DNA of 64,000 nt from Donghicola mangrovi (GTDB lineage: Bacteria; Pseudomonadota; Alphaproteobacteria; Rhodobacterales; Rhodobacteraceae). The stretch spans positions 1 through 64,000 of the forward strand of contig NZ_JABCJE010000009.1 of NCBI RefSeq assembly GCF_013377535.1. Direction: 5' to 3'. The notes under the pieces were generated by a model, which saw nothing but the letters and a program-made list of their open reading frames with translations, searched no databases and was not told the DNA's origin. Below, one piece after another: positions 1 to 64,000 of the stretch. Numbering within the stretch: position 1 is the first letter of the stretch; the number at the start of each line of letters is the position of its first letter. The translations under genes were made by a program, and so were the position numbers.

Positions 1-15
1 ATTTGAGGACAGATT

Positions 16-221
16 ATGAAGCGCACACGATTTACGGACGAACAGATCATCGGTATTTTTGGCTGTGCATGAGGCCGGCGCAAAATGCGCTGACCTTTGC
101 CGCAAGCACGGCATGGCCGAAGGCACTTTCTACAACTGGAAGGCCAAGTTTGGCGGGATGACTGTGTCTGAAGCCAAGCGGCTGAAGACACTCGAAGACG
201 AGAATGCCAAGTTGAAGAAGC
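16..221 (+). pseudogene. IS3-family orfA, 5' part (broken)
   Basis: This is the helix-turn-helix OrfA of an IS3-family transposase. Translation from the ATG at 16 gives MKRTRFTDEQIIGI and then stops at 52-54, because one extra T in the run near 55-58 shifts the frame. The next frame continues with the expected HEAGAKCADLCRKHGM and leucine-zipper-like DENAKLKK segments. Coding ends at 221, where the IS66 element enters. The rest of the gene resumes at 2702. Confidence 0.85.
214..221. repeat. IS66 target site duplication, left copy
   Basis: GAAGAAGC directly precedes the IS66 left end and is identical to 2702-2709. Confidence 0.93.
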
Positions 222-239
222 GTCAGCGGTGTCTGCACC

Positions 240-1805
240 TCACGGGAGTTCAGCTTGCGGGCTTGACGTTCCAGGGCAGCAATTCGTCGATGCGGCTTTT
301 CGGGTGGCCAGCGGCGATAGCTTCGAGGGTTGCCTTGAGCTAGGCGAAGGGTTCGACATCGTTGACTTTGGCGGTCGCGATTTGGGAGGCGATGCGGCCC
401 CAAGCCCTGGCACCTTCGTCATGACCGGCAAAGAGTGCGTTCTTTCTGGTGAGGGCGATGGGGCGAATGAGGTTTTCGACAGCGTTGGAGACGATCTCGA
501 TGCGGCCATCGGACAGGAAGGTTTGCAGACCGTCCCAGTGGCGGTGGATGTAGGTCCGCTTCTCACCCAGCCGTTACTTGGCCGAGATACGCAGGCGTTG
601 TGCTTGCAGCCATTCTCCGAAGGCTGCGACCAAGGGTGTGGTGCGGTGCGGGCTTGCCGCGCCGAGAGGCGCTGGCCCGGTCCCATACCTCGAATTTCCG
701 CTTCGATCCGGTAGAACTCTGCGATCTGGTGCAAGCCTTCGGCCGCGATTTGCGAACCGTCATGGTCGAAGATTTCCTTGAGCTTCCGGCGCGCGTGCGC
801 CCAATAATGGGCGACCTTGATCGGTGCCCCGCCCGTGCGACAGGGGCGCATCAGGCGGTCCTAGCCGGAATAGCCGTCCAACTGCAGGGTGCCGTCAAAG
901 CCCTGCAGGATTTGCTCTGCATTTTTGCCTGCGCGGTTTGGCGCATAGGTAAAGACCACGCCGGGCGGGTCCTCTCCACCCCAACCGCGATCGTCGCGCG
1001 CCATAGCCCAGAGATAGCCGGTTTTGGTTTTGCCCCGCCCCGGATCCAGCACTGGGGCGGTTGTTTCGTCCATAAAGAGCTTGCCCGATGCCTTCAGATG
1101 CTCGGAAAGCCTGTCCACCACCGGCGCCAGCTGGAAGGTAGCGGTCCCGACCCAATCGGCCAAGGTGCTGCGCTCTATGTCGATGCCGGATCTGGCCAGG
1201 ATCTGACTCAGCCGATATAAAGGCAAATGGTCCGAGAATTTGCAGATCGGCACATCAGCGATGGCGCCCTCGGTGGGCAATCCGCCCTCGATCAGGTGGG
1301 CGGGCGCAGGGGCCTAGCTGACAACGTTGGTGCAAGCACGGCAAGCATATTTGGGACGCACCGTGACGATCACGCGCACTTGCGCAGGCACGATGTCCAA
1401 GCATTCTGTGCGGTCCTCGCCAAAGCGGTGCATGGCCCCGCAGCCACAGGGACAGTCCAGCATTTACGGTTCGATCATCTGTTCGAAGCGCGGCAGTTCG
1501 GCTGGCAGGTTGCCCCGATTGCGGCGGGCCGGTTTGCGCGCAGGGGCGCCCGCGGGTATGCTGGCGTCCTGCTGCGCTTCAACCTCGTCGACGGCGGTTT
1601 CCAGATCCTCGAAGGCCAATTGCCGTTCGTCTTTGGTCAGTTTTTCCGATTTCTTGCCATGCACGAGCTGCTACAGTTCGGCCACCAAATGCTCGAGCCG
1701 CTGGTTCGAGACCTTCAGCGCATCCCGTTCCTGCAGCACCGCAAGAACAGCGGCGCGCTGTTCTTCGGGGCTGGCGGAAAGGTCGAGGATCGGGGTGCTG
1801 GACAT
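240..1805 (-). pseudogene. tnpC: IS66 TnpC transposase, four stops plus frameshift
   Basis: The gene starts MSSTPILDLSASPEEQRAAV at 1805 and keeps recognisable blocks of the IS66 DDE transposase: HGKKSEKL, a CPCGCG zinc-binding motif, the MDETTAPVLDPG catalytic-Asp region, LDGYSG and AHYWAHARRKLKEIF. In-frame stops occur after VAEL (TAG), MIEP (TAA), TNVVS (TAG) and LDGYSG (TAG). One extra base near 625-632 shifts the C-terminal third, where the RISAK and LLPW-type motifs are found only in other frames. Three of the four stops are TAG. The gene cannot yield a full transposase. Confidence 0.9.
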
Positions 1806-1885
1806 GCCCTGATACTACCCTGATCCACCTGTAATTGCACGGTATTGTTGAGTTTCTTTTACTCGGCGCACTCCGGCCTGCGGGT

Positions 1886-2206
1886 CTAGAGCGCCCTGAC
1901 CTTCCGCCAATCAAGGCACACAAACAGCGCCTCGAATTGGGCGCGGTGCAGGGTCATCGCCCCGTCACGGATCGCGGGCCAGGTGAACTCGTGATCCTCC
2001 AGGCGCTTGTACGCCATCACCAGTCCGCTGCCGTCCCAGTACAGGATCTTCATCCGGTCCGCGCGCTTGGCCCGAAAGACGAACACGGTTCCGGTGAACG
2101 GGTCCTCGGCCAAAGCCGATTGGACCAGCGCCGCCAACCCGTCATGCCCCTTACGGAAGTCGACGGGCTTCGTCGCGATCAGGATGCGAACGCCCTCAGA
2201 CGGCAT
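1886..2206 (-). CDS. tnpB: IS66-family accessory protein TnpB
   Basis: This 106-residue protein has the IS66 Orf2 signature near its start (MPSEGVRILIATKPVDFRKG) followed by FVFRAKRADRMKILYWDGSG. It is needed for IS66 transposition by an unclear mechanism. The ATG at 2206 is chosen because it overlaps the tnpA stop (TGATG), the usual IS66 arrangement, and because the longer upstream reading has no family similarity. The frame is intact. Confidence 0.9.
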   Translation of the reverse strand: MPSEGVRILIATKPVDFRKGHDGLAALVQSALAEDPFTGTVFVFRAKRADRMKILYWDGSGLVMAYKRLEDHEFTWPAIRDGAMTLHRAQFEALFVCLDWRKVRAL

Positions 2207-2580
2207 CAACACGGGCTGGCCCTCAACGCCTGCACCATCTCGGCGATCCTGCTGGCCTCGGCATCGAGGGGCAGCTCCAGGCAAACATCCCCTATCCTGA
2301 TGCGCAGAGTGTCCGAGACAGTGCCAAAGTCCGGTTTTGCTTCCGGCTTTACGCGATCACAGATCACCAAGGGCGCAAAAACGGCTTCATCCTCAGCCCG
2401 AGATGGCAGAAGAAGTTCGCCGTCCTTCGCAGCCCGACGCCACGCCGATAATTGGTTCGCAAGCACCCCATAGCGTTCAGCCACAGCCTTGACCGTAGCA
2501 CCAGGCTCCAGCGTCTCCGCGACCGATTGCGCCTTTGCTTCTTCGGACCAAGTCCGATGACCCGAAGGATGAAATTCCAC
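2206..2580 (-). CDS. tnpA: IS66-family accessory protein TnpA (HTH)
   Basis: This is the first IS66 gene, a transposase-8/IS66 Orf1-like helix-turn-helix protein. The HTH region reads TVKAVAERYGVLANQLSAWRR, followed by a variable tail. The GTG at 2580 (VEFHPSGHRTWSEEAK) is preferred because family similarity begins there. An upstream GTG at 2628 would add 16 residues. The frame is intact and coupled to tnpB by a one-base overlap. Confidence 0.8.
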   Translation of the reverse strand: MEFHPSGHRTWSEEAKAQSVAETLEPGATVKAVAERYGVLANQLSAWRRAAKDGELLLPSRAEDEAVFAPLVICDRVKPEAKPDFGTVSDTLRIRIGDVCLELPLDAEASRIAEMVQALRASPC

Positions 2581-2701
2581 GCCCAATGAAATGAGAAACG
2601 ATTTTATCGCGCACACTGCGAAACGCACTCCCCGTTATCAAACAGGAATGATCTCGCATCGCATAAACCTCAGCTCAATGTGGCGCGCAGACATCGGTTA
2701 C

Positions 2702-2709
2702 GAAGAAGC
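2702..2709. repeat. IS66 target site duplication, right copy
   Basis: GAAGAAGC directly follows the IS66 right end and is identical to 214-221. Confidence 0.93.
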
Positions 2710-2762
2710 TACTGGCCGAGCAGATGCTAGATCTAGCAGCGATGCGTGAGTTGGCTTCAACG
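2702..2762 (+). pseudogene. IS3-family orfA, 3' part
   Basis: Joining base 221 to base 2710 restores the reading ENAKLKK-LLAEQMLDLAAM, the normal C-terminal region of this OrfA group. The first eight bases (2702-2709) are the second copy of the IS66 target duplication. The usual end (LLSKKW or similar) is replaced by other residues and a TGA at 2760-2762, so this tail has also drifted. Confidence 0.8.
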
Positions 2763-2804
2763 TGAGGGCATGAACGCCACTGGTTCGAAAAAAATGCCCG
2801 AACG

Positions 2805-3769
2805 GTGACGCCCGCTGTTAAGCGCGAGGCCGTCGCGCAGCTGAGAAGCCAGTTCTGCTTCTCGGAACGGCGGGCATGCCGGATTGCGGGCGCGGACCGG
2901 AAGATGGTCCGGTATGTTGCGCAGCGAGCACCGGATACGGCCTTCGCGGCCGGTTGCGGGAGTTGGCCAACGAGCGGAGACGGTTTGGCTATCCATTGGC
3001 CGGTAGGCGATTGCGTGCAATCGCCGTAAGGCGCCGCCTGTTCGTGTTGTTGCGCCGTGAAGGAGAGCCTTCGGGCATCAACCGGATTTATCGCCTCTAC
3101 CGCAAAGAGAGATTGACGTTCCGTAAACGCAAAGCCCGCCGCAAAGCGATCGGGACGCGGGCACCGATCCTGATCGAAGCGCGGCCAAACGCACGCTGGT
3201 CATTGGATTTCGTCCACAACCAGTTTGCCAATGGCCAACGGTTTCGCGTGCTGAATGTCGTCGATTATGTGACGCGGGAATGCCTGGCTGCAATACCTGA
3301 CACCTCGATCTCGGGGCGTCGCGTGGCACGTGAATTGACCACCATCATCGTTCGGCGGGGAAAGCCCAGGATGATTGTCAGCGATAACGGAAGCGAACTA
3401 ACTTTTAATGCTATCCTGCGGTGGTGTGCCGAGAACCAAATTGAATGGCATTATATCGCGCCAGGAAAGCCAATGCAGAATGGATTTGTAGAGAGCTTTA
3501 ACGGCCGCATGCGTGACGAGCTATTGAACGAGACGATGTTCCGCAATCTGGCACACACCCGCGCGGTGATCGCTGCATGGGCCGCCGATTACAATACGGA
3601 GCGCCCTCATTCCGCGTTGGATTACCGCACGCCTGCGGAATATGCCCGAACTCTAAACCGCGCAATCGCCCGCCCCGCTGCGCGGGATGAAAGCTCCGCG
3701 CGACGGGCGATTGCTCAACCCGCGCCAATCGGCGTAAACACCCTTCAGGCTCATATCGCCATTGGATGA
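2805..3769 (+). pseudogene. IS3-family orfB transposase, frameshifted
   Basis: This is the DDE transposase (rve domain) of the IS3 element. The first frame (GTG at 2805, [16 protein letters not shown]) fails near 2942, where one C seems lost. The second frame carries the rest. The catalytic residues remain visible in [15 protein letters not shown] and [14 protein letters not shown]. Between RRRFGY and [11 protein letters not shown] lie about 13 extra residues from a 39-nt palindrome-containing insertion. Closest-family wording such as [10 protein letters not shown] and [15 protein letters not shown] places it in the IS407 branch. Confidence 0.88.
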
Positions 3770-3787
3770 ATGTTCAGTGGCAGGTCA

Positions 3788-3964
3788 CTGCCACTGCATC
3801 AGGGGCTGGATGCACTGCTTACAGATTGATCGCATAGCCGTCACTAGCATGGAGAACCAGCCAAAAAAGTAGTTCCTCCCAAATATCCCTAAACAAAAAC
3901 TTAAACCCGTCCGTTGGAGTCGTCAGCGACCAGTTTCTGATTTCTAGCAGAGGGGCAGAGGGAC
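3788..3964. other. Intergenic region between IS3 right end and flagellin gene
   Basis: No gene is seen here. The IS end and its right flank form a perfect 8-bp dyad (AGTGGCAG-gtca-CTGCCACT), so the flank resembles an inverted trace of the IS terminus. The last 100 bp are more AT-rich and must hold the flagellin promoter. TTAAACCC at 3901 followed by GTCAGCGA is only a weak match to a sigma-28 site. Confidence 0.4.
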
Positions 3965-5458
3965 ATGATCAATTCGGGATCGGCAGGGGCCGTGAACATT
4001 GCATTGCAGGCGATCTCTGCTGCGGATCAGGATCGCTCCAAATCTATGGAATCCCTTCAGACTGGTGAAAGGATTAACAAGGCTGGGGACGACGTTGCCG
4101 GTGTCTCGGGCGCAGCGAAGCTGCGCGGAGAGATCACTGCAGTTGCTCAAGGCATCAGGAATATCGGGGATTTTGGGGGATTCCTTGGGACGGCTGAGAC
4201 GATCCATACGGGCGCGATCGACATCCTTCAGTCCATGCGCGTGTTGGCGCTGCAATCTGCGAACGGTGTGAACTCGGGGAACGAACGCTTTTCCATTAAC
4301 GATCAGGCGCAGAATTTGTTGACCCAGTACCGCCAAGAGACCACCGGCGGTAACCTTGCTGCGCGGTTTCTGGTGGATGGGTCATTCTCGGACAAGCAAC
4401 TGACTTTGGGCGCGGGAGACGACAAGTCTCTGAACATCAGCATCCGCTCCATTCAGCTGCCGGATATCGGCCGGTTCAGCAATGGCACCGAAGCCTCGAT
4501 GAGCTTTACCACCGGCGCGGGCGTGGCCACGGGGCCGATCCAGAGCGGGGCGGTATTTCGGGTAAACAGCCTTGGCAAAACCGCCGAAGCGACGCTGGAG
4601 CAGGGCATGTCCGCGCGGCAACTGGCGGACAAGCTGCGCTCGAATGGCGGCGAGAGTTTGGCCGCGGCGGGGGTAGAGCTGATCGCGACCACGCAGGTGA
4701 AGCTGACCTCGCTGGCGGCGGGCAATATGGAGTTCAAGCTGAACGGTGTCTCCGTGGGGGGCATCGTCGGGGGCGATGGGGATCTGACAAACCTGAGCAG
4801 CCAGCTCAATGCCCAGTCCAACCGGACGGGTGTGACGGCCAGCCTTGATTCCTCTCGGACCAGTCTGACCCTGACGGATGCGCGGGGAAACAATATCAGC
4901 CTCTCGGACTTCCAGAGCTCCGATGGTGCGCGGCTGGAATTAACCGCGCTAGAGGATGGCGCGGACGCAGGGGCGACCAGCGGCATCCACACGGGCGTTC
5001 TGGAAAGTGGTGGGAACCTCGGGGCCACGATCACGGGGCGGCTGTCCCTGCTGGGGCACGAGAATATCAGCATCATGCAGACCGCCAATACCGGCGCGGG
5101 GCAGGGCTTTGTCGAGGGTGATCTGAAGAACAGCACCTTTGAAAGCCTCGGCTCCGTGGACCTGAGCACCGCAGAGGGCGCGATGAAGGCGGTTTCCATT
5201 CTGGATCACTCGATCGCGCGGGTCGAGACGGGCCGCGGACGGTTGGGTGCGACGCAGAATACCTTGGATTCGTTAACGCGGGGGCTGGGGCGGCTTCAGA
5301 CCAATCTGGAGAGCAGCCACGCGTATATCATGGGGGCGGATATGGCCAAGGAGGTCAGCCACTATGCGCAAAGCAGGATCATGCTGAACGCCGCGCAGGC
5401 GATGCTGGGGCAGGGGATGAAGGTACAGTCCCAGTTCCTGAACCTTCTACAGGGATAG
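3965..5458 (+). CDS. Flagellin-family protein (orphan)
   Basis: This 497-residue protein has the D0/D1 flagellin helices at both ends. Residues 1-130 contain LQTGERINKAGDDVAG and the ALQSANGVNSGNERFSINDQ heptad region. About 85 C-terminal residues contain GRGRLGATQNTLDSL and end in LNLLQG. The centre is a long variable Ser/Thr/Gly-rich domain that would face outward on a filament. There is no signal peptide, as expected for type III flagellar export. A purine-rich ribosome site (GAGGGGCAGAGGG) precedes the ATG. No other flagellar gene is in the window. It could be a minor or alternative filament protein rather than the main flagellin. Confidence 0.8.
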   Translation: MINSGSAGAVNIALQAISAADQDRSKSMESLQTGERINKAGDDVAGVSGAAKLRGEITAVAQGIRNIGDFGGFLGTAETIHTGAIDILQSMRVLALQSANGVNSGNERFSINDQAQNLLTQYRQETTGGNLAARFLVDGSFSDKQLTLGAGDDKSLNISIRSIQLPDIGRFSNGTEASMSFTTGAGVATGPIQSGAVFRVNSLGKTAEATLEQGMSARQLADKLRSNGGESLAAAGVELIATTQVKLTSLAAGNMEFKLNGVSVGGIVGGDGDLTNLSSQLNAQSNRTGVTASLDSSRTSLTLTDARGNNISLSDFQSSDGARLELTALEDGADAGATSGIHTGVLESGGNLGATITGRLSLLGHENISIMQTANTGAGQGFVEGDLKNSTFESLGSVDLSTAEGAMKAVSILDHSIARVETGRGRLGATQNTLDSLTRGLGRLQTNLESSHAYIMGADMAKEVSHYAQSRIMLNAAQAMLGQGMKVQSQFLNLLQG

Positions 5459-5460
5459 CG

Positions 5461-5488
5461 AAAAGGGGCCGGAAATCCGGCCCCTTTT
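5461..5488. terminator. Rho-independent terminator between convergent genes
   Basis: A perfect 8-bp stem GGGGCCGG-aaat-CCGGCCCC is flanked by AAAA and TTTT, so it can stop transcription from both the flagellin gene and the carbonic anhydrase gene. Confidence 0.9.
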
Positions 5489-5491
5489 GCT

Positions 5492-6274
5492 TTAGTTGAT
5501 GGGAGCGAGCAGATCGGGGTTCGTCACGATCTGGCGCACGCCGTGCGAGTGGTGTTCGTTGAACTTGTTCTCTTCGGCCCAGGCGTGCAGGGACGAGATA
5601 TCGACCTGAGCACAGGTCGGGCGCACGGACCATGTCACCTGAAGGGGCGAGCATTGCTGTTCGGTGTATTTGGGGCCAGTGGTCGAGCCTGCGAACACAA
5701 CGGGGGTGCCGGTGTTGGTGGGCAGGGCATCGGGCTGGTAGTAGCCATCCACCTGCTTGCCGTGGAAGTCGTAGGTGCGGAAATCCAGCGCATAGCGGTT
5801 GTTCACGACCAGAAAGACCTGGCTTTCCACGCGCAGCTGCGGGTTGGTGCAGCTTTCGGACATGCAGGACCCCAGACCTTCGCCCGGCGCAACCTCGCAC
5901 GAGGAATAGACCCAGTGCACCTCGATCGTATCGCCAGGTTTCACGCCGCCAAAGGGACCGTGTCCGCCAAAGGGATCTTCCAACTCGGCCGCGTTCAGCT
6001 CGCCGCTTTCGTTACACTTCCAGCCGCCATCTTCGCCCTTGCCCGCCGAGACCGAGAAACCGGGGCCCTTGTGTTCGGCGTTGGTGTGGGTGTGGATGTT
6101 GCACAGGTTCATCTGCGAGGGCGGCGGCGCCATGTTGAACAGGCGGTGGTTGTTCCCCTCTTTCATAGAGATGTCGCGCGGGGTTTGCGGGCCATAGCCG
6201 GTGCAGGCGTCAGCGGCGATACCGGCAGCAGGCAGTAGGGCGATCAGCGCAGCGGCGCTCAGGTGATGTTTCAA
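5492..6274 (-). CDS. Periplasmic delta-class carbonic anhydrase
   Basis: This protein of about 260 residues would interconvert CO2 and bicarbonate outside the cytoplasm. It carries the delta-class signature LCNIHTHTNAEHKG, with the two His of HTH and the following His as probable zinc ligands, then GDTIEVHWVYSSC and CSPLQVTWSVRP. Four or more Cys suggest disulfides. The start is the TTG at 6274, because a GGGAGGG ribosome site sits just upstream and a signal peptide (LKHHLSAAALIALLPAAG) begins there. An ATG-initiated reading from 6415 would bury the signal peptide. It appears monocistronic. The assignment rests on recalled family motifs. Confidence 0.82.
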   Translation of the reverse strand: MKHHLSAAALIALLPAAGIAADACTGYGPQTPRDISMKEGNNHRLFNMAPPPSQMNLCNIHTHTNAEHKGPGFSVSAGKGEDGGWKCNESGELNAAELEDPFGGHGPFGGVKPGDTIEVHWVYSSCEVAPGEGLGSCMSESCTNPQLRVESQVFLVVNNRYALDFRTYDFHGKQVDGYYQPDALPTNTGTPVVFAGSTTGPKYTEQQCSPLQVTWSVRPTCAQVDISSLHAWAEENKFNEHHSHGVRQIVTNPDLLAPIN

Positions 6275-6588
6275 GTTTTCCCTCCCTGAGGCGGAATGAA
6301 CGCCCCGTTTTCGTTTGGTTTGGATGCGGCCAAGCGGCCGCCGTTTGTCGGAACTTTGGGGGAAAAGGGTATTCATTACGTTACCAGCATCCGGGTTTTC
6401 GTCGGATTGGCACATATCCTAATGCCGAACGCCCCTTGCACATAGCCGCTTAAGCAGGGGGTCGGTCTGCGAAAAAGGTTAGTTATCGATATAACAAATG
6501 GCGGGGACCGGCGGCGCAAGGCCGCATCCCCACAGCAAAAAGCCCCGCCGATGAAGGCGGGGCTTTGCAAAAACACTTCCTGCGGCCG
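6275..6588. other. Intergenic region upstream of carbonic anhydrase
   Basis: No convincing gene is present. The short minus-strand reading frame over 6376-6576 has no ribosome site and no recognisable content. The right part holds the aminotransferase terminator and the left part must hold the carbonic anhydrase promoter, for which no clear hexamers were found. Confidence 0.5.
6537..6566 (-). terminator. Rho-independent terminator of the aminotransferase gene
   Basis: On the minus strand an 11-bp stem AAAGCCCCGCC-ttcatc-GGCGGGGCTTT runs into a T tract, 22 bp past the aminotransferase stop. Confidence 0.9.
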
Positions 6589-7773
6589 TTAGGCCATCTG
6601 GCGGATGGTGGCGGCCAGACGGCGCACGCCCTCGGTCAGTTTTTCCGGCGTGTTGAGGGTAAAATTGATCCGCAGAGACGACTGATCCTTCCCTTCGGGG
6701 TCGAACACGCTGCTGGGAGAGATGCAGACACCCTGATCCAGACCGGCCTTCATCAGGGCATCGGTGCTGATCGCGAGGTTCTTCATCTTGGCCCAGACGA
6801 ACATGCCGCCGCTGGGTTTCTCCCATGTCATCAGGTCGCTCAGGTGTTCGTCCATTGCGGCGCACAGGGCATCGCGGCGGGCACGGTAGAGGTCCAGAAT
6901 GCCAGGCAGGGCCGTGTCCGCCACGCCCTCTTCGAACGCTTTGGCGGCGACCATCTGGCAAAGGCCGCTGCTGAACATGTCAGAGCCTTGTTTGGCGGTG
7001 GCCAGCGCCTTGATCATCTCGGGGGCGGCGATGATCCAGCCGATCCGCAGACCGGGGGCCAACTCCTTGGATACGGTGCCCAGATAGATCACGGGGCCAT
7101 CATAGGGGCTGCCGTCGCCGCACATCTCCAGCATCGAGGGCAGAGCCTCGCCGTCATAGAAGAGCTTGCCGTAGGGGTCATCCTCGACCAGCCACGCGCC
7201 GGTCTCGCGGGCGGCGTCGATCAGCTGTTGGCGCTGCGCGACGGGCACCAGACGCCCGCTGGGGTTCGAGAAGTTGGGCACCGTATAGGCGAACTGTGCA
7301 CCGGTCATCGCGGCCTTGGGATCAAAGCCCTCGGCCTCCAGCTTCATCGGGTTATAGCGGGGCGTGCGTGGGCGCCACGCATCCAGCGCGCCTAGGTAGG
7401 CGGGGCTTTGGGCGGCGATCAGCGCGCCGGGCTCCAGCAGCACCTTGCCGATCAGGTCCAGACCCTGCGCGCCGCCCGTGGTGATCAGCACGTTGTCACG
7501 GGTCAGAGGGCTGTTTTCGGTGCTGTACCGCGCCGCCAGAATGTCGCGCAGATAGGGCAGGCCGGGCACGGGGCTATAGGTCAGCGTCTCGGTCGGGTAA
7601 TCGCGCACCACGCGGCCCGCCAGTTCTGAAATCTGGTCCACCGGCCACGCATCGGGCGCAGGCAGACCGCCCGCCAGATTGATCAGGTCGGGGATCTGGC
7701 CTGCCGCCAGAAACACGGCAACCACGTCGTTGGTGTCATTCAGCCAGTTGGCCAAGGGCGCGCGCTTGGTCAT
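6589..7773 (-). CDS. PLP-dependent aminotransferase, class I/II (2-aminoadipate-type)
   Basis: This 394-residue fold-type I aminotransferase has motifs in order: the N-terminal INLAGGLP substrate region, TTGGAQGLDLIGK for cofactor phosphate contact, TVPNFSNPSG, VEDDPYG with the PLP-pairing Asp, the Schiff-base Lys in GTVSKELAPGLRIGW near residue 233, and a C-terminal Arg in SSLRINF. The closest described relatives are LysN/2-aminoadipate and MocR-like aminotransferases that use several amino acids. There is no N-terminal HTH, so it is an enzyme and not a MocR regulator. Its real substrate cannot be read from the sequence. It is transcribed alone, between terminators. Confidence 0.88.
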   Translation of the reverse strand: MTKRAPLANWLNDTNDVVAVFLAAGQIPDLINLAGGLPAPDAWPVDQISELAGRVVRDYPTETLTYSPVPGLPYLRDILAARYSTENSPLTRDNVLITTGGAQGLDLIGKVLLEPGALIAAQSPAYLGALDAWRPRTPRYNPMKLEAEGFDPKAAMTGAQFAYTVPNFSNPSGRLVPVAQRQQLIDAARETGAWLVEDDPYGKLFYDGEALPSMLEMCGDGSPYDGPVIYLGTVSKELAPGLRIGWIIAAPEMIKALATAKQGSDMFSSGLCQMVAAKAFEEGVADTALPGILDLYRARRDALCAAMDEHLSDLMTWEKPSGGMFVWAKMKNLAISTDALMKAGLDQGVCISPSSVFDPEGKDQSSLRINFTLNTPEKLTEGVRRLAATIRQMA

Positions 7774-7820
7774 CGGAAACGCCTTTCGTTCTATGTCAGT
7801 GCGGGGCGCGGGGCCCCGTT

Positions 7821-7852
7821 AAAGCAAATGCCACCCGTTTTGAGGGTGGCAT
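7821..7852 (-). terminator. Rho-independent terminator of metG
   Basis: Minus-strand stem ATGCCACCC-tcaaaac-GGGTGGCAT is followed by TTTGCTTT, starting 27 bp beyond the metG stop. Confidence 0.85.
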
Positions 7853-7878
7853 CCGGTTCGTCGTGTCAGAACCGCAAA

Positions 7879-9588
7879 TCAGGTGCGGGTGCCTGCGAAA
7901 CGCTGTTGCCAATCCTCGCGCTGTTCGTCGCTGATCTTGGCGAACAGGTTGTCCGGCACCGCAAAGGCGTGACCGGCGGGCAGGCGCTTCACCGCATCAG
8001 CGGCGCTGCCGGGCCATTCGGCGTCAACCTTCATGGCGGTCAGCAGCGCGTCTGCTGCATCGGGGATAAAGGGCGCGGACAGCACAGCGTACAGCGGGAT
8101 CAGGTTCAGGGCGAAACGCACCTGACCTGCGGCCTTCTCGGGGTCTTCCTTGAAGGTCGACCACGGCGCGGCCTCTTGCAGGTATTCGTTGCCCATCACC
8201 CAGATGGCGCGCAGGGCACCGGCGGCCTTGCGGACCTCTTTGTCTTCCATGAACTGCTCGTAGGCGCGGATGTTCGCCTCCAAGGCATCCATGAACGCCT
8301 GATCAACGGGCAGATCGTCGCCACCTGCGGGAACCTCTTCGCCGAACTTCGAGCGGCAGAATTTGGTGACGCGGCTGACAAAGTTCCCCAGCACGTCGGC
8401 AAGGTCTTTGTTCACCGAGGCTTGGAAATTGTCCCAGGTGAATTCGCTGTCCGAGGATTCCGGTGCGTGGCTCAGCAGCCACCAGCGCCAGTAGTCGGCG
8501 GGCAGAATTTCCAGCGCCTGATCCATGAACACACCGCGCCCGCGCGAGGTGCTGAACTGGCCGCCGTCATAGTTCAGGTAGTTGAACGACTTGATGTAAT
8601 CGACCAGCTTCCACGGCTCGCCCGAGCCCAGAATGGTCGCGGGGAAGGACAGGGTGTGGAACGGCACGTTATCCTTGCCCATGAACTGGGTGTAGGTCAC
8701 GTCGTCCGCGCCCTTGTCGGTGCGCCACCAGCGTTCCCAGTCCGCGCCTTTGCCAGCGTCCACCCATTCCTGCGAGCATGCGATGTATTCGATGGGGGCG
8801 TCGAACCAGACGTAGAAGACTTTGCCTTCCATGCCGTCCCAATCCTGATCGCCCTTCTTGACGGGGATACCCCAGTCCAGATCGCGGGTGATGCCGCGGT
8901 CTTGCAGGCCGTCTCCGTCGTTCAGCCATTTCTTGGCGATCGAGGTGGTCAGAACCGGCCAACCCTCGCGGGTGTCGATCCACTGCTCCAGCTGGTCCTT
9001 CATCTGGCTCTGGCACAGATACAGGTGCTTGGTCTCGCGCATCTCCAGATCGGTCGAGCCCGAGATGGTCGAGTGCGGGTTGATCAGGTCCACGGGGTCC
9101 AGCTGCTTGGTGCAGTTGTCGCACTGGTCGCCGCGCGCGCTGTCGAAGCCGCAGTTGGGGCAGGTGCCTTCGATATAGCGGTCAGGCAGGAAGCGGCCAT
9201 CGGCGTGGCTGTACATCTGTTTTTCGCTGACTTCGCGGATCAGGCCAGCCTCGGCCAGACGGCCTGCGAAGTGCTGGGTCAGCTTGTGGTTCGCGTCCGA
9301 GGACGAGCGGCCAAAGTGGTCGAACGACAGGCGGAAGCCTTCGGCGATCTTGGCCTGAACCTCGTGCATTTCGGCGCAGTATTCGGCGACGGGTTTACCG
9401 GCCTTGGCAGCGGCCAGCTCGGCGGGAGTGCCGTGTTCGTCGGTGGCGCACAGGAACAGAACCTCGTTGCCGCGACCGCGCTGGTAGCGGGCGAACAGGT
9501 CCGCCGGCAGCTGGCTGCCCACAAGGTTGCCAAGGTGTTTGATGCCGTTGATGTACGGAATGGCCGAAGTAATCAGGTGCCGTGCCAT
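7879..9588 (-). CDS. metG: Methionyl-tRNA synthetase
   Basis: This class I synthetase of 569 residues charges tRNA-Met. The HIGH-type motif is KHLGN at residues 17-21. A zinc-knuckle insertion has CPNCGF and CDNC around residues 141-154. The KMSKS-type loop is FSTSRGRG near residue 343. The anticodon-binding helical domain follows. The length fits the form without the C-terminal EMAP-like tRNA-binding domain. The start [12 protein letters not shown] is the normal family start. It is probably its own transcription unit, with the imuA-family gene ending 110 bp upstream on the same strand. Confidence 0.96.
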
Positions 9589-9698
9589 GAGGTGCCCCCA
9601 GAATTCTGTTGTCCGGCCTCCCTTAGCGCATGAAGGGGCGGTGTTCCAGCATAACGGACGGGCGGGTTAACATCGGCACGCAGATTTTTGCGTCCCTG

Positions 9699-10322
9699 TC
9701 AGCGCGTGGGGGCACTGGTCAGGGTGATCCCGTCCGCACCCCGCACCATCGTCCACGCAGCGGGTGGGGCCATGCGGGCGCGCACCCGCTCCAGCCGCCA
9801 CGCCGGATCGCGCCCCTTGGTGGGGATCGGCGCGATGTGCCAGCGGGTTTCCACGGCAGGGACGCCGCCCCGCTCTGGGGTCAGCAGTATGCCAATGGGG
9901 GCCTCTTTGCCGCGCTCGGCGCCCCGTTCGGCGGCCAGATGCAGGCGGCGCACGGGGGTGATTTCGGGCAGGTCCGTCAACTCGGCCACCACGGCGGCGG
10001 CGGCCCCGCTGCGCAAGGATTCCTCGGTCGCCCACAGGATATCGCGGGCATGAGGCGCCTGCACCGTGATGATCCGCGAGGGATCGCACCACGGAAGGAT
10101 CCCCGCCGGATACAGCGTATCGCGCAGCCATTTCGGGCGCACCCAGATGACCGGCCCGTCCATGCGCCCCGCCCAATCCAGTGCCAGCACCCGCCGCGAA
10201 TGTCCGCAAATCTCGTGGACGCGGGCCCGCGCGACCTTCAGCCCTCCGGCCAAGGTCAGCTCCGGTCCATCCCGATGGGGCCGCCGGTCCAGAAGATTTG
10301 CGTGATTCACCATGGCTTTCAT
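9699..10322 (-). CDS. ImuA-family DNA damage protein (orphan)
   Basis: This 207-residue protein is related to the RecA-like ImuA proteins that work with ImuB and DnaE2 in damage-induced mutagenesis. Matching stretches are VLALDWAGRM, GPVIWVRPKW, DPSRIITVQAPHARDILWATEE and LPEITPVRRLHLAAERG. No Walker A motif is obvious, which is usual for ImuA-type proteins. A canonical SOS box lies 6 bp upstream of the ATG. imuB and dnaE2, normally adjacent, are absent here, so the protein may act with genes elsewhere or have its own role. metG is 110 bp downstream on the same strand. Confidence 0.72.
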   Translation of the reverse strand: MKAMVNHANLLDRRPHRDGPELTLAGGLKVARARVHEICGHSRRVLALDWAGRMDGPVIWVRPKWLRDTLYPAGILPWCDPSRIITVQAPHARDILWATEESLRSGAAAAVVAELTDLPEITPVRRLHLAAERGAERGKEAPIGILLTPERGGVPAVETRWHIAPIPTKGRDPAWRLERVRARMAPPAAWTMVRGADGITLTSAPTR

Positions 10323-10327
10323 TATAT

Positions 10328-10342
10328 GTTCACTTTTTGTTC
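10328..10342 (-). promoter_or_regulatory. SOS box (LexA) upstream of imuA-family gene
   Basis: GTTC-ACTTTTT-GTTC is an exact match to the alphaproteobacterial LexA operator GTTC-N7-GTTC. It lies directly before the start codon at 10322, where a bound repressor would block transcription. Confidence 0.85.
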
Positions 10343-10469
10343 TGAAAACCTATTCTGACGGAGGGGGCAAGCTATTCCACGATCCGGTAAATCTACGGGC
10401 GGGGGTTGAGTTTTGACGGGGACCACGCATCTTGAGCCTCAAGCGATTGCAAAGACAAAGGATTACCCG

Positions 10470-11510
10470 ATGAAGACCAGACCACTGGGCCGTACCGGCC
10501 TTGATGTGAGTGTTTTCTGCCTTGGCTCGATGACTTGGGGCACCCAGAACACCGAGGCCGAAGGCCACCAGCAGATCGAGCGCGCGATCGAGGCGGGGAT
10601 CAATTTCATCGACACCGCCGAGATGTATCCCGTGAACCCCGTGCGCGCTGAAACCGTCGGCGTGACCGAACAGATCATTGGCAACTGGTTCGAAAAGACC
10701 GGCCGCCGCGATGAACTGATCTTGGCGACCAAGCACAGCGGCGCCGGTTCCTTCGCCCGTGACGGCGCGCCGATTACGGCAGAAAGTATCCCGCAGGCGG
10801 TCGAAAACTCGCTGAAGCGTCTGAAGACCGATGTGATCGATCTCTATCAGTTCCACTGGCCGAACCGCGGCAGCTATCACTTCCGCAAACTGTGGGATTA
10901 CGATCCGTCCAAGCAGAACGCGGAAGAGACGCGCCAGAACATGGAAGATTGCCTTGGCGCCCTGCAAAAGCTGGTCGACGAAGGCAAGATCAAGCATTTC
11001 GGCCTGTCCAACGAAACCGCGTGGGGCACCACAAAATGGGTCCAGCACGCCGAGGCGGGCAAGGGCCCGCGCGTGGCCTCGATCCAGAACGAATATTCGC
11101 TGCTGGCCCGTTATTTCGACACCGATCTGGCAGAGGTCTGCGTGAACGAGGATGTGGGGCTCTTGTCCTATACCTCGCTCGCGGCGGGGCTGCTTTCCGG
11201 CAAATACCAGAACGGGCAGGTGCCTGCGGGCTCGCGCATGGCGATCAACGGTGACCTTGGCGGGCGCAAGACCGACCGCGTGTTCGATGCCGTGGACGCC
11301 TATCAGAAGCTGGCGGACAAATACGGCCTCAGCCTGGTGCAGATGTCGCTGGCATGGGTGCGCGACCGTCCGGGCATGTGCTCGGTCATCATCGGGGCGA
11401 CCAGCATGGACCAGCTCGAAGAGGTTCTGGGGGCCCACGATCTGCACCTCCCCGAGGAGCTGTTCAAGGAAATCGACGCGGTGCATAAACAGCACCCGCT
11501 GCCGTTCTGA
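10470..11510 (+). CDS. Aldo/keto reductase (Tas-like)
   Basis: This 346-residue NADPH-dependent oxidoreductase has an (alpha/beta)8 fold. The catalytic Asp and Tyr are in INFIDTAEMYP, the catalytic Lys in ELILATKHSG, and the His position in LYQFHWPNR. The cofactor-binding end has VIIGATSMDQLEE. The order and length resemble E. coli Tas. ATG 10470 is chosen over an in-frame ATG at 10413 because AAAGG precedes it and family similarity starts at MKTRPLGRTGL. An inverted repeat (CTTGAG-C-CTCAAG, 10431-10443) in the leader could be an operator. The physiological substrate is unknown. Confidence 0.9.
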   Translation: MKTRPLGRTGLDVSVFCLGSMTWGTQNTEAEGHQQIERAIEAGINFIDTAEMYPVNPVRAETVGVTEQIIGNWFEKTGRRDELILATKHSGAGSFARDGAPITAESIPQAVENSLKRLKTDVIDLYQFHWPNRGSYHFRKLWDYDPSKQNAEETRQNMEDCLGALQKLVDEGKIKHFGLSNETAWGTTKWVQHAEAGKGPRVASIQNEYSLLARYFDTDLAEVCVNEDVGLLSYTSLAAGLLSGKYQNGQVPAGSRMAINGDLGGRKTDRVFDAVDAYQKLADKYGLSLVQMSLAWVRDRPGMCSVIIGATSMDQLEEVLGAHDLHLPEELFKEIDAVHKQHPLPF

Positions 11511-11576
11511 TCCAATGCGGGGCCTTCGGGCCCTGTTTTTGCTGGTGGCGGCACGGGCGCGGTGCAATATCGCGCT

Positions 11577-12464
11577 ATGGATGCATGGATTCTGATCACC
11601 TTTGCCGCGGCGACGTTCCAGACGCTGCGGTTCGTACTGCAAAAGCGGCTGAGCGCGCGTGAACTCAGCGCCGCTGGCGCGACCTTTGCGCGGTTCATCT
11701 ATTCGTTCCCGTTCGCGCTGGCGATCACGCTGATTTACCAGCAGATGCGCGGATTTGACTGGCCGCAGATGGCCCCGTCGTTCTGGGTGCATGGGGCGGT
11801 CGGCGGTGTCTCGCAAATCCTTGCCACGCTGATGACGGTGATGCTGCTGGGGCGGCGGAACTTTGCGGTCGGCATGACCTTCAAGAAAACCGAGGTGATC
11901 CTGTCGGTCATCGTGGGCCTTCTGGTGCTGGGGGACGTGGTGTCGTGGCCCGCGATGGGCGCGGTGCTGGTCGGTCTGGCGGGGGTGCTGCTGCTGTCCA
12001 AAACGGCCAAGGGCGCGGGATGGGACAGCACGGCGGTGGCGCTGGGCCTTGGCTCGGGGCTGCTGTTCGCGATTTCCGGCGTGACCTATCGCGGGGCGAC
12101 CTTGTCGGTGATCAGCGATGATCCGTTCCTGCGGTCCTCGGTATCGCTGGCGCTGGTGACGCTGTTCCAGACGGTCGCGATGCTGATCTGGCTGGGCCTG
12201 CGGGACCGCGCGCAGATCGGCAAAGTGCTGGCCGCATGGCGCCGCGCGGGCCTGATCGGGGTCATGAGCCTGTTCGGCTCGCTCAGCTGGTTCACGGCGT
12301 TTACCCTGCAGGCCGCAGGTCTGGTGAACGCGGTCGGTCAGGTCGAGTTGATCCTGAGCATCTTTGTGGGCCGCGTCATTTTCGGCGAACGGTTAACCCT
12401 GCGCGAAATCCTCGGGATCGCGACGATCGGCGCCAGTGTGGTGGTGCTGGTTCTGGTCAGCTAA
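11577..12464 (+). CDS. DMT-superfamily transporter (EamA domains)
   Basis: This inner-membrane protein of about 295 residues has ten predicted hydrophobic segments in two EamA repeats, each ending near a conserved turn (for example FGERLTLREILG before the last helix). Proteins of this type usually export metabolites or amino acids, but the substrate cannot be told. ATG 11577 is preferred to 11562 because it begins directly with the first membrane helix. It follows the aldo/keto reductase by 66 bp and may be co-transcribed. The last 8 bp overlap the convergent Nudix gene. Confidence 0.85.
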   Translation: MDAWILITFAAATFQTLRFVLQKRLSARELSAAGATFARFIYSFPFALAITLIYQQMRGFDWPQMAPSFWVHGAVGGVSQILATLMTVMLLGRRNFAVGMTFKKTEVILSVIVGLLVLGDVVSWPAMGAVLVGLAGVLLLSKTAKGAGWDSTAVALGLGSGLLFAISGVTYRGATLSVISDDPFLRSSVSLALVTLFQTVAMLIWLGLRDRAQIGKVLAAWRRAGLIGVMSLFGSLSWFTAFTLQAAGLVNAVGQVELILSIFVGRVIFGERLTLREILGIATIGASVVVLVLVS

Positions 12465-13113
12465 GGGGGCTGGCTCCGCCCAAACGGGCAAAGTGGATGT
12501 CCTCGTCCCGATCACGGTAGAACGGCACGCTGTCCGGCACAGGGCCGCCACCAAGGCGGGCCCCGATTTCGGCCAGCACGACCTCGGTGATAAAGGGCAA
12601 GTCAAAGCGGCGCACCTCTGGCAGGGGGATCCACTGCAGGTGGCTCAGCTCATCACTGGCGGCCGAGAAATCGTCGGGATCGGTGGCCAGCGCATCCGCA
12701 TCAATCAAAAAGAACCGCGCGTCGAAACGGCGAGGGCGACCCGGCGGCGTGATGGCGCGGAAGACGAATTCCATCGCATCGGCGGCGGGCAGGAACCCGC
12801 GGGCGGCATAGCCCTGCCAGTCGGCGGGCACATCCCCGTCCCATGCTCCGGCGGCCCCAAGGATCAGCCCAGTTTCCTCCCACAGCTCGCGGATTGCGGC
12901 GACGGGCAGCGCATGGGCAACGGTGGGGGTGGTTTGTTCGGCCAGCCGCGCCGCGCAGGACGCGGGCAGCGGCATGGCCAAAGGTACAGCGGCGTCGGCG
13001 GCATCGACCGCCCCGCCCGGAAACACAAACTTCGACGGCATAAACGCGGCAGTGGCCCCGCGCTGCCCCATCAGGATACGGGGCGCTGTGGACCGGTCAC
13101 GCACCACAATCAC
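12457..13113 (-). CDS. Nudix hydrolase
   Basis: This protein of about 218 residues has a Nudix box recognisable as GGAVDAAD near residue 33 and AIRELWEETGL near residue 73. The gap between the two halves is longer than the usual 23-residue box, as in NUDT19/NUDT8-like proteins with an insert. Such enzymes hydrolyse CoA esters or nucleoside diphosphate compounds. The GTG at 13113 is the only usual start codon after an upstream stop, although similarity seems to begin about 18 residues earlier (EIDKTAIRDAAT), so the true start is uncertain. It overlaps the convergent transporter gene by 8 bp. Confidence 0.82.
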   Translation of the reverse strand: MIVVRDRSTAPRILMGQRGATAAFMPSKFVFPGGAVDAADAAVPLAMPLPASCAARLAEQTTPTVAHALPVAAIRELWEETGLILGAAGAWDGDVPADWQGYAARGFLPAADAMEFVFRAITPPGRPRRFDARFFLIDADALATDPDDFSAASDELSHLQWIPLPEVRRFDLPFITEVVLAEIGARLGGGPVPDSVPFYRDRDEDIHFARLGGASPLS

Positions 13114-13162
13114 AGTGGCGGCGTCACGAATGGCGGTTTTGTCGATTTCCGTCGAAATAGCC

Positions 13163-13561
13163 TTATCCTTTTACGTGGCCGAAGCCGTGCATCCGCTTGG
13201 ACCATTGCAGCGCGACCAGCGCGCCCTTGAGCCTGGGCAGAAGGTAGAGCGACAAGGCCACACAGCCAACCGCAAAGATCGTGAACAGCACCAGCGGATC
13301 GGGGCGCCAGGTTTCAAAGGCGATCAGCAGGGTCGGCGCCATGATGTGACCGACGATCAGAATCGTCAGATAAGCAGGGCCGTCATCCGCACGCTGGTGG
13401 TGCAGTTCCTCGTTACAGACCGGGCAGGTGTCCCGCACCTTGAGATAGCCCTTGAGCATCGGACCGCTGCCACAGTTGGGGCATTTGCGGCGCCAGCCTT
13501 TCCATAAAGACGGGTAGAGCGGGCGCTCCTCACCGGCGTCCACTTTGGGGTTTTCAGACAT
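13163..13561 (-). CDS. DUF983 membrane protein
   Basis: This 132-residue protein has two CxxC pairs (RKCPNCGSG and DTCPVCNEE) that could bind zinc, followed by two hydrophobic helices around residues 62-110. This is the DUF983 layout, common in alphaproteobacteria and often near cytochrome oxidase assembly genes. Its function is unknown. ATG 13561 is chosen because the family start lies there and the longer reading upstream has no coding character. It ends 49 bp from the Nudix start on the same strand and probably shares its transcript. Confidence 0.85.
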   Translation of the reverse strand: MSENPKVDAGEERPLYPSLWKGWRRKCPNCGSGPMLKGYLKVRDTCPVCNEELHHQRADDGPAYLTILIVGHIMAPTLLIAFETWRPDPLVLFTIFAVGCVALSLYLLPRLKGALVALQWSKRMHGFGHVKG

Positions 13562-13803
13562 TCCATCCTCGTTCGCGCTGAATGTCGGGCGACCATGATA
13601 CGTTAGCGTCCAAAGTGAAAGGGTGCGCGTTGTCCTTGCGGCTCCATGTCGCGAAGGATGGCAGGGTTTACGCATAAACCTGTGATTATTTTCGACGGAA
13701 CTCCGGTGCTGCCGCGTTTGACTTGATGAACACGGCGGGTGTTGAGGCCACCTGCTGCGGTTCGAGGCCAAACTGTAAAATGGAAACTGGAAGGACGAAC
13801 AGT

Positions 13804-14376
13804 ATGACCAAGACTTCGACCAAAATTGCTCTGGCACTGATGGGTCTTGCAACCAGCGGCATGCTCATGGCATCCGCAGCTCAGGCGCGCCCCGAAGGCA
13901 TGATGGGCCACGGCGCACGCCCCGCATTCGCGGAGCTGGACACCAACGGTGACGGCCAGATCTCGGCCGAAGAATTCGCTGCATTCCGTACCGCGAAATT
14001 CGCCGAAGCCGACACCAACAAAGATGGTGCCCTGAGCCCCGAAGAGATGATCGCGCACATGGAAGCGCAGCGCGCGGAGAACATGAAGACCCGCATGCTG
14101 GAGCGTTTTGACGCCGACAAGAACGGCACCATCTCCCCCGAGGAAATGGCCAAAAACGCGCCGAACGACGCTGACATGATCAAGAAGATGGACAAGGACG
14201 GCAACGGCACCATCTCGGCCGAAGAGTTTGCAGCCATGGATCAGCACATGATGCGTGACGGCGACGGCCCCCGCGGCGGCAAAGACGGCAAAGGCCCCCG
14301 CAACGGTTGCGGCAAGCCCGATGACCACCACGGCAAAGGTCAGGACGGCAACCAGCAGATGCCGCGCTGCAACTAA
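13804..14376 (+). CDS. Exported EF-hand calcium-binding protein
   Basis: This 190-residue protein has a signal peptide (LALMGLATSGMLMASAAQA) and then four EF-hand loops: DTNGDGQISAEE, DTNKDGALSPEE, DADKNGTISPEE and DKDGNGTISAEE. All four keep acidic residues at loop positions 1, 3 and 12. The C-terminus is rich in Gly, Asp, Lys and His. It should bind Ca2+ in the periplasm. ATG 13804 has a GGAAGGA ribosome site. It stands first before the sigma/anti-sigma/sensor genes, so it may report calcium or metal status to that system. That link is inferred from position only. Confidence 0.85.
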   Translation: MTKTSTKIALALMGLATSGMLMASAAQARPEGMMGHGARPAFAELDTNGDGQISAEEFAAFRTAKFAEADTNKDGALSPEEMIAHMEAQRAENMKTRMLERFDADKNGTISPEEMAKNAPNDADMIKKMDKDGNGTISAEEFAAMDQHMMRDGDGPRGGKDGKGPRNGCGKPDDHHGKGQDGNQQMPRCN

Positions 14377-14388
14377 TTGAAAAGACTT

Positions 14389-14412
14389 GGTGGCGCATTC
14401 CGGTGCGCCACC
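14389..14412 (+). terminator. Strong hairpin between EF-hand and sigma factor genes
   Basis: A perfect 9-bp stem GGTGGCGCA-ttccgg-TGCGCCACC follows the EF-hand stop by 12 bp. No T tract follows, so it may protect the mRNA end or only attenuate read-through into the sigma factor gene. Confidence 0.5.
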
Positions 14413-14451
14413 CGTTGCCGGGAACGGCAGGATCAGGGTAATCAGGGCTGT

Positions 14452-15036
14452 ATGAATATGCCTTATGACGCAGTGAGCGAGCTTTCGGACGAGGCGCTCT
14501 TGGTGCTTTATGCCAAGGGTGATCCGCTGGCTGCCCACGTGCTGACACAGCGGTTCTTGCCGCGGGTTCTGGCCCACGCCGCCCGTGTGCTCAAGGATCA
14601 GGCCGAAGCCGAAGACGTGGCCCAGGAGGCCATGTTGCGCCTGTGGAAGATTGCCCCCGATTGGCGCGCCGGAGAGGCGCAGGTGACGACGTGGATGTAC
14701 CGCGTGACCGCCAACCTGTGTACCGACCGTCTGCGCCGCCGCCGCAATGTCCCCTTGGACGCCGCGCCCGAGCCCGAAGACGAAACCCCCAGCGCAGGCG
14801 AGGCCATGCAAGAGGCCGCCCGCGCCGAGGCCCTGAATAACGCCCTGATGGAGTTGCCCGACCGCCAAAGACAGGCCGTCGCCCTGCGCCATCTGGAGGG
14901 GTTGTCCAACCCCGAGATCGCCGAAATTCTGGATTGCGGGGTCGAGGCCGTCGAGAGCCTGATCGCCCGCGGGAAACGCGCCCTGACCAAGATCCTTCAG
15001 GGCAGACGAGAGGAACTGGGATATGTCGATGAATGA
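14452..15036 (+). CDS. ECF-type RNA polymerase sigma factor
   Basis: This 194-residue sigma factor has region 2 (AEDVAQEAMLRLWKIAPDW, then TTWMYRVTANLCTDRLRRRR) and region 4 (LPDRQRQAVALRHLEGLSNPEIAEILDC with the recognition helix). There is no region 3, as in extracytoplasmic-function sigma factors. ATG 14452 is used, though ATG 14458 is also possible. The stop overlaps the next gene by 14 bp, implying translational coupling with the putative anti-sigma factor. The downstream CnrX-like gene suggests control by a periplasmic signal such as metal or stress. Confidence 0.9.
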   Translation: MNMPYDAVSELSDEALLVLYAKGDPLAAHVLTQRFLPRVLAHAARVLKDQAEAEDVAQEAMLRLWKIAPDWRAGEAQVTTWMYRVTANLCTDRLRRRRNVPLDAAPEPEDETPSAGEAMQEAARAEALNNALMELPDRQRQAVALRHLEGLSNPEIAEILDCGVEAVESLIARGKRALTKILQGRREELGYVDE

Positions 15037-15415
15037 CAAAGACGACAGCTTGGACCTGGAACTCTGGTTCAGCGCGTCCCGCAAGCACACGGCCGACCCG
15101 TCGGATGATCTGTTGGCCCGCGTGCTGGGGGATGCAGCGCGCCTGCAGCCTCAGGCCCCCGGCATCATGACCGCCGCGCCCGTGCTGGCACCCAAGCCCT
15201 CGCTTTGGGACCAGTTCATGAACGCCATTGGCGGCTGGTCCGGTCTGGCCGGTCTGGGCACCGCGACCGTCGCGGGCCTGTGGATCGGCATCAGCCCGCC
15301 CGCCATGTTGCAGAACGTCAGCAGCGCGCTGACCCAAAGCGACAGCAGCTACGAAACCACCTACTTGAATGCGATGGACGATTACGCCGCGCTGATGATC
15401 GAAGGAGACCAATAA
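15023..15415 (+). CDS. Probable membrane anti-sigma factor
   Basis: This 130-residue protein has an acidic cytoplasmic N-terminus and one membrane helix around residues 75-97 (AGLGTATVAGLWIGI), followed by a short periplasmic tail. It lacks the zinc-type HxxxCxxC motif. The 14-bp overlap with the sigma factor gene and a GAGAGGAAC ribosome site show tight coupling. Anti-sigma function is inferred from topology and gene order and not from sequence similarity. Confidence 0.6.
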   Translation: MSMNDKDDSLDLELWFSASRKHTADPSDDLLARVLGDAARLQPQAPGIMTAAPVLAPKPSLWDQFMNAIGGWSGLAGLGTATVAGLWIGISPPAMLQNVSSALTQSDSSYETTYLNAMDDYAALMIEGDQ

Positions 15416-15417
15416 GA

Positions 15418-15942
15418 ATGGTCGATTTGCAAAAGCCCGTCGTGAACGCCTCGGGTACTCCGCGCTGGATCAAGGCGCTGCTCGCGGGATCGCTGGCCCT
15501 GAACTTTGCGGTGATCGCCGGCGCGATCGGGATGGTCGCGACCTTTGACGGCCCGCCGCCGCCCGATGGGGGCATGCCCGGCGTGGGGGGCTTTGTGCGG
15601 TCCCTCAACGAAGAGCATCGCCGCGAGTTCGGGGATGCCATGCGCGGCGCCTTTGACAAGCGCCCCTCGCGCGAGACGTTCATGGCCGATGCGCAGCAGA
15701 TGATCACCCTGATCCGCGCCGAGCCCTTTGACAGCGCCGCCTTCCAAAGCCACATCGAGACCGTGTCCCAGCGGTTCGAGGATGGTCGCCGTGCCGGTGA
15801 CGCGGCCCTGATCCGCATCATTGGCGGCATGTCGTCTGCGGAACGTCAGGACTATGCGGACCGTCTGGAAAAGCGCCTGTCCAAGGGGTTCGACAAAGAC
15901 GACCACAAGGACGGTCACAAAGACGATTTCAAGCCGCGTTAA
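15418..15942 (+). CDS. Periplasmic metal-sensor-like protein (CnrX/CpxP type)
   Basis: This 174-residue protein has one N-terminal membrane segment (LLAGSLALNFAVIAGAIGM), a helical periplasmic domain (residues 55-150) with the LNEEHRREFGDAMRGAF and FDSAAFQSHIETVSQRFEDGRR pattern of heavy-metal-resistance sensors, and a C-terminal Asp/His/Lys tail (DKDDHKDGHKDDF) that could bind metal. It starts 2 bp after the previous stop, so it is in the same operon. By analogy to cnrYXH it may hold the anti-sigma factor in check until a ligand binds. Confidence 0.72.
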   Translation: MVDLQKPVVNASGTPRWIKALLAGSLALNFAVIAGAIGMVATFDGPPPPDGGMPGVGGFVRSLNEEHRREFGDAMRGAFDKRPSRETFMADAQQMITLIRAEPFDSAAFQSHIETVSQRFEDGRRAGDAALIRIIGGMSSAERQDYADRLEKRLSKGFDKDDHKDGHKDDFKPR

Positions 15943-17284
15943 CGCTGCTGCAACTTACTTGGTTACGGCCATTGTTCTTGGCCAGATACAGGGCGCTGTC
16001 CGCTTCGGTCAGCGCCCTTTCCATGCCCGAGAGCCCGTCGCGGAACAGTTGGACGCCCACGGAAATGGTTAGCGCGACCTCGGGCGCATCCGCCCCCAGC
16101 GCCACCGGAACCGAGGCGATCGCGTGCCGCATTTCCTCGGCCAGCGCGGTGGCGTCGGCGATGTCGTTCACCTCGACTGCGATCAGGAATTCCTCGCCGC
16201 CCATGCGGGCCAGAACGGGGGCGTCGGGGATGGCCGCGTGCAAACGGCGCGAAATCTCGATCAGAGCTGTGTCGCCCGCCCCGTGACCGTAGCTGTCGTT
16301 GATCCGTTTGAAGTGGTCCAGATCGGCTACCATCAGCGCCAAAGCCCCACCGTTCCGCCGCGCTCGCTCACTGGCGCGGGCCAAGGCGGGCAGGGCGCCC
16401 CGCCGGTTCTGCAATCCGGTCAACGGATCGGTCAGCGATTCCGCATAGCCCTGACGCAGCGCGGTCTGCTGCGCCCTGAGCCGCGCTTGGCGGGCCATCA
16501 GTCCGCCAATCCGCAGGCCGATCTCGCGCGGGTCGGTGGCCCCCAGATACAGATCGTCCGCCCCCATGTTCAGCAGCTCCAGCGCCTGCTTTTCCAAGGC
16601 ACCGTCAAAGACCCCCAGCACCGCCGCGGTGTTCGTGCGCCGCCCCGAGCGCAGTTCGATCAGGGTATGCGCCGCCGGAAAGGGGTGCTCGTCACTGGCG
16701 CACAGCACCACCACTTCGGGCGGTGTGCCGGTGCCAAAGGGCTCGGCGGCTTCGGTCCAGGCCCGGGCGATGATCCGCCCCTCCCAGCCGCCGGTCAGGG
16801 CGCTGGCATAGTCCTGCGCCACCGCGCGGGTCGCGCCCACCACCAGCACCGGCGCGGCTTTCGCCGCCCCCGTCGCCAGCCCCCAATGCCACCCCGAGGG
16901 CAGGCTGCCTTCGGCCTCGAAACAGGCGCGGCGGGTCAGGCCGCGCAGGCGCGCGACCATCTCGGCGGGATTGCCCCCCGACTGGATCGCGTCGTCGGCT
17001 CCGGCGGCCAGCGCATCGGCCACGCTCAGGGGGCCGGTCTCGGCCAGAATCGCCATGACCGGCACATGGGGCTGCCCCAGCCGCCCCCGCAAATCGGCCA
17101 GCATCGCCGCAGGCGCCCCCGCCAGACAGCGCCCCGCCACGATCACCGCGTCCACGGGCGCGGCCTCGCGGATTTCGCCAATAGAACCGTGCAAGGCGAC
17201 CTGATAGGACAGTTGCGACAGGCGTACCTCGAGCATGATCCTGTTAATCGCCACATCATCGATGACAAGGATACGTCCGGACAT
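15929..17284 (-). CDS. PleD-like diguanylate cyclase with degenerate receiver
   Basis: This 451-residue protein has two receiver-like domains (about 1-120 and 145-280) and a GGDEF domain with the active motif MGGEEFL near residue 362, so it should make c-di-GMP. The first receiver keeps the acidic pair (VIDDVAIN), but the phosphoacceptor position is Ala50 (VDAVIVAGRC) instead of the usual Asp. The RxxD inhibition site five residues before GGEEF is also not evident. Either another protein activates it or it is unregulated by phosphorylation. The gene overlaps the metal-sensor gene end by 14 bp (convergent). No divK gene is adjacent. Confidence 0.88.
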   Translation of the reverse strand: MSGRILVIDDVAINRIMLEVRLSQLSYQVALHGSIGEIREAAPVDAVIVAGRCLAGAPAAMLADLRGRLGQPHVPVMAILAETGPLSVADALAAGADDAIQSGGNPAEMVARLRGLTRRACFEAEGSLPSGWHWGLATGAAKAAPVLVVGATRAVAQDYASALTGGWEGRIIARAWTEAAEPFGTGTPPEVVVLCASDEHPFPAAHTLIELRSGRRTNTAAVLGVFDGALEKQALELLNMGADDLYLGATDPREIGLRIGGLMARQARLRAQQTALRQGYAESLTDPLTGLQNRRGALPALARASERARRNGGALALMVADLDHFKRINDSYGHGAGDTALIEISRRLHAAIPDAPVLARMGGEEFLIAVEVNDIADATALAEEMRHAIASVPVALGADAPEVALTISVGVQLFRDGLSGMERALTEADSALYLAKNNGRNQVSCSSVNAA

Positions 17285-17370
17285 GACATGCCACTCTCTG
17301 CCTGTTTGCTGGTCATTTCTTTATCGGTAATGCAGGTTAAATTTTTCTTTCCAATATCGGAGGAATTTGA

Positions 17371-17649
17371 ATGAACAGCGCCGCTGCAGAGGTTTTGGCA
17401 ATCAAGGCTCTGGCCTGGCTCGCCACTCAGGACGAGCTTTTGGGCATCTTCATGGGCTCCAGCGGGGCCAGCCCCGACGATCTGCGCACCAAGATGGGCG
17501 ACCCGGAATTTCTGGGGGCCGTGCTGGATTTCATTACGATGGATGACGCTTGGGTCGTTCAGTTCTGTAATAAGGCAGGCCTTGCCTATGACATGCCGCT
17601 GCGCGCGCGTCAGGCCCTGCCCGGAGGAGAGCAGGTACATTGGACATGA
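17371..17649 (+). CDS. DUF3572 family protein
   Basis: This 92-residue protein matches DUF3572, small alphaproteobacterial proteins often found beside pleD/divK genes. Visible features are AIKALAWLATQDELLGIFMGSSG and FLGAVLDFITMDDAWVVQFC. The function is unknown. GGAGGA lies 7 bp before the ATG. It overlaps the next gene by about 10 bp, so the two are coupled, and it is divergent from the PleD-like gene across an 86-bp promoter region. Confidence 0.85.
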   Translation: MNSAAAEVLAIKALAWLATQDELLGIFMGSSGASPDDLRTKMGDPEFLGAVLDFITMDDAWVVQFCNKAGLAYDMPLRARQALPGGEQVHWT

Positions 17650-18374
17650 CGGCAAAGGTTAAGGGCATTCTGTTCGACAAGGACGGAACGTTATTCGATT
17701 TTAACGCCACCTGGGCCGTTTGGGCCTATGATTTTCTGACCGATCTGGTGGGGGGCGACGCGCCCAAGGCCGCCTTTCTGGGGGGCGCGCTGGGCTTTGA
17801 TTACGCCCACCGGACCTTTCACCCCGAAAGCCCCGTGATCGCAGGCACGGCCGAGGAAGTGGCCAGCTATATCAAGCCCTTCGTCCCCGATGTCCCCGAC
17901 GCCGAGCTGCTTGATCGCATGAACGCGGCCGCCGCCGTGGCCCCTCAGGTCGAGGCTGTGCCGCTAGCGCCGTTGCTGGCCGAACTGCGGGCGCGCGGCC
18001 TGAAGCTGGGCGTCGCAACCAATGACGCCGAACACCCCGCGCGGGCCCATTTGGTTAAGGCTGGCGTGCTGGAAGAGTTCGATTTCGTCGCTGGTTTCGA
18101 CAGCGGGTTTGGCGGAAAACCGCAGCCCGGTCAGCTCTTGGCCTTTGCCGATCAGCACGGTCTGGACCCGTCCGAAGTGGTGATGATCGGCGACAGTCTG
18201 CACGACCTACATGCGGGGCGCGCGGCGGGCATGCGCTGTATCGGCGTGCTGACCGGCATGGCCAGTGGCCCCGATCTGTCGCCCCATGCGGATGTGGTGC
18301 TGCCGGATATCGGATTCCTTCCCGATTGGTTAACCCAACAAGACCTGTGGCCCGAGCTGGAAACCCAGCGGTAA
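17640..18374 (+). CDS. HAD-family phosphatase (phosphoglycolate phosphatase-like)
   Basis: This protein of about 244 residues has HAD motif I in ILFDKDGTLFDF, with a helical cap inserted after it. Motif II is LGVATND, motif III the Lys in GFGGKPQPG, and motif IV the VMIGDSLHDLHAG acidic pair. The substrate is unknown, with phosphoglycolate or other small phosphate esters likely. Two starts are possible. TTG 17640 has the better spacing from GGAGGAG (17623-17629), while ATG 17646 lies six bases further. The gene overlaps the DUF3572 gene. Confidence 0.86.
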   Translation: MDMTAKVKGILFDKDGTLFDFNATWAVWAYDFLTDLVGGDAPKAAFLGGALGFDYAHRTFHPESPVIAGTAEEVASYIKPFVPDVPDAELLDRMNAAAAVAPQVEAVPLAPLLAELRARGLKLGVATNDAEHPARAHLVKAGVLEEFDFVAGFDSGFGGKPQPGQLLAFADQHGLDPSEVVMIGDSLHDLHAGRAAGMRCIGVLTGMASGPDLSPHADVVLPDIGFLPDWLTQQDLWPELETQR

Positions 18375-18408
18375 CCTTCCGCAAAAATCCACGCAATTTT
18401 ACCTGTTA

Positions 18409-18428
18409 GGGGCCGGTTAAGGCCCCTT
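18409..18428 (+). terminator. Possible terminator after HAD gene
   Basis: Stem GGGGCC-ggttaa-GGCCCC is followed only by TTG, so it is a weak candidate. Confidence 0.35.
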
Positions 18429-18457
18429 GCCGCACCCTCTGGAAAACGGAGGCAAGA

Positions 18458-19042
18458 ATGCACGGCTTGGTAAATTGCGCGATCGAATGCTTTGTTCGGG
18501 ACACTTATGGCGACGCCATGTGGCAACGCGTCTGCGCGCAAGCCACGCTGCCCGAACAAAGGTTCGAGCCCCTTCTGGACTATGACGACGACCTGACCCA
18601 AGCGATCCTGCGCGCCGCCTGCCGCGTGCTGCGCCGCCCCGAAGGCGAGATGCTCGAGGATTTGGGATGTGCCCTGATCTCTGGCGCGTCGGATTCGGCG
18701 GTGGCCACGCGGCGGCTGCTGCGCTTTTCCGGCGATAGTTTTGTCGATTTCCTCTATGCACTGGACGATCTGGCGGACCGCATCGCCCTCGCGGTTCCGG
18801 ATTTCCGGATGCCCCCCCTGACGGTCGAGGAACGCCAGCCAGACCTCTTCATCGTGCGGGGCGCGCGCCTCTGGCCCGGGTACATGGACGTGGTGCGCGG
18901 TGTCCTGCGAGCGATGGCAGACGAATACGGCGTGCTGGTCCTGATCGATTCGATGGACGCGGAGAATGCCGAGGCGCTCGAGGTCCGCCTGATCGACATG
19001 TCCTTTACTGCGGGGCGCGAATTCACCTTGCGCGCGGGCTAA
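18458..19042 (+). CDS. H-NOX-like protein (heme NO-binding family)
   Basis: This 194-residue protein aligns to the HNOB/H-NOX family from the first residue (MHGLVNCAIECFVRDTYG). Other matches are the DYDDDLTQAI, LEDLG and LRFSGDSFVDFLYALDDLADR blocks and a C-terminal GVLRAMADEYG helix. In classical H-NOX proteins the heme is held by a His that by ungapped comparison falls on Ala106 here. The YxSxR propionate motif is also not visible. It may therefore not bind heme, or may use another ligand. It sits 6 bp before an HNOBA-GGDEF protein, a known H-NOX partner type. Confidence 0.82.
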   Translation: MHGLVNCAIECFVRDTYGDAMWQRVCAQATLPEQRFEPLLDYDDDLTQAILRAACRVLRRPEGEMLEDLGCALISGASDSAVATRRLLRFSGDSFVDFLYALDDLADRIALAVPDFRMPPLTVEERQPDLFIVRGARLWPGYMDVVRGVLRAMADEYGVLVLIDSMDAENAEALEVRLIDMSFTAGREFTLRAG

Positions 19043-19048
19043 ACCACT

Positions 19049-20005
19049 GTGCCGTTTCAATTCCCCGAACTGCTGGACCAACTGTGTCCCCTGCACGCCA
19101 TTCTGGACGTCCAGGGCGTGGTGACTGGCGCCGGCCCCACCTGCCGGAAAATCCTTCCCGATCCGATTGGTCAGAGCGTCACGGACCTCTTTGAAATGCG
19201 GCGCCCTACCGGAATTACCGATGCCTCGGGACTGATCCGCGCGGGGGCAGGGCGGCTGCTCCTTTCGCCCAAGCGGCATCCGCAAATCCGCCTAAAAGGC
19301 GCGCTTTTCCCCGTGCCTCAGGGGGCGGTGCTGAACCTGTCCTTTGGCCTGTCCATGCAGGATGCGGTTGCGACCTACAACCTGACCCAGCGGGATTTCC
19401 CACCGACCGATCTGGCGGTCGAGCTGCTCTACCTGATTGAGGCAAACGCGCTCGCCATGAAGGCCGCCACCGACGTGACCCGCCGCCTTCAGTCCGCGCG
19501 TCAAAGGGCCGAATCCGATTCCCACACCGACGCACTAACTGGCCTGCTTAACCGTCGTGGGCTGGAAAACGCGGTCACGAAATTGCGCCGCCACCCCTGT
19601 GATGTCGCGCTTGTGCTCATGGATCTGGACCGGTTCAAAGCTGTAAATGACGGGCTGGGTCACAGTGCGGGCGATCAGGTTCTGCGCCTCGTGGCCGATC
19701 TGCTGCGCAAACACACGCGCCCTGATGACATTCTGGCCCGTTGCGGGGGCGACGAATTTACCCTGCTTCTGCACAACGTGACCGACGTCGATCTGGGGAA
19801 ACGTCTGGACGGTCTGATCGCTGAAATCGGGACCCCGATCGAAATCGAAGGAAAAACCTGTGGCATCGGTGCCTCGGCGGGATGGGTGTTGATCCCGGCT
19901 CAGGACCTGAGGAACTATGATAATATAGCAGAAATTACTGATAATGCGCTCTATGAGGCCAAGGCTCGGGGGAGGGGTTGTCACATACGCGCACGAATCG
20001 CGTAG
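19049..20005 (+). CDS. H-NOX-associated diguanylate cyclase (HNOBA-GGDEF)
   Basis: This 318-residue protein has an N-terminal HNOBA-like sensory region (about 1-140: LCPLHAILDVQGVV, GRLLLSPKRHPQIRLKGALF, PPTDLAVELLYLIEAN), a short coiled linker and a GGDEF domain (SHTDALTGLLNRRGLE, LMDLDRFKAVND, CGGDEFTLLL near 232). The RPDD product-inhibition site lies five residues before GGDEF. It should make c-di-GMP under control of the upstream H-NOX-like protein. The start is GTG 19049, 6 bp after the H-NOX stop. The pairing is well known, but here the sensor appears altered. Confidence 0.88.
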   Translation: MPFQFPELLDQLCPLHAILDVQGVVTGAGPTCRKILPDPIGQSVTDLFEMRRPTGITDASGLIRAGAGRLLLSPKRHPQIRLKGALFPVPQGAVLNLSFGLSMQDAVATYNLTQRDFPPTDLAVELLYLIEANALAMKAATDVTRRLQSARQRAESDSHTDALTGLLNRRGLENAVTKLRRHPCDVALVLMDLDRFKAVNDGLGHSAGDQVLRLVADLLRKHTRPDDILARCGGDEFTLLLHNVTDVDLGKRLDGLIAEIGTPIEIEGKTCGIGASAGWVLIPAQDLRNYDNIAEITDNALYEAKARGRGCHIRARIA

Positions 20006-20144
20006 AAATTGTAAAATTTGACAAGGGCTTGCAAAATTCTTGGTTTCCCTCTTTTCATAAGGCGCTGCTTTCCGGAAATTTTCGATCCGTAAGTTTGCCA
20101 AATGATAAGGACCGGCTTAGCCGGCTGCGTCGAAAGGGATGCAA

Positions 20145-20750
20145 ATGAGAGTTCTGTTGGCGGACGACCATGAATTGGTCGCTCAGACCATCGCGGCCTA
20201 TCTACGCTCAGAGATACAGGCCGACGTTACGGTGGTGCCGAACCTGCCCGATGCGCTGCATCAGGTTGGAACGCACCGGAGTTATGATCTGATCCTTTTG
20301 GATCTGAATATGCCGGGGATGAATCACCTCGAGGGTCTGGATGCCATGCTGACTGCAGCAAATGGCGCCAAGGTGGCCATCATTTCCGGTTACAGCGGTC
20401 GCATCGTGGCCGAAGAGGCGATCGCGCGCGGGGCGTCCGGCTATTTGCCGAAAACCATCGCGCCGGTGTCTCTGTTGTCAGCGGTCCGCCTGATGATCGC
20501 GGGAGAGGTGTTTTTGCCGTTTGCCTCGCTTATTTCGGCCGAGGAAGACACCACCATTTCTGCGCTGACCCGCCGCGAGTTGCAGGTGTTGCAGGGCATT
20601 TGCGAAGGCAAATCCAACAAGGAAATCGCCCGCACCCACGAGCTGCAGGAAGTGACCGTCAAGCTGCACGTCAAAACCTTGAGCCGCAAGCTGGGCGCCA
20701 AAAACCGGACCCACGCCGCGATGATCGCACGGGATCGGCAGTTGTGCTAA
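20145..20750 (+). CDS. LuxR/NarL-family response regulator
   Basis: This 201-residue protein has a receiver domain (LLADDHELV, phosphoacceptor Asp in LILLDLNMPG, Lys in GYLPKTIAP) and a C-terminal GerE helix-turn-helix (LTRRELQVLQGICEGKSNKEIA, then VTVKLHVKTLSRKLGAKNRTHA). ATG 20145 is used because AAAGGG ends six bases upstream. The ATG at 20139 would abut that site. No histidine kinase is adjacent. It lies 139 bp after the diguanylate cyclase, with its own likely promoter region and its own terminator, so it may be an orphan regulator or part of the same signalling island. Confidence 0.9.
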   Translation: MRVLLADDHELVAQTIAAYLRSEIQADVTVVPNLPDALHQVGTHRSYDLILLDLNMPGMNHLEGLDAMLTAANGAKVAIISGYSGRIVAEEAIARGASGYLPKTIAPVSLLSAVRLMIAGEVFLPFASLISAEEDTTISALTRRELQVLQGICEGKSNKEIARTHELQEVTVKLHVKTLSRKLGAKNRTHAAMIARDRQLC

Positions 20751-20770
20751 GCAATTGCCGATAAACGCAA

Positions 20771-20795
20771 AAAGCGGCGCTTGCGCCGTTTTTTT
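20771..20795 (+). terminator. Rho-independent terminator of response regulator gene
   Basis: Stem CGGCG-cttg-CGCCG, extended by A-T pairs, is followed by seven T, 20 bp after the stop. Confidence 0.9.
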
Positions 20796-20827
20796 GTGTC
20801 TAATCGTCAGCGATGTTCTGAGAAAAG

Positions 20828-20902
20828 TGGCAGCCCGTAGGGGAATCGAACCCCTCTTTCCAGGTTGAAAACCTGGCGTCCTAACCGATAGACGAACGGG
20901 CC
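20828..20902 (-). tRNA. tRNA-Glu (TTC), copy 1
   Basis: The 75-nt cloverleaf on the minus strand starts GGCCCGT and ends ACGGGCT-G-CCA, with CCA encoded. The anticodon arm CCAGG-TTTTCAA-CCTGG has anticodon TTC, and the T arm is GAGGGGTTCGATTCCCCT. It is identical to the two copies to its right. Confidence 0.97.
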
Positions 20903-20920
20903 ACTCTGTTGGTGAGGGGG

Positions 20921-20949
20921 TGTTTACTGTCGGGCGCGTGCCAGCGCAA
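20921..20949 (-). promoter_or_regulatory. Promoter of tRNA-Glu copy 1
   Basis: On the minus strand TTGCGC (20944-20949) and TAAACA (20921-20926) are 17 bp apart, about 18 bp before the tRNA. The same pair recurs before the other two copies in otherwise diverged flanks. Confidence 0.7.
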
Positions 20950-21047
20950 GGGGGAAAATCGCCTTTTTGACAGTTTTTTGAACATCCTAAACGGCCGCGC
21001 GAACAGCCGCATCCAGCGATTAATCGATCTGCGATATCGGGGAAAAG

Positions 21048-21122
21048 TGGCAGCCCGTAGGGGAATCGAACCCCTCTTTCCAGGTTGAAAACCTGGCGTC
21101 CTAACCGATAGACGAACGGGCC
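21048..21122 (-). tRNA. tRNA-Glu (TTC), copy 2
   Basis: It is 75 nt and base-identical to copies 1 and 3, with anticodon TTC and CCA encoded. It begins exactly 220 bp to the right of copy 1. Confidence 0.97.
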
Positions 21123-21139
21123 ACTCTGTGGTGAGGGCG

Positions 21140-21167
21140 TATTTACCGCGCCGCGCGGCAGGCGCAA
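21140..21167 (-). promoter_or_regulatory. Promoter of tRNA-Glu copy 2
   Basis: Minus-strand TTGCGC (21162-21167) and TAAATA (21140-21145) have a 16-bp spacer. They sit at the same place relative to the tRNA as in the other copies. Confidence 0.65.
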
Positions 21168-21224
21168 GGGGAAAATACGGCCGCTGCACAGATAAATTTC
21201 GACGCCCAAATCCGGACCGCCAGA

Positions 21225-21253
21225 AACGAAAAAACCGCCCCGAAGGGCGGTTT
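21225..21253 (-). terminator. Rho-independent terminator after tRNA-Glu copy 3
   Basis: Minus-strand stem AAACCGCCC-ttcg-GGGCGGTTT runs into a T tract, 15 bp beyond the tRNA 3' end. Equivalent hairpins are not clear after copies 1 and 2. Confidence 0.85.
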
Positions 21254-21267
21254 GTTTTCGACCGAAG

Positions 21268-21342
21268 TGGCAGCCCGTAGGGGAATCGAACCCCTCTTTC
21301 CAGGTTGAAAACCTGGCGTCCTAACCGATAGACGAACGGGCC
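21268..21342 (-). tRNA. tRNA-Glu (TTC), copy 3
   Basis: It is 75 nt and base-identical to the other two copies, and begins exactly 220 bp to the right of copy 2. It is the first of the three in transcription order and lies 128 bp downstream of the recJ stop. Confidence 0.97.
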
Positions 21343-21362
21343 ACTCTGTCGGTGTGAGGGGG

Positions 21363-21391
21363 TGTTTACTGCCCGCCGCATATCTGCGCAA
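21363..21391 (-). promoter_or_regulatory. Promoter of tRNA-Glu copy 3
   Basis: Minus-strand TTGCGC (21386-21391) and TAAACA (21363-21368) have a 17-bp spacer, as at copy 1. Confidence 0.7.
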
Positions 21392-21470
21392 GCGGAAAAT
21401 GCATTCCTTGCGATCTTTTTTCAGTGCCCGCAAAACCCCCTTATTTCAAAGGGATTTCAATCGCTTCGGC

Positions 21471-23219
21471 TCAGCCCGCCGAGGCAGGCGCGGCGTCCTC
21501 GAGGCGCAGTTGCGCGCTGCTGCGGCCCTGCCAGTGATTCAGCTCCAGCCGCCCCGCCAGATGGAAGGGCTGGCCATTGTGGTTCTCCAGCCGCGGGCCC
21601 AGATCGGTGTCATAGGCCCCAAAGCAAATCCCCTGCAGCCGCCCGCCCAATCCATCGGAAACGGTCAGCTTCAGGTGGCTCTCGCCGACCCGCTTGGCAA
21701 AGGTGATCTTGCAGGCGGGCAGGGCGAACCGCGGCCCCGGCGCACCCGCGCCATAGGGGCCCGCTGATTCCAGTTGCTCGATCAGTTCGGGGGTCGCGGC
21801 GCCGGGCATGATCGGGGCGTCGATGCGCAGGGCACGGGGGCCGCCCGCACCAGCGCCTTGGCGCTCCAAGAGTTCGGTCAGCCTCGCCATCGCCGGTTCC
21901 AGCTGATCCTGCATCACCGTCAGACCGGCCGCCATCTTGTGACCGCCGCCTTTGACCAGCAGCCCCTCTTGGGCCAGCTTGTGGATCGAGGCCCCCAGAT
22001 CGACGCCGTTCACAGACCGGCCCGACCCCTTGCCCTCGCCATCGGCAAAACCGATGACCACGGCGGGGCGGTTGGTCGCCTCTTTCAGGCGCGAGGCGAC
22101 GATGCCCACCACGCCCGGATGCCAGCCTTCGCCCGCAGCCCAGACCAAGGGCAGGTCCAGCCCGCGCCCTTCGGCCTGTTCCATGGCGGCGGCGCGCACG
22201 GCGGCCTCAATTTCCCGGCGTTCGGTGTTGTAGCCGTCTAGTCGGTCGGCCAAGGCACGGGCCTCGTGCGGGTCGGCGCAGGCCAAAAGGCGCGCCCCCA
22301 GATCGGCCTGACCCACGCGGCCACCGGCATTGACACGCGGCCCCAGAACGAACCCAAGCGAATAGGACGTCGGTGCCGTATCCATCCGGGACACGTCGCA
22401 CAGGGCAACCAGACCGGGCCGATCGCGCCGCGCCATGATCGCCAGACCTTGCCGCACCAGCGCGCGGTTCACCCCGATCAGAGGGGCCACGTCCGCCACG
22501 GTCGCCAGCGCCACCAGATCCAGCAGACCCATCAGATCAGGCCCTTTGGCCCCATCTTCGCGCAGCTGTCGGCCCGCCTCGACCAGCATCAGGAACACCA
22601 CGCCCGCCGCGCACAGATGCGCCAGATCGCCGGATTCGTCCTGACGGTTCGGGTTCACCACGGCCACGCAGTCGGGCAGGGTCTCCGCGCCCAAGTGGTG
22701 GTCCAGCACGATCACATCGGCGCCCTTGGCGGCGGCAATCGGCTCGTGGGACAGGGTCCCGCAGTCCACGCAGATGATCAGATCGTGGTCCCGCGCCAGC
22801 GCCTGCATGGCGGGCACGTTGGGGCCGTAGCCCTCGTCAATACGGTCGGGGATATAGAGGGTCGCCTCGCGCCCCATCGCCCGCAGCCACACCAGCAACA
22901 GCGCCGCGGAGCTGCCCCCATCCACGTCGTAATCCGCAAACACCGCTATCTTTTCGCGGCGCTTCACAGCCGCCAGAAACCGCCGCGCTGCCGGTTCCAT
23001 ATCGCGCAGACCGCGTGGGTCGGGCAGCAGGTCGCGCAACTGGGGACGCAGGTACTTTTCCGCACCCTCGGCCGAGACGCCAAGCCGCGCCATCACACGG
23101 CACAAGGGCTCGGGCAGGCCGGTCTGCTGGGCCATCGCCAGCCCAAGGCGCTCTACCTCGGGGCCGGGGCCCTCCCAGGTGCGGCCGGTCAGGGAATACT
23201 CTACGTCCAGAAAAGCCAA
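21471..23219 (-). CDS. recJ: Single-stranded-DNA exonuclease RecJ
   Basis: This 582-residue 5'-3' exonuclease is used in recombination and mismatch repair. The DHH phosphoesterase motifs are visible: FADYDVDGGSS near residue 95, ICVDCGT, and VLDHHLG as the DHH motif. The DHHA1 domain has SGRSVNGVDLG and the GGGHKMAAG motif, and an OB-fold tail follows (GRLELNHWQGR). The length is normal. The start MAFLDVEYSLTGRTW is 1 bp after the glpX stop, so recJ is the last gene of the hom-glpX-recJ operon. Confidence 0.95.
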   Translation of the reverse strand: MAFLDVEYSLTGRTWEGPGPEVERLGLAMAQQTGLPEPLCRVMARLGVSAEGAEKYLRPQLRDLLPDPRGLRDMEPAARRFLAAVKRREKIAVFADYDVDGGSSAALLLVWLRAMGREATLYIPDRIDEGYGPNVPAMQALARDHDLIICVDCGTLSHEPIAAAKGADVIVLDHHLGAETLPDCVAVVNPNRQDESGDLAHLCAAGVVFLMLVEAGRQLREDGAKGPDLMGLLDLVALATVADVAPLIGVNRALVRQGLAIMARRDRPGLVALCDVSRMDTAPTSYSLGFVLGPRVNAGGRVGQADLGARLLACADPHEARALADRLDGYNTERREIEAAVRAAAMEQAEGRGLDLPLVWAAGEGWHPGVVGIVASRLKEATNRPAVVIGFADGEGKGSGRSVNGVDLGASIHKLAQEGLLVKGGGHKMAAGLTVMQDQLEPAMARLTELLERQGAGAGGPRALRIDAPIMPGAATPELIEQLESAGPYGAGAPGPRFALPACKITFAKRVGESHLKLTVSDGLGGRLQGICFGAYDTDLGPRLENHNGQPFHLAGRLELNHWQGRSSAQLRLEDAAPASAG

Positions 23220-23220
23220 A

Positions 23221-24183
23221 TTAGCTGCGTGCCCTCGGGATGCGATAGCTCATGCGGCGGACCGATCCGGTCTTGCTGCGCATCAGCAGGGTTTCGGTTT
23301 GCAAGTAGCCGGGTGCACGGACCATCCCGCGCAGCAGGCTGGAATCAGTCACGCCGGTGGCCGCGAAAATCACGTGGTCGGTGACCAGCTCGTCGCGGGT
23401 GTAGATGCGGTCCAGCTCGCGGATGCCAGAGGCGCGGGTCAGGTGCCGTTCGTCATCGCTGCGATAGATCAGCTGGCCATAGAAATGCCCGCCAAGACAC
23501 TTCATCGCGGCCGCCGCCAGAACGCCCTCGGGCGCGCCGCCAGAGCCCATGTACATGTCGATGCCGGTCGATTCAGGTTCGGCGCAGTTGATCACGGCGG
23601 CGATGTCGCCATCGGTGATCAGGCGCACGGCCGCGCCGGTTTCGCGCAGGGCGGCGATCATCGGCATGTGGCGCGGACGCTCCAAAAGGCACACGGTGAT
23701 GTCCTTGGGGGCGCAGCCCTTGGCCTTGGCCAGCGCGCGCACGCGGGTCGCCGGGTCCATGTCCAAGGTCACGGTATCCGCAGGGACATTGCCGCCAAAA
23801 GCCAGCTTTTCCATATAGATATTGGGCACTTGGGTCATCGTGCCCTTGGGGGCCATCGCAATGACGGTCATCGCGTTGGGCAGATCCTTGGCGGTCAGGG
23901 TGGTGCCTTCCAGTGGATCAACCGCCACGTCCAGCTCGGGGCCGGTGCCATTGCCGACCAAGGTGCCCACGGCCATATGCTCGGACTCATCGTCACCGAT
24001 CACCACGGTGCCGCGCAGGTCCAGACGGCTCAGTTCCTCTTGCATGGCGGCGGCGGCAGCCTCGTCGGCGGCGCGTTCATCGCCGCGACCGATATAGTCG
24101 GCCATCGACAAAGCCGCCTTTTCCACGACACGCCCCAGACCGAGCGCAAGCATACGGTCCTGAAAATCGTCCGAAGCCGACAT
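23221..24183 (-). CDS. glpX: Class II fructose-1,6-bisphosphatase GlpX
   Basis: This 320-residue gluconeogenic enzyme converts fructose-1,6-bisphosphate to fructose-6-phosphate. The metal-binding region has GDDESEHMAVG and the catalytic DVAVDPLEGTTLTAKDLPNAM. Further family blocks are IYMEKLAFG, LITDGDIAAV and MGSGGAPEGVLAA. ATG 24183 is preferred to ATG 24192 because AAAGGA lies about 8 bp upstream of it and touches the other. It sits 66 bp after hom and 1 bp before recJ. Confidence 0.95.
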   Translation of the reverse strand: MSASDDFQDRMLALGLGRVVEKAALSMADYIGRGDERAADEAAAAAMQEELSRLDLRGTVVIGDDESEHMAVGTLVGNGTGPELDVAVDPLEGTTLTAKDLPNAMTVIAMAPKGTMTQVPNIYMEKLAFGGNVPADTVTLDMDPATRVRALAKAKGCAPKDITVCLLERPRHMPMIAALRETGAAVRLITDGDIAAVINCAEPESTGIDMYMGSGGAPEGVLAAAAMKCLGGHFYGQLIYRSDDERHLTRASGIRELDRIYTRDELVTDHVIFAATGVTDSSLLRGMVRAPGYLQTETLLMRSKTGSVRRMSYRIPRARS

Positions 24184-24249
24184 GGAAACCATCCTTTGTG
24201 TTTCGTTACGCCCCGCACCTAGTGTAACGGCCCGGGGCGCGAAAGTCAG

Positions 24250-25536
24250 TTAAACCTGCTCGATGCGCAGAGCGACCGGATCGGCGGCCAGAACATTGGT
24301 CGCGGGCAGGGCCTGCAGGGCGGCGTCCAGCGAATCGCGGGTGCACTTGTGGGTCACGATCAGCACCGAAGCGGTGGATTCATCGTGGCCGGTCTGGCGC
24401 ATCCGGTCGATGGAAATACCGGCCTCTCCCAGCACAGTCGCGACCTTGGCCAGCGCGCCGGGTTTGTCGGCCAGTTCCATGCGCAGGTAATAGGGCGCAG
24501 GCACCGCGCTGCGGGCCGCGTGGGCGGTCTGCAACTGACCGGCGGGGATGCCAAAGGTGGCGATCTTCAGGCCGCGCGCGATATCACACACATCGCCCAT
24601 GACGGCGCTGGCGGTCGGACCTTCGCCCGCACCGGCACCGCGCAGAACGATCTGGCCCACGCTGTCACCTTCGAGAATGCACATGTTGGTCGGACCTTCG
24701 AGCGAGCCCAGCGGCGAATTCGACGGCACCAGACAGGGCGACATACGGCATTCCAGACCACGGCCGGACATCTGCGCAACACCCAGCAGCTTGATGCGGT
24801 AGCCCATGTCGCGGGCGTGACGGATGTCGGAGATCGAGACGCGCTCGATGCCCTCGATCTCGATCCCGTTGAAATCGACCTGAGTGCCAAAGGCGATCGC
24901 CGCCAGAATGGCCAGCTTGTGGCCCGCGTCGATGCCGCCCACGTCCAGCGTCGGGTCCGCCTCCAGGTAGCCCAATGCGTTCGCCTCGTCGAAGACGGTC
25001 TCATAGGGCAGGCCCGCGCTTTCCATGCGGGTCAGGATGTAGTTGCAGGTGCCGTTCATCACACCCATGACGCGGGTGATCTGGTTGCCGGCAAGGCTCT
25101 CGGTCAGGGCCTTGATCACGGGGATGCCGCCAGCGACAGCCGCCTCATAGCGCAGGTTCACACCGGCGGTTTCGGCCTGTTCTGCCAGCGCCTGACCGTG
25201 GATGGCCAGCATCGCCTTGTTGGCGGTGACCACGTGCTTGCCAGCCTTCAGGGCGGCTTCGGTCGCGGCCTTGGCGGGGCCATCGCTGCCGCCCATCAGT
25301 TCCACGAACACGTCCACATCATCGCGGGTCGCCAGCGCCACGGGATCGTCTTCCCAAGCAAAACCGCTCAGGCTGACGCCGCGATCCTTGTCACGGGTGC
25401 GCGCGGATACGGCGCTGATCTCGATCTTGCGACCGGTGCGGGCGGACAGCAATTCGGCTTGCTGTTTCACGATCTTGACGACGCCGATGCCGACGGTGCC
25501 CAGACCGGCAATGCCAAGGCGCAGGGGTTGGGTCAT
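24250..25536 (-). CDS. hom: Homoserine dehydrogenase
   Basis: This 428-residue NAD(P)H enzyme of the aspartate pathway leads to threonine and methionine. The N-terminal nucleotide fold has GIAGLGTVGIGVV. The catalytic domain contains VVTANKAMLA, GGIPVIKAL, MNGTCNYILT and GYLEADPTLDVGGIDAGHK. A C-terminal ACT domain (LADKPGALAKVATVLGEAGISIDRMRQ) implies feedback control. ATG 25536 has GGAGG at the right distance and begins at the family start. In-frame ATGs at 25560 and 25611 do not. Confidence 0.95.
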   Translation of the reverse strand: MTQPLRLGIAGLGTVGIGVVKIVKQQAELLSARTGRKIEISAVSARTRDKDRGVSLSGFAWEDDPVALATRDDVDVFVELMGGSDGPAKAATEAALKAGKHVVTANKAMLAIHGQALAEQAETAGVNLRYEAAVAGGIPVIKALTESLAGNQITRVMGVMNGTCNYILTRMESAGLPYETVFDEANALGYLEADPTLDVGGIDAGHKLAILAAIAFGTQVDFNGIEIEGIERVSISDIRHARDMGYRIKLLGVAQMSGRGLECRMSPCLVPSNSPLGSLEGPTNMCILEGDSVGQIVLRGAGAGEGPTASAVMGDVCDIARGLKIATFGIPAGQLQTAHAARSAVPAPYYLRMELADKPGALAKVATVLGEAGISIDRMRQTGHDESTASVLIVTHKCTRDSLDAALQALPATNVLAADPVALRIEQV

Positions 25537-25635
25537 CGGGGCCTCCAGTTTTTCTGTCATTTTGTAATTTCTGATCGGGCGCCAGATAGCCGCTTTTGGG
25601 CGGCGCTTCAATGCGGCGCTTAGGTTGGAAACGCT

Positions 25636-25863
25636 TTAGTTGGCCTGTGCGGCCAATGCGTCGGCCCGTGCCTGCAAGGCGTCCATTTCGGCATCTGTCG
25701 CCGATGTGGGGGCCGCGTGTGTGGTGCCCGGTGTCAGGGGGATCAGCGCCGGATAGGGGGCCGCTGCCACATCGGCGCTTTCTTTGGCGCTCAGGTCGGG
25801 CATCGGCTCGCAGCCCGCAAGCAAGCTGGTCATTAGGGCAAGGCTGATCAGGCTGGCACGCAC
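25636..25863 (-). CDS. Small lipoprotein
   Basis: This 75-residue precursor starts at GTG 25863 with CGGAGA upstream. It has the signal MRASLISLALMTSLLAGC with a lipobox (LLAGC), giving a mature lipoprotein of about 57 residues rich in Ala and Pro with a C-terminal helix (DAEMDALQARADALAAQAN). It matches no family I recognise. It ends 99 bp before hom on the same strand and might share its promoter. Confidence 0.7.
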   Translation of the reverse strand: MRASLISLALMTSLLAGCEPMPDLSAKESADVAAAPYPALIPLTPGTTHAAPTSATDAEMDALQARADALAAQAN

Positions 25864-25948
25864 GCAGGGTCTCCGTTGCAATCGGGTGTTGCCTGTCTGA
25901 ATAGGGATGCACGACCTTTGCATCAAGCACGAACGGAGGGCTTTGCCA

Positions 25949-25962
25949 TGAACGCGCGTTCA
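25949..25962. promoter_or_regulatory. Perfect 14-bp palindrome before TetR gene
   Basis: TGAACGCGCGTTCA reads the same on both strands and ends 14 bp before the regulator start. Its position and symmetry fit an autoregulatory TetR operator. Confidence 0.55.
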
Positions 25963-25976
25963 GTTATGCAAGAGGG

Positions 25977-26564
25977 ATGGCACGCACGACAGGTTCCCAC
26001 TCCGATATCACCGGCCCCCGTATCCGCGAAACCGCGCTGCGTTTGTTCGCGGCCGAGGGGTACGCCGCCGTGTCCATGCGCAAAATCGCGGCAGAGGTCG
26101 GCGTTCAGGCGGGGGCGCTCTACAATTACACCCCCGACAAGCAGAGCCTGCTGTTCGATCTGATGCGCGGCCACATGGATGATCTGCTGGCGGCGCGCGC
26201 AGATGCAGGGCAGGGCGGCACCCCGACCCAGCGCCTTCAGGAATTCACGCGGTTCCACATCACCTACCACGAGGATCGCCCCCACGAGATATTCATCGCC
26301 TATATGGAGCTGCGCAACCTGACCCCCGAAAACTTCGAGGTGATCGAGGCCCTGCGCGGCCGGTACGAAGACGAACTGTCGGGCATTCTGCAAGACGGTG
26401 TCGCCAGCGGTGAATTCACCCTGATCGACCCGCGCATCGCGACCCGCGCCATTATTTCCATGCTGAACGGTGTGACCACGTGGTACCGCCGCGGCGGCCG
26501 TCTGTCCTTGGCCGAGGTCGAGGCCATCTATTGGGACATGGTGCGCAAGGCCGTCGGCGCCTGA
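25977..26564 (+). CDS. TetR/AcrR-family transcriptional regulator
   Basis: This 195-residue repressor has an N-terminal HTH of TetR type (RIRETALRLFAAEGYAAVSMRKIAAEVGVQAGALYNYTPDKQSLL is the region, residues 15-58). The ligand domain (residues 80-190) resembles KstR2-like regulators of lipid or acyl-CoA catabolism. The start MARTTGSHSD is the only good one, though AGAGGG abuts it with no spacing, so translation may be weak or coupled to an upstream reading frame that begins at 25948 behind GGAGG. The divergent lipoprotein/hom genes lie to the left and a convergent pirin gene to the right. Confidence 0.88.
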   Translation: MARTTGSHSDITGPRIRETALRLFAAEGYAAVSMRKIAAEVGVQAGALYNYTPDKQSLLFDLMRGHMDDLLAARADAGQGGTPTQRLQEFTRFHITYHEDRPHEIFIAYMELRNLTPENFEVIEALRGRYEDELSGILQDGVASGEFTLIDPRIATRAIISMLNGVTTWYRRGGRLSLAEVEAIYWDMVRKAVGA

Positions 26565-26606
26565 TGCGCAAAGCCCCCGCGCAGTCCGCGCAGGGGCCAA
26601 TGCTGT

Positions 26607-27518
26607 TTAGTGGGCGGGCTTGATAAAGGTGCCGTTCCGCAATTCCTTCATCGCCTGCTGCAATTCCGCCTGCGTGTTCATCACGATCGGGCCGTGCCAT
26701 GCCACAGGTTCCTGAATGGGCGCGCCCGAGATCAGCAGGAACCGGATGCCCTCAGGCCCCGCCTGAACCGTCACCTCATCGCCGGTGCCGAACCGGATCA
26801 GAGTGCGGTTGCCGGACATATCGCGGATGTTCACCTCTTCACCGGCGACTTCCTTTTCCAGCAGAACACCCGTGGGCGCGCTGGCATCAGCAAAGGCACC
26901 GGCCCCCTCGAACACATAGGCGAACGCACGGCGATAGGTGTCGATCTTAAAGGTCTTCTTCACACCCGCAGGCACGGTGATATCCAGATATTGCGGGTCA
27001 GCAGCGATACCGTCCACGGGGCCGGTCTTGCCCCAGAACTCGCCCACGATCACCTTCACCCGCGTGCCGTCATCGTCGATGATCACGGGGATTTCCTTGG
27101 ATTTCACGTCCTGATAGCGGGGCGCGGTCATCTTCAGGCTGCCGGGCAGGTTCGCCCACAGCTGGAAGCCGTGCATCTGGCCGGTCAGGTTACCCTTGGG
27201 CATCTCCTGGTGCAGGATGCCCGAACCGGCGGTCATCCACTGCACGTCGCCCGCACCAAGGGTGCCGCGGTTCCCCAAGCTGTCGCCATGGTCCACGGTG
27301 CCGTTCAGCACATAGGTAATCGTCTCGATCCCGCGGTGGGGGTGCCACGGAAAGCCGCGATAGTAATGCTCGGGGCGGTCGTTGCGGAAATCGTCGAACA
27401 GCAGAAAGGGGTCCAGCTCTGACGGGTCATGGAACCCGAAAGCGCGGTGCAGGTGCACGCCAGCGCCCTCCATCGTGGGCTGGGCTAGGCGGGTCTCAAG
27501 GGTCGGTCGCAGGGACAT
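26607..27518 (-). CDS. Pirin-family protein
   Basis: This protein of about 303 residues has two cupin domains. The metal site is in the N-terminal cupin: FPWHPHRGIETITYVLNG holds two His and a Glu, and ILHQEMPKG supplies the next His. The C-terminal cupin contains FEGAGAFAD. Bacterial pirins include quercetin 2,3-dioxygenases and redox or transcription cofactors, and the role here is not known. ATG 27518 has GGAGA upstream and starts where family similarity starts. Confidence 0.9.
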   Translation of the reverse strand: MSLRPTLETRLAQPTMEGAGVHLHRAFGFHDPSELDPFLLFDDFRNDRPEHYYRGFPWHPHRGIETITYVLNGTVDHGDSLGNRGTLGAGDVQWMTAGSGILHQEMPKGNLTGQMHGFQLWANLPGSLKMTAPRYQDVKSKEIPVIIDDDGTRVKVIVGEFWGKTGPVDGIAADPQYLDITVPAGVKKTFKIDTYRRAFAYVFEGAGAFADASAPTGVLLEKEVAGEEVNIRDMSGNRTLIRFGTGDEVTVQAGPEGIRFLLISGAPIQEPVAWHGPIVMNTQAELQQAMKELRNGTFIKPAH

Positions 27519-27679
27519 TAACGCATCTCCTATGCAGCTCTGCCAAATATAGGGGCTGCGCGCGGTGTTCTCAAATCCCGTGTCTGTGGGCCCCAACACG
27601 GGGTGCGTGCGGAACTGCACAGGCTGGATCGCGGAAATGTCATAGCAAAATCAAAGGCTAATGCAGGATTGCAAGCGCG
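27519..27679. other. Intergenic region upstream of pirin and of the RNA candidate
   Basis: There is no gene here. It contains the divergent promoters for pirin (minus strand) and for the structured RNA to the right, without clear consensus hexamers. Confidence 0.4.
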
Positions 27680-27845
27680 TTTCTGCATCTGCAGCCCTAG
27701 CGGAACAGGTCACCACAGGTTACCTCTGAGCCTACGACGACCACCCGATCCCGCACGTTCCCTGCGGGCAGGTTGGCCGGGGGCTCTGATGGCCGCTCCC
27801 ATCGGGCTAATACTAATGCGGGGGTTTTTGCCCCCGCATTTTTTT
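27680..27845 (+). ncRNA. Structured non-coding RNA candidate, 6S-like
   Basis: About 165 nt between pirin and a membrane protein gene carry no plausible reading frame but end in a very strong terminator. Visible pairings are AGCCC (27693) with GGGCT (27804), AGGTCACC-aca-GGTTACCT, GAGCC (27728) with GGCTC (27782), and CCCGCA-cgttccc-TGCGGG. The block CTCTGAGCC just after the AGGT hairpin resembles the 5' side of the 6S RNA central bubble. Size and long rod-like pairing also suit 6S RNA. A covariance-model match has not been made, so identity is tentative. The RNA gene call itself is firmer than the 6S name. Confidence 0.5.
27815..27845 (+). terminator. Strong Rho-independent terminator of RNA candidate
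   Basis: Stem ATGCGGGGG-tttttg-CCCCCGCAT is followed by seven T, with no protein gene upstream on this strand. Confidence 0.93.
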
Positions 27846-27913
27846 ACGTGCTGTTGACCTCTGGGCGGGCGCATGCGACCCCTTGGCGCGAAAATCCAAA
27901 CGGGACCCCGCAC

Positions 27914-28390
27914 ATGACCGAGAACGTGACCCTTCGCATTATCCCTTCGACGCTGCGCATCTGGATGGGTGTGGGGGCGCTGTTCGGTCTGGGCGGTCTG
28001 CTGCTCTATCTGGCGCTGGCCTATCCGCCGGCCTCGCTGGGCTTGCAGATTTTCCTGATCCTGTTCGGGCTTTTCTCGATCTACGGGGGCGCGCGCATGA
28101 TGCAGTCGGGCCGCCTGTCGCTGGAACTGAACGGTGACACCCTGACCGACAGTCAGGGCCGTCTGGTCGCCACCATCGACAACATCGTCAAGGTCGAGCG
28201 CGGCGCCTTTGCCTTCAAACCCTCGCACGGGTTTGTCCTGCACCTGTCAGAGCCCATGCCCCGCGCATGGTTCCCCGGCATCTACTGGCGCATGGGCCGC
28301 CGCGTTGCCGTGGGCGGCGTCCTTCCGGGCGGCGAGACCAAGGCCGTGGCCGACATCATCTCGGCCCGCAAATCCGGCATCGAGATTTAA
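27914..28390 (+). CDS. Small membrane protein, unknown function
   Basis: This 158-residue protein has two adjacent membrane helices (residues 14-37 and 42-63) and then a cytoplasmic beta-rich domain (SLELNGDTLTDSQGRLV, IDNIVKVERGAFAFKP) that looks like a small PH-like fold. I do not recognise a named family. It is preceded by the terminator at 27815-27845, so it needs its own promoter in about 70 bp. Its end overlaps the convergent tad gene by 4 bp. Confidence 0.72.
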   Translation: MTENVTLRIIPSTLRIWMGVGALFGLGGLLLYLALAYPPASLGLQIFLILFGLFSIYGGARMMQSGRLSLELNGDTLTDSQGRLVATIDNIVKVERGAFAFKPSHGFVLHLSEPMPRAWFPGIYWRMGRRVAVGGVLPGGETKAVADIISARKSGIEI

Positions 28391-28989
28391 CCGCACTCGT
28401 TCAGACAGATCTGAGGGCTGAAACGCGGACGGGTGATCACGTTCGCGGCCATCTCGAATTTATCCAGATCCATCCGCACCGCCAGTGGCGGCGCCCAACC
28501 GTTGCCGTCCCGCAATGCGTCCGGCACGTTAATGTCGGTGCGGGTCTCGATCATGATCACGACCTCGCCGTTTTGCAGCGTGGGCAGCTGATCCTTGATG
28601 CCCTCCAGATCGTCGGTGGTCAGGCGGTTGGTGATCAGATCCCCCCGGCGGCGCGACCAGTCCACGATGTATTTCGACTTGGATTGGCTCCAGTGAATAA
28701 CCGTGTAGCGGATGCCGTATCCGGCGCGGCGCCCCACGATATCGGTATAAAGCTGCTCCATCCCGTTCAGATAGGCGGGGGTCAGGGCCGTGGTCTCGCG
28801 GGAAATCGCGTCGCTGATCGCATAGGCCGCTTTCTGCGACAGGTTGTTGGTGCGGAACGCGTCGAACAGCACCAGCGACAGCATGAACATGGTGATCAGC
28901 GGCGGCAGATACAGGATCGCCTCCAGCGTGATGCTGCCGCGATCGTCGCGGCGGAACCGGCGCAGTTGGCGCTTCAGGGCACGGATCAT
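28387..28989 (-). CDS. TadE/TadG-like pilus assembly protein
   Basis: This 200-residue minor pseudopilin-type protein has a short basic N-terminus, then RGSITLEAILYLPPLITMFMLSLVLF, the TadE-type hydrophobic segment with a Glu five residues into it. The rest is an extracytoplasmic domain ending in CLNECG. It is the third gene of a tad cluster and starts 1 bp after the previous stop. It probably joins the Flp pilus tip or base for surface attachment. Confidence 0.8.
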   Translation of the reverse strand: MIRALKRQLRRFRRDDRGSITLEAILYLPPLITMFMLSLVLFDAFRTNNLSQKAAYAISDAISRETTALTPAYLNGMEQLYTDIVGRRAGYGIRYTVIHWSQSKSKYIVDWSRRRGDLITNRLTTDDLEGIKDQLPTLQNGEVVIMIETRTDINVPDALRDGNGWAPPLAVRMDLDKFEMAANVITRPRFSPQICLNECG

Positions 28990-28990
28990 A

Positions 28991-29530
28991 TCAAGGCTCC
29001 TGCACAAAGGTGGACACGGCAATCAGCGCCACACCGCCATCGGATTCCCGCTTCATCGCGTTGCCGACATCCAGCGTGGGGAACACGGGCTCGATACGGG
29101 CGCAGGCGCGCACCAGCATCAGGTTGTTCGCCTGACCGACGGTAAAGTTGATCGCGGGCTTGATCGGCTCTGAATGGTCCACGCAATCGGCGTCATCGGG
29201 CAACCCCACATAGGCGCGTGGGTCGGCGATCTGCATTTCCAGCTTCAGGTCGGTCGTGCAGCTATCCCCCAGCATCCCCGAATAGTCGCAGACGATATCC
29301 TTTAGCTCGTCATAGGTAGGCATCGAGTTCAGCGACCCCAGCCGGACCTCACGGATGGCGATGTCCAGTCCCCGCTCCAGCGAGGTGGCGCGCATCATCC
29401 AGATACAGGTCTCGATGCTCCAGAGCAGGGCCAGCAGAAAGATCGGATAGACCATCACGAATTCCACGCTGGTGGTCGCGGATTCGCTGCGCAGCAGGGT
29501 GCGCGCCCAAGTGATAACACGGCCCATCAT
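28991..29530 (-). CDS. TadE-like pilus assembly protein
   Basis: This 179-residue protein has the TadE signature SATTSVEFVMVYPIFLLALLW around residues 17-37, followed by a soluble domain with paired Cys (CDYSGMLGDSC, DDADC, RACARI). The ATG overlaps the tadG stop by 4 bp, so translation is coupled. TadE proteins are minor pilins processed by TadV in Flp pilus systems. None of the core tad genes (flp, tadA-D, rcp) is in this window. Confidence 0.85.
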   Translation of the reverse strand: MMGRVITWARTLLRSESATTSVEFVMVYPIFLLALLWSIETCIWMMRATSLERGLDIAIREVRLGSLNSMPTYDELKDIVCDYSGMLGDSCTTDLKLEMQIADPRAYVGLPDDADCVDHSEPIKPAINFTVGQANNLMLVRACARIEPVFPTLDVGNAMKRESDGGVALIAVSTFVQEP

Positions 29531-31233
29531 TGGATCAGTCTCAGTTGGTTGATCTGGCGCCCGATGGCCGAGAACACTTCCTCGATCTCGACGCCTTCCA
29601 CGTTGAAATAGTGGGACTCGGTCGAGGCGCAGTTCTTCAGCGCGATCTGACCGGCCTCGGGGGCCTCGAAGGCGACGGTAAAGATCACGATGTCATTGTT
29701 CTTGGCGACGGTGCAGATGGTGTTCAGGCGGGCGTCGGCCGCGGCGGCGTTCACCTTTTCCTCATAGGCATAGTACTGGTTGTAGAATGCCTCGACCGGA
29801 GCCTTGCCATCATAATAGGGCTGCTCAAAGAACTTCCACGCGATGGCCTGCGTGCCCCAGCGGGCAAACGCCTCGGGATAGGTCATGCGGTCCGCCGATG
29901 ATCCGCCATCGGGCGACGAGCGATAGCGATAGGAGATGTCCGATGTCTTGAACCGTTCGCGGAAATAGGTCGTGCTGCTGTTATAGGCCGAGAAGTTATA
30001 GGAAAACCGGTCGTCCCCCAAATAGCCGTTGCCGCGCCGGTCCACCCAGATGTCCGAGTTGCCCGACTTGAACACGTCGCGCAGGTCGTACTGGCTGGTG
30101 TTTTCCCCGTCGGTCATCAGCACGATCACCTTCAGCGTTTCCTCATCGTCAAAGGCAGCGGGGCGTCCGGCAGCATCGCTGTCCACCTTGCCCGTGCTGA
30201 TCAGCGAACTGATGATCGACCGCACCGACGGGTCCAAGAGGGCCGCGCCCCACTTCATCCCCACGTCGATCGCGGTGTTGCCGCCTGCGGTCAGGCTCTG
30301 GACATAGCTTTGCAGCGACGACACCGACGAGCCATAGGGCAGGATCCCCGCCGTGTTCCCTGTGGGGCACCAGGGGCTGACGATCTCGGTCGAGTTGATG
30401 TCATTGGTGAACGGGTCGAAATGCGCCACGCGCGTATAGGCCGAGTTCAGGTGCAGCGCGGTCGAGTTGAAGTCGCTGTTCACAAAGGATGCGCAGGTCG
30501 AATAGCTGTGCTCGGCGGTCATGGGGATATAGGGCGACAGGGTCGTGCCCACGTTCACCACCGCCGAATAGGGCACCACGGACACGGTCGTCATGCCCAC
30601 GTCGCTTTCTTTGACCACCGCTTCGACGAAATCGGATGCGGCGGTGTGCAGGCGGTCGATCCGCCCGTTGTTCGCCATCGAGCCCGACACGTCCAGCACC
30701 AGCGAGATTTCCACGTTGTTCACGGTCTCTTCGGCGGCCCCTTTGGCGTGGGCGGGCAGGGACGACCCCTTTTGCTTGTAGTTGTTACTTTCGCCAGTCG
30801 AGGGGTCATAGATATAGGGCGTGTCGTAATTCTTGATATAGCCGGCGTCTTCGGCGTTCAGGAACACGGTCGGCACGGACAGGGCGGCGGTCGCCTCCAC
30901 CTTGCGGCTGTTCAGGCCCTCGGTCACGATGATCGAGGTCAGAGAGTTCTCGATCCCCGCCGCCGTAAAGTAGCTGCGCACCACGGTTTCGGGATCGCCC
31001 GTCTGGTCCAGGTCGGCCGCGGCCAGAATGGCGCGGTCGAGGGTGTTCTGCAAACGCGTGCGCTCGAACTCGTGCATCATCACGTCGATTGAAATGTAGC
31101 CGAACCACAGCATGAACGGGAACTGCCACAGAAACTGGAGCGAGATAATCCCGCTCTCGTCGCTTGCGAAACTGCGGCAATATCTCCGCAGTCCGGTCGC
31201 AAGCAAAGATCTATCTGGCATCGTGTGTTTCAT
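29527..31233 (-). CDS. tadG: TadG-like pilus protein with von Willebrand A domain
   Basis: This 568-residue protein has an N-terminal pilin-like segment (DESGIISLQFLWQFPFMLWFGY, then MMHEFERTRLQNTLDRAILAAADLDQ), followed by a vWA domain. The MIDAS motif is LDVSGSM near residue 181, with the Thr and Asp positions in TAGGNTAIDVG and VLMTDGENTSQ. It should be membrane-anchored with the vWA domain outside, for adhesion or pilus assembly. ATG 31233 is chosen for the GAGAGTGAA ribosome site. ATGs at 31272 and 31314 are alternatives. Confidence 0.87.
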   Translation of the reverse strand: MKHTMPDRSLLATGLRRYCRSFASDESGIISLQFLWQFPFMLWFGYISIDVMMHEFERTRLQNTLDRAILAAADLDQTGDPETVVRSYFTAAGIENSLTSIIVTEGLNSRKVEATAALSVPTVFLNAEDAGYIKNYDTPYIYDPSTGESNNYKQKGSSLPAHAKGAAEETVNNVEISLVLDVSGSMANNGRIDRLHTAASDFVEAVVKESDVGMTTVSVVPYSAVVNVGTTLSPYIPMTAEHSYSTCASFVNSDFNSTALHLNSAYTRVAHFDPFTNDINSTEIVSPWCPTGNTAGILPYGSSVSSLQSYVQSLTAGGNTAIDVGMKWGAALLDPSVRSIISSLISTGKVDSDAAGRPAAFDDEETLKVIVLMTDGENTSQYDLRDVFKSGNSDIWVDRRGNGYLGDDRFSYNFSAYNSSTTYFRERFKTSDISYRYRSSPDGGSSADRMTYPEAFARWGTQAIAWKFFEQPYYDGKAPVEAFYNQYYAYEEKVNAAAADARLNTICTVAKNNDIVIFTVAFEAPEAGQIALKNCASTESHYFNVEGVEIEEVFSAIGRQINQLRLIQ

Positions 31234-31328
31234 TTCACTCTCGAAACTGGGCACTTGTATTCGAAAGTTCATATTCCAATACCTTATGGCAGGAATGGGG
31301 CGCATCACAGGCAAACTTGGGGTAATAG

Positions 31329-31343
31329 TTAATCAAGAGTTAA
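31329..31343 (-). promoter_or_regulatory. CtrA-type box upstream of tad genes
   Basis: TTAA-TCAAGAG-TTAA matches the CtrA consensus TTAA-N7-TTAA exactly. It lies about 95 bp before tadG and 160 bp before gdhA. Flp pilus genes are known CtrA targets in alphaproteobacteria. Confidence 0.6.
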
Positions 31344-31504
31344 CGGATTTCGGATGCCTTTTCAGGGCGCTGGGCGCAAATTCCCCAAGGGGTAGGGTCC
31401 TCACCGATAGTAGAGATGCGCCCCAAAGCTGATTGTGGGAGGCTTGTTTATCCACAGGTCGTGGATGTTCGAGCCGGAGAAAAATCAGCCAAGGAGCGCC
31501 CCCA

Positions 31505-32935
31505 ATGAGACCCCCAAAGGAACCGACTTTCCGCGAAAGCGTCGAGATGATGTTCAACCGCGCCGTGGCGCTGATGGACCTGTCTCCGGGGCTCGAGGAA
31601 AAGATACGTGTGTGTAACTCCACCTATACGGTGCGCTTCGGGGTCAGGCTGCGTGGGCAGATATTCACGTTTACGGGTTACCGCTCGAACCACTCCGAAC
31701 ACATGGAGCCCGTGAAGGGCGGCATCCGCTATGCCCTCTCGGTCAATCAGGACGAGGTCGAGGCGCTGTCGGCCCTCATGACCTTCAAATGCGCGCTGGT
31801 CGAGGCCCCGTTCGGCGGCTCCAAGGGGGGCCTCTGCATCGATCCCACCCAGTGGGAGGTCCACGAGCTGGAGCAGATCACCCGCCGCTTTGCCTTTGAG
31901 CTGATCAAGCGCGACCTGATCAACCCCAGCCAGAACGTCCCCGCCCCCGACATGGGCACCGGTGAGCGCGAGATGGCTTGGATCGCCGACCAATACGCGC
32001 GGATGCACACCACCGACATCAACGCCAAGGCCTGCGTCACCGGCAAACCCCTGAACGCGGGCGGCATCGCCGGACGGGTCGAGGCCACGGGACGCGGCGT
32101 CCAATACGCCCTGCGCGAATTCTTCCGCCACCCCGAGGATATGAAAGCCGCCGGTCTGACCGGCTCGCTCGATGGCAAGCGGGTGATTGTGCAGGGTCTG
32201 GGCAACGTGGGCTATCACGCCGCCAAGTTCCTGCAAGAGGAAGACGGCTGCAAAGTCATCGGCATCATCGAGCGCGACGGCGCCCTGTTCAATGCCGATG
32301 GGCTGGACGTAGAGGCCGTCCGCCAGTGGATCATCAAGCACGGGGGCGTCACCGGCTATCCCGATGCGGCCCACCACGCCGAAGGCGCCGCCGTCATGGA
32401 AGAGGCCTGCGATATCCTGATCCCCGCCGCGATGGAGGGGGTGATCAACATGGCAAACGCCGACCGCATCAAAGCCCCCCTGATCATCGAGGCCGCCAAC
32501 GGCCCCGTTACCGCGGGGGCCGACGACATCCTGCGCAAGAAAGGCGTAGTGATCATTCCCGACATGTACGCCAATGCGGGCGGTGTGACGGTGTCTTACT
32601 TCGAGTGGGTCAAGAACCTGAGCCACATCCGCTTTGGCCGGATGCAGCGCCGTCAGGAAGAGGCCCGCCACGAGCTGATCGTCCGAGAGTTGGAGCGGCT
32701 GGACCATTACTTGGGGGATGCGTGGTCGATGACGCCGGACTTCAAAGAGAAATACCTGCGCGGGGCAGGGGAGTTGGAGCTGGTGCGCTCGGGGCTCGAT
32801 GACACCATGCGCATCGCCTATCAGTCCATGCGCGAGGTCTGGCACGGCCGCGAAGATGTCGAGGATCTGCGCACCGCCGCCTATCTGGTGTCGATCGCCA
32901 AGATTGCCGCCAGCTATCAGGCCAAGGGGCTGTAG
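31505..32935 (+). CDS. Glutamate dehydrogenase (Glu/Leu/Phe/Val family)
   Basis: This 476-residue enzyme interconverts glutamate and 2-oxoglutarate with NAD(P). The substrate site has GGIRYALSVNQDEVEALSALM and the catalytic Lys region in APFGGSKGGL. PAPDMGTGEREMAW follows. The nucleotide fold has VQGLGNVGYHAA with an acidic residue after the next strand (IIERDGALF), which suggests NAD preference. AAGGAG sits before ATG 31505. It is divergent from tadG across a 271-bp region with the CtrA-type box. Confidence 0.93.
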   Translation: MRPPKEPTFRESVEMMFNRAVALMDLSPGLEEKIRVCNSTYTVRFGVRLRGQIFTFTGYRSNHSEHMEPVKGGIRYALSVNQDEVEALSALMTFKCALVEAPFGGSKGGLCIDPTQWEVHELEQITRRFAFELIKRDLINPSQNVPAPDMGTGEREMAWIADQYARMHTTDINAKACVTGKPLNAGGIAGRVEATGRGVQYALREFFRHPEDMKAAGLTGSLDGKRVIVQGLGNVGYHAAKFLQEEDGCKVIGIIERDGALFNADGLDVEAVRQWIIKHGGVTGYPDAAHHAEGAAVMEEACDILIPAAMEGVINMANADRIKAPLIIEAANGPVTAGADDILRKKGVVIIPDMYANAGGVTVSYFEWVKNLSHIRFGRMQRRQEEARHELIVRELERLDHYLGDAWSMTPDFKEKYLRGAGELELVRSGLDDTMRIAYQSMREVWHGREDVEDLRTAAYLVSIAKIAASYQAKGL

Positions 32936-33084
32936 CGCACCTTTCTGCGGCGGCGGGCCCGGTGGCGGGCGTGGTGCCGTGAGTATTTTTGCAAAGAAGA
33001 AGGGGGCAGGTCCGCGCGAAAGGGTGGGCCTGTTCCTGCGTTCGGGGGCTGGACATCGGCTGTGGCTGGGCCGATATTCGGGCA

Positions 33085-35070
33085 ATGAGTTTGCCCCCCA
33101 ATTTTATCGATGAACTGCGCACCCGTGTGAGCCTGTCCCAAGTGGTCGGGCGCAAGGTCGTGTGGTCGAAAAAGTCCAACCGCGCCAAGGGGGACTGGTG
33201 GGCGTCTTGCCCCTTTCATCAGGAGAAATCCGCGTCTTTTCATGTGGATGACCGCAAGGGGTTTTATTACTGCTTTGGCTGCCATGCCAAAGGGGACGCG
33301 CTGACCTTTGTGCAGGAAACCGAGAATGTCGGTTTCATGGAAGCGGTCGAGATTCTGGCCCGCGAGGCCGGGATGCCGATGCCCGCCCGTGATCCTCAGG
33401 CCGCGAAAAAGGCCGACCGGCGCAGCGTGCTGGTCGAGGTCATGGAAGAGGCCGTCCGGTTCTACCGGATGCAGCTGAAGACCGGTGCGGCGTCCGAGGC
33501 GCGGGCCTATCTGGATCGGCGGGGCCTTGGCATGAAGGGGCAGGACCGGTTCGAGATCGGTTTTGCGCCCGATAGCTGGGATGCGCTGTATAATCACCTC
33601 AAGGGCAAGGGGATCGCGGATGATCTGATGATCGCCACCGGCCTTTGTGCCCAGTCCGATCGGGGCAAGGGGCCCTATGACCGGTTCCGTGGGCGCATCA
33701 TGTTCCCGATCCGTGACGCCCGTGGGCGCTGCATTTCCTTTGGCGGGCGGGCGATGGACCCGAACGCACAGGCCAAATACCTGAACGGCCCCGAGACCGA
33801 GCTGTTCGATAAGGGCAACAGCCTCTATAACCACGGCCCCGCCCGTGAAGCGGTTGGCAAGGGCCAGACCCTGATCGTGGCCGAGGGGTATATGGACGTG
33901 ATCGCGCTGGCGCTGGCGGGGTTCGAGGGGGCGGTCGCCCCGCTGGGGACCGCCATCACGCCCGAGCAGCTGCAACTGATGTGGCGCATCAGTCCCGAGC
34001 CGGTGATCGCCCTTGATGGGGACAAGGCCGGTGTGCGCGCCGCCTACCGCTTGGTGGACGTGGCGCTGCCGCTCTTGGAGGCCGAGAAAGCCCTGCGCTT
34101 CTGTCTGCTGCCAGAGGGGCAGGACCCCGACGACCTGATCAAGGCCAAGGGCCCCTCTGCCATGGCCGAGGTGCTGGACGGCGCCATGCCCCTGATCGAC
34201 ATCCTCTGGCGTCGCGCCACCGAGGACCAGAATTTCGACAGCCCCGAGCGGAAGGCCGCGCTGGACAAGCGCCTGCGCGAAGAGATCAAGCAGATCCGCA
34301 GCCCCGACCTGCGCACCCATTACGGCCACGCGATCAAGGACCTGCGCGCGACCCTGTTCGGCACGCGCCCCGATGCGCCCCGCAGCGACGCCCCCCGCGA
34401 CTGGCAGCCGCGCCAGAACAATTGGCAGCCCCGTCAGGGCGGGCGCAAACCGTGGGGGAATGCGCCCGCGAAACCGTTGGGCACCACCATCACCTCGCCC
34501 CTCGTGCAGGACGAAAACTTCGAGATCAGCTTCCGAGAGGCCGTCATTCTGGCGACCATCATCTCGACCCCGCTGGTGCTGGAAGAGGCGATGGACCTGC
34601 TCGAAGCCATGGTCTGCCAGTCCGAGGATCACCGCATCCTGCGCGACACCCTTCTGATGATGAACGGGCGCTCGAATGCCTTCCGGCTGGAACTTGAGGC
34701 CATGGTTGGGCCCGAGCTCCTTGAAAACCTGCTGGGGCGGAGCCATATCACGATATGCCCCTCAGTGCGGCGTGCGGGTGATCTGGAGACGGCGACGTTG
34801 ACCCTCAAGGAAGAGACAGCGAAGCTCAAAGCTGCCCATGGCCGTCTGGCCGAGATCGCAGAGGCAACCGAAGAACTGTCCGGCAGCGCCGACGAAGCGG
34901 TGACCTTCCGCCTTCATCAGGCCGCTCTGGCATTCGACCGTGCCAGCCGTGCGCAGCAAGAGGACACAACCGAATACGAGAAGGCCGACAACGGCTTGCG
35001 CGTGGACCGAAAAGAGCGGGAAGCCCTTGATGGGCTGCTTGCAAGCCTACGGAACACGTCCAAACATTGA
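33085..35070 (+). CDS. dnaG: DNA primase
   Basis: This 661-residue protein makes RNA primers for replication. The N-terminal zinc finger uses Cys42, His45, Cys63 and Cys66. The TOPRIM catalytic core contains LIVAEGYMDVIAL and VIALDGDKAGVRAAYR. The C-terminal helicase-binding domain is divergent, and a Gln/Arg/Pro-rich linker (residues 432-455) separates the two. ATG 33085 begins the family start MSLPPNFIDELRTRVSLSQVV. It stands 115 bp before rpoD, the common dnaG-rpoD arrangement. Confidence 0.96.
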   Translation: MSLPPNFIDELRTRVSLSQVVGRKVVWSKKSNRAKGDWWASCPFHQEKSASFHVDDRKGFYYCFGCHAKGDALTFVQETENVGFMEAVEILAREAGMPMPARDPQAAKKADRRSVLVEVMEEAVRFYRMQLKTGAASEARAYLDRRGLGMKGQDRFEIGFAPDSWDALYNHLKGKGIADDLMIATGLCAQSDRGKGPYDRFRGRIMFPIRDARGRCISFGGRAMDPNAQAKYLNGPETELFDKGNSLYNHGPAREAVGKGQTLIVAEGYMDVIALALAGFEGAVAPLGTAITPEQLQLMWRISPEPVIALDGDKAGVRAAYRLVDVALPLLEAEKALRFCLLPEGQDPDDLIKAKGPSAMAEVLDGAMPLIDILWRRATEDQNFDSPERKAALDKRLREEIKQIRSPDLRTHYGHAIKDLRATLFGTRPDAPRSDAPRDWQPRQNNWQPRQGGRKPWGNAPAKPLGTTITSPLVQDENFEISFREAVILATIISTPLVLEEAMDLLEAMVCQSEDHRILRDTLLMMNGRSNAFRLELEAMVGPELLENLLGRSHITICPSVRRAGDLETATLTLKEETAKLKAAHGRLAEIAEATEELSGSADEAVTFRLHQAALAFDRASRAQQEDTTEYEKADNGLRVDRKEREALDGLLASLRNTSKH

Positions 35071-35185
35071 ACGTTAAGGGGAAACGGGCGAAAAACCCTG
35101 ATCAAGAGGTGCGCGAATCAAAGCGAATCAGATATTGAGTCGTTTCGACCGCCGCGAATCACGCCCGCCAAGGAGCACAGACCAC

Positions 35186-37186
<2,001 letters not shown>

Positions 37187-37210
37187 GGTCGGGCACCAAA
37201 AAACGAATAC

Positions 37211-37240
37211 GCGGGGATCGGGAAACCGGTCCCCGTTTTT
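37211..37240 (+). terminator. Rho-independent terminator of rpoD
   Basis: Stem CGGGGATCGG-gaaa-CCGGTCCCCG with one wobble pair is followed by TTTTTCTTG, 25 bp after the stop. Confidence 0.9.
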
Positions 37241-37368
37241 CTTGTGTATAACCCTGTATAACTCGGGCTTTGATGCTGCACCTGCTCAGACGGGGTCCCC
37301 TGCCGCCGTTCCTTAGGGGGCGGGGGGAAACCCCCTCGCGATTGTGCAACTCATAACAGGGAACACAC

Positions 37369-37536
37369 ATGAACGTTTCGTCCACAAGTCTTGTGACCGC
37401 CGCTTACGCGGGGGCCTCCACAAGCCAAGGGGCGCAAGAAGCGCTAGAGCAGAAGACAGCGCCCTCTTCGACCGACTCCGTCCTGTTGTCGCCGAAGGCC
37501 AAGGAGCAACTGGCAGCCCAGAAGGCCGCCGGTTAA
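37369..37536 (+). CDS. Small protein family member 1 (55 residues), unknown
   Basis: This 55-residue protein begins MNVSSTSLVTAAYAG and ends with the conserved block TDSVLLSPKAKEQLAAQK. The middle is low-complexity (Ala, Gln, Ser, Thr). It has no signal peptide or Cys. I do not recognise the family, but two more genes nearby share both ends of the sequence, which shows it is a real gene. The ribosome site (AGGGAA) is modest. A GGGGG-aaa-CCCCC hairpin lies about 35 bp upstream and a terminator follows, so it is likely monocistronic. Confidence 0.7.
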   Translation: MNVSSTSLVTAAYAGASTSQGAQEALEQKTAPSSTDSVLLSPKAKEQLAAQKAAG

Positions 37537-37557
37537 CGTCACAATGCGCCACCAAAG

Positions 37558-37582
37558 AAGGGCACCCCATGGGGTGCCCTTT
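37558..37582 (+). terminator. Terminator between small genes 1 and 2
   Basis: Stem AAGGGCACC-ccatggg-GGTGCCCTT, in effect an eight-pair GC stem with a CATG loop, ends in TTTGCCGTT, 22 bp after gene 1. Confidence 0.75.
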
Positions 37583-37685
37583 GCCGTTCCAGCGCACAAA
37601 TTCCTTATCTTTTTCCGAAACGCTCCGTTGGGCTCGGGGAGGGGCCTTGCGCCCCCGACCCCCGCAACCCGAACAAGGAGCCGCA

Positions 37686-37856
37686 ATGAACGTCTCGTCT
37701 ACCGGCGGCGCGATGGCCGCCCAGATGGCCGCCGCCAGCAGCCAGCCCGCCCCCGCCCAAGAGGCCCCCGCCGCCAAGGCCCCGCCCGCCACCGACACGG
37801 TGTCCCTGTCACCGCAGGCACAGGCCAAATTGGCCGCCCACAAATCCTGCGGCTGA
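37686..37856 (+). CDS. Small protein family member 2 (56 residues), unknown
   Basis: The protein begins MNVSSTGGAMAAQMAA and ends with the shared block TDTVSLSPQAQAKLAAHKSCG. It agrees with member 1 at the first six residues and over most of the C-terminal 18, while the Ala/Pro-rich centre differs. AAGGAG is well placed before the ATG. The D-x-V-x-LSP-x-A pattern loosely resembles the start of FlgM-type anti-sigma domains, but the proteins are too short to include the sigma-binding part. The function is unknown. Confidence 0.72.
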   Translation: MNVSSTGGAMAAQMAAASSQPAPAQEAPAAKAPPATDTVSLSPQAQAKLAAHKSCG

Positions 37857-37905
37857 CCCCCAAGGCGGGTTAACGGGCCCCTCGGGCGCCCCTTCTGAGC
37901 CAATC

Positions 37906-37975
37906 ATCAGGCCTGATCTAAATCGGGCACCCCCCGTGCCGTATTCCTGATGGGGCGGGGGGCCGATCAGGCCTG
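37906..37975. repeat. Repeated palindrome upstream of small gene 3
   Basis: ATCAGGCCTGAT (37906-37917) is a perfect 12-bp palindrome, and its first ten bases recur at 37966-37975, 40 bp before the start codon. The spacing of 60 bp would place both on nearly the same face of the helix, so this may be a paired regulator site. Confidence 0.4.
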
Positions 37976-38014
37976 TCCGCGCCTCTGCCATCTCAAAATC
38001 AGGGAGGAGTTCGG

Positions 38015-38188
38015 ATGGAAGTCTCAGCCTCGGGGGGCCTTGCGGCCCTTCAGCAATCTGCTGGAAAGAAGCCTGACCAACCGATCGAGCCCGCGATGAA
38101 AACGCCAGCCGAGCGGACGGCGGACATGATCACACTGTCCCCCGCCGCCAAGGCCAAGCTGGTCGCGGACGCCAAGAGCGGCATCTGA
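38015..38188 (+). CDS. Small protein family member 3 (57 residues), unknown
   Basis: The protein begins MEVSASGGLAALQQSAG and ends ADMITLSPAAKAKLVADAKSGI. It keeps the M-x-V-S start and the LSP-x-A-x-x-x-L-x-A block of members 1 and 2 but is the most diverged. GGAGGAG lies 4-10 bp before the ATG, the strongest ribosome site of the three. The last 30 coding bases plus the stop recur 582 bp downstream behind the lipoprotein gene, as if part of a fourth copy or of this gene had been duplicated. Confidence 0.72.
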   Translation: MEVSASGGLAALQQSAGKKPDQPIEPAMKTPAERTADMITLSPAAKAKLVADAKSGI

Positions 38189-38192
38189 TCCC
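38156..38192 (+). repeat. 37-bp direct repeat, copy 1 (end of small gene 3)
   Basis: It encodes the tail KLVADAKSGI and stop of small gene 3. It matches 38738-38774 at 35 of 37 bases. Confidence 0.9.
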
Positions 38193-38322
38193 GCAGCCAC
38201 GGGACCCCGTGGATCGTAAGGCTGATCCCTGATCCGGGGTATCGGGTCGGGTAACTCACCGTTGACATCTTGTAATCTGAAATCGCAAATACGAGCGCAA
38301 TTTCAGTGTGTTGGAGAGTGTT

Positions 38323-38739
38323 ATGGTAAAGAATTTGGTTCTGGTCTCCGCATTGGGCCTGATGGGGTGTGCCCAAACGGAGAAACCCGAAGCGGCTGTT
38401 CCGGTCGACATTATGGCGGTTCGCGCATCGGCCGCAGCCAATGGGGCTTCAGCCATTGCGTGGTTGAACCAACGTGGCAAAGGGGTGATCCTGCAAACCG
38501 CCAGCGACGATGTCCGGTGGAACGCTTTCGGCACGGTCGCGGGCTCGACATTGCACGAGAACGTCCAGATCAAAAGCTATGAGGGTCTCAAGCTGTGCAC
38601 CACGCGTGCAAACAAATGGACTGGTGCGTGTTTCCAGGTGCTGCCGACTGGAAATGAATCGTATCCCTACAAGATCGTCGGGGAATACGGAAACGGTGCG
38701 AAGATCCGCGAAAAGGTACGGTTCAGTACCATCGACTAA
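38323..38739 (+). CDS. Small lipoprotein, unknown function, repeat-flanked
   Basis: This 138-residue precursor has a lipoprotein signal (MVKNLVLVSALGLMGC, lipobox LMGC). The mature part has one pair of Cys (LCTTRANKWTGACFQVL) that could form a disulfide and a beta-rich pattern. GGAG lies just upstream of the start. Base composition is visibly less GC-rich than the neighbours, and the gene lies exactly between the two copies of a 37-bp repeat, with its TAA stop overlapping the second copy. It looks like an acquired cargo gene. No family is recognised. Confidence 0.75.
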   Translation: MVKNLVLVSALGLMGCAQTEKPEAAVPVDIMAVRASAAANGASAIAWLNQRGKGVILQTASDDVRWNAFGTVAGSTLHENVQIKSYEGLKLCTTRANKWTGACFQVLPTGNESYPYKIVGEYGNGAKIREKVRFSTID

Positions 38740-38774
38740 GCTTGTCGCGGACGCCAAGAGCGGCGTCTGATCCC
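38738..38774 (+). repeat. 37-bp direct repeat, copy 2 (orphan gene tail)
   Basis: It is a near copy of 38156-38192 and still reads KLVADAKSGV-stop, but with no start of such a gene upstream. It is a remnant of a small-family gene end. Confidence 0.9.
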
Positions 38775-38920
38775 CTTTGCCAACGTCAGTACGCAAGCCA
38801 TACGCGAACCATACGGAAGCTGGCATAGGGATTTTCAGTGAAATCATGGGCTTGGGGCGTGACCGGCGCCGCGGGCCGCGGTAACGTCTGGCATCGGCAT
38901 TTTTCGTTCGGGGGCAGGCT

Positions 38921-39331
38921 ATGCACACCACGTTTACCATCTCGACCCGCGGGCAGGGGATCTATGAATTCACGCGGGACGTGGCCGATTGGGTGCGGGG
39001 CGACGGGCTGCTGACGCTGTTCATCCGCCACACCTCGGCCAGTCTCCTGATCCAGGAAAACGCGGACCCCGAAGTGAAAGTGGACCTGCTGAATTACTTT
39101 GCTCGGCTGGTGCCCCCGTCAACCGATCCGTCCATGTCCTATCTGACTCACACCTACGAGGGGCCCGATGATATGCCTGCCCATATCAAGGCTGCTATCC
39201 TTCCGATTTCATTGACGATTCCGGTAATTGGCGGGCGTCTTGCCCTGGGCACATGGCAGGGCATCTACCTGTTCGAGCACCGCGATCGCCCCCACCGCCG
39301 AGAGGTCGTGGCCAAGCTGATCCAAGGTTAA
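38921..39331 (+). CDS. YjbQ/UPF0047 family protein
   Basis: This 136-residue protein matches the whole UPF0047 (YjbQ) family: TLFIRHTSASLLIQENADPEV near residue 33, the HTYEGPDDMPAHIKAAI block, and GGRLALGTWQGIYLFEHR at the end, with conserved His and Glu. E. coli YjbQ has a weak thiamine-phosphate synthase activity, so the true role is open. ATG 38921 starts at the family start. It stands alone before nrdR. Confidence 0.93.
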   Translation: MHTTFTISTRGQGIYEFTRDVADWVRGDGLLTLFIRHTSASLLIQENADPEVKVDLLNYFARLVPPSTDPSMSYLTHTYEGPDDMPAHIKAAILPISLTIPVIGGRLALGTWQGIYLFEHRDRPHRREVVAKLIQG

Positions 39332-39356
39332 TTTCACTATCTAGGGGCATGAAGAA

Positions 39357-39379
39357 ACCTCTACCCAAATTGTAGAGGT
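39357..39379. promoter_or_regulatory. Inverted repeat upstream of nrdR
   Basis: ACCTCTAC-ccaaatt-GTAGAGGT is a perfect 8-bp dyad 26 bp after yjbQ and 73 bp before nrdR. No T tract follows, so an operator is as likely as a terminator. It does not match the NrdR box I know. Confidence 0.45.
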
Positions 39380-39451
39380 GGTCCTATAGTGCCTGTGGAT
39401 AACTGGGGCGGCGCCCCCAATTGCACCGGTCTCGAACAAAGGAAATTGCCC

Positions 39452-39916
39452 ATGCGCTGCCCGTTTTGTGGAAGTGTCGACACACAGGTCAAGGACTCCC
39501 GTCCCGCCGAGGATCACGTCGCGATCCGTCGTCGCCGCTTCTGCCCGTCGTGCAGCGGGCGGTTTACCACTTATGAACGCGTGCAACTGCGCGATCTGGT
39601 GGTGGTAAAAACCTCGGGCCGCCGCGAAGACTTTGACCGGGACAAGCTGGAACGCTCGATCCGCATCGCAGCCCAGAAGCGCCCGGTAGAGCCCGAACGT
39701 CTGGATCAGATGATTTCCGGCATCGTACGCAGGCTCGAAAGCCTTGGCGAAACCGACATCCCGTCCAAGATGATCGGCGAGATCGTGATGGAGGCTCTGG
39801 CCCGCATCGACACCGTCGCCTACGTGCGTTTTGCGAGCGTTTACAAGAACTTCCAAGCGGCTGACGACTTCGATAAATTCGTCAGCGAGCTGCGACCAGT
39901 TCAGCCCACCGAGTGA
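39452..39916 (+). CDS. nrdR: Transcriptional repressor NrdR
   Basis: This 154-residue regulator of ribonucleotide reductase genes has an N-terminal zinc ribbon with Cys3, Cys6, Cys31 and Cys34, then the ATP-cone domain ([34 protein letters not shown]). ATG 39452 has AAAGGAA upstream. The longer reading from 39389 adds residues foreign to the family. The stop overlaps the ribD GTG (GTGA), so the two genes are translationally coupled, as in many bacteria. Confidence 0.96.
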
Positions 39917-41013
39917 CCCGCGACCTTTTAGACCAGCGCTTTATGGCGCTCGCCCTGTCTCTGGGGCGCCGCGGTATGGGCAACGCTTGGCCCAACCCTG
40001 CGGTCGGCTGCGTGCTGGTCCGCGGTGGCAATATCGTGGGCCGTGGCTGGACCCAGCCCGGCGGTCGCCCCCATGCCGAGGTCGTCGCGCTGGCCCAAGC
40101 CGGTGACGCCGCCGCAGGCGCAACCGCCTATGTCACGCTCGAACCCTGCGCCCATTTCGGCAAGACGCCCCCCTGCGCCGACGCCCTGATCAAGGCCCGC
40201 GTGGCCCGCGTTGTCATCGCGGCCACCGACACCGACCCCCGTGTTGCGGGGCAGGGCATCGCCCGTCTGCGCGCCGCCGGGATCGAGGTGCAGACCGGCC
40301 TCATGGAGGCCGAAGCCCTAGCCGATTTGTCGGGCTTTTTCATGCGCTTGGCCGATGGTCGCCCCCGCGTGACCCTGAAATTGGCCAGCAGTTTCGACGG
40401 CCGGATCGCCACCGCCTCGGGCGAGAGCAAGTGGATCACCGGCCCCGCCGCGCGCCATCACGTGCACGGCCTTCGGATGCGCAATGACGCGGTGATGGTC
40501 GGCGGCGGCACCGCCCGCGCCGATGACCCGCTGCTGACCGTCCGCGACATGGGTGTCAGCAGACAACCGACCCGCGTGATCGTGTCTCGCAAGCTGGATC
40601 TGCCCCGCGCAGGCCGCCTGTGGGACAGCATCCCCGATGTGCCCCTGATCCTGTGCCACGGCCCCAATCTGCCCGAGGACGTGACCGCGCCTTGGCTGAC
40701 CCAAGGGGCGACCCTGATCGAATGCGCCCTCGACGGCCGTCAGGTCGATGTGCGCAGCGTGCTTCAGGGCCTTGGCGCCGCTGGCCTGACCCGCGTGTTT
40801 TGCGAGGGCGGAGGCACCTTGGCCGCGTCTCTCTTGCTGTCCGATGTGGTGGATGAACTGGTCGGCTACACCGCCGGAATGGCGCTGGGGGCCGAAGGGC
40901 AACCGGCGATCGGCGCGATGGGACTGGGTGCCTTGGCCGAGGCGCCGCGCTTTCGCTTGGTGGAAACGCGGGCAATCGGGCCGGACGTTCTGCACCGCTG
41001 GCTGCGGGCCTGA
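39913..41013 (+). CDS. ribD: Bifunctional riboflavin biosynthesis protein RibD
   Basis: This 366-residue enzyme performs the deaminase and reductase steps after GTP cyclohydrolase II. The N-terminal deaminase has the zinc site His54-Ala-Glu56 with Cys79 and Cys88 ([11 protein letters not shown]). The C-terminal reductase has [46 protein letters not shown] and [13 protein letters not shown]. It starts with a GTG that overlaps the nrdR stop. Its normal downstream partner ribE is 4.7 kb away, behind capsule genes on the other strand. Confidence 0.95.
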
Positions 41014-42975
41014 TCAGCGCCACAGATGCGCGTAATTCGCCAGTAATCCTTGGGCTTTGGCCAAGAGGCGCAGGTGCGCGCCACCTTTGGGCGCATGCCC
41101 TTCGGCCAGTCGCTGCACGGCGATTTCCACGGGGCAGGGGCGGCCAGATACCGGATCGAAATAGCGCGGATAGGCAATCAGGGTGCCGTGCACCAATTCC
41201 TCGATCGTCAGGCGGGCACGGCGGCGCGAGGGCACCGGCCCCAGATCGCGGGTCAGCCCCCAACCGGCGTAGAACGGCGCCCCCAGCACGGTGACAGGCA
41301 CGCCCCTGATCAGCGCCTCGAACCCGAGGGTCGAGGTCATGGTCCACACCTGATCGACCCGCCCCAGCAGGGCAACCGGATCGGCGCGGTCCAGGACCAT
41401 ATCGGCCAGCCCCGCCAGATCAGCGGGGGCAATGGCCCCTTGGCGCAGGCCAGCCTCGACATCCGGATGGGGTTTGTACAGGATCGTGGCCTCGGGATTT
41501 TCGGCCCTGACACGGCGCAGCAGCGCCAGATTGGTGCGCTCTTCGCCCGCGCCAAGGCGGATCGAGGCGTCATCCTCGACCTGACCGGGGACCAATATCA
41601 GCGGCCCCGACGGCAGCCCTGGCACCGCGCCGGAAAGGTTGTATTTGCTAAGCCCCAGATCGGTCAGCGACCGGATCAGCCGCGCCGCACGATCCCGCTG
41701 ATCGGCGCGCAACCCCGTGGAGTTGTTCAGAATAACCTCTAGGTCGCTTTTCTGTGTGGGGTCATAGTAAATCCCCCGACTGTCCGCGACCAAAGACAAG
41801 GGCGGCACCAGTTCCGCCCCCAGTCCACGCGATCGCAGGAACCCGTCCTCGACCCGCGTCAGCTGCCAGTCAGGATCGGTCTTGCCCGCCCAAGCCATCC
41901 ATTTGCGGCCTGTATCCTCGGACAGCTCAACGGCGCGGTCCACGTCATCGGCAAAACGCACGCCCTCTCCGTGGCCATAGAACCGCGCCAAAGTGCTGCG
42001 CTTCCACAGCCGCATCCCCGAGGCAACCCAGCCCGCACGGTCATCCCGCCACGCGCGGGTCTCGGCCTCTAGGGTGTCAATCACGCGCTCCAGCTCGCAC
42101 AGGCTGTCCGAGTAGGGGTCGTACCACGTGGGGTACAGCATCATCGCGGCGGCAAAAAGCTGCGCCGGCGTCAGGTTGCGCTGGCGGCGGGTCAGGGGCA
42201 TCCGGTCCTGAGTCAGGCCCCAACCCGCATAAAACGGCTGCCCGTACACATGGGGCCGATGCCCCGCCAAGATAGCCTCGAACCCCAGTTGCGAAGACAG
42301 GGTATAGACCGCCGTCGCGCCCTCTAGCAGGTGCCACGGGCTGAGTTCGGCATCGCATAGGGTGATGCGGTCGGTGGCGTCCTCGGGGCGGTAATGGCCC
42401 GCGCGGTGGCCTGCGGCGGTCTCGGGGTGGGTGCGGATCAGGATGCGCTGGCCGGGGTTTTCCTCGACCGCGTCCCACAGCATCTCCAGAAAGCGGTTGC
42501 GGTTGCCCTTGGACGCACTGACCGAGGCATCGCCCGCCACCTGATCCACCACCAGCACATAGCCGGCGGGCGGGGCGGGGACCTCGGGGTCGTAGGCGTT
42601 GTACTTGGACAGGTGCAGGGCGCGCATTCGGGCAATGCACACCCGCGCACGGTCCAGAAGGGCTGTGTCGTCCAGCGGATGGCGGGCCAGCAGCAACTCC
42701 AGCGAGGACGGCTGCGCAGGGTCGAAATGCAGGCCCCGTTCGTCGATCAACAGCCCCAGCGGCGGATCGCCAGCGCGGCCCGGCCGGATCGACCGCAGAA
42801 AGGCATCTTCGACCCAGATCTGGCGGGCACCCGTGCTGGCGGCCATCTTAGCGCCTCGTGCGGCGGTCTTGCCTGCACCCCAGACCAGCACCGCATCCGC
42901 GCCGGTGGGCCAGCCAATGTGCGGCCTATGCCCTGCCAAGGTCAGAATACGGCGGATGCGGGCATCGGCCATCAT
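41014..42975 (-). CDS. kpsC: Capsule polysaccharide linker glycosyltransferase KpsC
   Basis: This protein of about 653 residues has two homologous KpsC modules, each with the QPFYAGWG/APFYAGWG motif and a following tract (QRNLTPAQLFAAAMMLYP; RARLTIEELVHGTLIAYP). Such proteins build the beta-Kdo linker on which group 2 capsules are made. Other paired motifs are VEDAFLRS/VEDGFLRS, IRTHPE/YKPHPD and TLSSQLGFEA/TMTSTLGFEA. ATG 42975 is preferred to a TTG at 43047, which would start only 7 bp after the upstream gene's stop. Neither start has a clear ribosome site. Confidence 0.92.
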   Translation of the reverse strand: MMADARIRRILTLAGHRPHIGWPTGADAVLVWGAGKTAARGAKMAASTGARQIWVEDAFLRSIRPGRAGDPPLGLLIDERGLHFDPAQPSSLELLLARHPLDDTALLDRARVCIARMRALHLSKYNAYDPEVPAPPAGYVLVVDQVAGDASVSASKGNRNRFLEMLWDAVEENPGQRILIRTHPETAAGHRAGHYRPEDATDRITLCDAELSPWHLLEGATAVYTLSSQLGFEAILAGHRPHVYGQPFYAGWGLTQDRMPLTRRQRNLTPAQLFAAAMMLYPTWYDPYSDSLCELERVIDTLEAETRAWRDDRAGWVASGMRLWKRSTLARFYGHGEGVRFADDVDRAVELSEDTGRKWMAWAGKTDPDWQLTRVEDGFLRSRGLGAELVPPLSLVADSRGIYYDPTQKSDLEVILNNSTGLRADQRDRAARLIRSLTDLGLSKYNLSGAVPGLPSGPLILVPGQVEDDASIRLGAGEERTNLALLRRVRAENPEATILYKPHPDVEAGLRQGAIAPADLAGLADMVLDRADPVALLGRVDQVWTMTSTLGFEALIRGVPVTVLGAPFYAGWGLTRDLGPVPSRRRARLTIEELVHGTLIAYPRYFDPVSGRPCPVEIAVQRLAEGHAPKGGAHLRLLAKAQGLLANYAHLWR

Positions 42976-43053
42976 CGTCAGGCTAGAAGCAAAACACCGC
43001 CGGGGCCCTGGGCCGCCGGCGGTGGTATTTGTGCGTTCGACTGTCAAAGAGCC

Positions 43054-44196
43054 TTAGCCACCGAGACCGGAGGCCGCTCCTGCAACAGAGTTCACGGTGT
43101 TCAAGCTACCCAGCAGCGCGCTGATGGTTTTGTTCCAACGAACGAAGGGCGCTTCGGTGACGTAGAGGGTGTCCTCGTCACGGATGGCAAAGTCGCGGGC
43201 TTCGAACATTCCGGTGGGTTCGGTCAGGTTTAGCACATAGACCAGACGCTGATCGCCGACCAGATCGCCACGGCCCAGAACGGCGTTCGCCACTTCGGCG
43301 GGCTCGTTGCGGAAGACGAAGACGCCAGTCGGGTCGGCTGCGTTGGTTTGCAAGCCGCCCACGGTGGCGATGGCTTCGATCGCGGAGATGGTCTGGCTTT
43401 CGAACGGCACGCGGGTCTGGTTGCCGGTGGCCCCCAGCGCGGTAAAGCTGCGGGTGTCCTGCTTTACCAGAACGCGGTCACCGTTGCGCAGGGCGATGTC
43501 CAGACGGGTGTCGTCAAAGATGTCCTCGAACCACACTTGGCCTTGCTGGTTGCCACGGACCACGGTGATCTGGGCAATTTCGGGCTCGATGGTGATGCCG
43601 CCAGCGCGGGCCAACATGCCCGACAGGGTGCGGCTGGGACGCTCGATCGGATAGAGGCCTTGGCCGCCCACTGATCCGATTACGGAAACAGCGGCACCGT
43701 CACCGGCCAGTCGGCGGACTTCGACCTGCGGGTCGGGGGTCTGCTCTTCGAGCTGGTTGGTGATGATTCGGCGGATCGCCTCGGGGGTGTTGCCAGCCGC
43801 TTTGATCCGGCCCGCATAGGGCACAAAGATAAAGCCGTCGCCGTCAACCTGCACCTCTTGAAGGGTGGTCGCGTTGCCTTGGGACCCCGACAGCAGGCCG
43901 TCATCCACGTTTTCCCAGATCGTCAGACCCAGCGTGTCGCCTGCGCGGATGGTGTCGGATCCGACAACCCCAGCATTCACAAAGGCATCAGTGAAACCCA
44001 GCGCGGGCGTTACCGAAGTGGCACGGGTCACGCGGGAGTTCACGTTAACAACAAAGGCGTCGCCACTGCGCATGACGGAGCCTTCGAAAATCTCGTTTTT
44101 GGAGGGACCGGAACGGGGCAATCCGCATGCGGTCAGACCAATAGTCATTGCGGCCAACAAGGCCCCACGCAACAGGCGCGACGATGTGTATTTCAC
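43054..44196 (-). CDS. Polysaccharide export lipoprotein (Wza/KpsD family)
   Basis: This 380-residue outer-membrane polysaccharide exporter has a lipoprotein signal (LLRGALLAAMTIGLTAC) and a Poly_export domain (GDTLGLTIWENVDDGLL, VDGDGFIFVPYAGRIKAAGNTPEAIRRII). Two SLBB-type repeats follow (VSVIGSVGGQGLYPIERPSRTL; FTALGATGNQ). The start is GTG 44196, with GGGGAG upstream. It lies between kpsS and kpsC on the same strand, so it should form the exit channel for the same capsule. KpsM, KpsT and KpsE are not in this window. Confidence 0.9.
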   Translation of the reverse strand: MKYTSSRLLRGALLAAMTIGLTACGLPRSGPSKNEIFEGSVMRSGDAFVVNVNSRVTRATSVTPALGFTDAFVNAGVVGSDTIRAGDTLGLTIWENVDDGLLSGSQGNATTLQEVQVDGDGFIFVPYAGRIKAAGNTPEAIRRIITNQLEEQTPDPQVEVRRLAGDGAAVSVIGSVGGQGLYPIERPSRTLSGMLARAGGITIEPEIAQITVVRGNQQGQVWFEDIFDDTRLDIALRNGDRVLVKQDTRSFTALGATGNQTRVPFESQTISAIEAIATVGGLQTNAADPTGVFVFRNEPAEVANAVLGRGDLVGDQRLVYVLNLTEPTGMFEARDFAIRDEDTLYVTEAPFVRWNKTISALLGSLNTVNSVAGAASGLGG

Positions 44197-44289
44197 TGCT
44201 CAGGTCTCCCCGACCTATTATTCTGCCTTAGTTTTTTGGGTAAGCTATCGTAAAAACTTCCAAAAAGCTAGCACAACGCGAGTGGACAA

Positions 44290-45582
44290 TTACTGCACGA
44301 CCCGCAGATGTTGCCGAGGTGCCGCGGTTCCATGTGCCAGCGCGTCATAAGGGTCTTCTTCCATCAGCATCATATCAACAACCTGACGTAGAACCTGCCG
44401 CCGCCCCTGCGCCGAGTAGAAGCCACCCCCGACCTGAGAGGTTTCAAGAAGATAGCGGCGATAATCCTTGTAGGCGCGTAGATCAGGACGCGAGGGCTGC
44501 GCATAGAATTCGGGCAGGGGCTGGGTGCTGACAAACTCGGGCTTGTCATAGACCGCACGGCCAAAGACCCGCAGCGCCATCCCCCGCCACAGCACCTGCT
44601 GCGCGGCGGTCGAGTTCACGGTCACGGCGCTTCTGGCGTCATTCAGCAGGGCGGCCAGCTTGCCCCCGCGCAAGTAATGGACCCGTCCCTTGACGCCATA
44701 TTTCTGGGCCAGCTCGCGGATGTCGGATCGCACGGGAACGCGGCCATCTTCCAGCGGGTGGGCCTTGAAGACCAGATGGTGGTGGCGGGGCGCGCCCTTG
44801 GCAAAGCCGTCGATCACGGTTTCCAGAAAGTCCCGCATGGTGCCGAACGACGAATGCGCCTGAAAGCTGCTGTCATGGGCCAACTGTAGCAGCACCACAT
44901 GATAGGGGAACCCGCCGCGCCGCACGCGGGCGGTGGCCAGAACACGCTCGAACCATTGGGCGGGCATCAAGAGCAACCGGCGCAGGTACAGCCGGAATTC
45001 CTGCGTGACCGAGATATCGCGGTGGGGCCGGAAGCTCTGGTATCGGCCGTTCCGGAACATGACGTGCCAATGATAGAGCGCGCCGTAAAACACGTGCTGG
45101 CGCATGTCCCCCCATTTGGCTGGGGGCAGGGGGGCGTCTTGGTCGATCCCCGCCAGCGCCTTGCGCATTTGCGGGACGGTCATGTCCATCAGGCGCGAAT
45201 TGCCGTTGCTGCCGCCCCGTTCGTAAGTGATCCAGTAAGGGCGCATGTACCCTTCTTCGAAGACATGCACGGTGATGCCGCGATCACGGGCAATCCTGAT
45301 GGCGTCCGAATGGATGCGCCGCACGTCCCCATAAAGCACAATGTCGGTCACGGACCGCTCGGCAATCAGCGCGGTGAAAAAGGCGGGCCAATCGTCCTGA
45401 GGCCGGTCAAAGGGAATATAGGTCTCCTGATCGCGCCAGAACGCGGCGTCTCCCGCGTTGAACCCCACGCGCAAGACCTTGGCACCGGCATGGCACAGCA
45501 TCTCTGCCAAACGGGCAAAGAACGGCCCGTGAGGCCCCTGCAAGAACAGGAAGGTGCGGTCAGGTTCGGGTAACTGGTTCAT
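44290..45582 (-). CDS. kpsS: Capsule polysaccharide linker glycosyltransferase KpsS
   Basis: This 430-residue protein matches the KpsS/LipB family that adds the first Kdo to the lipid anchor. Recognisable parts are FLFLQGPHGPFFARLAEML at the start, HVFEEGYMRPYWITYERGGSNGNSRL, LQLAHDSSFQAHSSFG, HHHLVFKAHPLEDG and TVNSTAAQQVLWRGMALRVFG. ATG 45582 opens where family similarity begins. It is the first gene of the kpsS-export-kpsC block and is divergent from ribE. Confidence 0.9.
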   Translation of the reverse strand: MNQLPEPDRTFLFLQGPHGPFFARLAEMLCHAGAKVLRVGFNAGDAAFWRDQETYIPFDRPQDDWPAFFTALIAERSVTDIVLYGDVRRIHSDAIRIARDRGITVHVFEEGYMRPYWITYERGGSNGNSRLMDMTVPQMRKALAGIDQDAPLPPAKWGDMRQHVFYGALYHWHVMFRNGRYQSFRPHRDISVTQEFRLYLRRLLLMPAQWFERVLATARVRRGGFPYHVVLLQLAHDSSFQAHSSFGTMRDFLETVIDGFAKGAPRHHHLVFKAHPLEDGRVPVRSDIRELAQKYGVKGRVHYLRGGKLAALLNDARSAVTVNSTAAQQVLWRGMALRVFGRAVYDKPEFVSTQPLPEFYAQPSRPDLRAYKDYRRYLLETSQVGGGFYSAQGRRQVLRQVVDMMLMEEDPYDALAHGTAAPRQHLRVVQ

Positions 45583-45713
45583 AAAAACTTGTAACGTACT
45601 AAACGCTGACCTTTCTATGGGAGACTGGCGGCAAAAATAAGAAGAAATTCTGCACGAAGCTTGAGAAAACACGGGCAAAGGTCTACCTCGGCCTAGAAAG
45701 ACGGAGGTCCAAC

Positions 45714-46301
45714 ATGTTCACAGGCATCATCACCGATATCGGCCGTATCGCGGAACTGGAGCAGCGCGGGGATCTGCGCGCCCGAATCGAAACGGTCTAC
45801 GACATGGAAACGGTGGATCTGGGGGCCTCGATCGCGTGCGATGGCTGCTGCCTGACCGTTATCGAAAAGGGCCCGAACTGGTTCGACGTGCAAATCAGCG
45901 CCGAAAGCATCTCCAAGACCAACATCGGGGATTGGGCCGTGGACAAGCGCATCAACCTAGAGCGTGCGCTGAAAGTCGGCGACGAGCTGGGGGGCCACAT
46001 CGTTTCGGGTCACGTGGATGGCGTTGCCGAAGTGGTCGCCGTTCTGGACGAAGGCGACAGCACCCGCGTCACCCTGCGCGCCCCCGAGGCACTGGCGAAA
46101 TACATCGCGCCCAAGGGCTCGGTCGCGCTGAACGGCACCTCGCTAACGGTGAACGAGGTGAACGGCTGCGATTTCGGCATCAACTTCATCCCCCACACCA
46201 AACAGGTGACCACTTGGGGCGGCGTCGCGGTTGGTCAGCGCATCAACCTCGAGATCGACACGCTGGCCCGCTATGTGGCGCGCCTGCGCGAGTGGGATTG
46301 A
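45714..46301 (+). CDS. ribE: Riboflavin synthase alpha subunit
   Basis: This 195-residue enzyme dismutates two lumazine molecules to riboflavin. It has two lumazine-binding repeats: MFTGIITDIGRI with ACDGCCLTVIEK and AESISKTN, then HIVSGHVDGVAEV with GSVALNGTSLTVNEV and IPHTKQVTTW. Length and start are typical. An ACGGAGG ribosome site precedes the ATG. It is divergent from kpsS, with about 130 bp between. Confidence 0.96.
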   Translation: MFTGIITDIGRIAELEQRGDLRARIETVYDMETVDLGASIACDGCCLTVIEKGPNWFDVQISAESISKTNIGDWAVDKRINLERALKVGDELGGHIVSGHVDGVAEVVAVLDEGDSTRVTLRAPEALAKYIAPKGSVALNGTSLTVNEVNGCDFGINFIPHTKQVTTWGGVAVGQRINLEIDTLARYVARLREWD

Positions 46302-46377
46302 TACCTTCATACATTCATATTCCATTGTGTGATCCGGCGCGACTGCGCTAGCATTCCTCCCGAACAGGGAGGAAACC

Positions 46378-47352
46378 ATGTCTCACTTCAAACCCAGCCG
46401 CCGCGAGCTGCTCAAGCTGTCCGCGATGGCCCCCGCCTTTGCTTTGCCCGCCAGCACCGCACCGGCGATGATCACGGCCCCCGCAGGGGACAACCCCAGC
46501 CATTTCCGCTTTGGTCTTGGGGACGCGCAGATCACCGTGATTTCAGACGGTTTTCTGGTGACCCCCGCCAGTGGTTTGGGCGTGAACGCTGACCCCGCCG
46601 AGGTTCAGGCCTTTCTGGCCGCGCACTACCTGCCCACCGACACCAGCCTGTCCCACACCAACCACATCGTCATCGACATCGGCGAGGCGAGGGTGTTGGT
46701 GGATGTGGGCTCTGGCGACCGGTTCCTGCAGACCGCTGGCCGCCTGATGACCAATCTGGAAAGCGCGGGCATTGATCCGGCGACCATCACCCACGTCATC
46801 ATCACCCACGCGCACCCCGACCACATCTGGGGCATCCGCGATGAATTTGACGAGGCGATCCTGCCCGACGCCCAATACTTTATCGGCGCGGCCGAGCATG
46901 ACTTCTGGCTGCAAGACGGTTTGGCGGCCAGCTCTCCGACCGAGATGCAGCAGTTCGTGGTGGGGGCGGTCAATTCGCTGAACGTAGAGGGCGCCGATTG
47001 GACGCTGGTTCAGGACGGTCAGGAGATTTGCCCCGGCGTGACCATGATCGCCACCCCCGGTCACACCCCCGGCCACATGTCCGTGCATGTAGAAAGCGGC
47101 GGCCAGCAGATGATCGCGCTCGGCGATTCCATGAGCCACGCCTACACCAACTTTGCCCATCCCGACTGGTTCAACGGCTTTGACATGGACGGGGCGCAGA
47201 CCGTTGCCACCCGCCAAACCCTGCTGGATCGCGCCGCCGAGGATCGTATCACCGTGGTCGGATATCACTTCCCGTTCCCCGGAGTCGGACACGTCTTGCG
47301 CGAAGGGGGTACTTACCGGTTCCTGCCCGCACTTTGGAAGTTCAAAGGTTAG
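46378..47352 (+). CDS. Tat-exported metallo-beta-lactamase-fold hydrolase
   Basis: This 324-residue protein has a twin-arginine signal (SRRELLKLSAMAPAFALPAS). The metallo-hydrolase motif is THAHPDH at 143-149 (His144, His146, Asp148, His149), then a His in TPGHTPGHMSVH, an Asp in IALGDSM and the final His in GYHFPFPG. It is therefore a dinuclear-metal enzyme of the periplasm. Relatives include quorum-quenching lactonases and thiol-acting hydrolases, and the substrate is unknown. An AGGGAGGAAACC ribosome site precedes the ATG. Confidence 0.9.
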   Translation: MSHFKPSRRELLKLSAMAPAFALPASTAPAMITAPAGDNPSHFRFGLGDAQITVISDGFLVTPASGLGVNADPAEVQAFLAAHYLPTDTSLSHTNHIVIDIGEARVLVDVGSGDRFLQTAGRLMTNLESAGIDPATITHVIITHAHPDHIWGIRDEFDEAILPDAQYFIGAAEHDFWLQDGLAASSPTEMQQFVVGAVNSLNVEGADWTLVQDGQEICPGVTMIATPGHTPGHMSVHVESGGQQMIALGDSMSHAYTNFAHPDWFNGFDMDGAQTVATRQTLLDRAAEDRITVVGYHFPFPGVGHVLREGGTYRFLPALWKFKG

Positions 47353-47437
47353 GGGTAATTATCCTTTTTACTCTCTCTTATTCGGCGGGTCGGTTTGGCA
47401 GCATTGGGCGACCTTCATTTTTGACCCCGGATTTTCC

Positions 47438-48244
47438 TTGCGACACGCCGACTTCTTCCTGATGGGCCCGCCGAGCCGTTCGGCAACACACCTGTGGCGC
47501 TGGCTCAGCCAGCACCGCGATGTGTTCATGCCTGCCCGCAGGGAACTGGGGTATTACGCGCTGCCCGATCTGCACACCGATCTGGACATGGAGAGCGATC
47601 CGCGCCTGTCCGATGTGACGGAACTGCCCGAGCCTTACTTCAAGTGCTTCAAGCCCGCAGGGGACCGCCTGATCGGGGATGGCTCGTCGCTCTACAGTCT
47701 GGTGCCGGGGGCAGGGCGCCGCATCTTCAAGGACAACCCGAACGCCAAGTTCGTCTTTGTTCTGGAAAATCCCGTGACCCGCGCCGTCAGTGCCCACCGC
47801 TACAACGTGGACCTCGGACTAGAGCAAGAGCCCCATTTTGACGCCGCCCTCCAGAAAGAGCCCGAGCGTTTGGCCAACGGCGAGTCGCCCTTCTTTGGGT
47901 ATGCAACAGGCAGCCGCTATCGCCAGATGATCGAGCCGCTGGACATTCTGTTCGGACCCGAGAACGTCCTGATCATCATCGCCGAAGAGGCCGTGCAGCA
48001 GCCCCTAGCCGCCCTGAACCGCATCCGCGACTTTCTGGATATCGGCGCGGTCGAGGAAATCCTGCCCTTCCGTGCCCGCAGCCGCCAAAGCGCCGTCGCC
48101 GAGGTCCTGAGCCGGGTGCGCAGCCGTCGCCGTCAGCCCGAGGTCTGCTCGATGTTCCAAGGCGAGATGGTGTCGGAAATCCTCTGGATGGAGGCGCGAA
48201 CAGGATCGCCTATGGACCTGTGGCACGCGAAGGTACAAGACTAG
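47438..48244 (+). CDS. Sulfotransferase-family protein
   Basis: This protein of about 268 residues resembles PAPS-dependent sulfotransferases: ADFFLMGPPSRSATHLWRWL, then HRDVFMPARRELGYY, then the 3'-phosphate motif FVFVLENPVTRAVSAHRYNV and the C-terminal FGPENVLIIIAEE and IRDFLDIG. The 5'-phosphate loop reads GPPSRSATH instead of the usual GxxKxGTT, so the catalytic Lys is not evident. The start is uncertain: TTG 47438 includes the first strand, while ATG 47462 would cut it. Its neighbours include capsule genes, so sulfation of a surface polysaccharide is possible but inferred. Confidence 0.75.
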   Translation: MRHADFFLMGPPSRSATHLWRWLSQHRDVFMPARRELGYYALPDLHTDLDMESDPRLSDVTELPEPYFKCFKPAGDRLIGDGSSLYSLVPGAGRRIFKDNPNAKFVFVLENPVTRAVSAHRYNVDLGLEQEPHFDAALQKEPERLANGESPFFGYATGSRYRQMIEPLDILFGPENVLIIIAEEAVQQPLAALNRIRDFLDIGAVEEILPFRARSRQSAVAEVLSRVRSRRRQPEVCSMFQGEMVSEILWMEARTGSPMDLWHAKVQD

Positions 48245-48356
48245 CGCCAAAGACGTGTATTCACGCACAGGGACCCAGCGCCGCACCCGCACAAGTCAGG
48301 GTGGTGCGCCCTCAATCCACGGGGTATCTGGCGGTACACGATGAAGGAGAGACGCA

Positions 48357-49487
48357 ATGTCCGAGACCAGTCGTTTTGAAACACCCGGCCCCGTCGAAGA
48401 GAACCTGCGCGATGCCATTTCCCCGATCGAAGAAGTGATCGAGGATGCTCGCAACGGCCGCATGTACATTCTGGTAGACCACGAACACCGCGAGAACGAA
48501 GGCGACGTCTGCATTCCCGCGCAGATGTGCACCCCCGAGGTCATCAACTTTATGGCCACCCACGCGCGCGGCCTGATCTGCCTGACCCTGAACAGCGCCC
48601 GCATTGACGCTCTGGGTCTGCCCCTGATGGCAACCACGAATTCCTCTCGCCACGAAACCGCGTTTACCGTGTCGATCGAGGCCCGCGAAGGCGTCAGCAC
48701 CGGCATTTCCGCCCACGACCGCGCCCGCACCGTGGCCGTCGCGATTGATTCCAGCAAAACCTCTGCCGACATCGCCACCCCCGGCCACATCTTCCCGCTG
48801 CGCGCCCGTGACGGCGGCGTTCTGGTCCGCGCTGGCCATACCGAGGCCGCGACCGACGTGGCCCGTCTGGCTGGTCTGAACCCCTCGGGCGTGATCTGCG
48901 AGATCATGAACGAAGATGGCTCCATGGCGCGTCTGCCCGATCTGGTGGCCTTTGCCCAGAAACACGGCCTGAAGATCGGAACCATCAGCGATCTGATCGC
49001 CTACCGCCGCCGCTACGACAACCTCGTCAAGGTCGAGAGCGAGAGCACCATCACCTCGGAATTCGGCGGTGACTGGACCATGCGCATCTACACCGACACC
49101 ACGCAGGGCGCACAGCACATCGCCCTGATCAAGGGCGACATCTCGGGCGAAGAGCCGGTTCTGACCCGTATGCACACGCTGGACCCGATGCTGGATATGG
49201 TTGGCACAGGCCCCACTGGCCGTGCCTTTGAATTCAGCTCGGCCATGAAGCTGGTCGCAGCCGAGGGCAGGGGCGTCGTGGTCCTGCTGCGCGATCTGCA
49301 AATGCAGCTTGGCGGTGCCACCAGCCCGCAAACCCTGCGCCAATACGGCCTCGGGGCGCAAATCCTCAGCCATCTGGGCCTGAGCAAGCTGACCCTGCTG
49401 ACCAACTCGCCCACACCCAAAGTGATCGGCCTCGAGGCATATGGCCTCGAAATCACCGGCACCCGCAAAATTCCGGAGGCAAACTGA
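48357..49487 (+). CDS. ribB: 3,4-dihydroxy-2-butanone-4-phosphate synthase with inactive RibA-like domain
   Basis: This 376-residue protein has an N-terminal RibB domain with DHEHRENEGDVCIPAQ, a normal active region, then RHETAFTVSIEA, GISAHDRART and the RAGHTEAATDVARLAGL motif. The C-terminal half (from about 225) has the GTP cyclohydrolase II fold by order (MRIYTD, RMHTLDPM, LLRDLQMQLGG, LGLSKLTLLTNSP), but the three zinc Cys of RibA (normally in a C-x10-CxC pattern after the RxH) are absent. It should supply only the butanone step. GGAGAG lies before ATG 48357. Confidence 0.92.
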   Translation: MSETSRFETPGPVEENLRDAISPIEEVIEDARNGRMYILVDHEHRENEGDVCIPAQMCTPEVINFMATHARGLICLTLNSARIDALGLPLMATTNSSRHETAFTVSIEAREGVSTGISAHDRARTVAVAIDSSKTSADIATPGHIFPLRARDGGVLVRAGHTEAATDVARLAGLNPSGVICEIMNEDGSMARLPDLVAFAQKHGLKIGTISDLIAYRRRYDNLVKVESESTITSEFGGDWTMRIYTDTTQGAQHIALIKGDISGEEPVLTRMHTLDPMLDMVGTGPTGRAFEFSSAMKLVAAEGRGVVVLLRDLQMQLGGATSPQTLRQYGLGAQILSHLGLSKLTLLTNSPTPKVIGLEAYGLEITGTRKIPEAN

Positions 49488-50014
49488 TGGCTGCGAACGA
49501 ACAGCACTACACGCTGGAGCGCCCCACCTTTGACAAGCCGGTCAAGATCCTGATCGTCGTCGCGCCCTATTACAAGGATATCGCCGACAACCTGATCGCC
49601 GGTGCCCGCGCCGAAATCGAGGCCGTCGGCGGCACCCACGAGACCGTCGAGGTCCCCGGCGCGCTGGAAATCCCGACCGCCATCGGCATGGCCGGACGTC
49701 TGGCGAACTACGACGGTTACGTGGCCCTTGGCTGCGTGATCCGCGGCGAGACCACCCACTACGACACCGTCTGCAATGACAGCTCGCGCGGGATCACCCT
49801 GCTGGGTCTGTCGGGGCACTGTGTCGGCAACGGCATCCTGACCGTGGAAAACCGGCAGCAGGCCGAAGTCCGCGCTGATCCCCATGGCCAGAATAAAGGT
49901 GGCGGAGCCGCCGCTGCGGCCTTGCATTTAATCGCATTGGCGCGTAACTGGGGCGGCTCAAAGCGTGGCGTTGGCTTCATGCCCTCCGAGGACGAGAGCT
50001 ACCGCATCGCTTAA
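49487..50014 (+). CDS. ribH: 6,7-dimethyl-8-ribityllumazine synthase
   Basis: This 175-residue enzyme condenses the RibB and RibD products to lumazine. Motifs: VVAPYYKDIADNLIAGA, VPGALEIPTAI, GCVIRGETTHYDTVCNDSSRG with the catalytic His, and the C-terminal GGGAAAAALHLI. ATG overlaps the ribB stop by one base, so the two are coupled. Confidence 0.96.
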   Translation: MAANEQHYTLERPTFDKPVKILIVVAPYYKDIADNLIAGARAEIEAVGGTHETVEVPGALEIPTAIGMAGRLANYDGYVALGCVIRGETTHYDTVCNDSSRGITLLGLSGHCVGNGILTVENRQQAEVRADPHGQNKGGGAAAAALHLIALARNWGGSKRGVGFMPSEDESYRIA

Positions 50015-50038
50015 CCCCATCCACAGGCTGACGATCCG

Positions 50039-50518
50039 ATGACCACACCTGCACCCCTGTCCGGCAACCAGAAACGCAAGATGCGCTCGGCATCCCGTCT
50101 TTACGCCGTTCAGGCGCTATACCAGATGGAAATCACCGGTGTGTCCTTTGACCGCGTCAAGGCCGAGTTCCTCGATATCCGCTTCGGTGCCGAGATCGAC
50201 GGCGAAGAGCTGATCGACGGCGATGTCACCCTGTTCGGTGACATCCTCGAAGGGGCGGTCAAGTGGCAGGCGCTGATCGACCAATGCACCGACCGCGCGC
50301 TGGTGGCCAAGTGGCCCCTGGGCCGGATCGACACCACCCTGCGCGCGCTGTTCCGCGCCGCTGGCTCTGAACTTCAGGCCAAGGACACCCCGCCCAAAGT
50401 GGTCATCACCGAATACGTTGACGTGGCCCGCGCTTTCTTTCCCGAAGGTAAAGAGGCCGGCTTTGTGAACGGTGTTCTGGACCACATCGCACGGGAACTC
50501 TGCCCCGAGGCCTTCTGA
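50039..50518 (+). CDS. nusB: Transcription antitermination factor NusB
   Basis: This 159-residue all-helical protein acts with NusE and boxA in rRNA antitermination. Family blocks are SASRLYAVQALYQMEITG, WPLGRIDTTLRALFRAA and the C-terminal VVITEYVDVARAF and GFVNGVLDHIA. It begins 24 bp after ribH and closes the rib-nusB operon, which a terminator follows. Confidence 0.95.
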   Translation: MTTPAPLSGNQKRKMRSASRLYAVQALYQMEITGVSFDRVKAEFLDIRFGAEIDGEELIDGDVTLFGDILEGAVKWQALIDQCTDRALVAKWPLGRIDTTLRALFRAAGSELQAKDTPPKVVITEYVDVARAFFPEGKEAGFVNGVLDHIARELCPEAF

Positions 50519-50547
50519 TCCCCCGATCAGCTGCGACAAATTGACAG

Positions 50548-50580
50548 AACGCAGGGTCCACCACCCTGCGTTTTCCTTTT
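50548..50580 (+). terminator. Rho-independent terminator of ribH-nusB operon
   Basis: Perfect 10-bp stem AACGCAGGGT-ccacc-ACCCTGCGTT followed by TTCCTTTT. Confidence 0.92.
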
Positions 50581-50685
50581 ATTTAACACTTGGGCGGCAC
50601 TATTCCGCCAAATACCCGTAGGTGCCGGTGGACATGTCCACAGGGCAGTACTACCTTCCTCCTGTAATCCGGAGGAGATACGTCC

Positions 50686-51009
50686 ATGCCGAAACTCGTT
50701 CGTCTCTACATCACTCAGGTCTTCGTTGGCTTTGGCCTGTCGGCGGCTTTTGTAAGCGCCCTGCTGTACCTGAATGTTGCGAACCTATGGCACCTTGTCA
50801 CCCACTCCAGCGGCGGCGCATTGGCCGTTCTGATGCTTTGGGTGTTCAACGGCATCGTGTTTGCTGGCGTGCAGTTCGGCATCTCCATCATGCGTTTGGG
50901 TCAGGATGACGACACCCCCCGCGGTCCTCGTCAGCACGCCTTGGTGCGCGAATACGTCCCCATTCCCGTCCGCACGGACGAAGTGCGCGCCAACCGTCGC
51001 CACCTCTGA
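50686..51009 (+). CDS. Small two-helix membrane protein, unknown
   Basis: This 107-residue protein has two membrane helices (residues 8-29 and 43-66), a short loop between, and a basic cytoplasmic tail (RGPRQHALVREYVPIPVRTDE). An excellent GGAGGAG ribosome site precedes ATG 50686. I recognise it only as a type common in Roseobacter-like genomes, with no known role. It is flanked by terminators on both sides, so it is monocistronic. Confidence 0.78.
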   Translation: MPKLVRLYITQVFVGFGLSAAFVSALLYLNVANLWHLVTHSSGGALAVLMLWVFNGIVFAGVQFGISIMRLGQDDDTPRGPRQHALVREYVPIPVRTDEVRANRRHL

Positions 51010-51351
51010 TTTAGGAAAACATCGGCGCCTCTTTCTTGGGGAAATACCCCGGGGGAGGCGCGCATCGCGCGGCGGGGGCAGGGCCCCCTTTTTTATTGCC
51101 CGAAGGCCAGTTCCGTTTTGGGGGATAGGTGTGGCGGGCCCGTACGCGACCGTCTAGGTTTTTGCATTCCCGAGGACCTGTTATTACAGGTGGGCGCCAG
51201 GTAATCAGGCCAGGGCCAGAACAGAGCCAGCTCCCTCGGAGTTGCTTAAGGCCACCGGAATGAAACCGACATACGAGAGGGACAGCACCCGCCACGGACC
51301 ACAGGTAATGCGCTGGGGCCGCTTCGGCAAGGGGGGTGCGGGGTTGATTTT
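51010..51351. other. Intergenic region before mmcB, possibly structured
   Basis: No reading frame with coding features is present. After the terminator at 51074, the region 51150-51320 is rich in short dyads: ACCTGT-tatt-ACAGGT (51176-51191) is perfect, CTCC-ctc-GGAG follows, and CAGGTAAT occurs twice. This could be a small RNA or mRNA leader, but no known family was matched. The SOS box for mmcB starts at 51352. Confidence 0.4.
51074..51096 (+). terminator. Rho-independent terminator of small membrane protein gene
   Basis: Stem GGGGG-caggg-CCCCC is followed by TTTTTTTT. Confidence 0.8.
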
Positions 51352-51366
51352 GTTCACCGTATGTTC
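51352..51366 (+). promoter_or_regulatory. SOS box (LexA) upstream of mmcB
   Basis: GTTC-ACCGTAT-GTTC matches GTTC-N7-GTTC exactly, 11 bp before the mmcB start codon. Confidence 0.87.
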
Positions 51367-51377
51367 ATATTGATCCC

Positions 51378-51830
51378 ATGCAGATCATCCCGACCACGTC
51401 CCCCGTCGATCCCAAACCCGGCCAGCTGCTTGCGCGCGGAGTGGCCCGCCATCTGGTGCAGCTTGGCTTTGCCTGTCTGGACGAGTTCGTCCCCGCCCGC
51501 GGCCTGCGCGTCGACGTGATGGGGATGGGCAAGAAGGGAGAGCTGTGGATCGTCGAGTGCAAATCCTGCCGCGCGGATTTCCAGAGCGATTCCAAATGGC
51601 AGAACTACCTGCCGTATTGCGAGCGATTCTTCTGGGCCGTTGACGCGGATTTCCCCGTGGACCTGCTGCCCGAAGGGACCGGCTTGATCATCGCCGACGC
51701 CTATGACGCCGAGATTATCCGCATGCCCGAGGCGCTGCCCCTTGCCGCCGCACGGCGCAAGGTTCTGACCCGGGATTTCGCCCGCACGGCCGCGCTGCGC
51801 CTGCAAGGGCTGCGCGACCCGCGTCTGTGA
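51378..51830 (+). CDS. mmcB: MmcB-family DNA repair protein
   Basis: This 150-residue protein matches the MmcB (DUF1052) family, linked to mitomycin C resistance in Caulobacter. A nuclease-like core is visible: Glu in LDEFVPARGLRVDVMGM, then the ELWIVECKSCRADFQSDSKW motif (PD-(D/E)XK-like Asp, Glu and Lys), and YCERFFWAV. The SOS box just upstream agrees with the family's role in DNA damage. ATG 51378 begins MQIIPTTSP. Convergent with the DUF6324 gene 4 bp away. Confidence 0.88.
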   Translation: MQIIPTTSPVDPKPGQLLARGVARHLVQLGFACLDEFVPARGLRVDVMGMGKKGELWIVECKSCRADFQSDSKWQNYLPYCERFFWAVDADFPVDLLPEGTGLIIADAYDAEIIRMPEALPLAAARRKVLTRDFARTAALRLQGLRDPRL

Positions 51831-51834
51831 TGGA

Positions 51835-52032
51835 TCAGCGGCGCTTGGTGCCGACGTCCTTGGCGGTCTGGATGGCCGCCTGAATTTCTTCGACGATTTC
51901 TTCCGCCTCTTCGGGGGTGAAATCCATGGGAATCTCGATGCCGTCAGCTTCGATGTACAGACGGATCATACCCTGATCGGTGGGGCCGATCTGCAGGCTG
52001 GCTTCGATGTCGCGTTCGGTGTTGATACCCAT
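51835..52032 (-). CDS. DUF6324 family small acidic protein
   Basis: This 65-residue protein (MGINTERDIEASLQIGP, then FTPEEAEEIVEEIQAAI) is acidic and probably alpha-beta folded. It fits the DUF6324 group of short alphaproteobacterial proteins of unknown function. ATG 52032 has GGAG upstream. It ends 4 bp from mmcB (convergent). Confidence 0.72.
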   Translation of the reverse strand: MGINTERDIEASLQIGPTDQGMIRLYIEADGIEIPMDFTPEEAEEIVEEIQAAIQTAKDVGTKRR

Positions 52033-52158
52033 GAGAGGCTCCGTTTTCCTGTTATTTAAGGCGGGTAAACGCTGCACATGCCCTTGGCAATACGTTGTTA
52101 AATTTTTGTCATTCTGCTGCTTGCAATCCCCGTTCGCTAGGGGTAAATGACCCCCAGT

Positions 52159-52235
52159 GCCGCCTTAGCTCAGTAGGTTAGAGCGCCTGATTGTGGATCA
52201 GGAGGTCCCCCGTTCGAGCCGGGGAGGTGGTACCA
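52159..52235 (+). tRNA. tRNA-His (GTG)
   Basis: This 77-nt cloverleaf has acceptor GCCGCCT/AGGTGGT, discriminator A73 and encoded CCA. The anticodon arm CTGAT-TGTGGAT-CAG has GTG. The base before position 1 is T and not G, and position 73 is A, the known alphaproteobacterial exception to the usual G-1:C73 identity pair. Confidence 0.96.
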
Positions 52236-52256
52236 CTCTCACTTCAAGTGAGGCAG

Positions 52257-52288
52257 AAAAGCGCCCATTGCGGCGCTTTTTTCTTTTT
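52257..52288 (+). terminator. Rho-independent terminator of tRNA-His
   Basis: Stem AAAAGCGCC-cattgc-GGCGCTTTT is followed by TTCTTTTTC, 22 bp after the tRNA. Confidence 0.9.
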
Positions 52289-52330
52289 CTGGCATAGGCT
52301 TCTTTCACGCAATTCATGTGACAGCCCAAA

Positions 52331-52361
52331 AGAAAACGCGCCGCTTTTGAGGGCGACGCGT
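52331..52361 (-). terminator. Rho-independent terminator of amt
   Basis: Minus-strand stem ACGCGTCGC-cctcaaaa-GCGGCGCGT with one wobble pair is followed by TTTTCTTTT, 24 bp past the amt stop. Confidence 0.8.
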
Positions 52362-52384
52362 CAGGTGTTTCAGGTGAGATGGGA

Positions 52385-53830
52385 TCAGATGCTTCGGGCT
52401 TTGCCCGGGGCCGTCAGGTTGATCGAGTAGGCGTCCTGACCGTGGATTTCCATGTCCATACCGGCCAATTCCTGCTCGGGGGTGACGCGCAGGTGGTTGC
52501 GCGGCATCGGGCCGTAATCGAAGTACTGCGAGTGTCCCAGCTTCTTGATGACGTACATCAGGCGCGAGGCGATCCAGAAGGTCACGATGGCGCTGATGAA
52601 GCTGAAGGCACAGATCAGCGCCCCGTAGAACATCTGGGTGCCAAAGACCGTCGGCCCAAGGTTGATGTCTCCGGTGGTGATCGCGAACATGCCGCCCGCC
52701 ATCAGGCCCACGGCGCCGTGCACGGGGAAGGCACCCACGGGATCGTCGACCTTGATCTTGAACATGAAGATCACCGCCAGAACGTAGACCGCACCACCCA
52801 GCACACCGATCAGCAGTGCTTGGGCCGCGGTTGCAGCGTCAGCGTTGGCCGTGATGGCCACCAGACCGGCCAGCGAGCCGTTCATCAGGTCCGAGATGTT
52901 GTACTTGTTCTGGGTGACGATAAAGAACGCCAGCACCGCAAAGACCGCCGCGCAGGGGGCAAGGGTGGTGTTGATCACCACTTGACCGAAGCCGCCGATC
53001 AACTGCTCGAAGATGGCGTTCGCGATCAGGTCGGGCTGGTTCTGGGTCTGGCTCAGATCGATCGAGGCCAGGTCAAAACCACCAGCAAAGGTGCTGCCCG
53101 CGTTAAATCCGTACCAGCCGATCCACAGGAAAAACACGCCCATCGCGCTGAGCGGGATGTTGTGCGACGCGTTGCTGATCGAAGAGCCCGCAAACCGGTA
53201 AGCATCGATCTGTCCCTTGCCGTAACCAAATTCGCCGATTCGGGGTTTCAGCATCATCGCGCCTGCCAGACCGGCAAAACCGCCCACACCGTGCACCACG
53301 AGCGAGCCCGCAAAGTCGTGCAGCACGCCATAGAGCATCCCGTCGGGGTTCCAAACGGTAAACGCAACCAAAGGATAAATCAGCGCCGAGTAGACCGCTC
53401 CGAAGAAGAGATAGGCATAGGGCGCGATACGTCCGGTCACCGCACCGGAGCAGATGGTCACACTGGTTGCCGCAAACGCAAAGTGGAAGAATAGGGCGAT
53501 ATCATCGTTCAGCGTCACGATCGGACCAGGAGAGGTGTTCTGCGTGGTGTGCGCGAAGCCCATCTCGCGCATCCAGTCGATGATCCACGAGTCGCCGCTC
53601 AGGATCGGATAGCCGAACCAGTAAAAAAAGATGCCGCAAACGCAGGCATCGACGAAGTTTTTGAAGACGTTATTGATCGCGTTTTTCCGCGACATCGCGC
53701 CCGTTTCCAGCATCATGAAACCGGCCTGCATCATAAAGATCAGGACGCCACTGATGAAAACGATCACGTTGATTGTTGAATAAACCCCGAAGATCAGGGA
53801 TCGGTCGTAACTGGCTAAATCACCGCCCAT
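52385..53830 (-). CDS. amt: Ammonium transporter (Amt family)
   Basis: This 481-residue inner-membrane channel has eleven predicted helices. Landmarks are MMLETGAMSRKNAINNVFKN, the first channel His in VVHGVGGFAGLAGA, GWYGFNAGS, and the second channel His in PVGAFPVHGAVGLMAGG. Compared with E. coli AmtB it has a longer loop around residues 75-110 and a C-terminal tail (HLRVTPEQELAGMDMEIHG). No glnK gene is adjacent on either side. The 340-bp AT-rich upstream region suggests nitrogen control, but no clear NtrC or sigma-54 site was found. Confidence 0.94.
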   Translation of the reverse strand: MGGDLASYDRSLIFGVYSTINVIVFISGVLIFMMQAGFMMLETGAMSRKNAINNVFKNFVDACVCGIFFYWFGYPILSGDSWIIDWMREMGFAHTTQNTSPGPIVTLNDDIALFFHFAFAATSVTICSGAVTGRIAPYAYLFFGAVYSALIYPLVAFTVWNPDGMLYGVLHDFAGSLVVHGVGGFAGLAGAMMLKPRIGEFGYGKGQIDAYRFAGSSISNASHNIPLSAMGVFFLWIGWYGFNAGSTFAGGFDLASIDLSQTQNQPDLIANAIFEQLIGGFGQVVINTTLAPCAAVFAVLAFFIVTQNKYNISDLMNGSLAGLVAITANADAATAAQALLIGVLGGAVYVLAVIFMFKIKVDDPVGAFPVHGAVGLMAGGMFAITTGDINLGPTVFGTQMFYGALICAFSFISAIVTFWIASRLMYVIKKLGHSQYFDYGPMPRNHLRVTPEQELAGMDMEIHGQDAYSINLTAPGKARSI

Positions 53831-54174
53831 GGTCTCTCACCTAATTGTTTGATGGGGCCAAATGTAAGTGTGTCTTGGCCGCCAAATTATGTGTGAAAAT
53901 TAACACTTAAGGCATTAGCTTTGCGGCTGTTTCCCAGTCAAGGCACAATGGCGATATTGTCCATTTCCTCAATTCTGATTGCAGGATTGACGCAGAATTT
54001 AGTCGCAGGTTTTGGGATATTTGTTAGTAAAAGTTTCGATATAGATCGAAATGATACTTGTCAGCCGTGTATTTGGGGCCGGTTCGGCGGCGAAATATGA
54101 GCCGCAAACAGGGGCGGGCATTCAATTGCCCAATCCCTGTGCTTATTCATGTAATTATAAATTACAATGATGAA
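53831..54174. other. AT-rich intergenic region upstream of amt
   Basis: No gene is seen. Small dyads occur (TTGGC-c-GCCAA near 53875; AGTGT-taattttc-ACACA near 53890 on the minus strand). The plus-strand reading frames that cross the region are the out-of-frame lead-ins to the next gene. Confidence 0.4.
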
Positions 54175-54474
54175 TTATTGTGCGGTTTTGATTTCCACGG
54201 TTTGGGTCAGTTTGCCTGTGCCTGTGTTGAAAATCAGGATCTGCTGCTGGTCGGTAACAATTGCAATCCAGCCCTTGCCTTGTGTAACTGCGCTGATCGT
54301 GGATCCGGCGGGCAGGGGCAGATTTTCTGGCACCACCGGTGTAGGGTCCGGAAACCGAAACACAATGACCACAGCGATGGCGATCAGCCCGCCCATCATG
54401 ACGACCGTCAAGGCCGTCACGAGGCGGCGCAGGAAAACAGCGTCACGGGGTATCTGGTCAGAAGGAAGCGACAT
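54175..54474 (-). CDS. DUF6476 family membrane protein
   Basis: This 99-residue protein has one membrane helix (residues 18-40: LVTALTVVMMGGLIAIAVVIVF) and a periplasmic part with SAVTQGKGWIAIVTDQQQILIFN, which resembles a single blade of a beta-propeller. It matches the short DUF6476 type found before rluD in Rhodobacterales. ATG 54474 and the rluD ATG 54473 share the palindrome CATG, so the two genes start back to back with no gap. Confidence 0.75.
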   Translation of the reverse strand: MSLPSDQIPRDAVFLRRLVTALTVVMMGGLIAIAVVIVFRFPDPTPVVPENLPLPAGSTISAVTQGKGWIAIVTDQQQILIFNTGTGKLTQTVEIKTAQ

Positions 54475-55498
54475 GGGCGAGACCTTGGTTAGTGTCATCA
54501 TCGCGGCGGACCCGCCGCCCCGACTGGATAAGGCTTTGGCGCGCGATGTGCCAGAGGAGGCATCCCTGTCGCGCACCCGTCTGGCCCGTCTGATCGCGGA
54601 CGGCAAAGTCATGCGCGGGGGCGAGGCTCTGACGGACCCCAAGACCAAGGTCGCCGAGGGTGACGAGATCACCATCGAGATCGAGGCCGCCGCCGAAGTG
54701 GACACCGTGGCCGAGGATATCCCGCTGGAGATCATCTACGAAGATGACGACCTGATCGTGGTGAACAAGCCCGCGGGCATGGTGGTGCACCCGGCGCCCG
54801 GCTCGCCTTCGGGAACGCTGGTCAACGCGCTGCTGCATCATTGCGGCGATAGCCTGTCCGGCATCGGAGGGGAGAAGCGCCCCGGCATCGTCCACCGCAT
54901 CGACAAGGACACCAGTGGCCTGCTGGTGGTCGCCAAATCCGACCGCGCCCATCACGGTCTGGCTGAGCAGTTCGAAGATCACAGCGTCGAGCGTGTCTAC
55001 TCTGCCGTGGTTTACGGTGTGCCCGACAGCAACGAGCCGCGACTCAAGGGCGTTAAGGGTGTCAGCTTCGAGTTGGGGAACATCATCAAGATCACCTCTT
55101 TCCTTGGCCGTCACAAAACCGACCGCCAGCGGCAGGCGGTAAGTTTCAGCCAAGGGCGTCATGCGGTGACCCGTGCGCGCATCGTTGAAACATTTGGGAC
55201 GCCCCCCTGTGCGACCCTCGTGGACTGCTGGCTCGAGACAGGCCGCACCCACCAGATCCGCGTTCACATGACCCACGCGGGCCATTCGCTGATCGGCGAT
55301 CCCGTCTATGGGGGCCGCCGCAAGCTGTCTCCCAAGGCTCTTTCGCTTAAGGGGATCGAGGCTGCGGGCGAATTCCCCCGTCAGGCGCTGCACGCGCGGG
55401 TTCTGGGTTTCATCCATCCGGTCACCGAAGAAGAGATGGTGTTCGAGGCTCCGCTGCCGCAGGACATGGAAGATTTGCTCGAGGCCCTGCGCACGTAG
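54473..55498 (+). CDS. rluD: Large-subunit rRNA pseudouridine synthase RluD-type
   Basis: This 341-residue enzyme makes pseudouridines in 23S rRNA. The N-terminal S4 domain has SRTRLARLIADGKVMRGGE. The catalytic motif is GIVHRIDKDTSGLLVVAKS with the active Asp. YEDDDLIVVNKPAGMVVHP and LETGRTHQIRVHM are also typical. The ATG at 54473 has GAAGGAAG upstream and overlaps the divergent DUF6476 start. The longer reading from 54167 is antisense to that gene. Confidence 0.93.
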   Translation: MGETLVSVIIAADPPPRLDKALARDVPEEASLSRTRLARLIADGKVMRGGEALTDPKTKVAEGDEITIEIEAAAEVDTVAEDIPLEIIYEDDDLIVVNKPAGMVVHPAPGSPSGTLVNALLHHCGDSLSGIGGEKRPGIVHRIDKDTSGLLVVAKSDRAHHGLAEQFEDHSVERVYSAVVYGVPDSNEPRLKGVKGVSFELGNIIKITSFLGRHKTDRQRQAVSFSQGRHAVTRARIVETFGTPPCATLVDCWLETGRTHQIRVHMTHAGHSLIGDPVYGGRRKLSPKALSLKGIEAAGEFPRQALHARVLGFIHPVTEEEMVFEAPLPQDMEDLLEALRT

Positions 55499-55589
55499 AT
55501 TTGAAGCTCACGCACGTGTGCGTGAGTGCACCATCATCCATCTATCGCGACGTTCGTCTCTCATTTTATATGGAACTTAAGCGAGGCTG

Positions 55590-55640
55590 GGGACTTGAAT
55601 AACCAAGTTCAGCTACCTAGCTGCATGTTAAAGCCTGTTA
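55590..55640 (+). promoter_or_regulatory. Possible rpoH promoter
   Basis: CTTGAAT and TAGCTG, 17 bp apart, lie about 45 bp before rpoH. The -35 half fits both sigma-70 and the CTTGAA of alphaproteobacterial sigma-32. It overlaps the dyad ACTTG-aataac-CAAGT. Confidence 0.3.
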
Positions 55641-55656
55641 CATTCAGGAGGGACGA

Positions 55657-56553
55657 ATGACAAACTATGCAAATCTGCCGGCGCCGTCACCCGAAGGTGG
55701 TCTGTCGCGCTACATGCAAGAGATACGCAAGTTCCCTCTGCTGGAGCCTGAAGAAGAGTATATGCTGGCCAAGCGGTGGGTCGAGGAACAAGACACGGAG
55801 GCGGCCCACAAGATGGTCACCAGCCACCTGCGCTTGGCCGCGAAAATTGCGATGGGTTACCGCGGATACGGTTTGCCCCAAGCCGAGGTGATCTCGGAGG
55901 CGAACGTGGGTCTGATGCAGGCGGTCAAACGCTTTGACCCTGAAAAGGGCTTCCGTCTGGCCACCTATGCGATGTGGTGGATCCGCGCCAGCATTCAGGA
56001 ATACATCCTGCGCAGTTGGTCGATGGTGAAGCTGGGGACAACCTCGGCGCAGAAGAAGCTGTTCTTCAACCTGCGCAAGGCCAAATCCCGCATCGGTGCC
56101 TTGGAAGAGGGCGACCTGCGCCCCGAACACGTCCAGAAAATCGCCCATGATCTGGGTGTGACCGAGGATGACGTAATTAGCATGAACCGCCGCCTGTCGG
56201 GTGGGGACGCATCGCTGAACGCCACCGTTGGCTCCGAAGACGAGGGCGGTGCCCAATGGCAGGATTGGCTCGAGGATGAGGACGCTAACCAGGCGGCCGC
56301 CTATGAGGCTCAGGACGAAATGGATGCGCGCCGCGAGCTGCTGGCCGAAGCCATGGACGCCCTGAACGACCGCGAGAAAGACATCCTGTTCAAGCGCCGC
56401 CTGAGCGAGGAAACCATAACCCTCGAGGACCTGTCGGCCGAATACGACGTCAGCCGCGAACGCATCCGCCAGATCGAGGTGCGCGCCTTTGAAAAGCTGC
56501 AGAAACGGATGACCAGTCTTGCACGCGAAAAGGGTATGCTTCCGGCGATCTGA
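55657..56553 (+). CDS. rpoH: Heat-shock sigma factor RpoH
   Basis: This 298-residue sigma-32-type factor has region 2 (HLRLAAKIAMGYRGYGLPQAEVISEANVGLMQAVKRFDP; KGFRLATYAMWWIRASIQEYIL), the RpoH box QKKLFFNLRKAKSR, and region 4 ([24 protein letters not shown]). AGGAGGGA lies just before ATG 55657. Rhodobacterales often carry two rpoH genes, and the sequence alone does not say which this is. Confidence 0.94.
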   Translation: MTNYANLPAPSPEGGLSRYMQEIRKFPLLEPEEEYMLAKRWVEEQDTEAAHKMVTSHLRLAAKIAMGYRGYGLPQAEVISEANVGLMQAVKRFDPEKGFRLATYAMWWIRASIQEYILRSWSMVKLGTTSAQKKLFFNLRKAKSRIGALEEGDLRPEHVQKIAHDLGVTEDDVISMNRRLSGGDASLNATVGSEDEGGAQWQDWLEDEDANQAAAYEAQDEMDARRELLAEAMDALNDREKDILFKRRLSEETITLEDLSAEYDVSRERIRQIEVRAFEKLQKRMTSLAREKGMLPAI

Positions 56554-56572
56554 CCCTTTGACAGAGTTGTAG

Positions 56573-56610
56573 AAAATCCCCTCGGGCCCTAGGCTCGGGG
56601 GGATTTTTCT
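56573..56610 (+). terminator. Rho-independent terminator of rpoH
   Basis: Stem AAATCCCC-tCGGG-ccctagg-CTCG-GGGGGATTT is followed by TTCTTT. Confidence 0.85.
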
Positions 56611-56621
56611 TTGGGGGAACC

Positions 56622-57596
56622 ATGACCAAAATCTACAACTGGGGCATTCTGGGGGCCGCCAAATTCGCGCGCGAGTTCATGGGGCCGGCGATCCATCTGG
56701 CCAGCGGGGCGCGTCTGGCGGGTCTGGCCACGTCGAGCTACGACAAATCCGCACCGTTCCGTGCGTTCGCGCCGGATATCCGCGTCTATGAAAGCTATGA
56801 TGCGCTGATCCACGACCCCAAGATCGACGTGGTCTACATCCCGCTGCCGAACCATCTGCATGTGGAGTGGGCGCTGAAAGCGTTGAAGGCGGGCAAGCAT
56901 GTGCTGTGCGAAAAGCCCATCGCCATGACTGCCCCCGAGATTGACAAGATCATCGCCCTGCGGGACCAGACCGGTCTGATGGCAGCTGAGGCCTACATGA
57001 TCCTGCACCACCCCCAATGGCAGCGCGCCAAAGAGATCGTCGAGAGCGGAGAGATCGGGCGGCTGCGACATGTGAACGGGATCTTTACATTCGACAACCG
57101 CACCGACACCGGCAACATCCGCAACAAGGCCGAGACCGGCGGTGGCGGCATCCGTGACATCGGGGTCTATACCTATGGCTCGGCGCGGTTTGTAACGGGG
57201 CAGGAGCCGACCGAACTGCGCGCCGATGTCGAGTTCGAGAATGGCATCGACACCTATGCCAATGTCACGGGGCGGTTCGGGGACATCACGTTTACCCTGA
57301 TCAACTCGATCCGCATGGCGAACCGTCAGCGCATGGAATTCCACGGAGAGAAGGGCACTTTGGCCCTGACCGCGCCGTTCAATGCGCAGGTGTTCGGGGA
57401 GCCGAAGCTGACGGTGGAATGCTCGGGCGGGGTGATCCGCGAGGAGCGTTTCCCAGCCGCGCAGCACTACAAGCTGCAGGTCGAGAATTTCTGTGCGGCG
57501 ATTGGCGGGGATCGGTCTGCCTATCCGGTACCGCTGGAATTCTCGCAAGGCACCCAAGCGATGATCGACCGCGTGTTCGCCGACGCGCAGCGCTGA
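56622..57596 (+). CDS. Gfo/Idh/MocA-family oxidoreductase
   Basis: This 324-residue NAD(P)-dependent dehydrogenase has a Rossmann fold (NWGILGAAKFAREFMGPAI), DVVYIPLPNHLHVEWALKAL, the EKP motif with catalytic Lys in HVLCEKPIAM, and a C-terminal substrate domain with GGGGIRDIGVYTYGSARF. Such enzymes oxidise sugars, inositols or diols, and the substrate is not readable. GGGGGAACC precedes ATG 56622. It lies just after the rpoH terminator, so it is separately transcribed. Confidence 0.9.
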   Translation: MTKIYNWGILGAAKFAREFMGPAIHLASGARLAGLATSSYDKSAPFRAFAPDIRVYESYDALIHDPKIDVVYIPLPNHLHVEWALKALKAGKHVLCEKPIAMTAPEIDKIIALRDQTGLMAAEAYMILHHPQWQRAKEIVESGEIGRLRHVNGIFTFDNRTDTGNIRNKAETGGGGIRDIGVYTYGSARFVTGQEPTELRADVEFENGIDTYANVTGRFGDITFTLINSIRMANRQRMEFHGEKGTLALTAPFNAQVFGEPKLTVECSGGVIREERFPAAQHYKLQVENFCAAIGGDRSAYPVPLEFSQGTQAMIDRVFADAQR

Positions 57597-57609
57597 TTTA
57601 CCAAAAGGA

Positions 57610-57632
57610 ACGCCGCCCTAATCGGGCGGCGT
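57610..57632. terminator. Terminator between convergent genes
   Basis: Perfect 9-bp stem ACGCCGCCC-taatc-GGGCGGCGT. The minus-strand side continues TCCTTTTGG, so it may serve pepF as well as the oxidoreductase. Confidence 0.75.
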
Positions 57633-57659
57633 GCTGTATTCTTGGGGATTGCGGTGGAG

Positions 57660-59477
57660 TTATTCCATCGCTTCCAGCTGGTCGATGAACCCTTCGATCA
57701 TCGACAGGCCCTTGTCCCAGAATTTGGGGTCCGAGGCATCAAGGCCGAAGGGCGCCAGCAGTTCTTTGTGGTGCTTCGAGCCACCGGCTTTGAGCATGTC
57801 GAAATATTTGTCCTGGAAGCCTTCGGGCTGCTCTTGGTAGGCAGCGTAGAGTGCGTTCACCAGACCGTCGCCGAATGCATAGGCGTAGACGTAGAAGGGC
57901 GTGTGGACGAAGTGCGGGATGTAGGCCCAGAAGGTCTCGTAACCCGGCATGTACTCGAAGACGGGGCCAAGGCTCTCGGCCTGAACGCTCATCCAAAGGG
58001 CGTTGATGTCATCGGGGGTCAGCTCGCCACCGCGGCGCGCGTCATGGAGTTTGCACTCGAAGTCATAGAAGGCAATCTGGCGCACGACCGTGTTGATCAT
58101 GTCCTCGACCTTGCCCGCCAGCATGACCTTGCGTTCTTTGTCGTCCTTGGCGTTTGCCAGCATCTTCTGGAAGGTCAGCATTTCGCCGAACACCGACGCG
58201 GTTTCCGCCAGCGTCAGCGGGGTCGAGGACAGCATTTCGCCCTGACCTGCTGCCAGACGCTGGTGCACACCGTGACCCAACTCGTGGGCCAAGGTCATCA
58301 CATCGCGCGGTTTGCCAAGGTAGTTCAGCATCACATAGGGGTGCACGTCGGTGACGGTGGGGTGGGCAAATGCACCGGGGGCTTTGCCCAGTTTGACGCC
58401 CGCGTCGATCCAGCCCTTGGTAAAGAAGGGTTCAGCCAGTTCGGCCATCCGCGGATCGAAGTCACCATAGGCGTCCATGACGATCTTTTCGGCCTCGGGC
58501 CATTTGATCTTGCGTTCGGTTTCCATGGGCAGGGGGGCGTTGCGATCCCAGACCTGCATGGTGTCCAGACCCAGCCACTTGGCCTTCAGCGCGTAATAGC
58601 GGTGGGACAGGCGGGGATAGGCGTCAACCACGGCGTTGCGCAGGGCCTCAACAACCTCGGGCTCGACGTGGTTGGCCAGATGGCGGCCGGTTTGCGGGGT
58701 GGGCATGCCACGCCAGCGGTCCATGACCTCTTTTTCCTTGGCCTGAGTGTTGTGTACGCGGGCGAAGGTTTTGATGTTCTTGCTAAAGGTCTCGCCCAAA
58801 GCGCGGGCACCGGATTCGCGCTTGGCACGGTCCTGTTCGGACAGCAGGTTCAGGGTCTCTTCGATCCCCAGTTCCTCGCCTTCGACCTCGAATTTCAGGC
58901 CCGCGATGGTTTCATCGAATAGACGCTCCCATGCGTCCCCGACCACGCCCATGTCGTGCAGGAATTTCTCCATCTCGTCGGACAGCTGATAGGGCTTCAT
59001 CGCGCGGATGCGGTCGAACACGGGCTTGTAGCGGGCCAGATCAGAGTTCTCGGCGAACAGCTTTTCCAGATGGTCATCGGGCAGGCGGTTCAGTTCCAGC
59101 GTAAAGAACACCAGCGGCGTGGTGTAGCGGGTCAGGCGGTCTTGCAGGTCGGACATGAACTTGGCGCGCTCGGCGTCCATGGTGTTCTGGTAGTAGCGCA
59201 GACCGGCAAAGGACATGATGCGCCCCGCGACCATATCGATGCGCTCGTTGCGCAGGGTGCATTCCAGCATGCCGTCCGCGTCCAGATCGGCCAGTTTGCC
59301 TTCGTAATCGGTGGCAAAGCTGGCGCAGGCGCTCTCCAGCCAGTCCAGATCACGAGCCAGTTCGGGGGCTTCTTCGCTGGGGTAGAGGTCGGTCAGATCC
59401 CATTCCGGCAGGTCCCCCAGATCGCCGGTGCCTTTGCTGGGGTTGGCATCAAAGAGGGGTTGGAAGCGGTGTGCCAT
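57660..59477 (-). CDS. pepF: Oligoendopeptidase F (M3 family)
   Basis: This 605-residue zinc metallopeptidase cuts oligopeptides in the cytoplasm. The zinc motif is TLAHELGHGVHQ (HELGH near residues 397-401), with the third ligand Glu in LAETASVFGEML. N-terminal WDLTDLYPSEEAPELARDL and C-terminal YAYAFGDGLVNALY are family marks. There is no signal peptide. AAAAAGGACC precedes the ATG. It is 75 bp beyond the DNA ligase gene and may be read from the same transcript. Confidence 0.95.
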   Translation of the reverse strand: MAHRFQPLFDANPSKGTGDLGDLPEWDLTDLYPSEEAPELARDLDWLESACASFATDYEGKLADLDADGMLECTLRNERIDMVAGRIMSFAGLRYYQNTMDAERAKFMSDLQDRLTRYTTPLVFFTLELNRLPDDHLEKLFAENSDLARYKPVFDRIRAMKPYQLSDEMEKFLHDMGVVGDAWERLFDETIAGLKFEVEGEELGIEETLNLLSEQDRAKRESGARALGETFSKNIKTFARVHNTQAKEKEVMDRWRGMPTPQTGRHLANHVEPEVVEALRNAVVDAYPRLSHRYYALKAKWLGLDTMQVWDRNAPLPMETERKIKWPEAEKIVMDAYGDFDPRMAELAEPFFTKGWIDAGVKLGKAPGAFAHPTVTDVHPYVMLNYLGKPRDVMTLAHELGHGVHQRLAAGQGEMLSSTPLTLAETASVFGEMLTFQKMLANAKDDKERKVMLAGKVEDMINTVVRQIAFYDFECKLHDARRGGELTPDDINALWMSVQAESLGPVFEYMPGYETFWAYIPHFVHTPFYVYAYAFGDGLVNALYAAYQEQPEGFQDKYFDMLKAGGSKHHKELLAPFGLDASDPKFWDKGLSMIEGFIDQLEAME

Positions 59478-59551
59478 GTGAGGTCCTTTTTAATCTTGCT
59501 TGGGTCACAGGTAAGAGTGCCCCCGCAGGATGTGCAAGGGGGCGGGGCGAA

Positions 59552-61135
59552 TTAGGGCATCAAAGCCTTCAGATCATCGAGAGTGTTGGCCTCTTGGATC
59601 GGCTTGTCGTGGCGCCAGCGGATCATTCGGGGAAAGCGCAGGGCGACGCCGGATTTGTGGCGGGGGCTCTCCATGATCCCTTCGAAGCCAATCTCAAAGA
59701 CATGCTCGGGGGTAACCTGCCTGACGGGGCCAAAGCGTTGCAGGGTGTTCTTGCGGACCCACGCGGTAATCTGGCGGAATTCGGCATCGGTCAGGCCGGA
59801 ATAGGCCTTGGTAAAGGGCACAAGTTCGCCATTGTTCCAGACCGCGAAGGTGAAGTCGGTGAACAGGTTCGCCCTGCGTCCGTGGCCCGATTGGGCATAA
59901 ATCATCACGGCGTCGATGGTCAGCGGGTCCACCTTCCACTTCCACCAATCACCCTTTTTCCGGCCCGCCAGATAGGGGCTGCCAAGGCGTTTCAGCATCA
60001 GCCCCTCGGCATGGGCATCGCGGCTGGTTTCTCGGATGTCGGTCAGGGTCTGCCAGTTGTCGAAGGGCACGACGGGCGAGGGGATCACGGCGGCCTCGGG
60101 CGGGATATTGGCCAGCAGGCTCTCCAGCCGCGCATGGCGCTCGGCCAAGGGAAGGTCGCGGATATCCTGCCCGCCAAGCTCCAGCAGGTCATAGGCCCGC
60201 AGCACCACAGGCGCATCTTTCAGCAGCTTTTTCGGGACGGTTTTGCGGCCGATCCGTTTCTGAAGCTCGGCAAAGGGCATGGGTTTCTCGCCGTTCCACG
60301 CCAGCACCTCGCCATCCAGAACCGTGCCATCGGGCAGAAAATCGGCACTACGGGCGAATTCGGGAAAGCGGTCGGTGATCAGCTCTTCGCCCCGCGACCA
60401 CAGGTGATGAGAGCCGCCGCGCAGGATGAGCTGCCCGCGGATGCCGTCCCATTTCCACTCGGCCTGCCAATCGGCGGGGGAGCCTAGTGCCTCGGGCGCG
60501 TCCTCCAGCCCGTAGGCCAGATAAAAGGGGTAAGGGCGGGATTGGTCGGCCTCGGTGTCCTGCGCGTGGATCAGGGTGTCAAAGGTGGTGGTCTCGGGCG
60601 TCCAGTTGCCCATCAGCCGGTGGGCCATCTGCGCCTCGTCCGTGCCGGTCGCGGCTGACAAGGCGCGGGTCATCAGTTTCTGGCTGACCCCCACGCGGAA
60701 CCCACCGGTGAGCAGCTTGTTGAACAGGAACCGCTCGGTGGGGTTCAGGCAATCCCATGCCTCTAGCACGGCCTCTTTGCGGGTGGGTTCGTCAGCGGGT
60801 GTCAGGCGCAGGATTTCTGCCATCCAATCGGACAGGGTGCGGTTGGTCTGGCGCGTGGCGTCAGGCAGGATCAGCGCGATGGTTTCCGACAGGTCGCCGA
60901 CGATTGGATAGGTTTCCTCGAACAGCCACAGGGGGATGCCCGCCCGCTCGGCCGCCCATTCCCGCAGGCGCGTGGTGGTGACGGCACGTTTCGGACGGCG
61001 GCCCGAAAACAAGGCGATACACCACAGCTTGTCCGCTTCGGCGGCGGTCTGGAAATAGTGGGTCAGCTCCGCGACCTTGGCGTTAGTCGAGGTCGTCTGG
61101 TCCAGCGCATTGAAAAGCTCGGCAAAGGCGCGCAT
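59552..61135 (-). CDS. ATP-dependent DNA ligase (repair type)
   Basis: This 527-residue ligase has an N-terminal helical domain, then the nucleotidyltransferase core with adenylated Lys in EWKWDGIRGQL near residue 228. Motif III is VLDGEVLAW, motif IV EGLMLKR and motif V WWKWKVDP, with a C-terminal OB fold. It matches the ligases called cisplatin damage response ATP-dependent DNA ligase. ATG 61135 overlaps the exonuclease stop by one base, so the two are coupled. The usual third and fourth members (Lhr-type helicase, PdeM phosphoesterase) do not follow. Confidence 0.92.
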   Translation of the reverse strand: MRAFAELFNALDQTTSTNAKVAELTHYFQTAAEADKLWCIALFSGRRPKRAVTTTRLREWAAERAGIPLWLFEETYPIVGDLSETIALILPDATRQTNRTLSDWMAEILRLTPADEPTRKEAVLEAWDCLNPTERFLFNKLLTGGFRVGVSQKLMTRALSAATGTDEAQMAHRLMGNWTPETTTFDTLIHAQDTEADQSRPYPFYLAYGLEDAPEALGSPADWQAEWKWDGIRGQLILRGGSHHLWSRGEELITDRFPEFARSADFLPDGTVLDGEVLAWNGEKPMPFAELQKRIGRKTVPKKLLKDAPVVLRAYDLLELGGQDIRDLPLAERHARLESLLANIPPEAAVIPSPVVPFDNWQTLTDIRETSRDAHAEGLMLKRLGSPYLAGRKKGDWWKWKVDPLTIDAVMIYAQSGHGRRANLFTDFTFAVWNNGELVPFTKAYSGLTDAEFRQITAWVRKNTLQRFGPVRQVTPEHVFEIGFEGIMESPRHKSGVALRFPRMIRWRHDKPIQEANTLDDLKALMP

Positions 61136-62157
61136 CAGTCTACCTCTGCCGTGTCGTCGGTGTCCGCGCCTTCGCCGGTGTATTCCGTGGCGACGATGGC
61201 CGAGTCGTACCCTTGGCTCAGGAGCCATTGGTTGAAGATTTCGGTGTAGCCGTGGGTCACGAAGACCTTCTCGCAGCCCGTGGCGCGGATCGTGTCGTTC
61301 AGGCCGGGCCAGTCGGCGTGGTCGGACAGCACAAAGCCCCGATCCGCCGCCCTACGCCGACGCACACCCCGCAACTGCATCCACCCACTGGCAAAACCGG
61401 TCGAGGCCCGCCCGAATTTTCGCGCCCAAGGGGTGCCAAAGGCCGAGGGCGGTGCGATGACAATGCCTCCCGAATGGGCTTTGACGTCCAGATCGGCGGT
61501 GACTCGGGTGGTGGCAGGCAGAGGGTAGCCTTGGGCGCGGAGAACCTCGTTCGTGGCCTCGACGGCGCCGTGGGTCAGGATCGGGCCGATGGACGGGTCT
61601 AGCAAGGACATCAGCCGCTGCGCCTTGCCCAAGGAATACGCCCCCAACAGGGAAAATCGCCCATCCGCCGCGTTCGACGCCCACCATGCGTTGATTTCAT
61701 TGGCCACTGCTGCCTGAGGGGCCCATTTGAATGCGGGCAGTCCAAAGGTACATTCGCTGATAAAGGCGTGGCAGGGCACCAGCTCGAACGGTTCGCACAG
61801 CCCGTCCGGCTCGGGTTTGTAATCGCCCGAAACCACCCAGACCTGACCGCCAACCTCGATCCGGATTTGCGCCGATCCGGGGATGTGGCCCGCGGGGTGG
61901 AAACGGACCCGTGCGCCTCCGATCTGGGTTGTCGCGCCATAAGGAGTCGTCTGGATCGTCACGTCGCCAAGGCGGTGATGCATGACGGGGGCCGCGGCCT
62001 CGGTCGCCATGTAGTGGCGATGGCCCCAGCGCGAGTGATCGGAATGGCCGTGGGTTATCAGCGCCCGATTAACGGGTCGCCAAGGGTCGATGTAGAAATC
62101 GCCAGCGGGGCAGTAAATGCCGCGATCGGTAAAGGTCAGGACGGGATCAACGCTCAT
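61135..62157 (-). CDS. Ligase-associated DNA exonuclease (MBL fold)
   Basis: This 340-residue metallo-beta-lactamase/beta-CASP-type nuclease has the motif ITHGHSDHSRWGH with metal-binding His and Asp. Further ligands lie in FHPAGHIPGSAQI, VVSGDYKPEPDG and FVLSDHADWPG, with VFVTHGYTEIF at the end. It is always found next to the repair-type ATP ligase and is thought to trim ends before ligation. Its stop overlaps the ligase ATG. Confidence 0.9.
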   Translation of the reverse strand: MSVDPVLTFTDRGIYCPAGDFYIDPWRPVNRALITHGHSDHSRWGHRHYMATEAAAPVMHHRLGDVTIQTTPYGATTQIGGARVRFHPAGHIPGSAQIRIEVGGQVWVVSGDYKPEPDGLCEPFELVPCHAFISECTFGLPAFKWAPQAAVANEINAWWASNAADGRFSLLGAYSLGKAQRLMSLLDPSIGPILTHGAVEATNEVLRAQGYPLPATTRVTADLDVKAHSGGIVIAPPSAFGTPWARKFGRASTGFASGWMQLRGVRRRRAADRGFVLSDHADWPGLNDTIRATGCEKVFVTHGYTEIFNQWLLSQGYDSAIVATEYTGEGADTDDTAEVD

Positions 62158-62202
62158 GGGGCAGAGGTAGTCCGTCCGCGCGCCCCTGCCAGAGGGGCGG
62201 CC

Positions 62203-63162
62203 TTAGACCGGTTCGGAAACGCGGGTGCGGGCGACGAATGCGCCGATTTCCGCCATGACCATGCGGCGTATTTCTGGTGTCTCCATCAGAACTTCGTGCT
62301 GGCCGTTCTGGACGTCGATCAAAGTGCCGTTCTTCCACGTGCTCATGCGGCGGCGGATTTCATGGGGCTCGACGATGCTCTCCAGCGACCCAAGGAAACA
62401 GAGCGCCGGAACGTCAGGGCAGGGGATCGAGGCCAGCGCCAGCGTTTCCCGCAGCGCCTGGTTCAGCCAGTTCAGGCTGGGTCCGCCAAGGCCCAGATCG
62501 GGATGCGCCTCGGTCTGAGCGCGCATATAGGCGTACATGTCGGAGTCGGTGGTCAGCGCGTTGCCCAAGAACGGCGAGTTTTCGGTGTAGGGGCGACGGG
62601 TGGTGCTGGGAACCAAGAGGTGCCCCAAGGCGACCTTGTCCGCAGCCCAAGACACCGACCAAGCCACCGGACGCAGCAGGCTGGACATCTGGATGCCCCA
62701 CATCGGCGCGGTAAAGATTACGCCAGCCACGGGCGCCTGATTGATCACCGACCGCAGAGCAATGCAGCCCCCCATCGAGTGGCCAAGGATGTACCACGGC
62801 TTGGGCAGGTTCATCGCGGCGGCATAGTCAAAGAACGCCTGCGCATCGTGCTGATAGTCCGCGAACTGGCCGACATGGCCGATCAACCGGTCGGGCAGGG
62901 CGCGATCGGACAGCCCTTGGCCGCGCCAGTCCATGGTCGCGGTCGCCAGCCCCAGTTGGGCCAGCTCGGTCGCGGTTAACCCATATTTCTCGATGTATTC
63001 GGTTCTGCCAGTGAACAGCAGAACCGTACCTTTGGCCCCCTCGAGGGGCCAGTGGCCTGCACGCAGGCGCACACCGTCTTTCGCCACAATCCAGTGAGTC
63101 ATTCCCCCGGCGGGGCCGCGGGCCAAGTCTTCGAAAAAAGGTGCTGTCTGCATTAGTCCCAA
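62203..63162 (-). CDS. Alpha/beta hydrolase, lysophospholipase-like
   Basis: This protein of about 319 residues resembles PldB/monoacylglycerol lipases. The nucleophile elbow is YILGHSMGGCIAL near residue 128. The oxyanion region is VLLFTGRTEYIEKY, with GRTE in place of the usual GxxE. The acid lies in CFLGSLESIV (Glu or Ser where Asp is common) and the His in VQNGQHEVLME. TTG 63162 has the better spacing from GAGGAAA. ATG 63153 is the alternative. It follows the SCP2 gene by 8 bp, so a lipid role is plausible. Confidence 0.85.
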   Translation of the reverse strand: MGLMQTAPFFEDLARGPAGGMTHWIVAKDGVRLRAGHWPLEGAKGTVLLFTGRTEYIEKYGLTATELAQLGLATATMDWRGQGLSDRALPDRLIGHVGQFADYQHDAQAFFDYAAAMNLPKPWYILGHSMGGCIALRSVINQAPVAGVIFTAPMWGIQMSSLLRPVAWSVSWAADKVALGHLLVPSTTRRPYTENSPFLGNALTTDSDMYAYMRAQTEAHPDLGLGGPSLNWLNQALRETLALASIPCPDVPALCFLGSLESIVEPHEIRRRMSTWKNGTLIDVQNGQHEVLMETPEIRRMVMAEIGAFVARTRVSEPV

Positions 63163-63170
63163 ATATTTCC

Positions 63171-63461
63171 TCAGGACAGGACGGTGCCTAATTGCATCGC
63201 CAAGCCCATATCCCCATCCACGCTCAGGCGGCCGGTCATGAATGCAGCCGTCGCATCCAGATCGCCGTCCAGAATAGCCTTGAAGGTTTCCGCATCCGCG
63301 CTCAGCGTCACTTGGGCCTCATCGTCGCTTGCGCGCGCCCCGTTGCCGTCGATCACGATGCTGCCTTCGTCCTCGATCACGAATTTCGCGATACCGTCGA
63401 ACCCTTCGCCGCCCATTTTTGCGTTCAGTTCCGCAACAGCGGTCTCGATCACAGCGCTCAT
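63171..63461 (-). CDS. SCP2 sterol-carrier-domain protein
   Basis: This 96-residue single-domain SCP2 protein contains AKFVIEDEGSIVIDGNGARAS, VTLSADAETFKAILDGDLDATAAFMTGRLSVDGDMGLAMQLG. That layout matches the lipid-binding SCP2 fold throughout its length. It probably carries fatty acyl or other lipid ligands in the cytoplasm. It is the first gene of a pair with the hydrolase, with 8 bp between. Confidence 0.9.
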   Translation of the reverse strand: MSAVIETAVAELNAKMGGEGFDGIAKFVIEDEGSIVIDGNGARASDDEAQVTLSADAETFKAILDGDLDATAAFMTGRLSVDGDMGLAMQLGTVLS

Positions 63462-63527
63462 CAGAAGTCTCTCACTTTATCGTTGCGGCTCTCGCTTTTT
63501 GCCGCGGGTGAATTACACTGATGAACT

Positions 63528-64000
63528 ATGACCAGATTCCGCCAATCGCTCAAACATGTCGTCACGGCATGTTTTATGATAGTCACGATTTCCTCACCGG
63601 CCAAGGCAATCAGCCCGCAGGAAGAGGATTTGTTAGCCCGATTGCGGCGGGCTGACGCCGATGGTGCGCGAGTCATCGCCGAAGACCTACAGCTTTTGTG
63701 GTCGCGTTCGGGTTCTGCAATGGTGGATATGCTGATGCGCCGCGCCGAAGGGGCCTTGGTCGAGGGCGACCTTGACACGGCACTGGGCCATCTGACCGCC
63801 ATCACCGACCATGCTCCCGATTTCGCCGAGGGGCATATGCTGCGGGCGACGGTCCTTTATCAGATGGATCTCTATGGCCCCGCGATGGAGGAGCTGGAGC
63901 AGACTATCGCCCTGAACCCCAACCATTTTGGCGCCATGTTCGGCGCGGGGATCATCGCCTATGAAACCGGCCAGACCGAAATGGCGATGAAGCTTTTCGA
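63528..64000 (+). CDS. TPR-repeat protein, exported, 3' end outside window
   Basis: The reading frame opens at ATG 63528 and runs off the window with 157 codons. It has a signal peptide (SLKHVVTACFMIVTISSPAKA) and then tetratricopeptide-type helices: MRRAEGALVEGDLDTALGHL, APDFAEGHMLRATVLYQMDLY, and ALNPNHFGAMFGAGIIAYETG. Such proteins usually scaffold envelope complexes. It is divergent from the SCP2 gene across a 66-bp promoter region. Confidence 0.8.
   Translation, partial: MTRFRQSLKHVVTACFMIVTISSPAKAISPQEEDLLARLRRADADGARVIAEDLQLLWSRSGSAMVDMLMRRAEGALVEGDLDTALGHLTAITDHAPDFAEGHMLRATVLYQMDLYGPAMEELEQTIALNPNHFGAMFGAGIIAYETGQTEMAMKLF

What the first reader, a model, noticed from the sequence alone, without database searches (positions are those of the whole stretch)
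37369..38188. Three tandem genes for an unrecognised family of 55-57 residue proteins after rpoD
Members 1, 2 and 3 share an M-[NE]-V-S-[SA] start and a C-terminal block [TA]D-x-[VI]-x-LSP-x-A-x-x-x-L-[AV]A, while their centres diverge freely. That pattern of conserved ends is what selection on a real protein leaves. Each has its own ribosome site, and at least the first is closed by its own terminator. I know no named family for them. The conserved LSP-x-A block recalls the beginning of FlgM-like or other flagellar-export regions, so a role as a secreted or regulatory micro-protein is possible. That is a guess.
Basis: partly seen in the sequence, partly recalled or inferred. Interest (0 to 1): 0.72.

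Follow-up and report, generated by a model that had tools for sequence, protein, structure and literature searches.

The report
Mini FlgM-like proteins of the flagellum
Three tiny genes behind rpoD in a bacterium of the genus Donghicola are real and look like shortened copies of the flagellar regulator FlgM without its sigma-factor-binding half, probably switched on by the flagellar sigma factor and perhaps exported through the flagellum.

Summary
Three ORFs of 55, 56 and 57 codons share the stated ends; the 4 genus genomes searched hold 2-3 copies each, under purifying selection. None of 10 copies tested reaches a Pfam or NCBIfam cut-off. (1) A whole-genome search with the C-terminal block finds only the three members and FlgM (weak, E 0.26); full-length queries did not list FlgM. 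(2) The profile aligns with FlgMs from Met1 through the DxVxLS block (hhalign 24.7; maximum of 200 shuffles 16.0), but the proteins stop where FlgM's sigma28-binding half begins. (3) Both copies outside the rpoD locus, one in another genus, have exact FliA-type boxes upstream; rpoD-linked copies have weaker ones (combined p 5e-5 to 7e-4). (4) FlgM is rare in the family (28 of 394) yet present in all genomes with a clear copy. Best reading: sigma28-dependent, disordered FlgM-N-half mini-proteins, perhaps late flagellar export substrates competing with FlgM. Export and function are inferred. The rpoD neighbourhood is probably incidental.

The parts
37369..37536 (+). member 1, 55 aa, alpha type
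37686..37856 (+). member 2, 56 aa, alpha type; ends KSCG, its orthologues in G001 and G002 end KSCGC
   Evidence: weak FlgM (TIGR03824) hit E 0.033, 15.0 bits, cut-off 40.75
38015..38188 (+). member 3, 57 aa, beta type (KTPAER..DMITLSP)
37285..37312 (+). sigma28-like site before member 1: CTCAGA-N14-GCCGTTCC (good -10, poor -35)
   Evidence: p 0.027-0.088 by matrix and control set
37604..37631 (+). sigma28-like site before member 2: CTTATC-N14-TCCGTTGG (good -10, poor -35)
   Evidence: p 0.032-0.073
37918..37945 (+). sigma28-like site before member 3: CTAAAT-N14-GCCGTATT; invariant columns cluster here in an alignment of 4 beta-type upstreams
   Evidence: p 0.012-0.047
37558..37581 (+). perfect 24-nt palindrome, terminator-like hairpin after member 1
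38738..38774 (+). 37-nt repeat (95%) of the 3' end of member 3, behind the small lipoprotein-like gene; probably a fragment of a further copy (inference)

Best explanation
The three genes make small, mostly disordered proteins built like the first ~60 residues of FlgM (N-terminal half plus the DxVxLS block and a short helix) that stop before the sigma28-binding half. Shown by computation: coding genes conserved in the genus and in one other genus. Supported: FlgM-N-like; FliA (sigma28)-type upstream sites, so probably switched on late, with flagellin. Inferred: they leave the cell through the flagellar type III export gate as FlgM does and, being made only once sigma28 is free, compete there with FlgM, keeping more FlgM inside and damping late-gene expression. 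My rough odds: real genes 0.97, sigma28 control 0.8, FlgM relationship 0.65 (lowered from 0.7 on re-reading, whose full-length queries do not list the FlgM of the same genome), export 0.5, feedback on FlgM 0.2.
For: Coding: dN/dS 0.07-0.43 in 9 computable of 12 pairs, third positions most variable in 12 of 12. FlgM: the C-terminal block finds 4 places at E<=10 in the own genome, the three members and FlgM; FlgM is the top NCBIfam hit of 3 of 10 copies tested, all three of the member-2 group (E 0.033-0.098), and in Pfam one beta copy of 10 hits positions 1-18 of PF04316 (E 0.19); profile A5 has the FlgM of G106 as its best match there (E 0.038); hhalign to 25 FlgMs scores 24.7 over 51 columns against 200 column shuffles with mean 8.5 and maximum 16.0, and 7.0 reversed. 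Promoters: TAAAC-N15-nCCGTT before fliC and a flagellin paralogue in 4 of 4 genus genomes, TAAAA-N14-G[CT]CGTT before flgM in 4 of 4; the G003:C8 and G099 copies have TAAAC-N14-[CT]CCGTT, exact boxes at the flgM spacing, 48 and 71 nt before the ATG, in genomes with 12 and 9 matches to the pattern in all, about 1e-4 by chance each (my arithmetic, 100 nt upstream); four beta upstreams share TAAA[AT]CGG[AG]C...G[CT]CGTA; combined p over 6 gene groups 5e-5 to 7e-4. Host: FlgM over cut-off in 4 of 4 genus genomes and G099, FliA over cut-off in G000. FlgM in 28 of 394 family genomes, including 3 of 3 with a clear copy. Structure: no secondary structure for residues 1-42, helix 43-55 (mean pLDDT 58.6).
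Against: All single-sequence FlgM matches are below cut-offs; 7 of 10 copies have no FlgM hit in NCBIfam and 9 of 10 none in Pfam. Full-length queries on the own genome list other weak places (E 0.07-1.4) but not FlgM, and A5 lists FlgM in only 1 of 28 genomes at E<=1. hhalign probability is 42%; the likeness rests mainly on one short block in an A/P/S-rich chain. Members 1 and 2 have poor -35 boxes; beta copies have A where flagellin and flgM have T, and share CGG in the spacer, so another sigma factor is possible; L050:4499 has no convincing site (p 0.13-0.18). The gene groups are partly paralogous, and I chose the allowed spacers (13-16) after seeing some of the sites, so the combined p is optimistic. 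The pattern is not enriched genome-wide (2-6 per strand, reversed-pattern control 6-17). 25 of the 28 FlgM-bearing genomes show no clear copy (G001). No data on expression, export or phenotype.
Confidence: 0.5

Rival explanations
1. They stay inside and act on sigma28: the FlgM-N-like segment binds FliA weakly, shielding it from full-length FlgM or assisting FlgM.
For: FlgM-like N half with the DxVxLS block and a predicted C-terminal helix; FlgM wraps around FliA in the Aquifex complex (PMC4598750, passages).
Against: The C-terminal half, which becomes structured on sigma28 binding (PMC4284756, passages), is missing.
Confidence: 0.2
2. Sigma28-dependent small proteins unrelated by descent to FlgM: another secreted or surface micro-protein whose disordered, A/S/P-rich chain and LSPxA helix start resemble FlgM by convergence. 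Cys-bearing ends (KSCGC, KGCSHG; GCSSC near the N-terminus in G003:C8) could serve disulfides or attachment.
For: Weak or absent single-sequence scores and absence of FlgM from full-length searches of the own genome; Cys motifs not present in the four genus FlgMs.
Against: Collinear profile match from Met1 beyond 200 of 200 shuffles; FlgM the only other genome match of the block.
Confidence: 0.18
3. Real small genes not under FliA: the upstream elements belong to another sigma factor, with a role unrelated to flagella.
For: Poor -35 boxes at members 1 and 2; TAAAwCGGrC...GTCGTA of the beta copies differs from fliC and flgM sites.
Against: Exact FliA-type boxes before both copies outside the rpoD locus; clear copies seen only in FlgM-bearing genomes.
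Confidence: 0.12
4. Not proteins: chance ORFs or RNA genes.
For: Small size; GC-rich DNA with many mechanical ORFs.
Against: Conservation in 4 genomes and one further genus, dN/dS below 1 in the 9 computable pairs, conserved ends.
Confidence: 0.02

Closest known systems
FlgM, anti-sigma28 factor (PF04316, TIGR03824)
   Same: A/S/P-rich N half, D[ST]VSLS block at a like distance from Met1, FliA-type upstream site, presence beside FliA in G000
   Different: Ends at the block; lacks the PP[FI]DxExVxRIK part that follows in FlgM; below every cut-off; up to three copies, outside the flagellar cluster of C1
Sigma28-dependent late flagellar genes such as fliC
   Same: FliA-like upstream elements
   Different: No flagellar domain recognised; weaker -35 boxes at members 1 and 2
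YjfB-type putative motility proteins (recalled, from no call)
   Same: Small, motility-associated by name
   Different: None of the 10 copies tested matches such a Pfam model

Membership tests
FlgM (PF04316 / TIGR03824) | Score over curated cut-off | tested here: not met
   best of 10 copies: 15.0 of 40.75 bits (TIGR03824) and 12.4 of 25 bits (PF04316)
FlgM (PF04316 / TIGR03824) | C-terminal sigma28-binding half | tested here: not met
   the proteins end about 15 residues after the start of the DxVxLS block
FlgM (PF04316 / TIGR03824) | N-terminal half with the DxVxLS block | tested here: met
   hhalign 24.7, reached by 0 of 200 shuffles, though probability only 42%
FlgM (PF04316 / TIGR03824) | Inhibition of sigma28 | not testable with these tools
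   needs biochemistry
FliA (sigma28) regulon | FliA promoter upstream | tested here: inconclusive
   exact boxes before 2 of 11 copies (G003:C8, G099); weaker in the nine at the rpoD locus, combined p 5e-5 to 7e-4; none convincing for L050:4499
FliA (sigma28) regulon | Host encodes FliA and FlgM | tested here: met
   FlgM over cut-off in 4 of 4 genus genomes and G099; FliA sought only in G000, over cut-off
Flagellar type III export substrate | Export through the flagellum | not testable with these tools
   only predicted disorder and FlgM likeness

The most novel reading that the evidence does not exclude
A flagellar regulator split in evolution: FlgM-derived N-half 'decoys', made only when sigma28 is free, that occupy the export gate and slow FlgM's exit, giving a built-in negative feedback on late flagellar genes.
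Probability: 0.2. Interest if true: 0.72.

Novelty: new variant of a known kind. Interest (0 to 1): 0.52.

Why it matters
FlgM export is the textbook checkpoint of flagellar assembly. Multi-copy mini-proteins that keep a FlgM-like N half and drop the sigma-binding half, behind FliA-type sites, would be a new layer on that checkpoint and a natural test of what the FlgM N half does alone. They also show how such genes escape annotation: no curated model reports them.

Tried and rejected
Considered and rejected or weakened: a functional link to rpoD (the G003:C8 and G099 copies lie beside other genes). Sigma70-type promoters (0 found in 36500-39500). Chance ORFs. Weak family-wide hits: 27 of 149 genomes at E<=0.1 and 31 of 394 at E<=0.05, counts that include G000, G001 and G099. 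I looked at 11 loci (ten, L006) and 17 (one of them G099 again); G099 alone looked like a copy and L105 (G106) was FlgM itself; the remaining weak hits were not inspected. In one search at most 16 candidates per genome were scored, so distant copies may be missed; one search repeated the search with all candidates scored in 28 genomes (27 of the 28 FlgM-bearing genomes, G001 left out, plus G003). Plasmid collection with the G002 protein: no match. Solved structures: no match to profile A5 at E<=10; Donghicola FlgM hits 9wsf_B (E 2.2e-6). Literature: 15 of 29 papers listed; 15 of 45; 10 of 14; 12 of 21; 9 of 9; 10 of 17; 14 of 14; no listed title or abstract start tells of such proteins. Passages were read in four papers: PMC3595227 (nothing on the FlgM N half in them), PMC7277832, PMC4284756, PMC4598750; all others were seen as listing only. 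Most subscription journals are not held.

The names rpoD, YjbQ, NrdR, pirin, ABC transporter, lipoprotein and short-chain dehydrogenase are recalled from the look of the sequences (rpoD also from the finding); no family search was run for them except one on the lipoprotein-like protein, which gave no Pfam family. The genus name rests on G001 and G002 contigs having the same lengths as records (Donghicola eburneus DSM 29127 and a MAG titled only 'Alphaproteobacteria bacterium') and on the search tool placing G000 in the same genus as G001.

Full report
What is there. An alignment confirms shared ends and a freer middle. Pfam gives nothing for the three; NCBIfam gives only a weak FlgM match for member 2 (E 0.033, 15.0 bits against a cut-off of 40.75).

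Relatives. All 4 genomes of the genus group searched hold copies: 3 in the window's genome, 2 in G001, 2 in G002 and 3 in G003 (two at the rpoD locus, one at C8), 10 in all. At the rpoD locus the order rpoD, small genes, YjbQ-like, NrdR-like holds in all four (gene names recalled). Two types exist: alpha (members 1 and 2) and beta (member 3). Outside the genus one clear homologue was found, in G099: first seen at E 0.0048, then E 3e-18 once its own sequence was part of the profile. It lies next to an ABC-transporter-like gene; the G003:C8 copy lies between a pirin-like gene and a substrate-binding-protein-like gene (names recalled). So rpoD is not a constant neighbour.

Coding. For the member-2 orthologues dN/dS is 0.07-0.15, against member 1 0.20-0.24, and in the beta group 0.20-0.43; in 3 of 12 pairs dS could not be computed, and dS exceeds 1 in the rest, so the ratios are rough. 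Third codon positions differ most in 12 of 12 pairs.

FlgM. The genome has FlgM (over cut-off; protein) and FliA (over cut-off). The small proteins end about 15 residues after the start of the block, where FlgM goes on with PPFDVEAVKRIK and the rest of its C half. A profile of the C-terminal block alone, run on the whole genome, gave 4 matches at E<=10: the three members and FlgM (E 0.264). That E-value is not significant by itself; what speaks is that no other place did better. Against this, full-length queries on the same genome list other weak places and not FlgM, and A5 lists FlgM in only 1 of 28 genomes searched at E<=1 (G106). Of 10 copies scanned, 3 have FlgM as top NCBIfam hit and 1 as its Pfam hit, all below cut-off; the others have no FlgM hit. 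Profile A5 (10 sequences) against 25 FlgMs (5 of 30 reads dropped; 4 of the 25 from the genus) aligns 51 columns from Met1: score 24.7, E 2.6e-4 for the one comparison, probability 42%, against 200 column shuffles with mean 8.5, sd 1.8, maximum 16.0, and 7.0 for the reversed profile. AlphaFold on 7 copies leaves residues 1-42 without secondary structure and gives a helix 43-55; mean pLDDT 58.6, best in residues 41-50 (83). From papers, passages only: half of FlgM stays disordered while its C half folds on sigma28 (PMC4284756); in Rhodobacter sphaeroides Fla1, FlgM is exported when the hook is complete and FliA then drives fliC and fliD (PMC7277832).

Upstream sites. Before fliC and before a flagellin paralogue lies TAAAC-N15-nCCGTT in 4 of 4 genus genomes; before flgM TAAAA-N14-G[CT]CGTT in 4 of 4. 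With a matrix from these, the best site in the 250 bases before each of the 11 copies ends 48-119 nt from the ATG; with the flagellin-only matrix one copy (L048 beta) prefers another site, 141 nt away. Exact boxes (TAAAC-N14-nCCGTT, the flgM spacing) occur before 2 of 11 copies, the two not at the rpoD locus. The other nine are weaker, single p 0.02-0.31 over the two matrices, and L050:4499 is unconvincing. Fisher's combination over six gene groups gives 9.4e-5 and 5.3e-5 with group medians, 3.2e-4 and 7e-4 with the worst member per group. Limits: the controls are 342 upstreams of mechanical ORFs of 120 aa or more, which include true flagellar promoters and spurious ORFs; the groups are partly paralogous; the allowed spacers were set after some sites had been seen. 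The exact pattern is not enriched in the five genomes as a whole, so it is position, not number, that counts. In four beta upstreams invariant columns cluster at TAAA.CGG.C and G.CGTA.

Co-occurrence. FlgM passes its cut-off in 28 of 394 family genomes. Clear small-protein copies (E below 1e-10) occur in 3 of the same 394 (G000, G001, G099), all three among the 28; G002 and G003, outside that sample, have FlgM too. These are two genera, so the chance is about 0.005 by my arithmetic. The other 25 FlgM-bearing genomes show no clear copy, so the proteins are an accessory of FlgM systems at most.

Reading. The proteins look like FlgM cut off before its inhibitory half and put under late flagellar control. 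Export and competition with FlgM follow from likeness, not from a test. They should not be filed as FlgM: two defining features were tested and not met.

Novelty. Seven literature searches listed no such protein in titles or abstract starts; listings were capped and cover only the open library.

Noticed in passing
window 3965-5458, site 3890-3915: A flagellin-family paralogue (PF00669 over cut-off) with an exact FliA-type site lies about 33 kb upstream in the window, apart from the flagellar genes on C1; orthologues with the same kind of site exist in the 3 other genus genomes.
   Followed up: partly
window 38323-38739: Small lipoprotein-like gene without Pfam match follows the cluster; a 57% identical copy sits at the same place in G003 (L050), and none was found in the fetched loci L048 (G001) and L049 (G002).
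   Followed up: partly
window 38738-38774: 37-nt repeat (95%) of the end of member 3 directly behind the lipoprotein-like gene, perhaps a trace of a partial duplication.
   Followed up: partly
L048:3884-4141, L049:3438-3695, L050:3843-4115: An 85-90 aa membrane-like ORF overlaps the rpoD stop codon in the three relatives and is not among the ORFs listed for the window, which has a terminator-like hairpin at 37211-37236 there.
   Followed up: no
L048:4825-5607 (-), L049:4535-5293 (-): A short-chain-dehydrogenase-like gene (name recalled) on the minus strand follows the cluster in G001 and G002, roughly where the lipoprotein-like gene stands in the window and G003.
   Followed up: no
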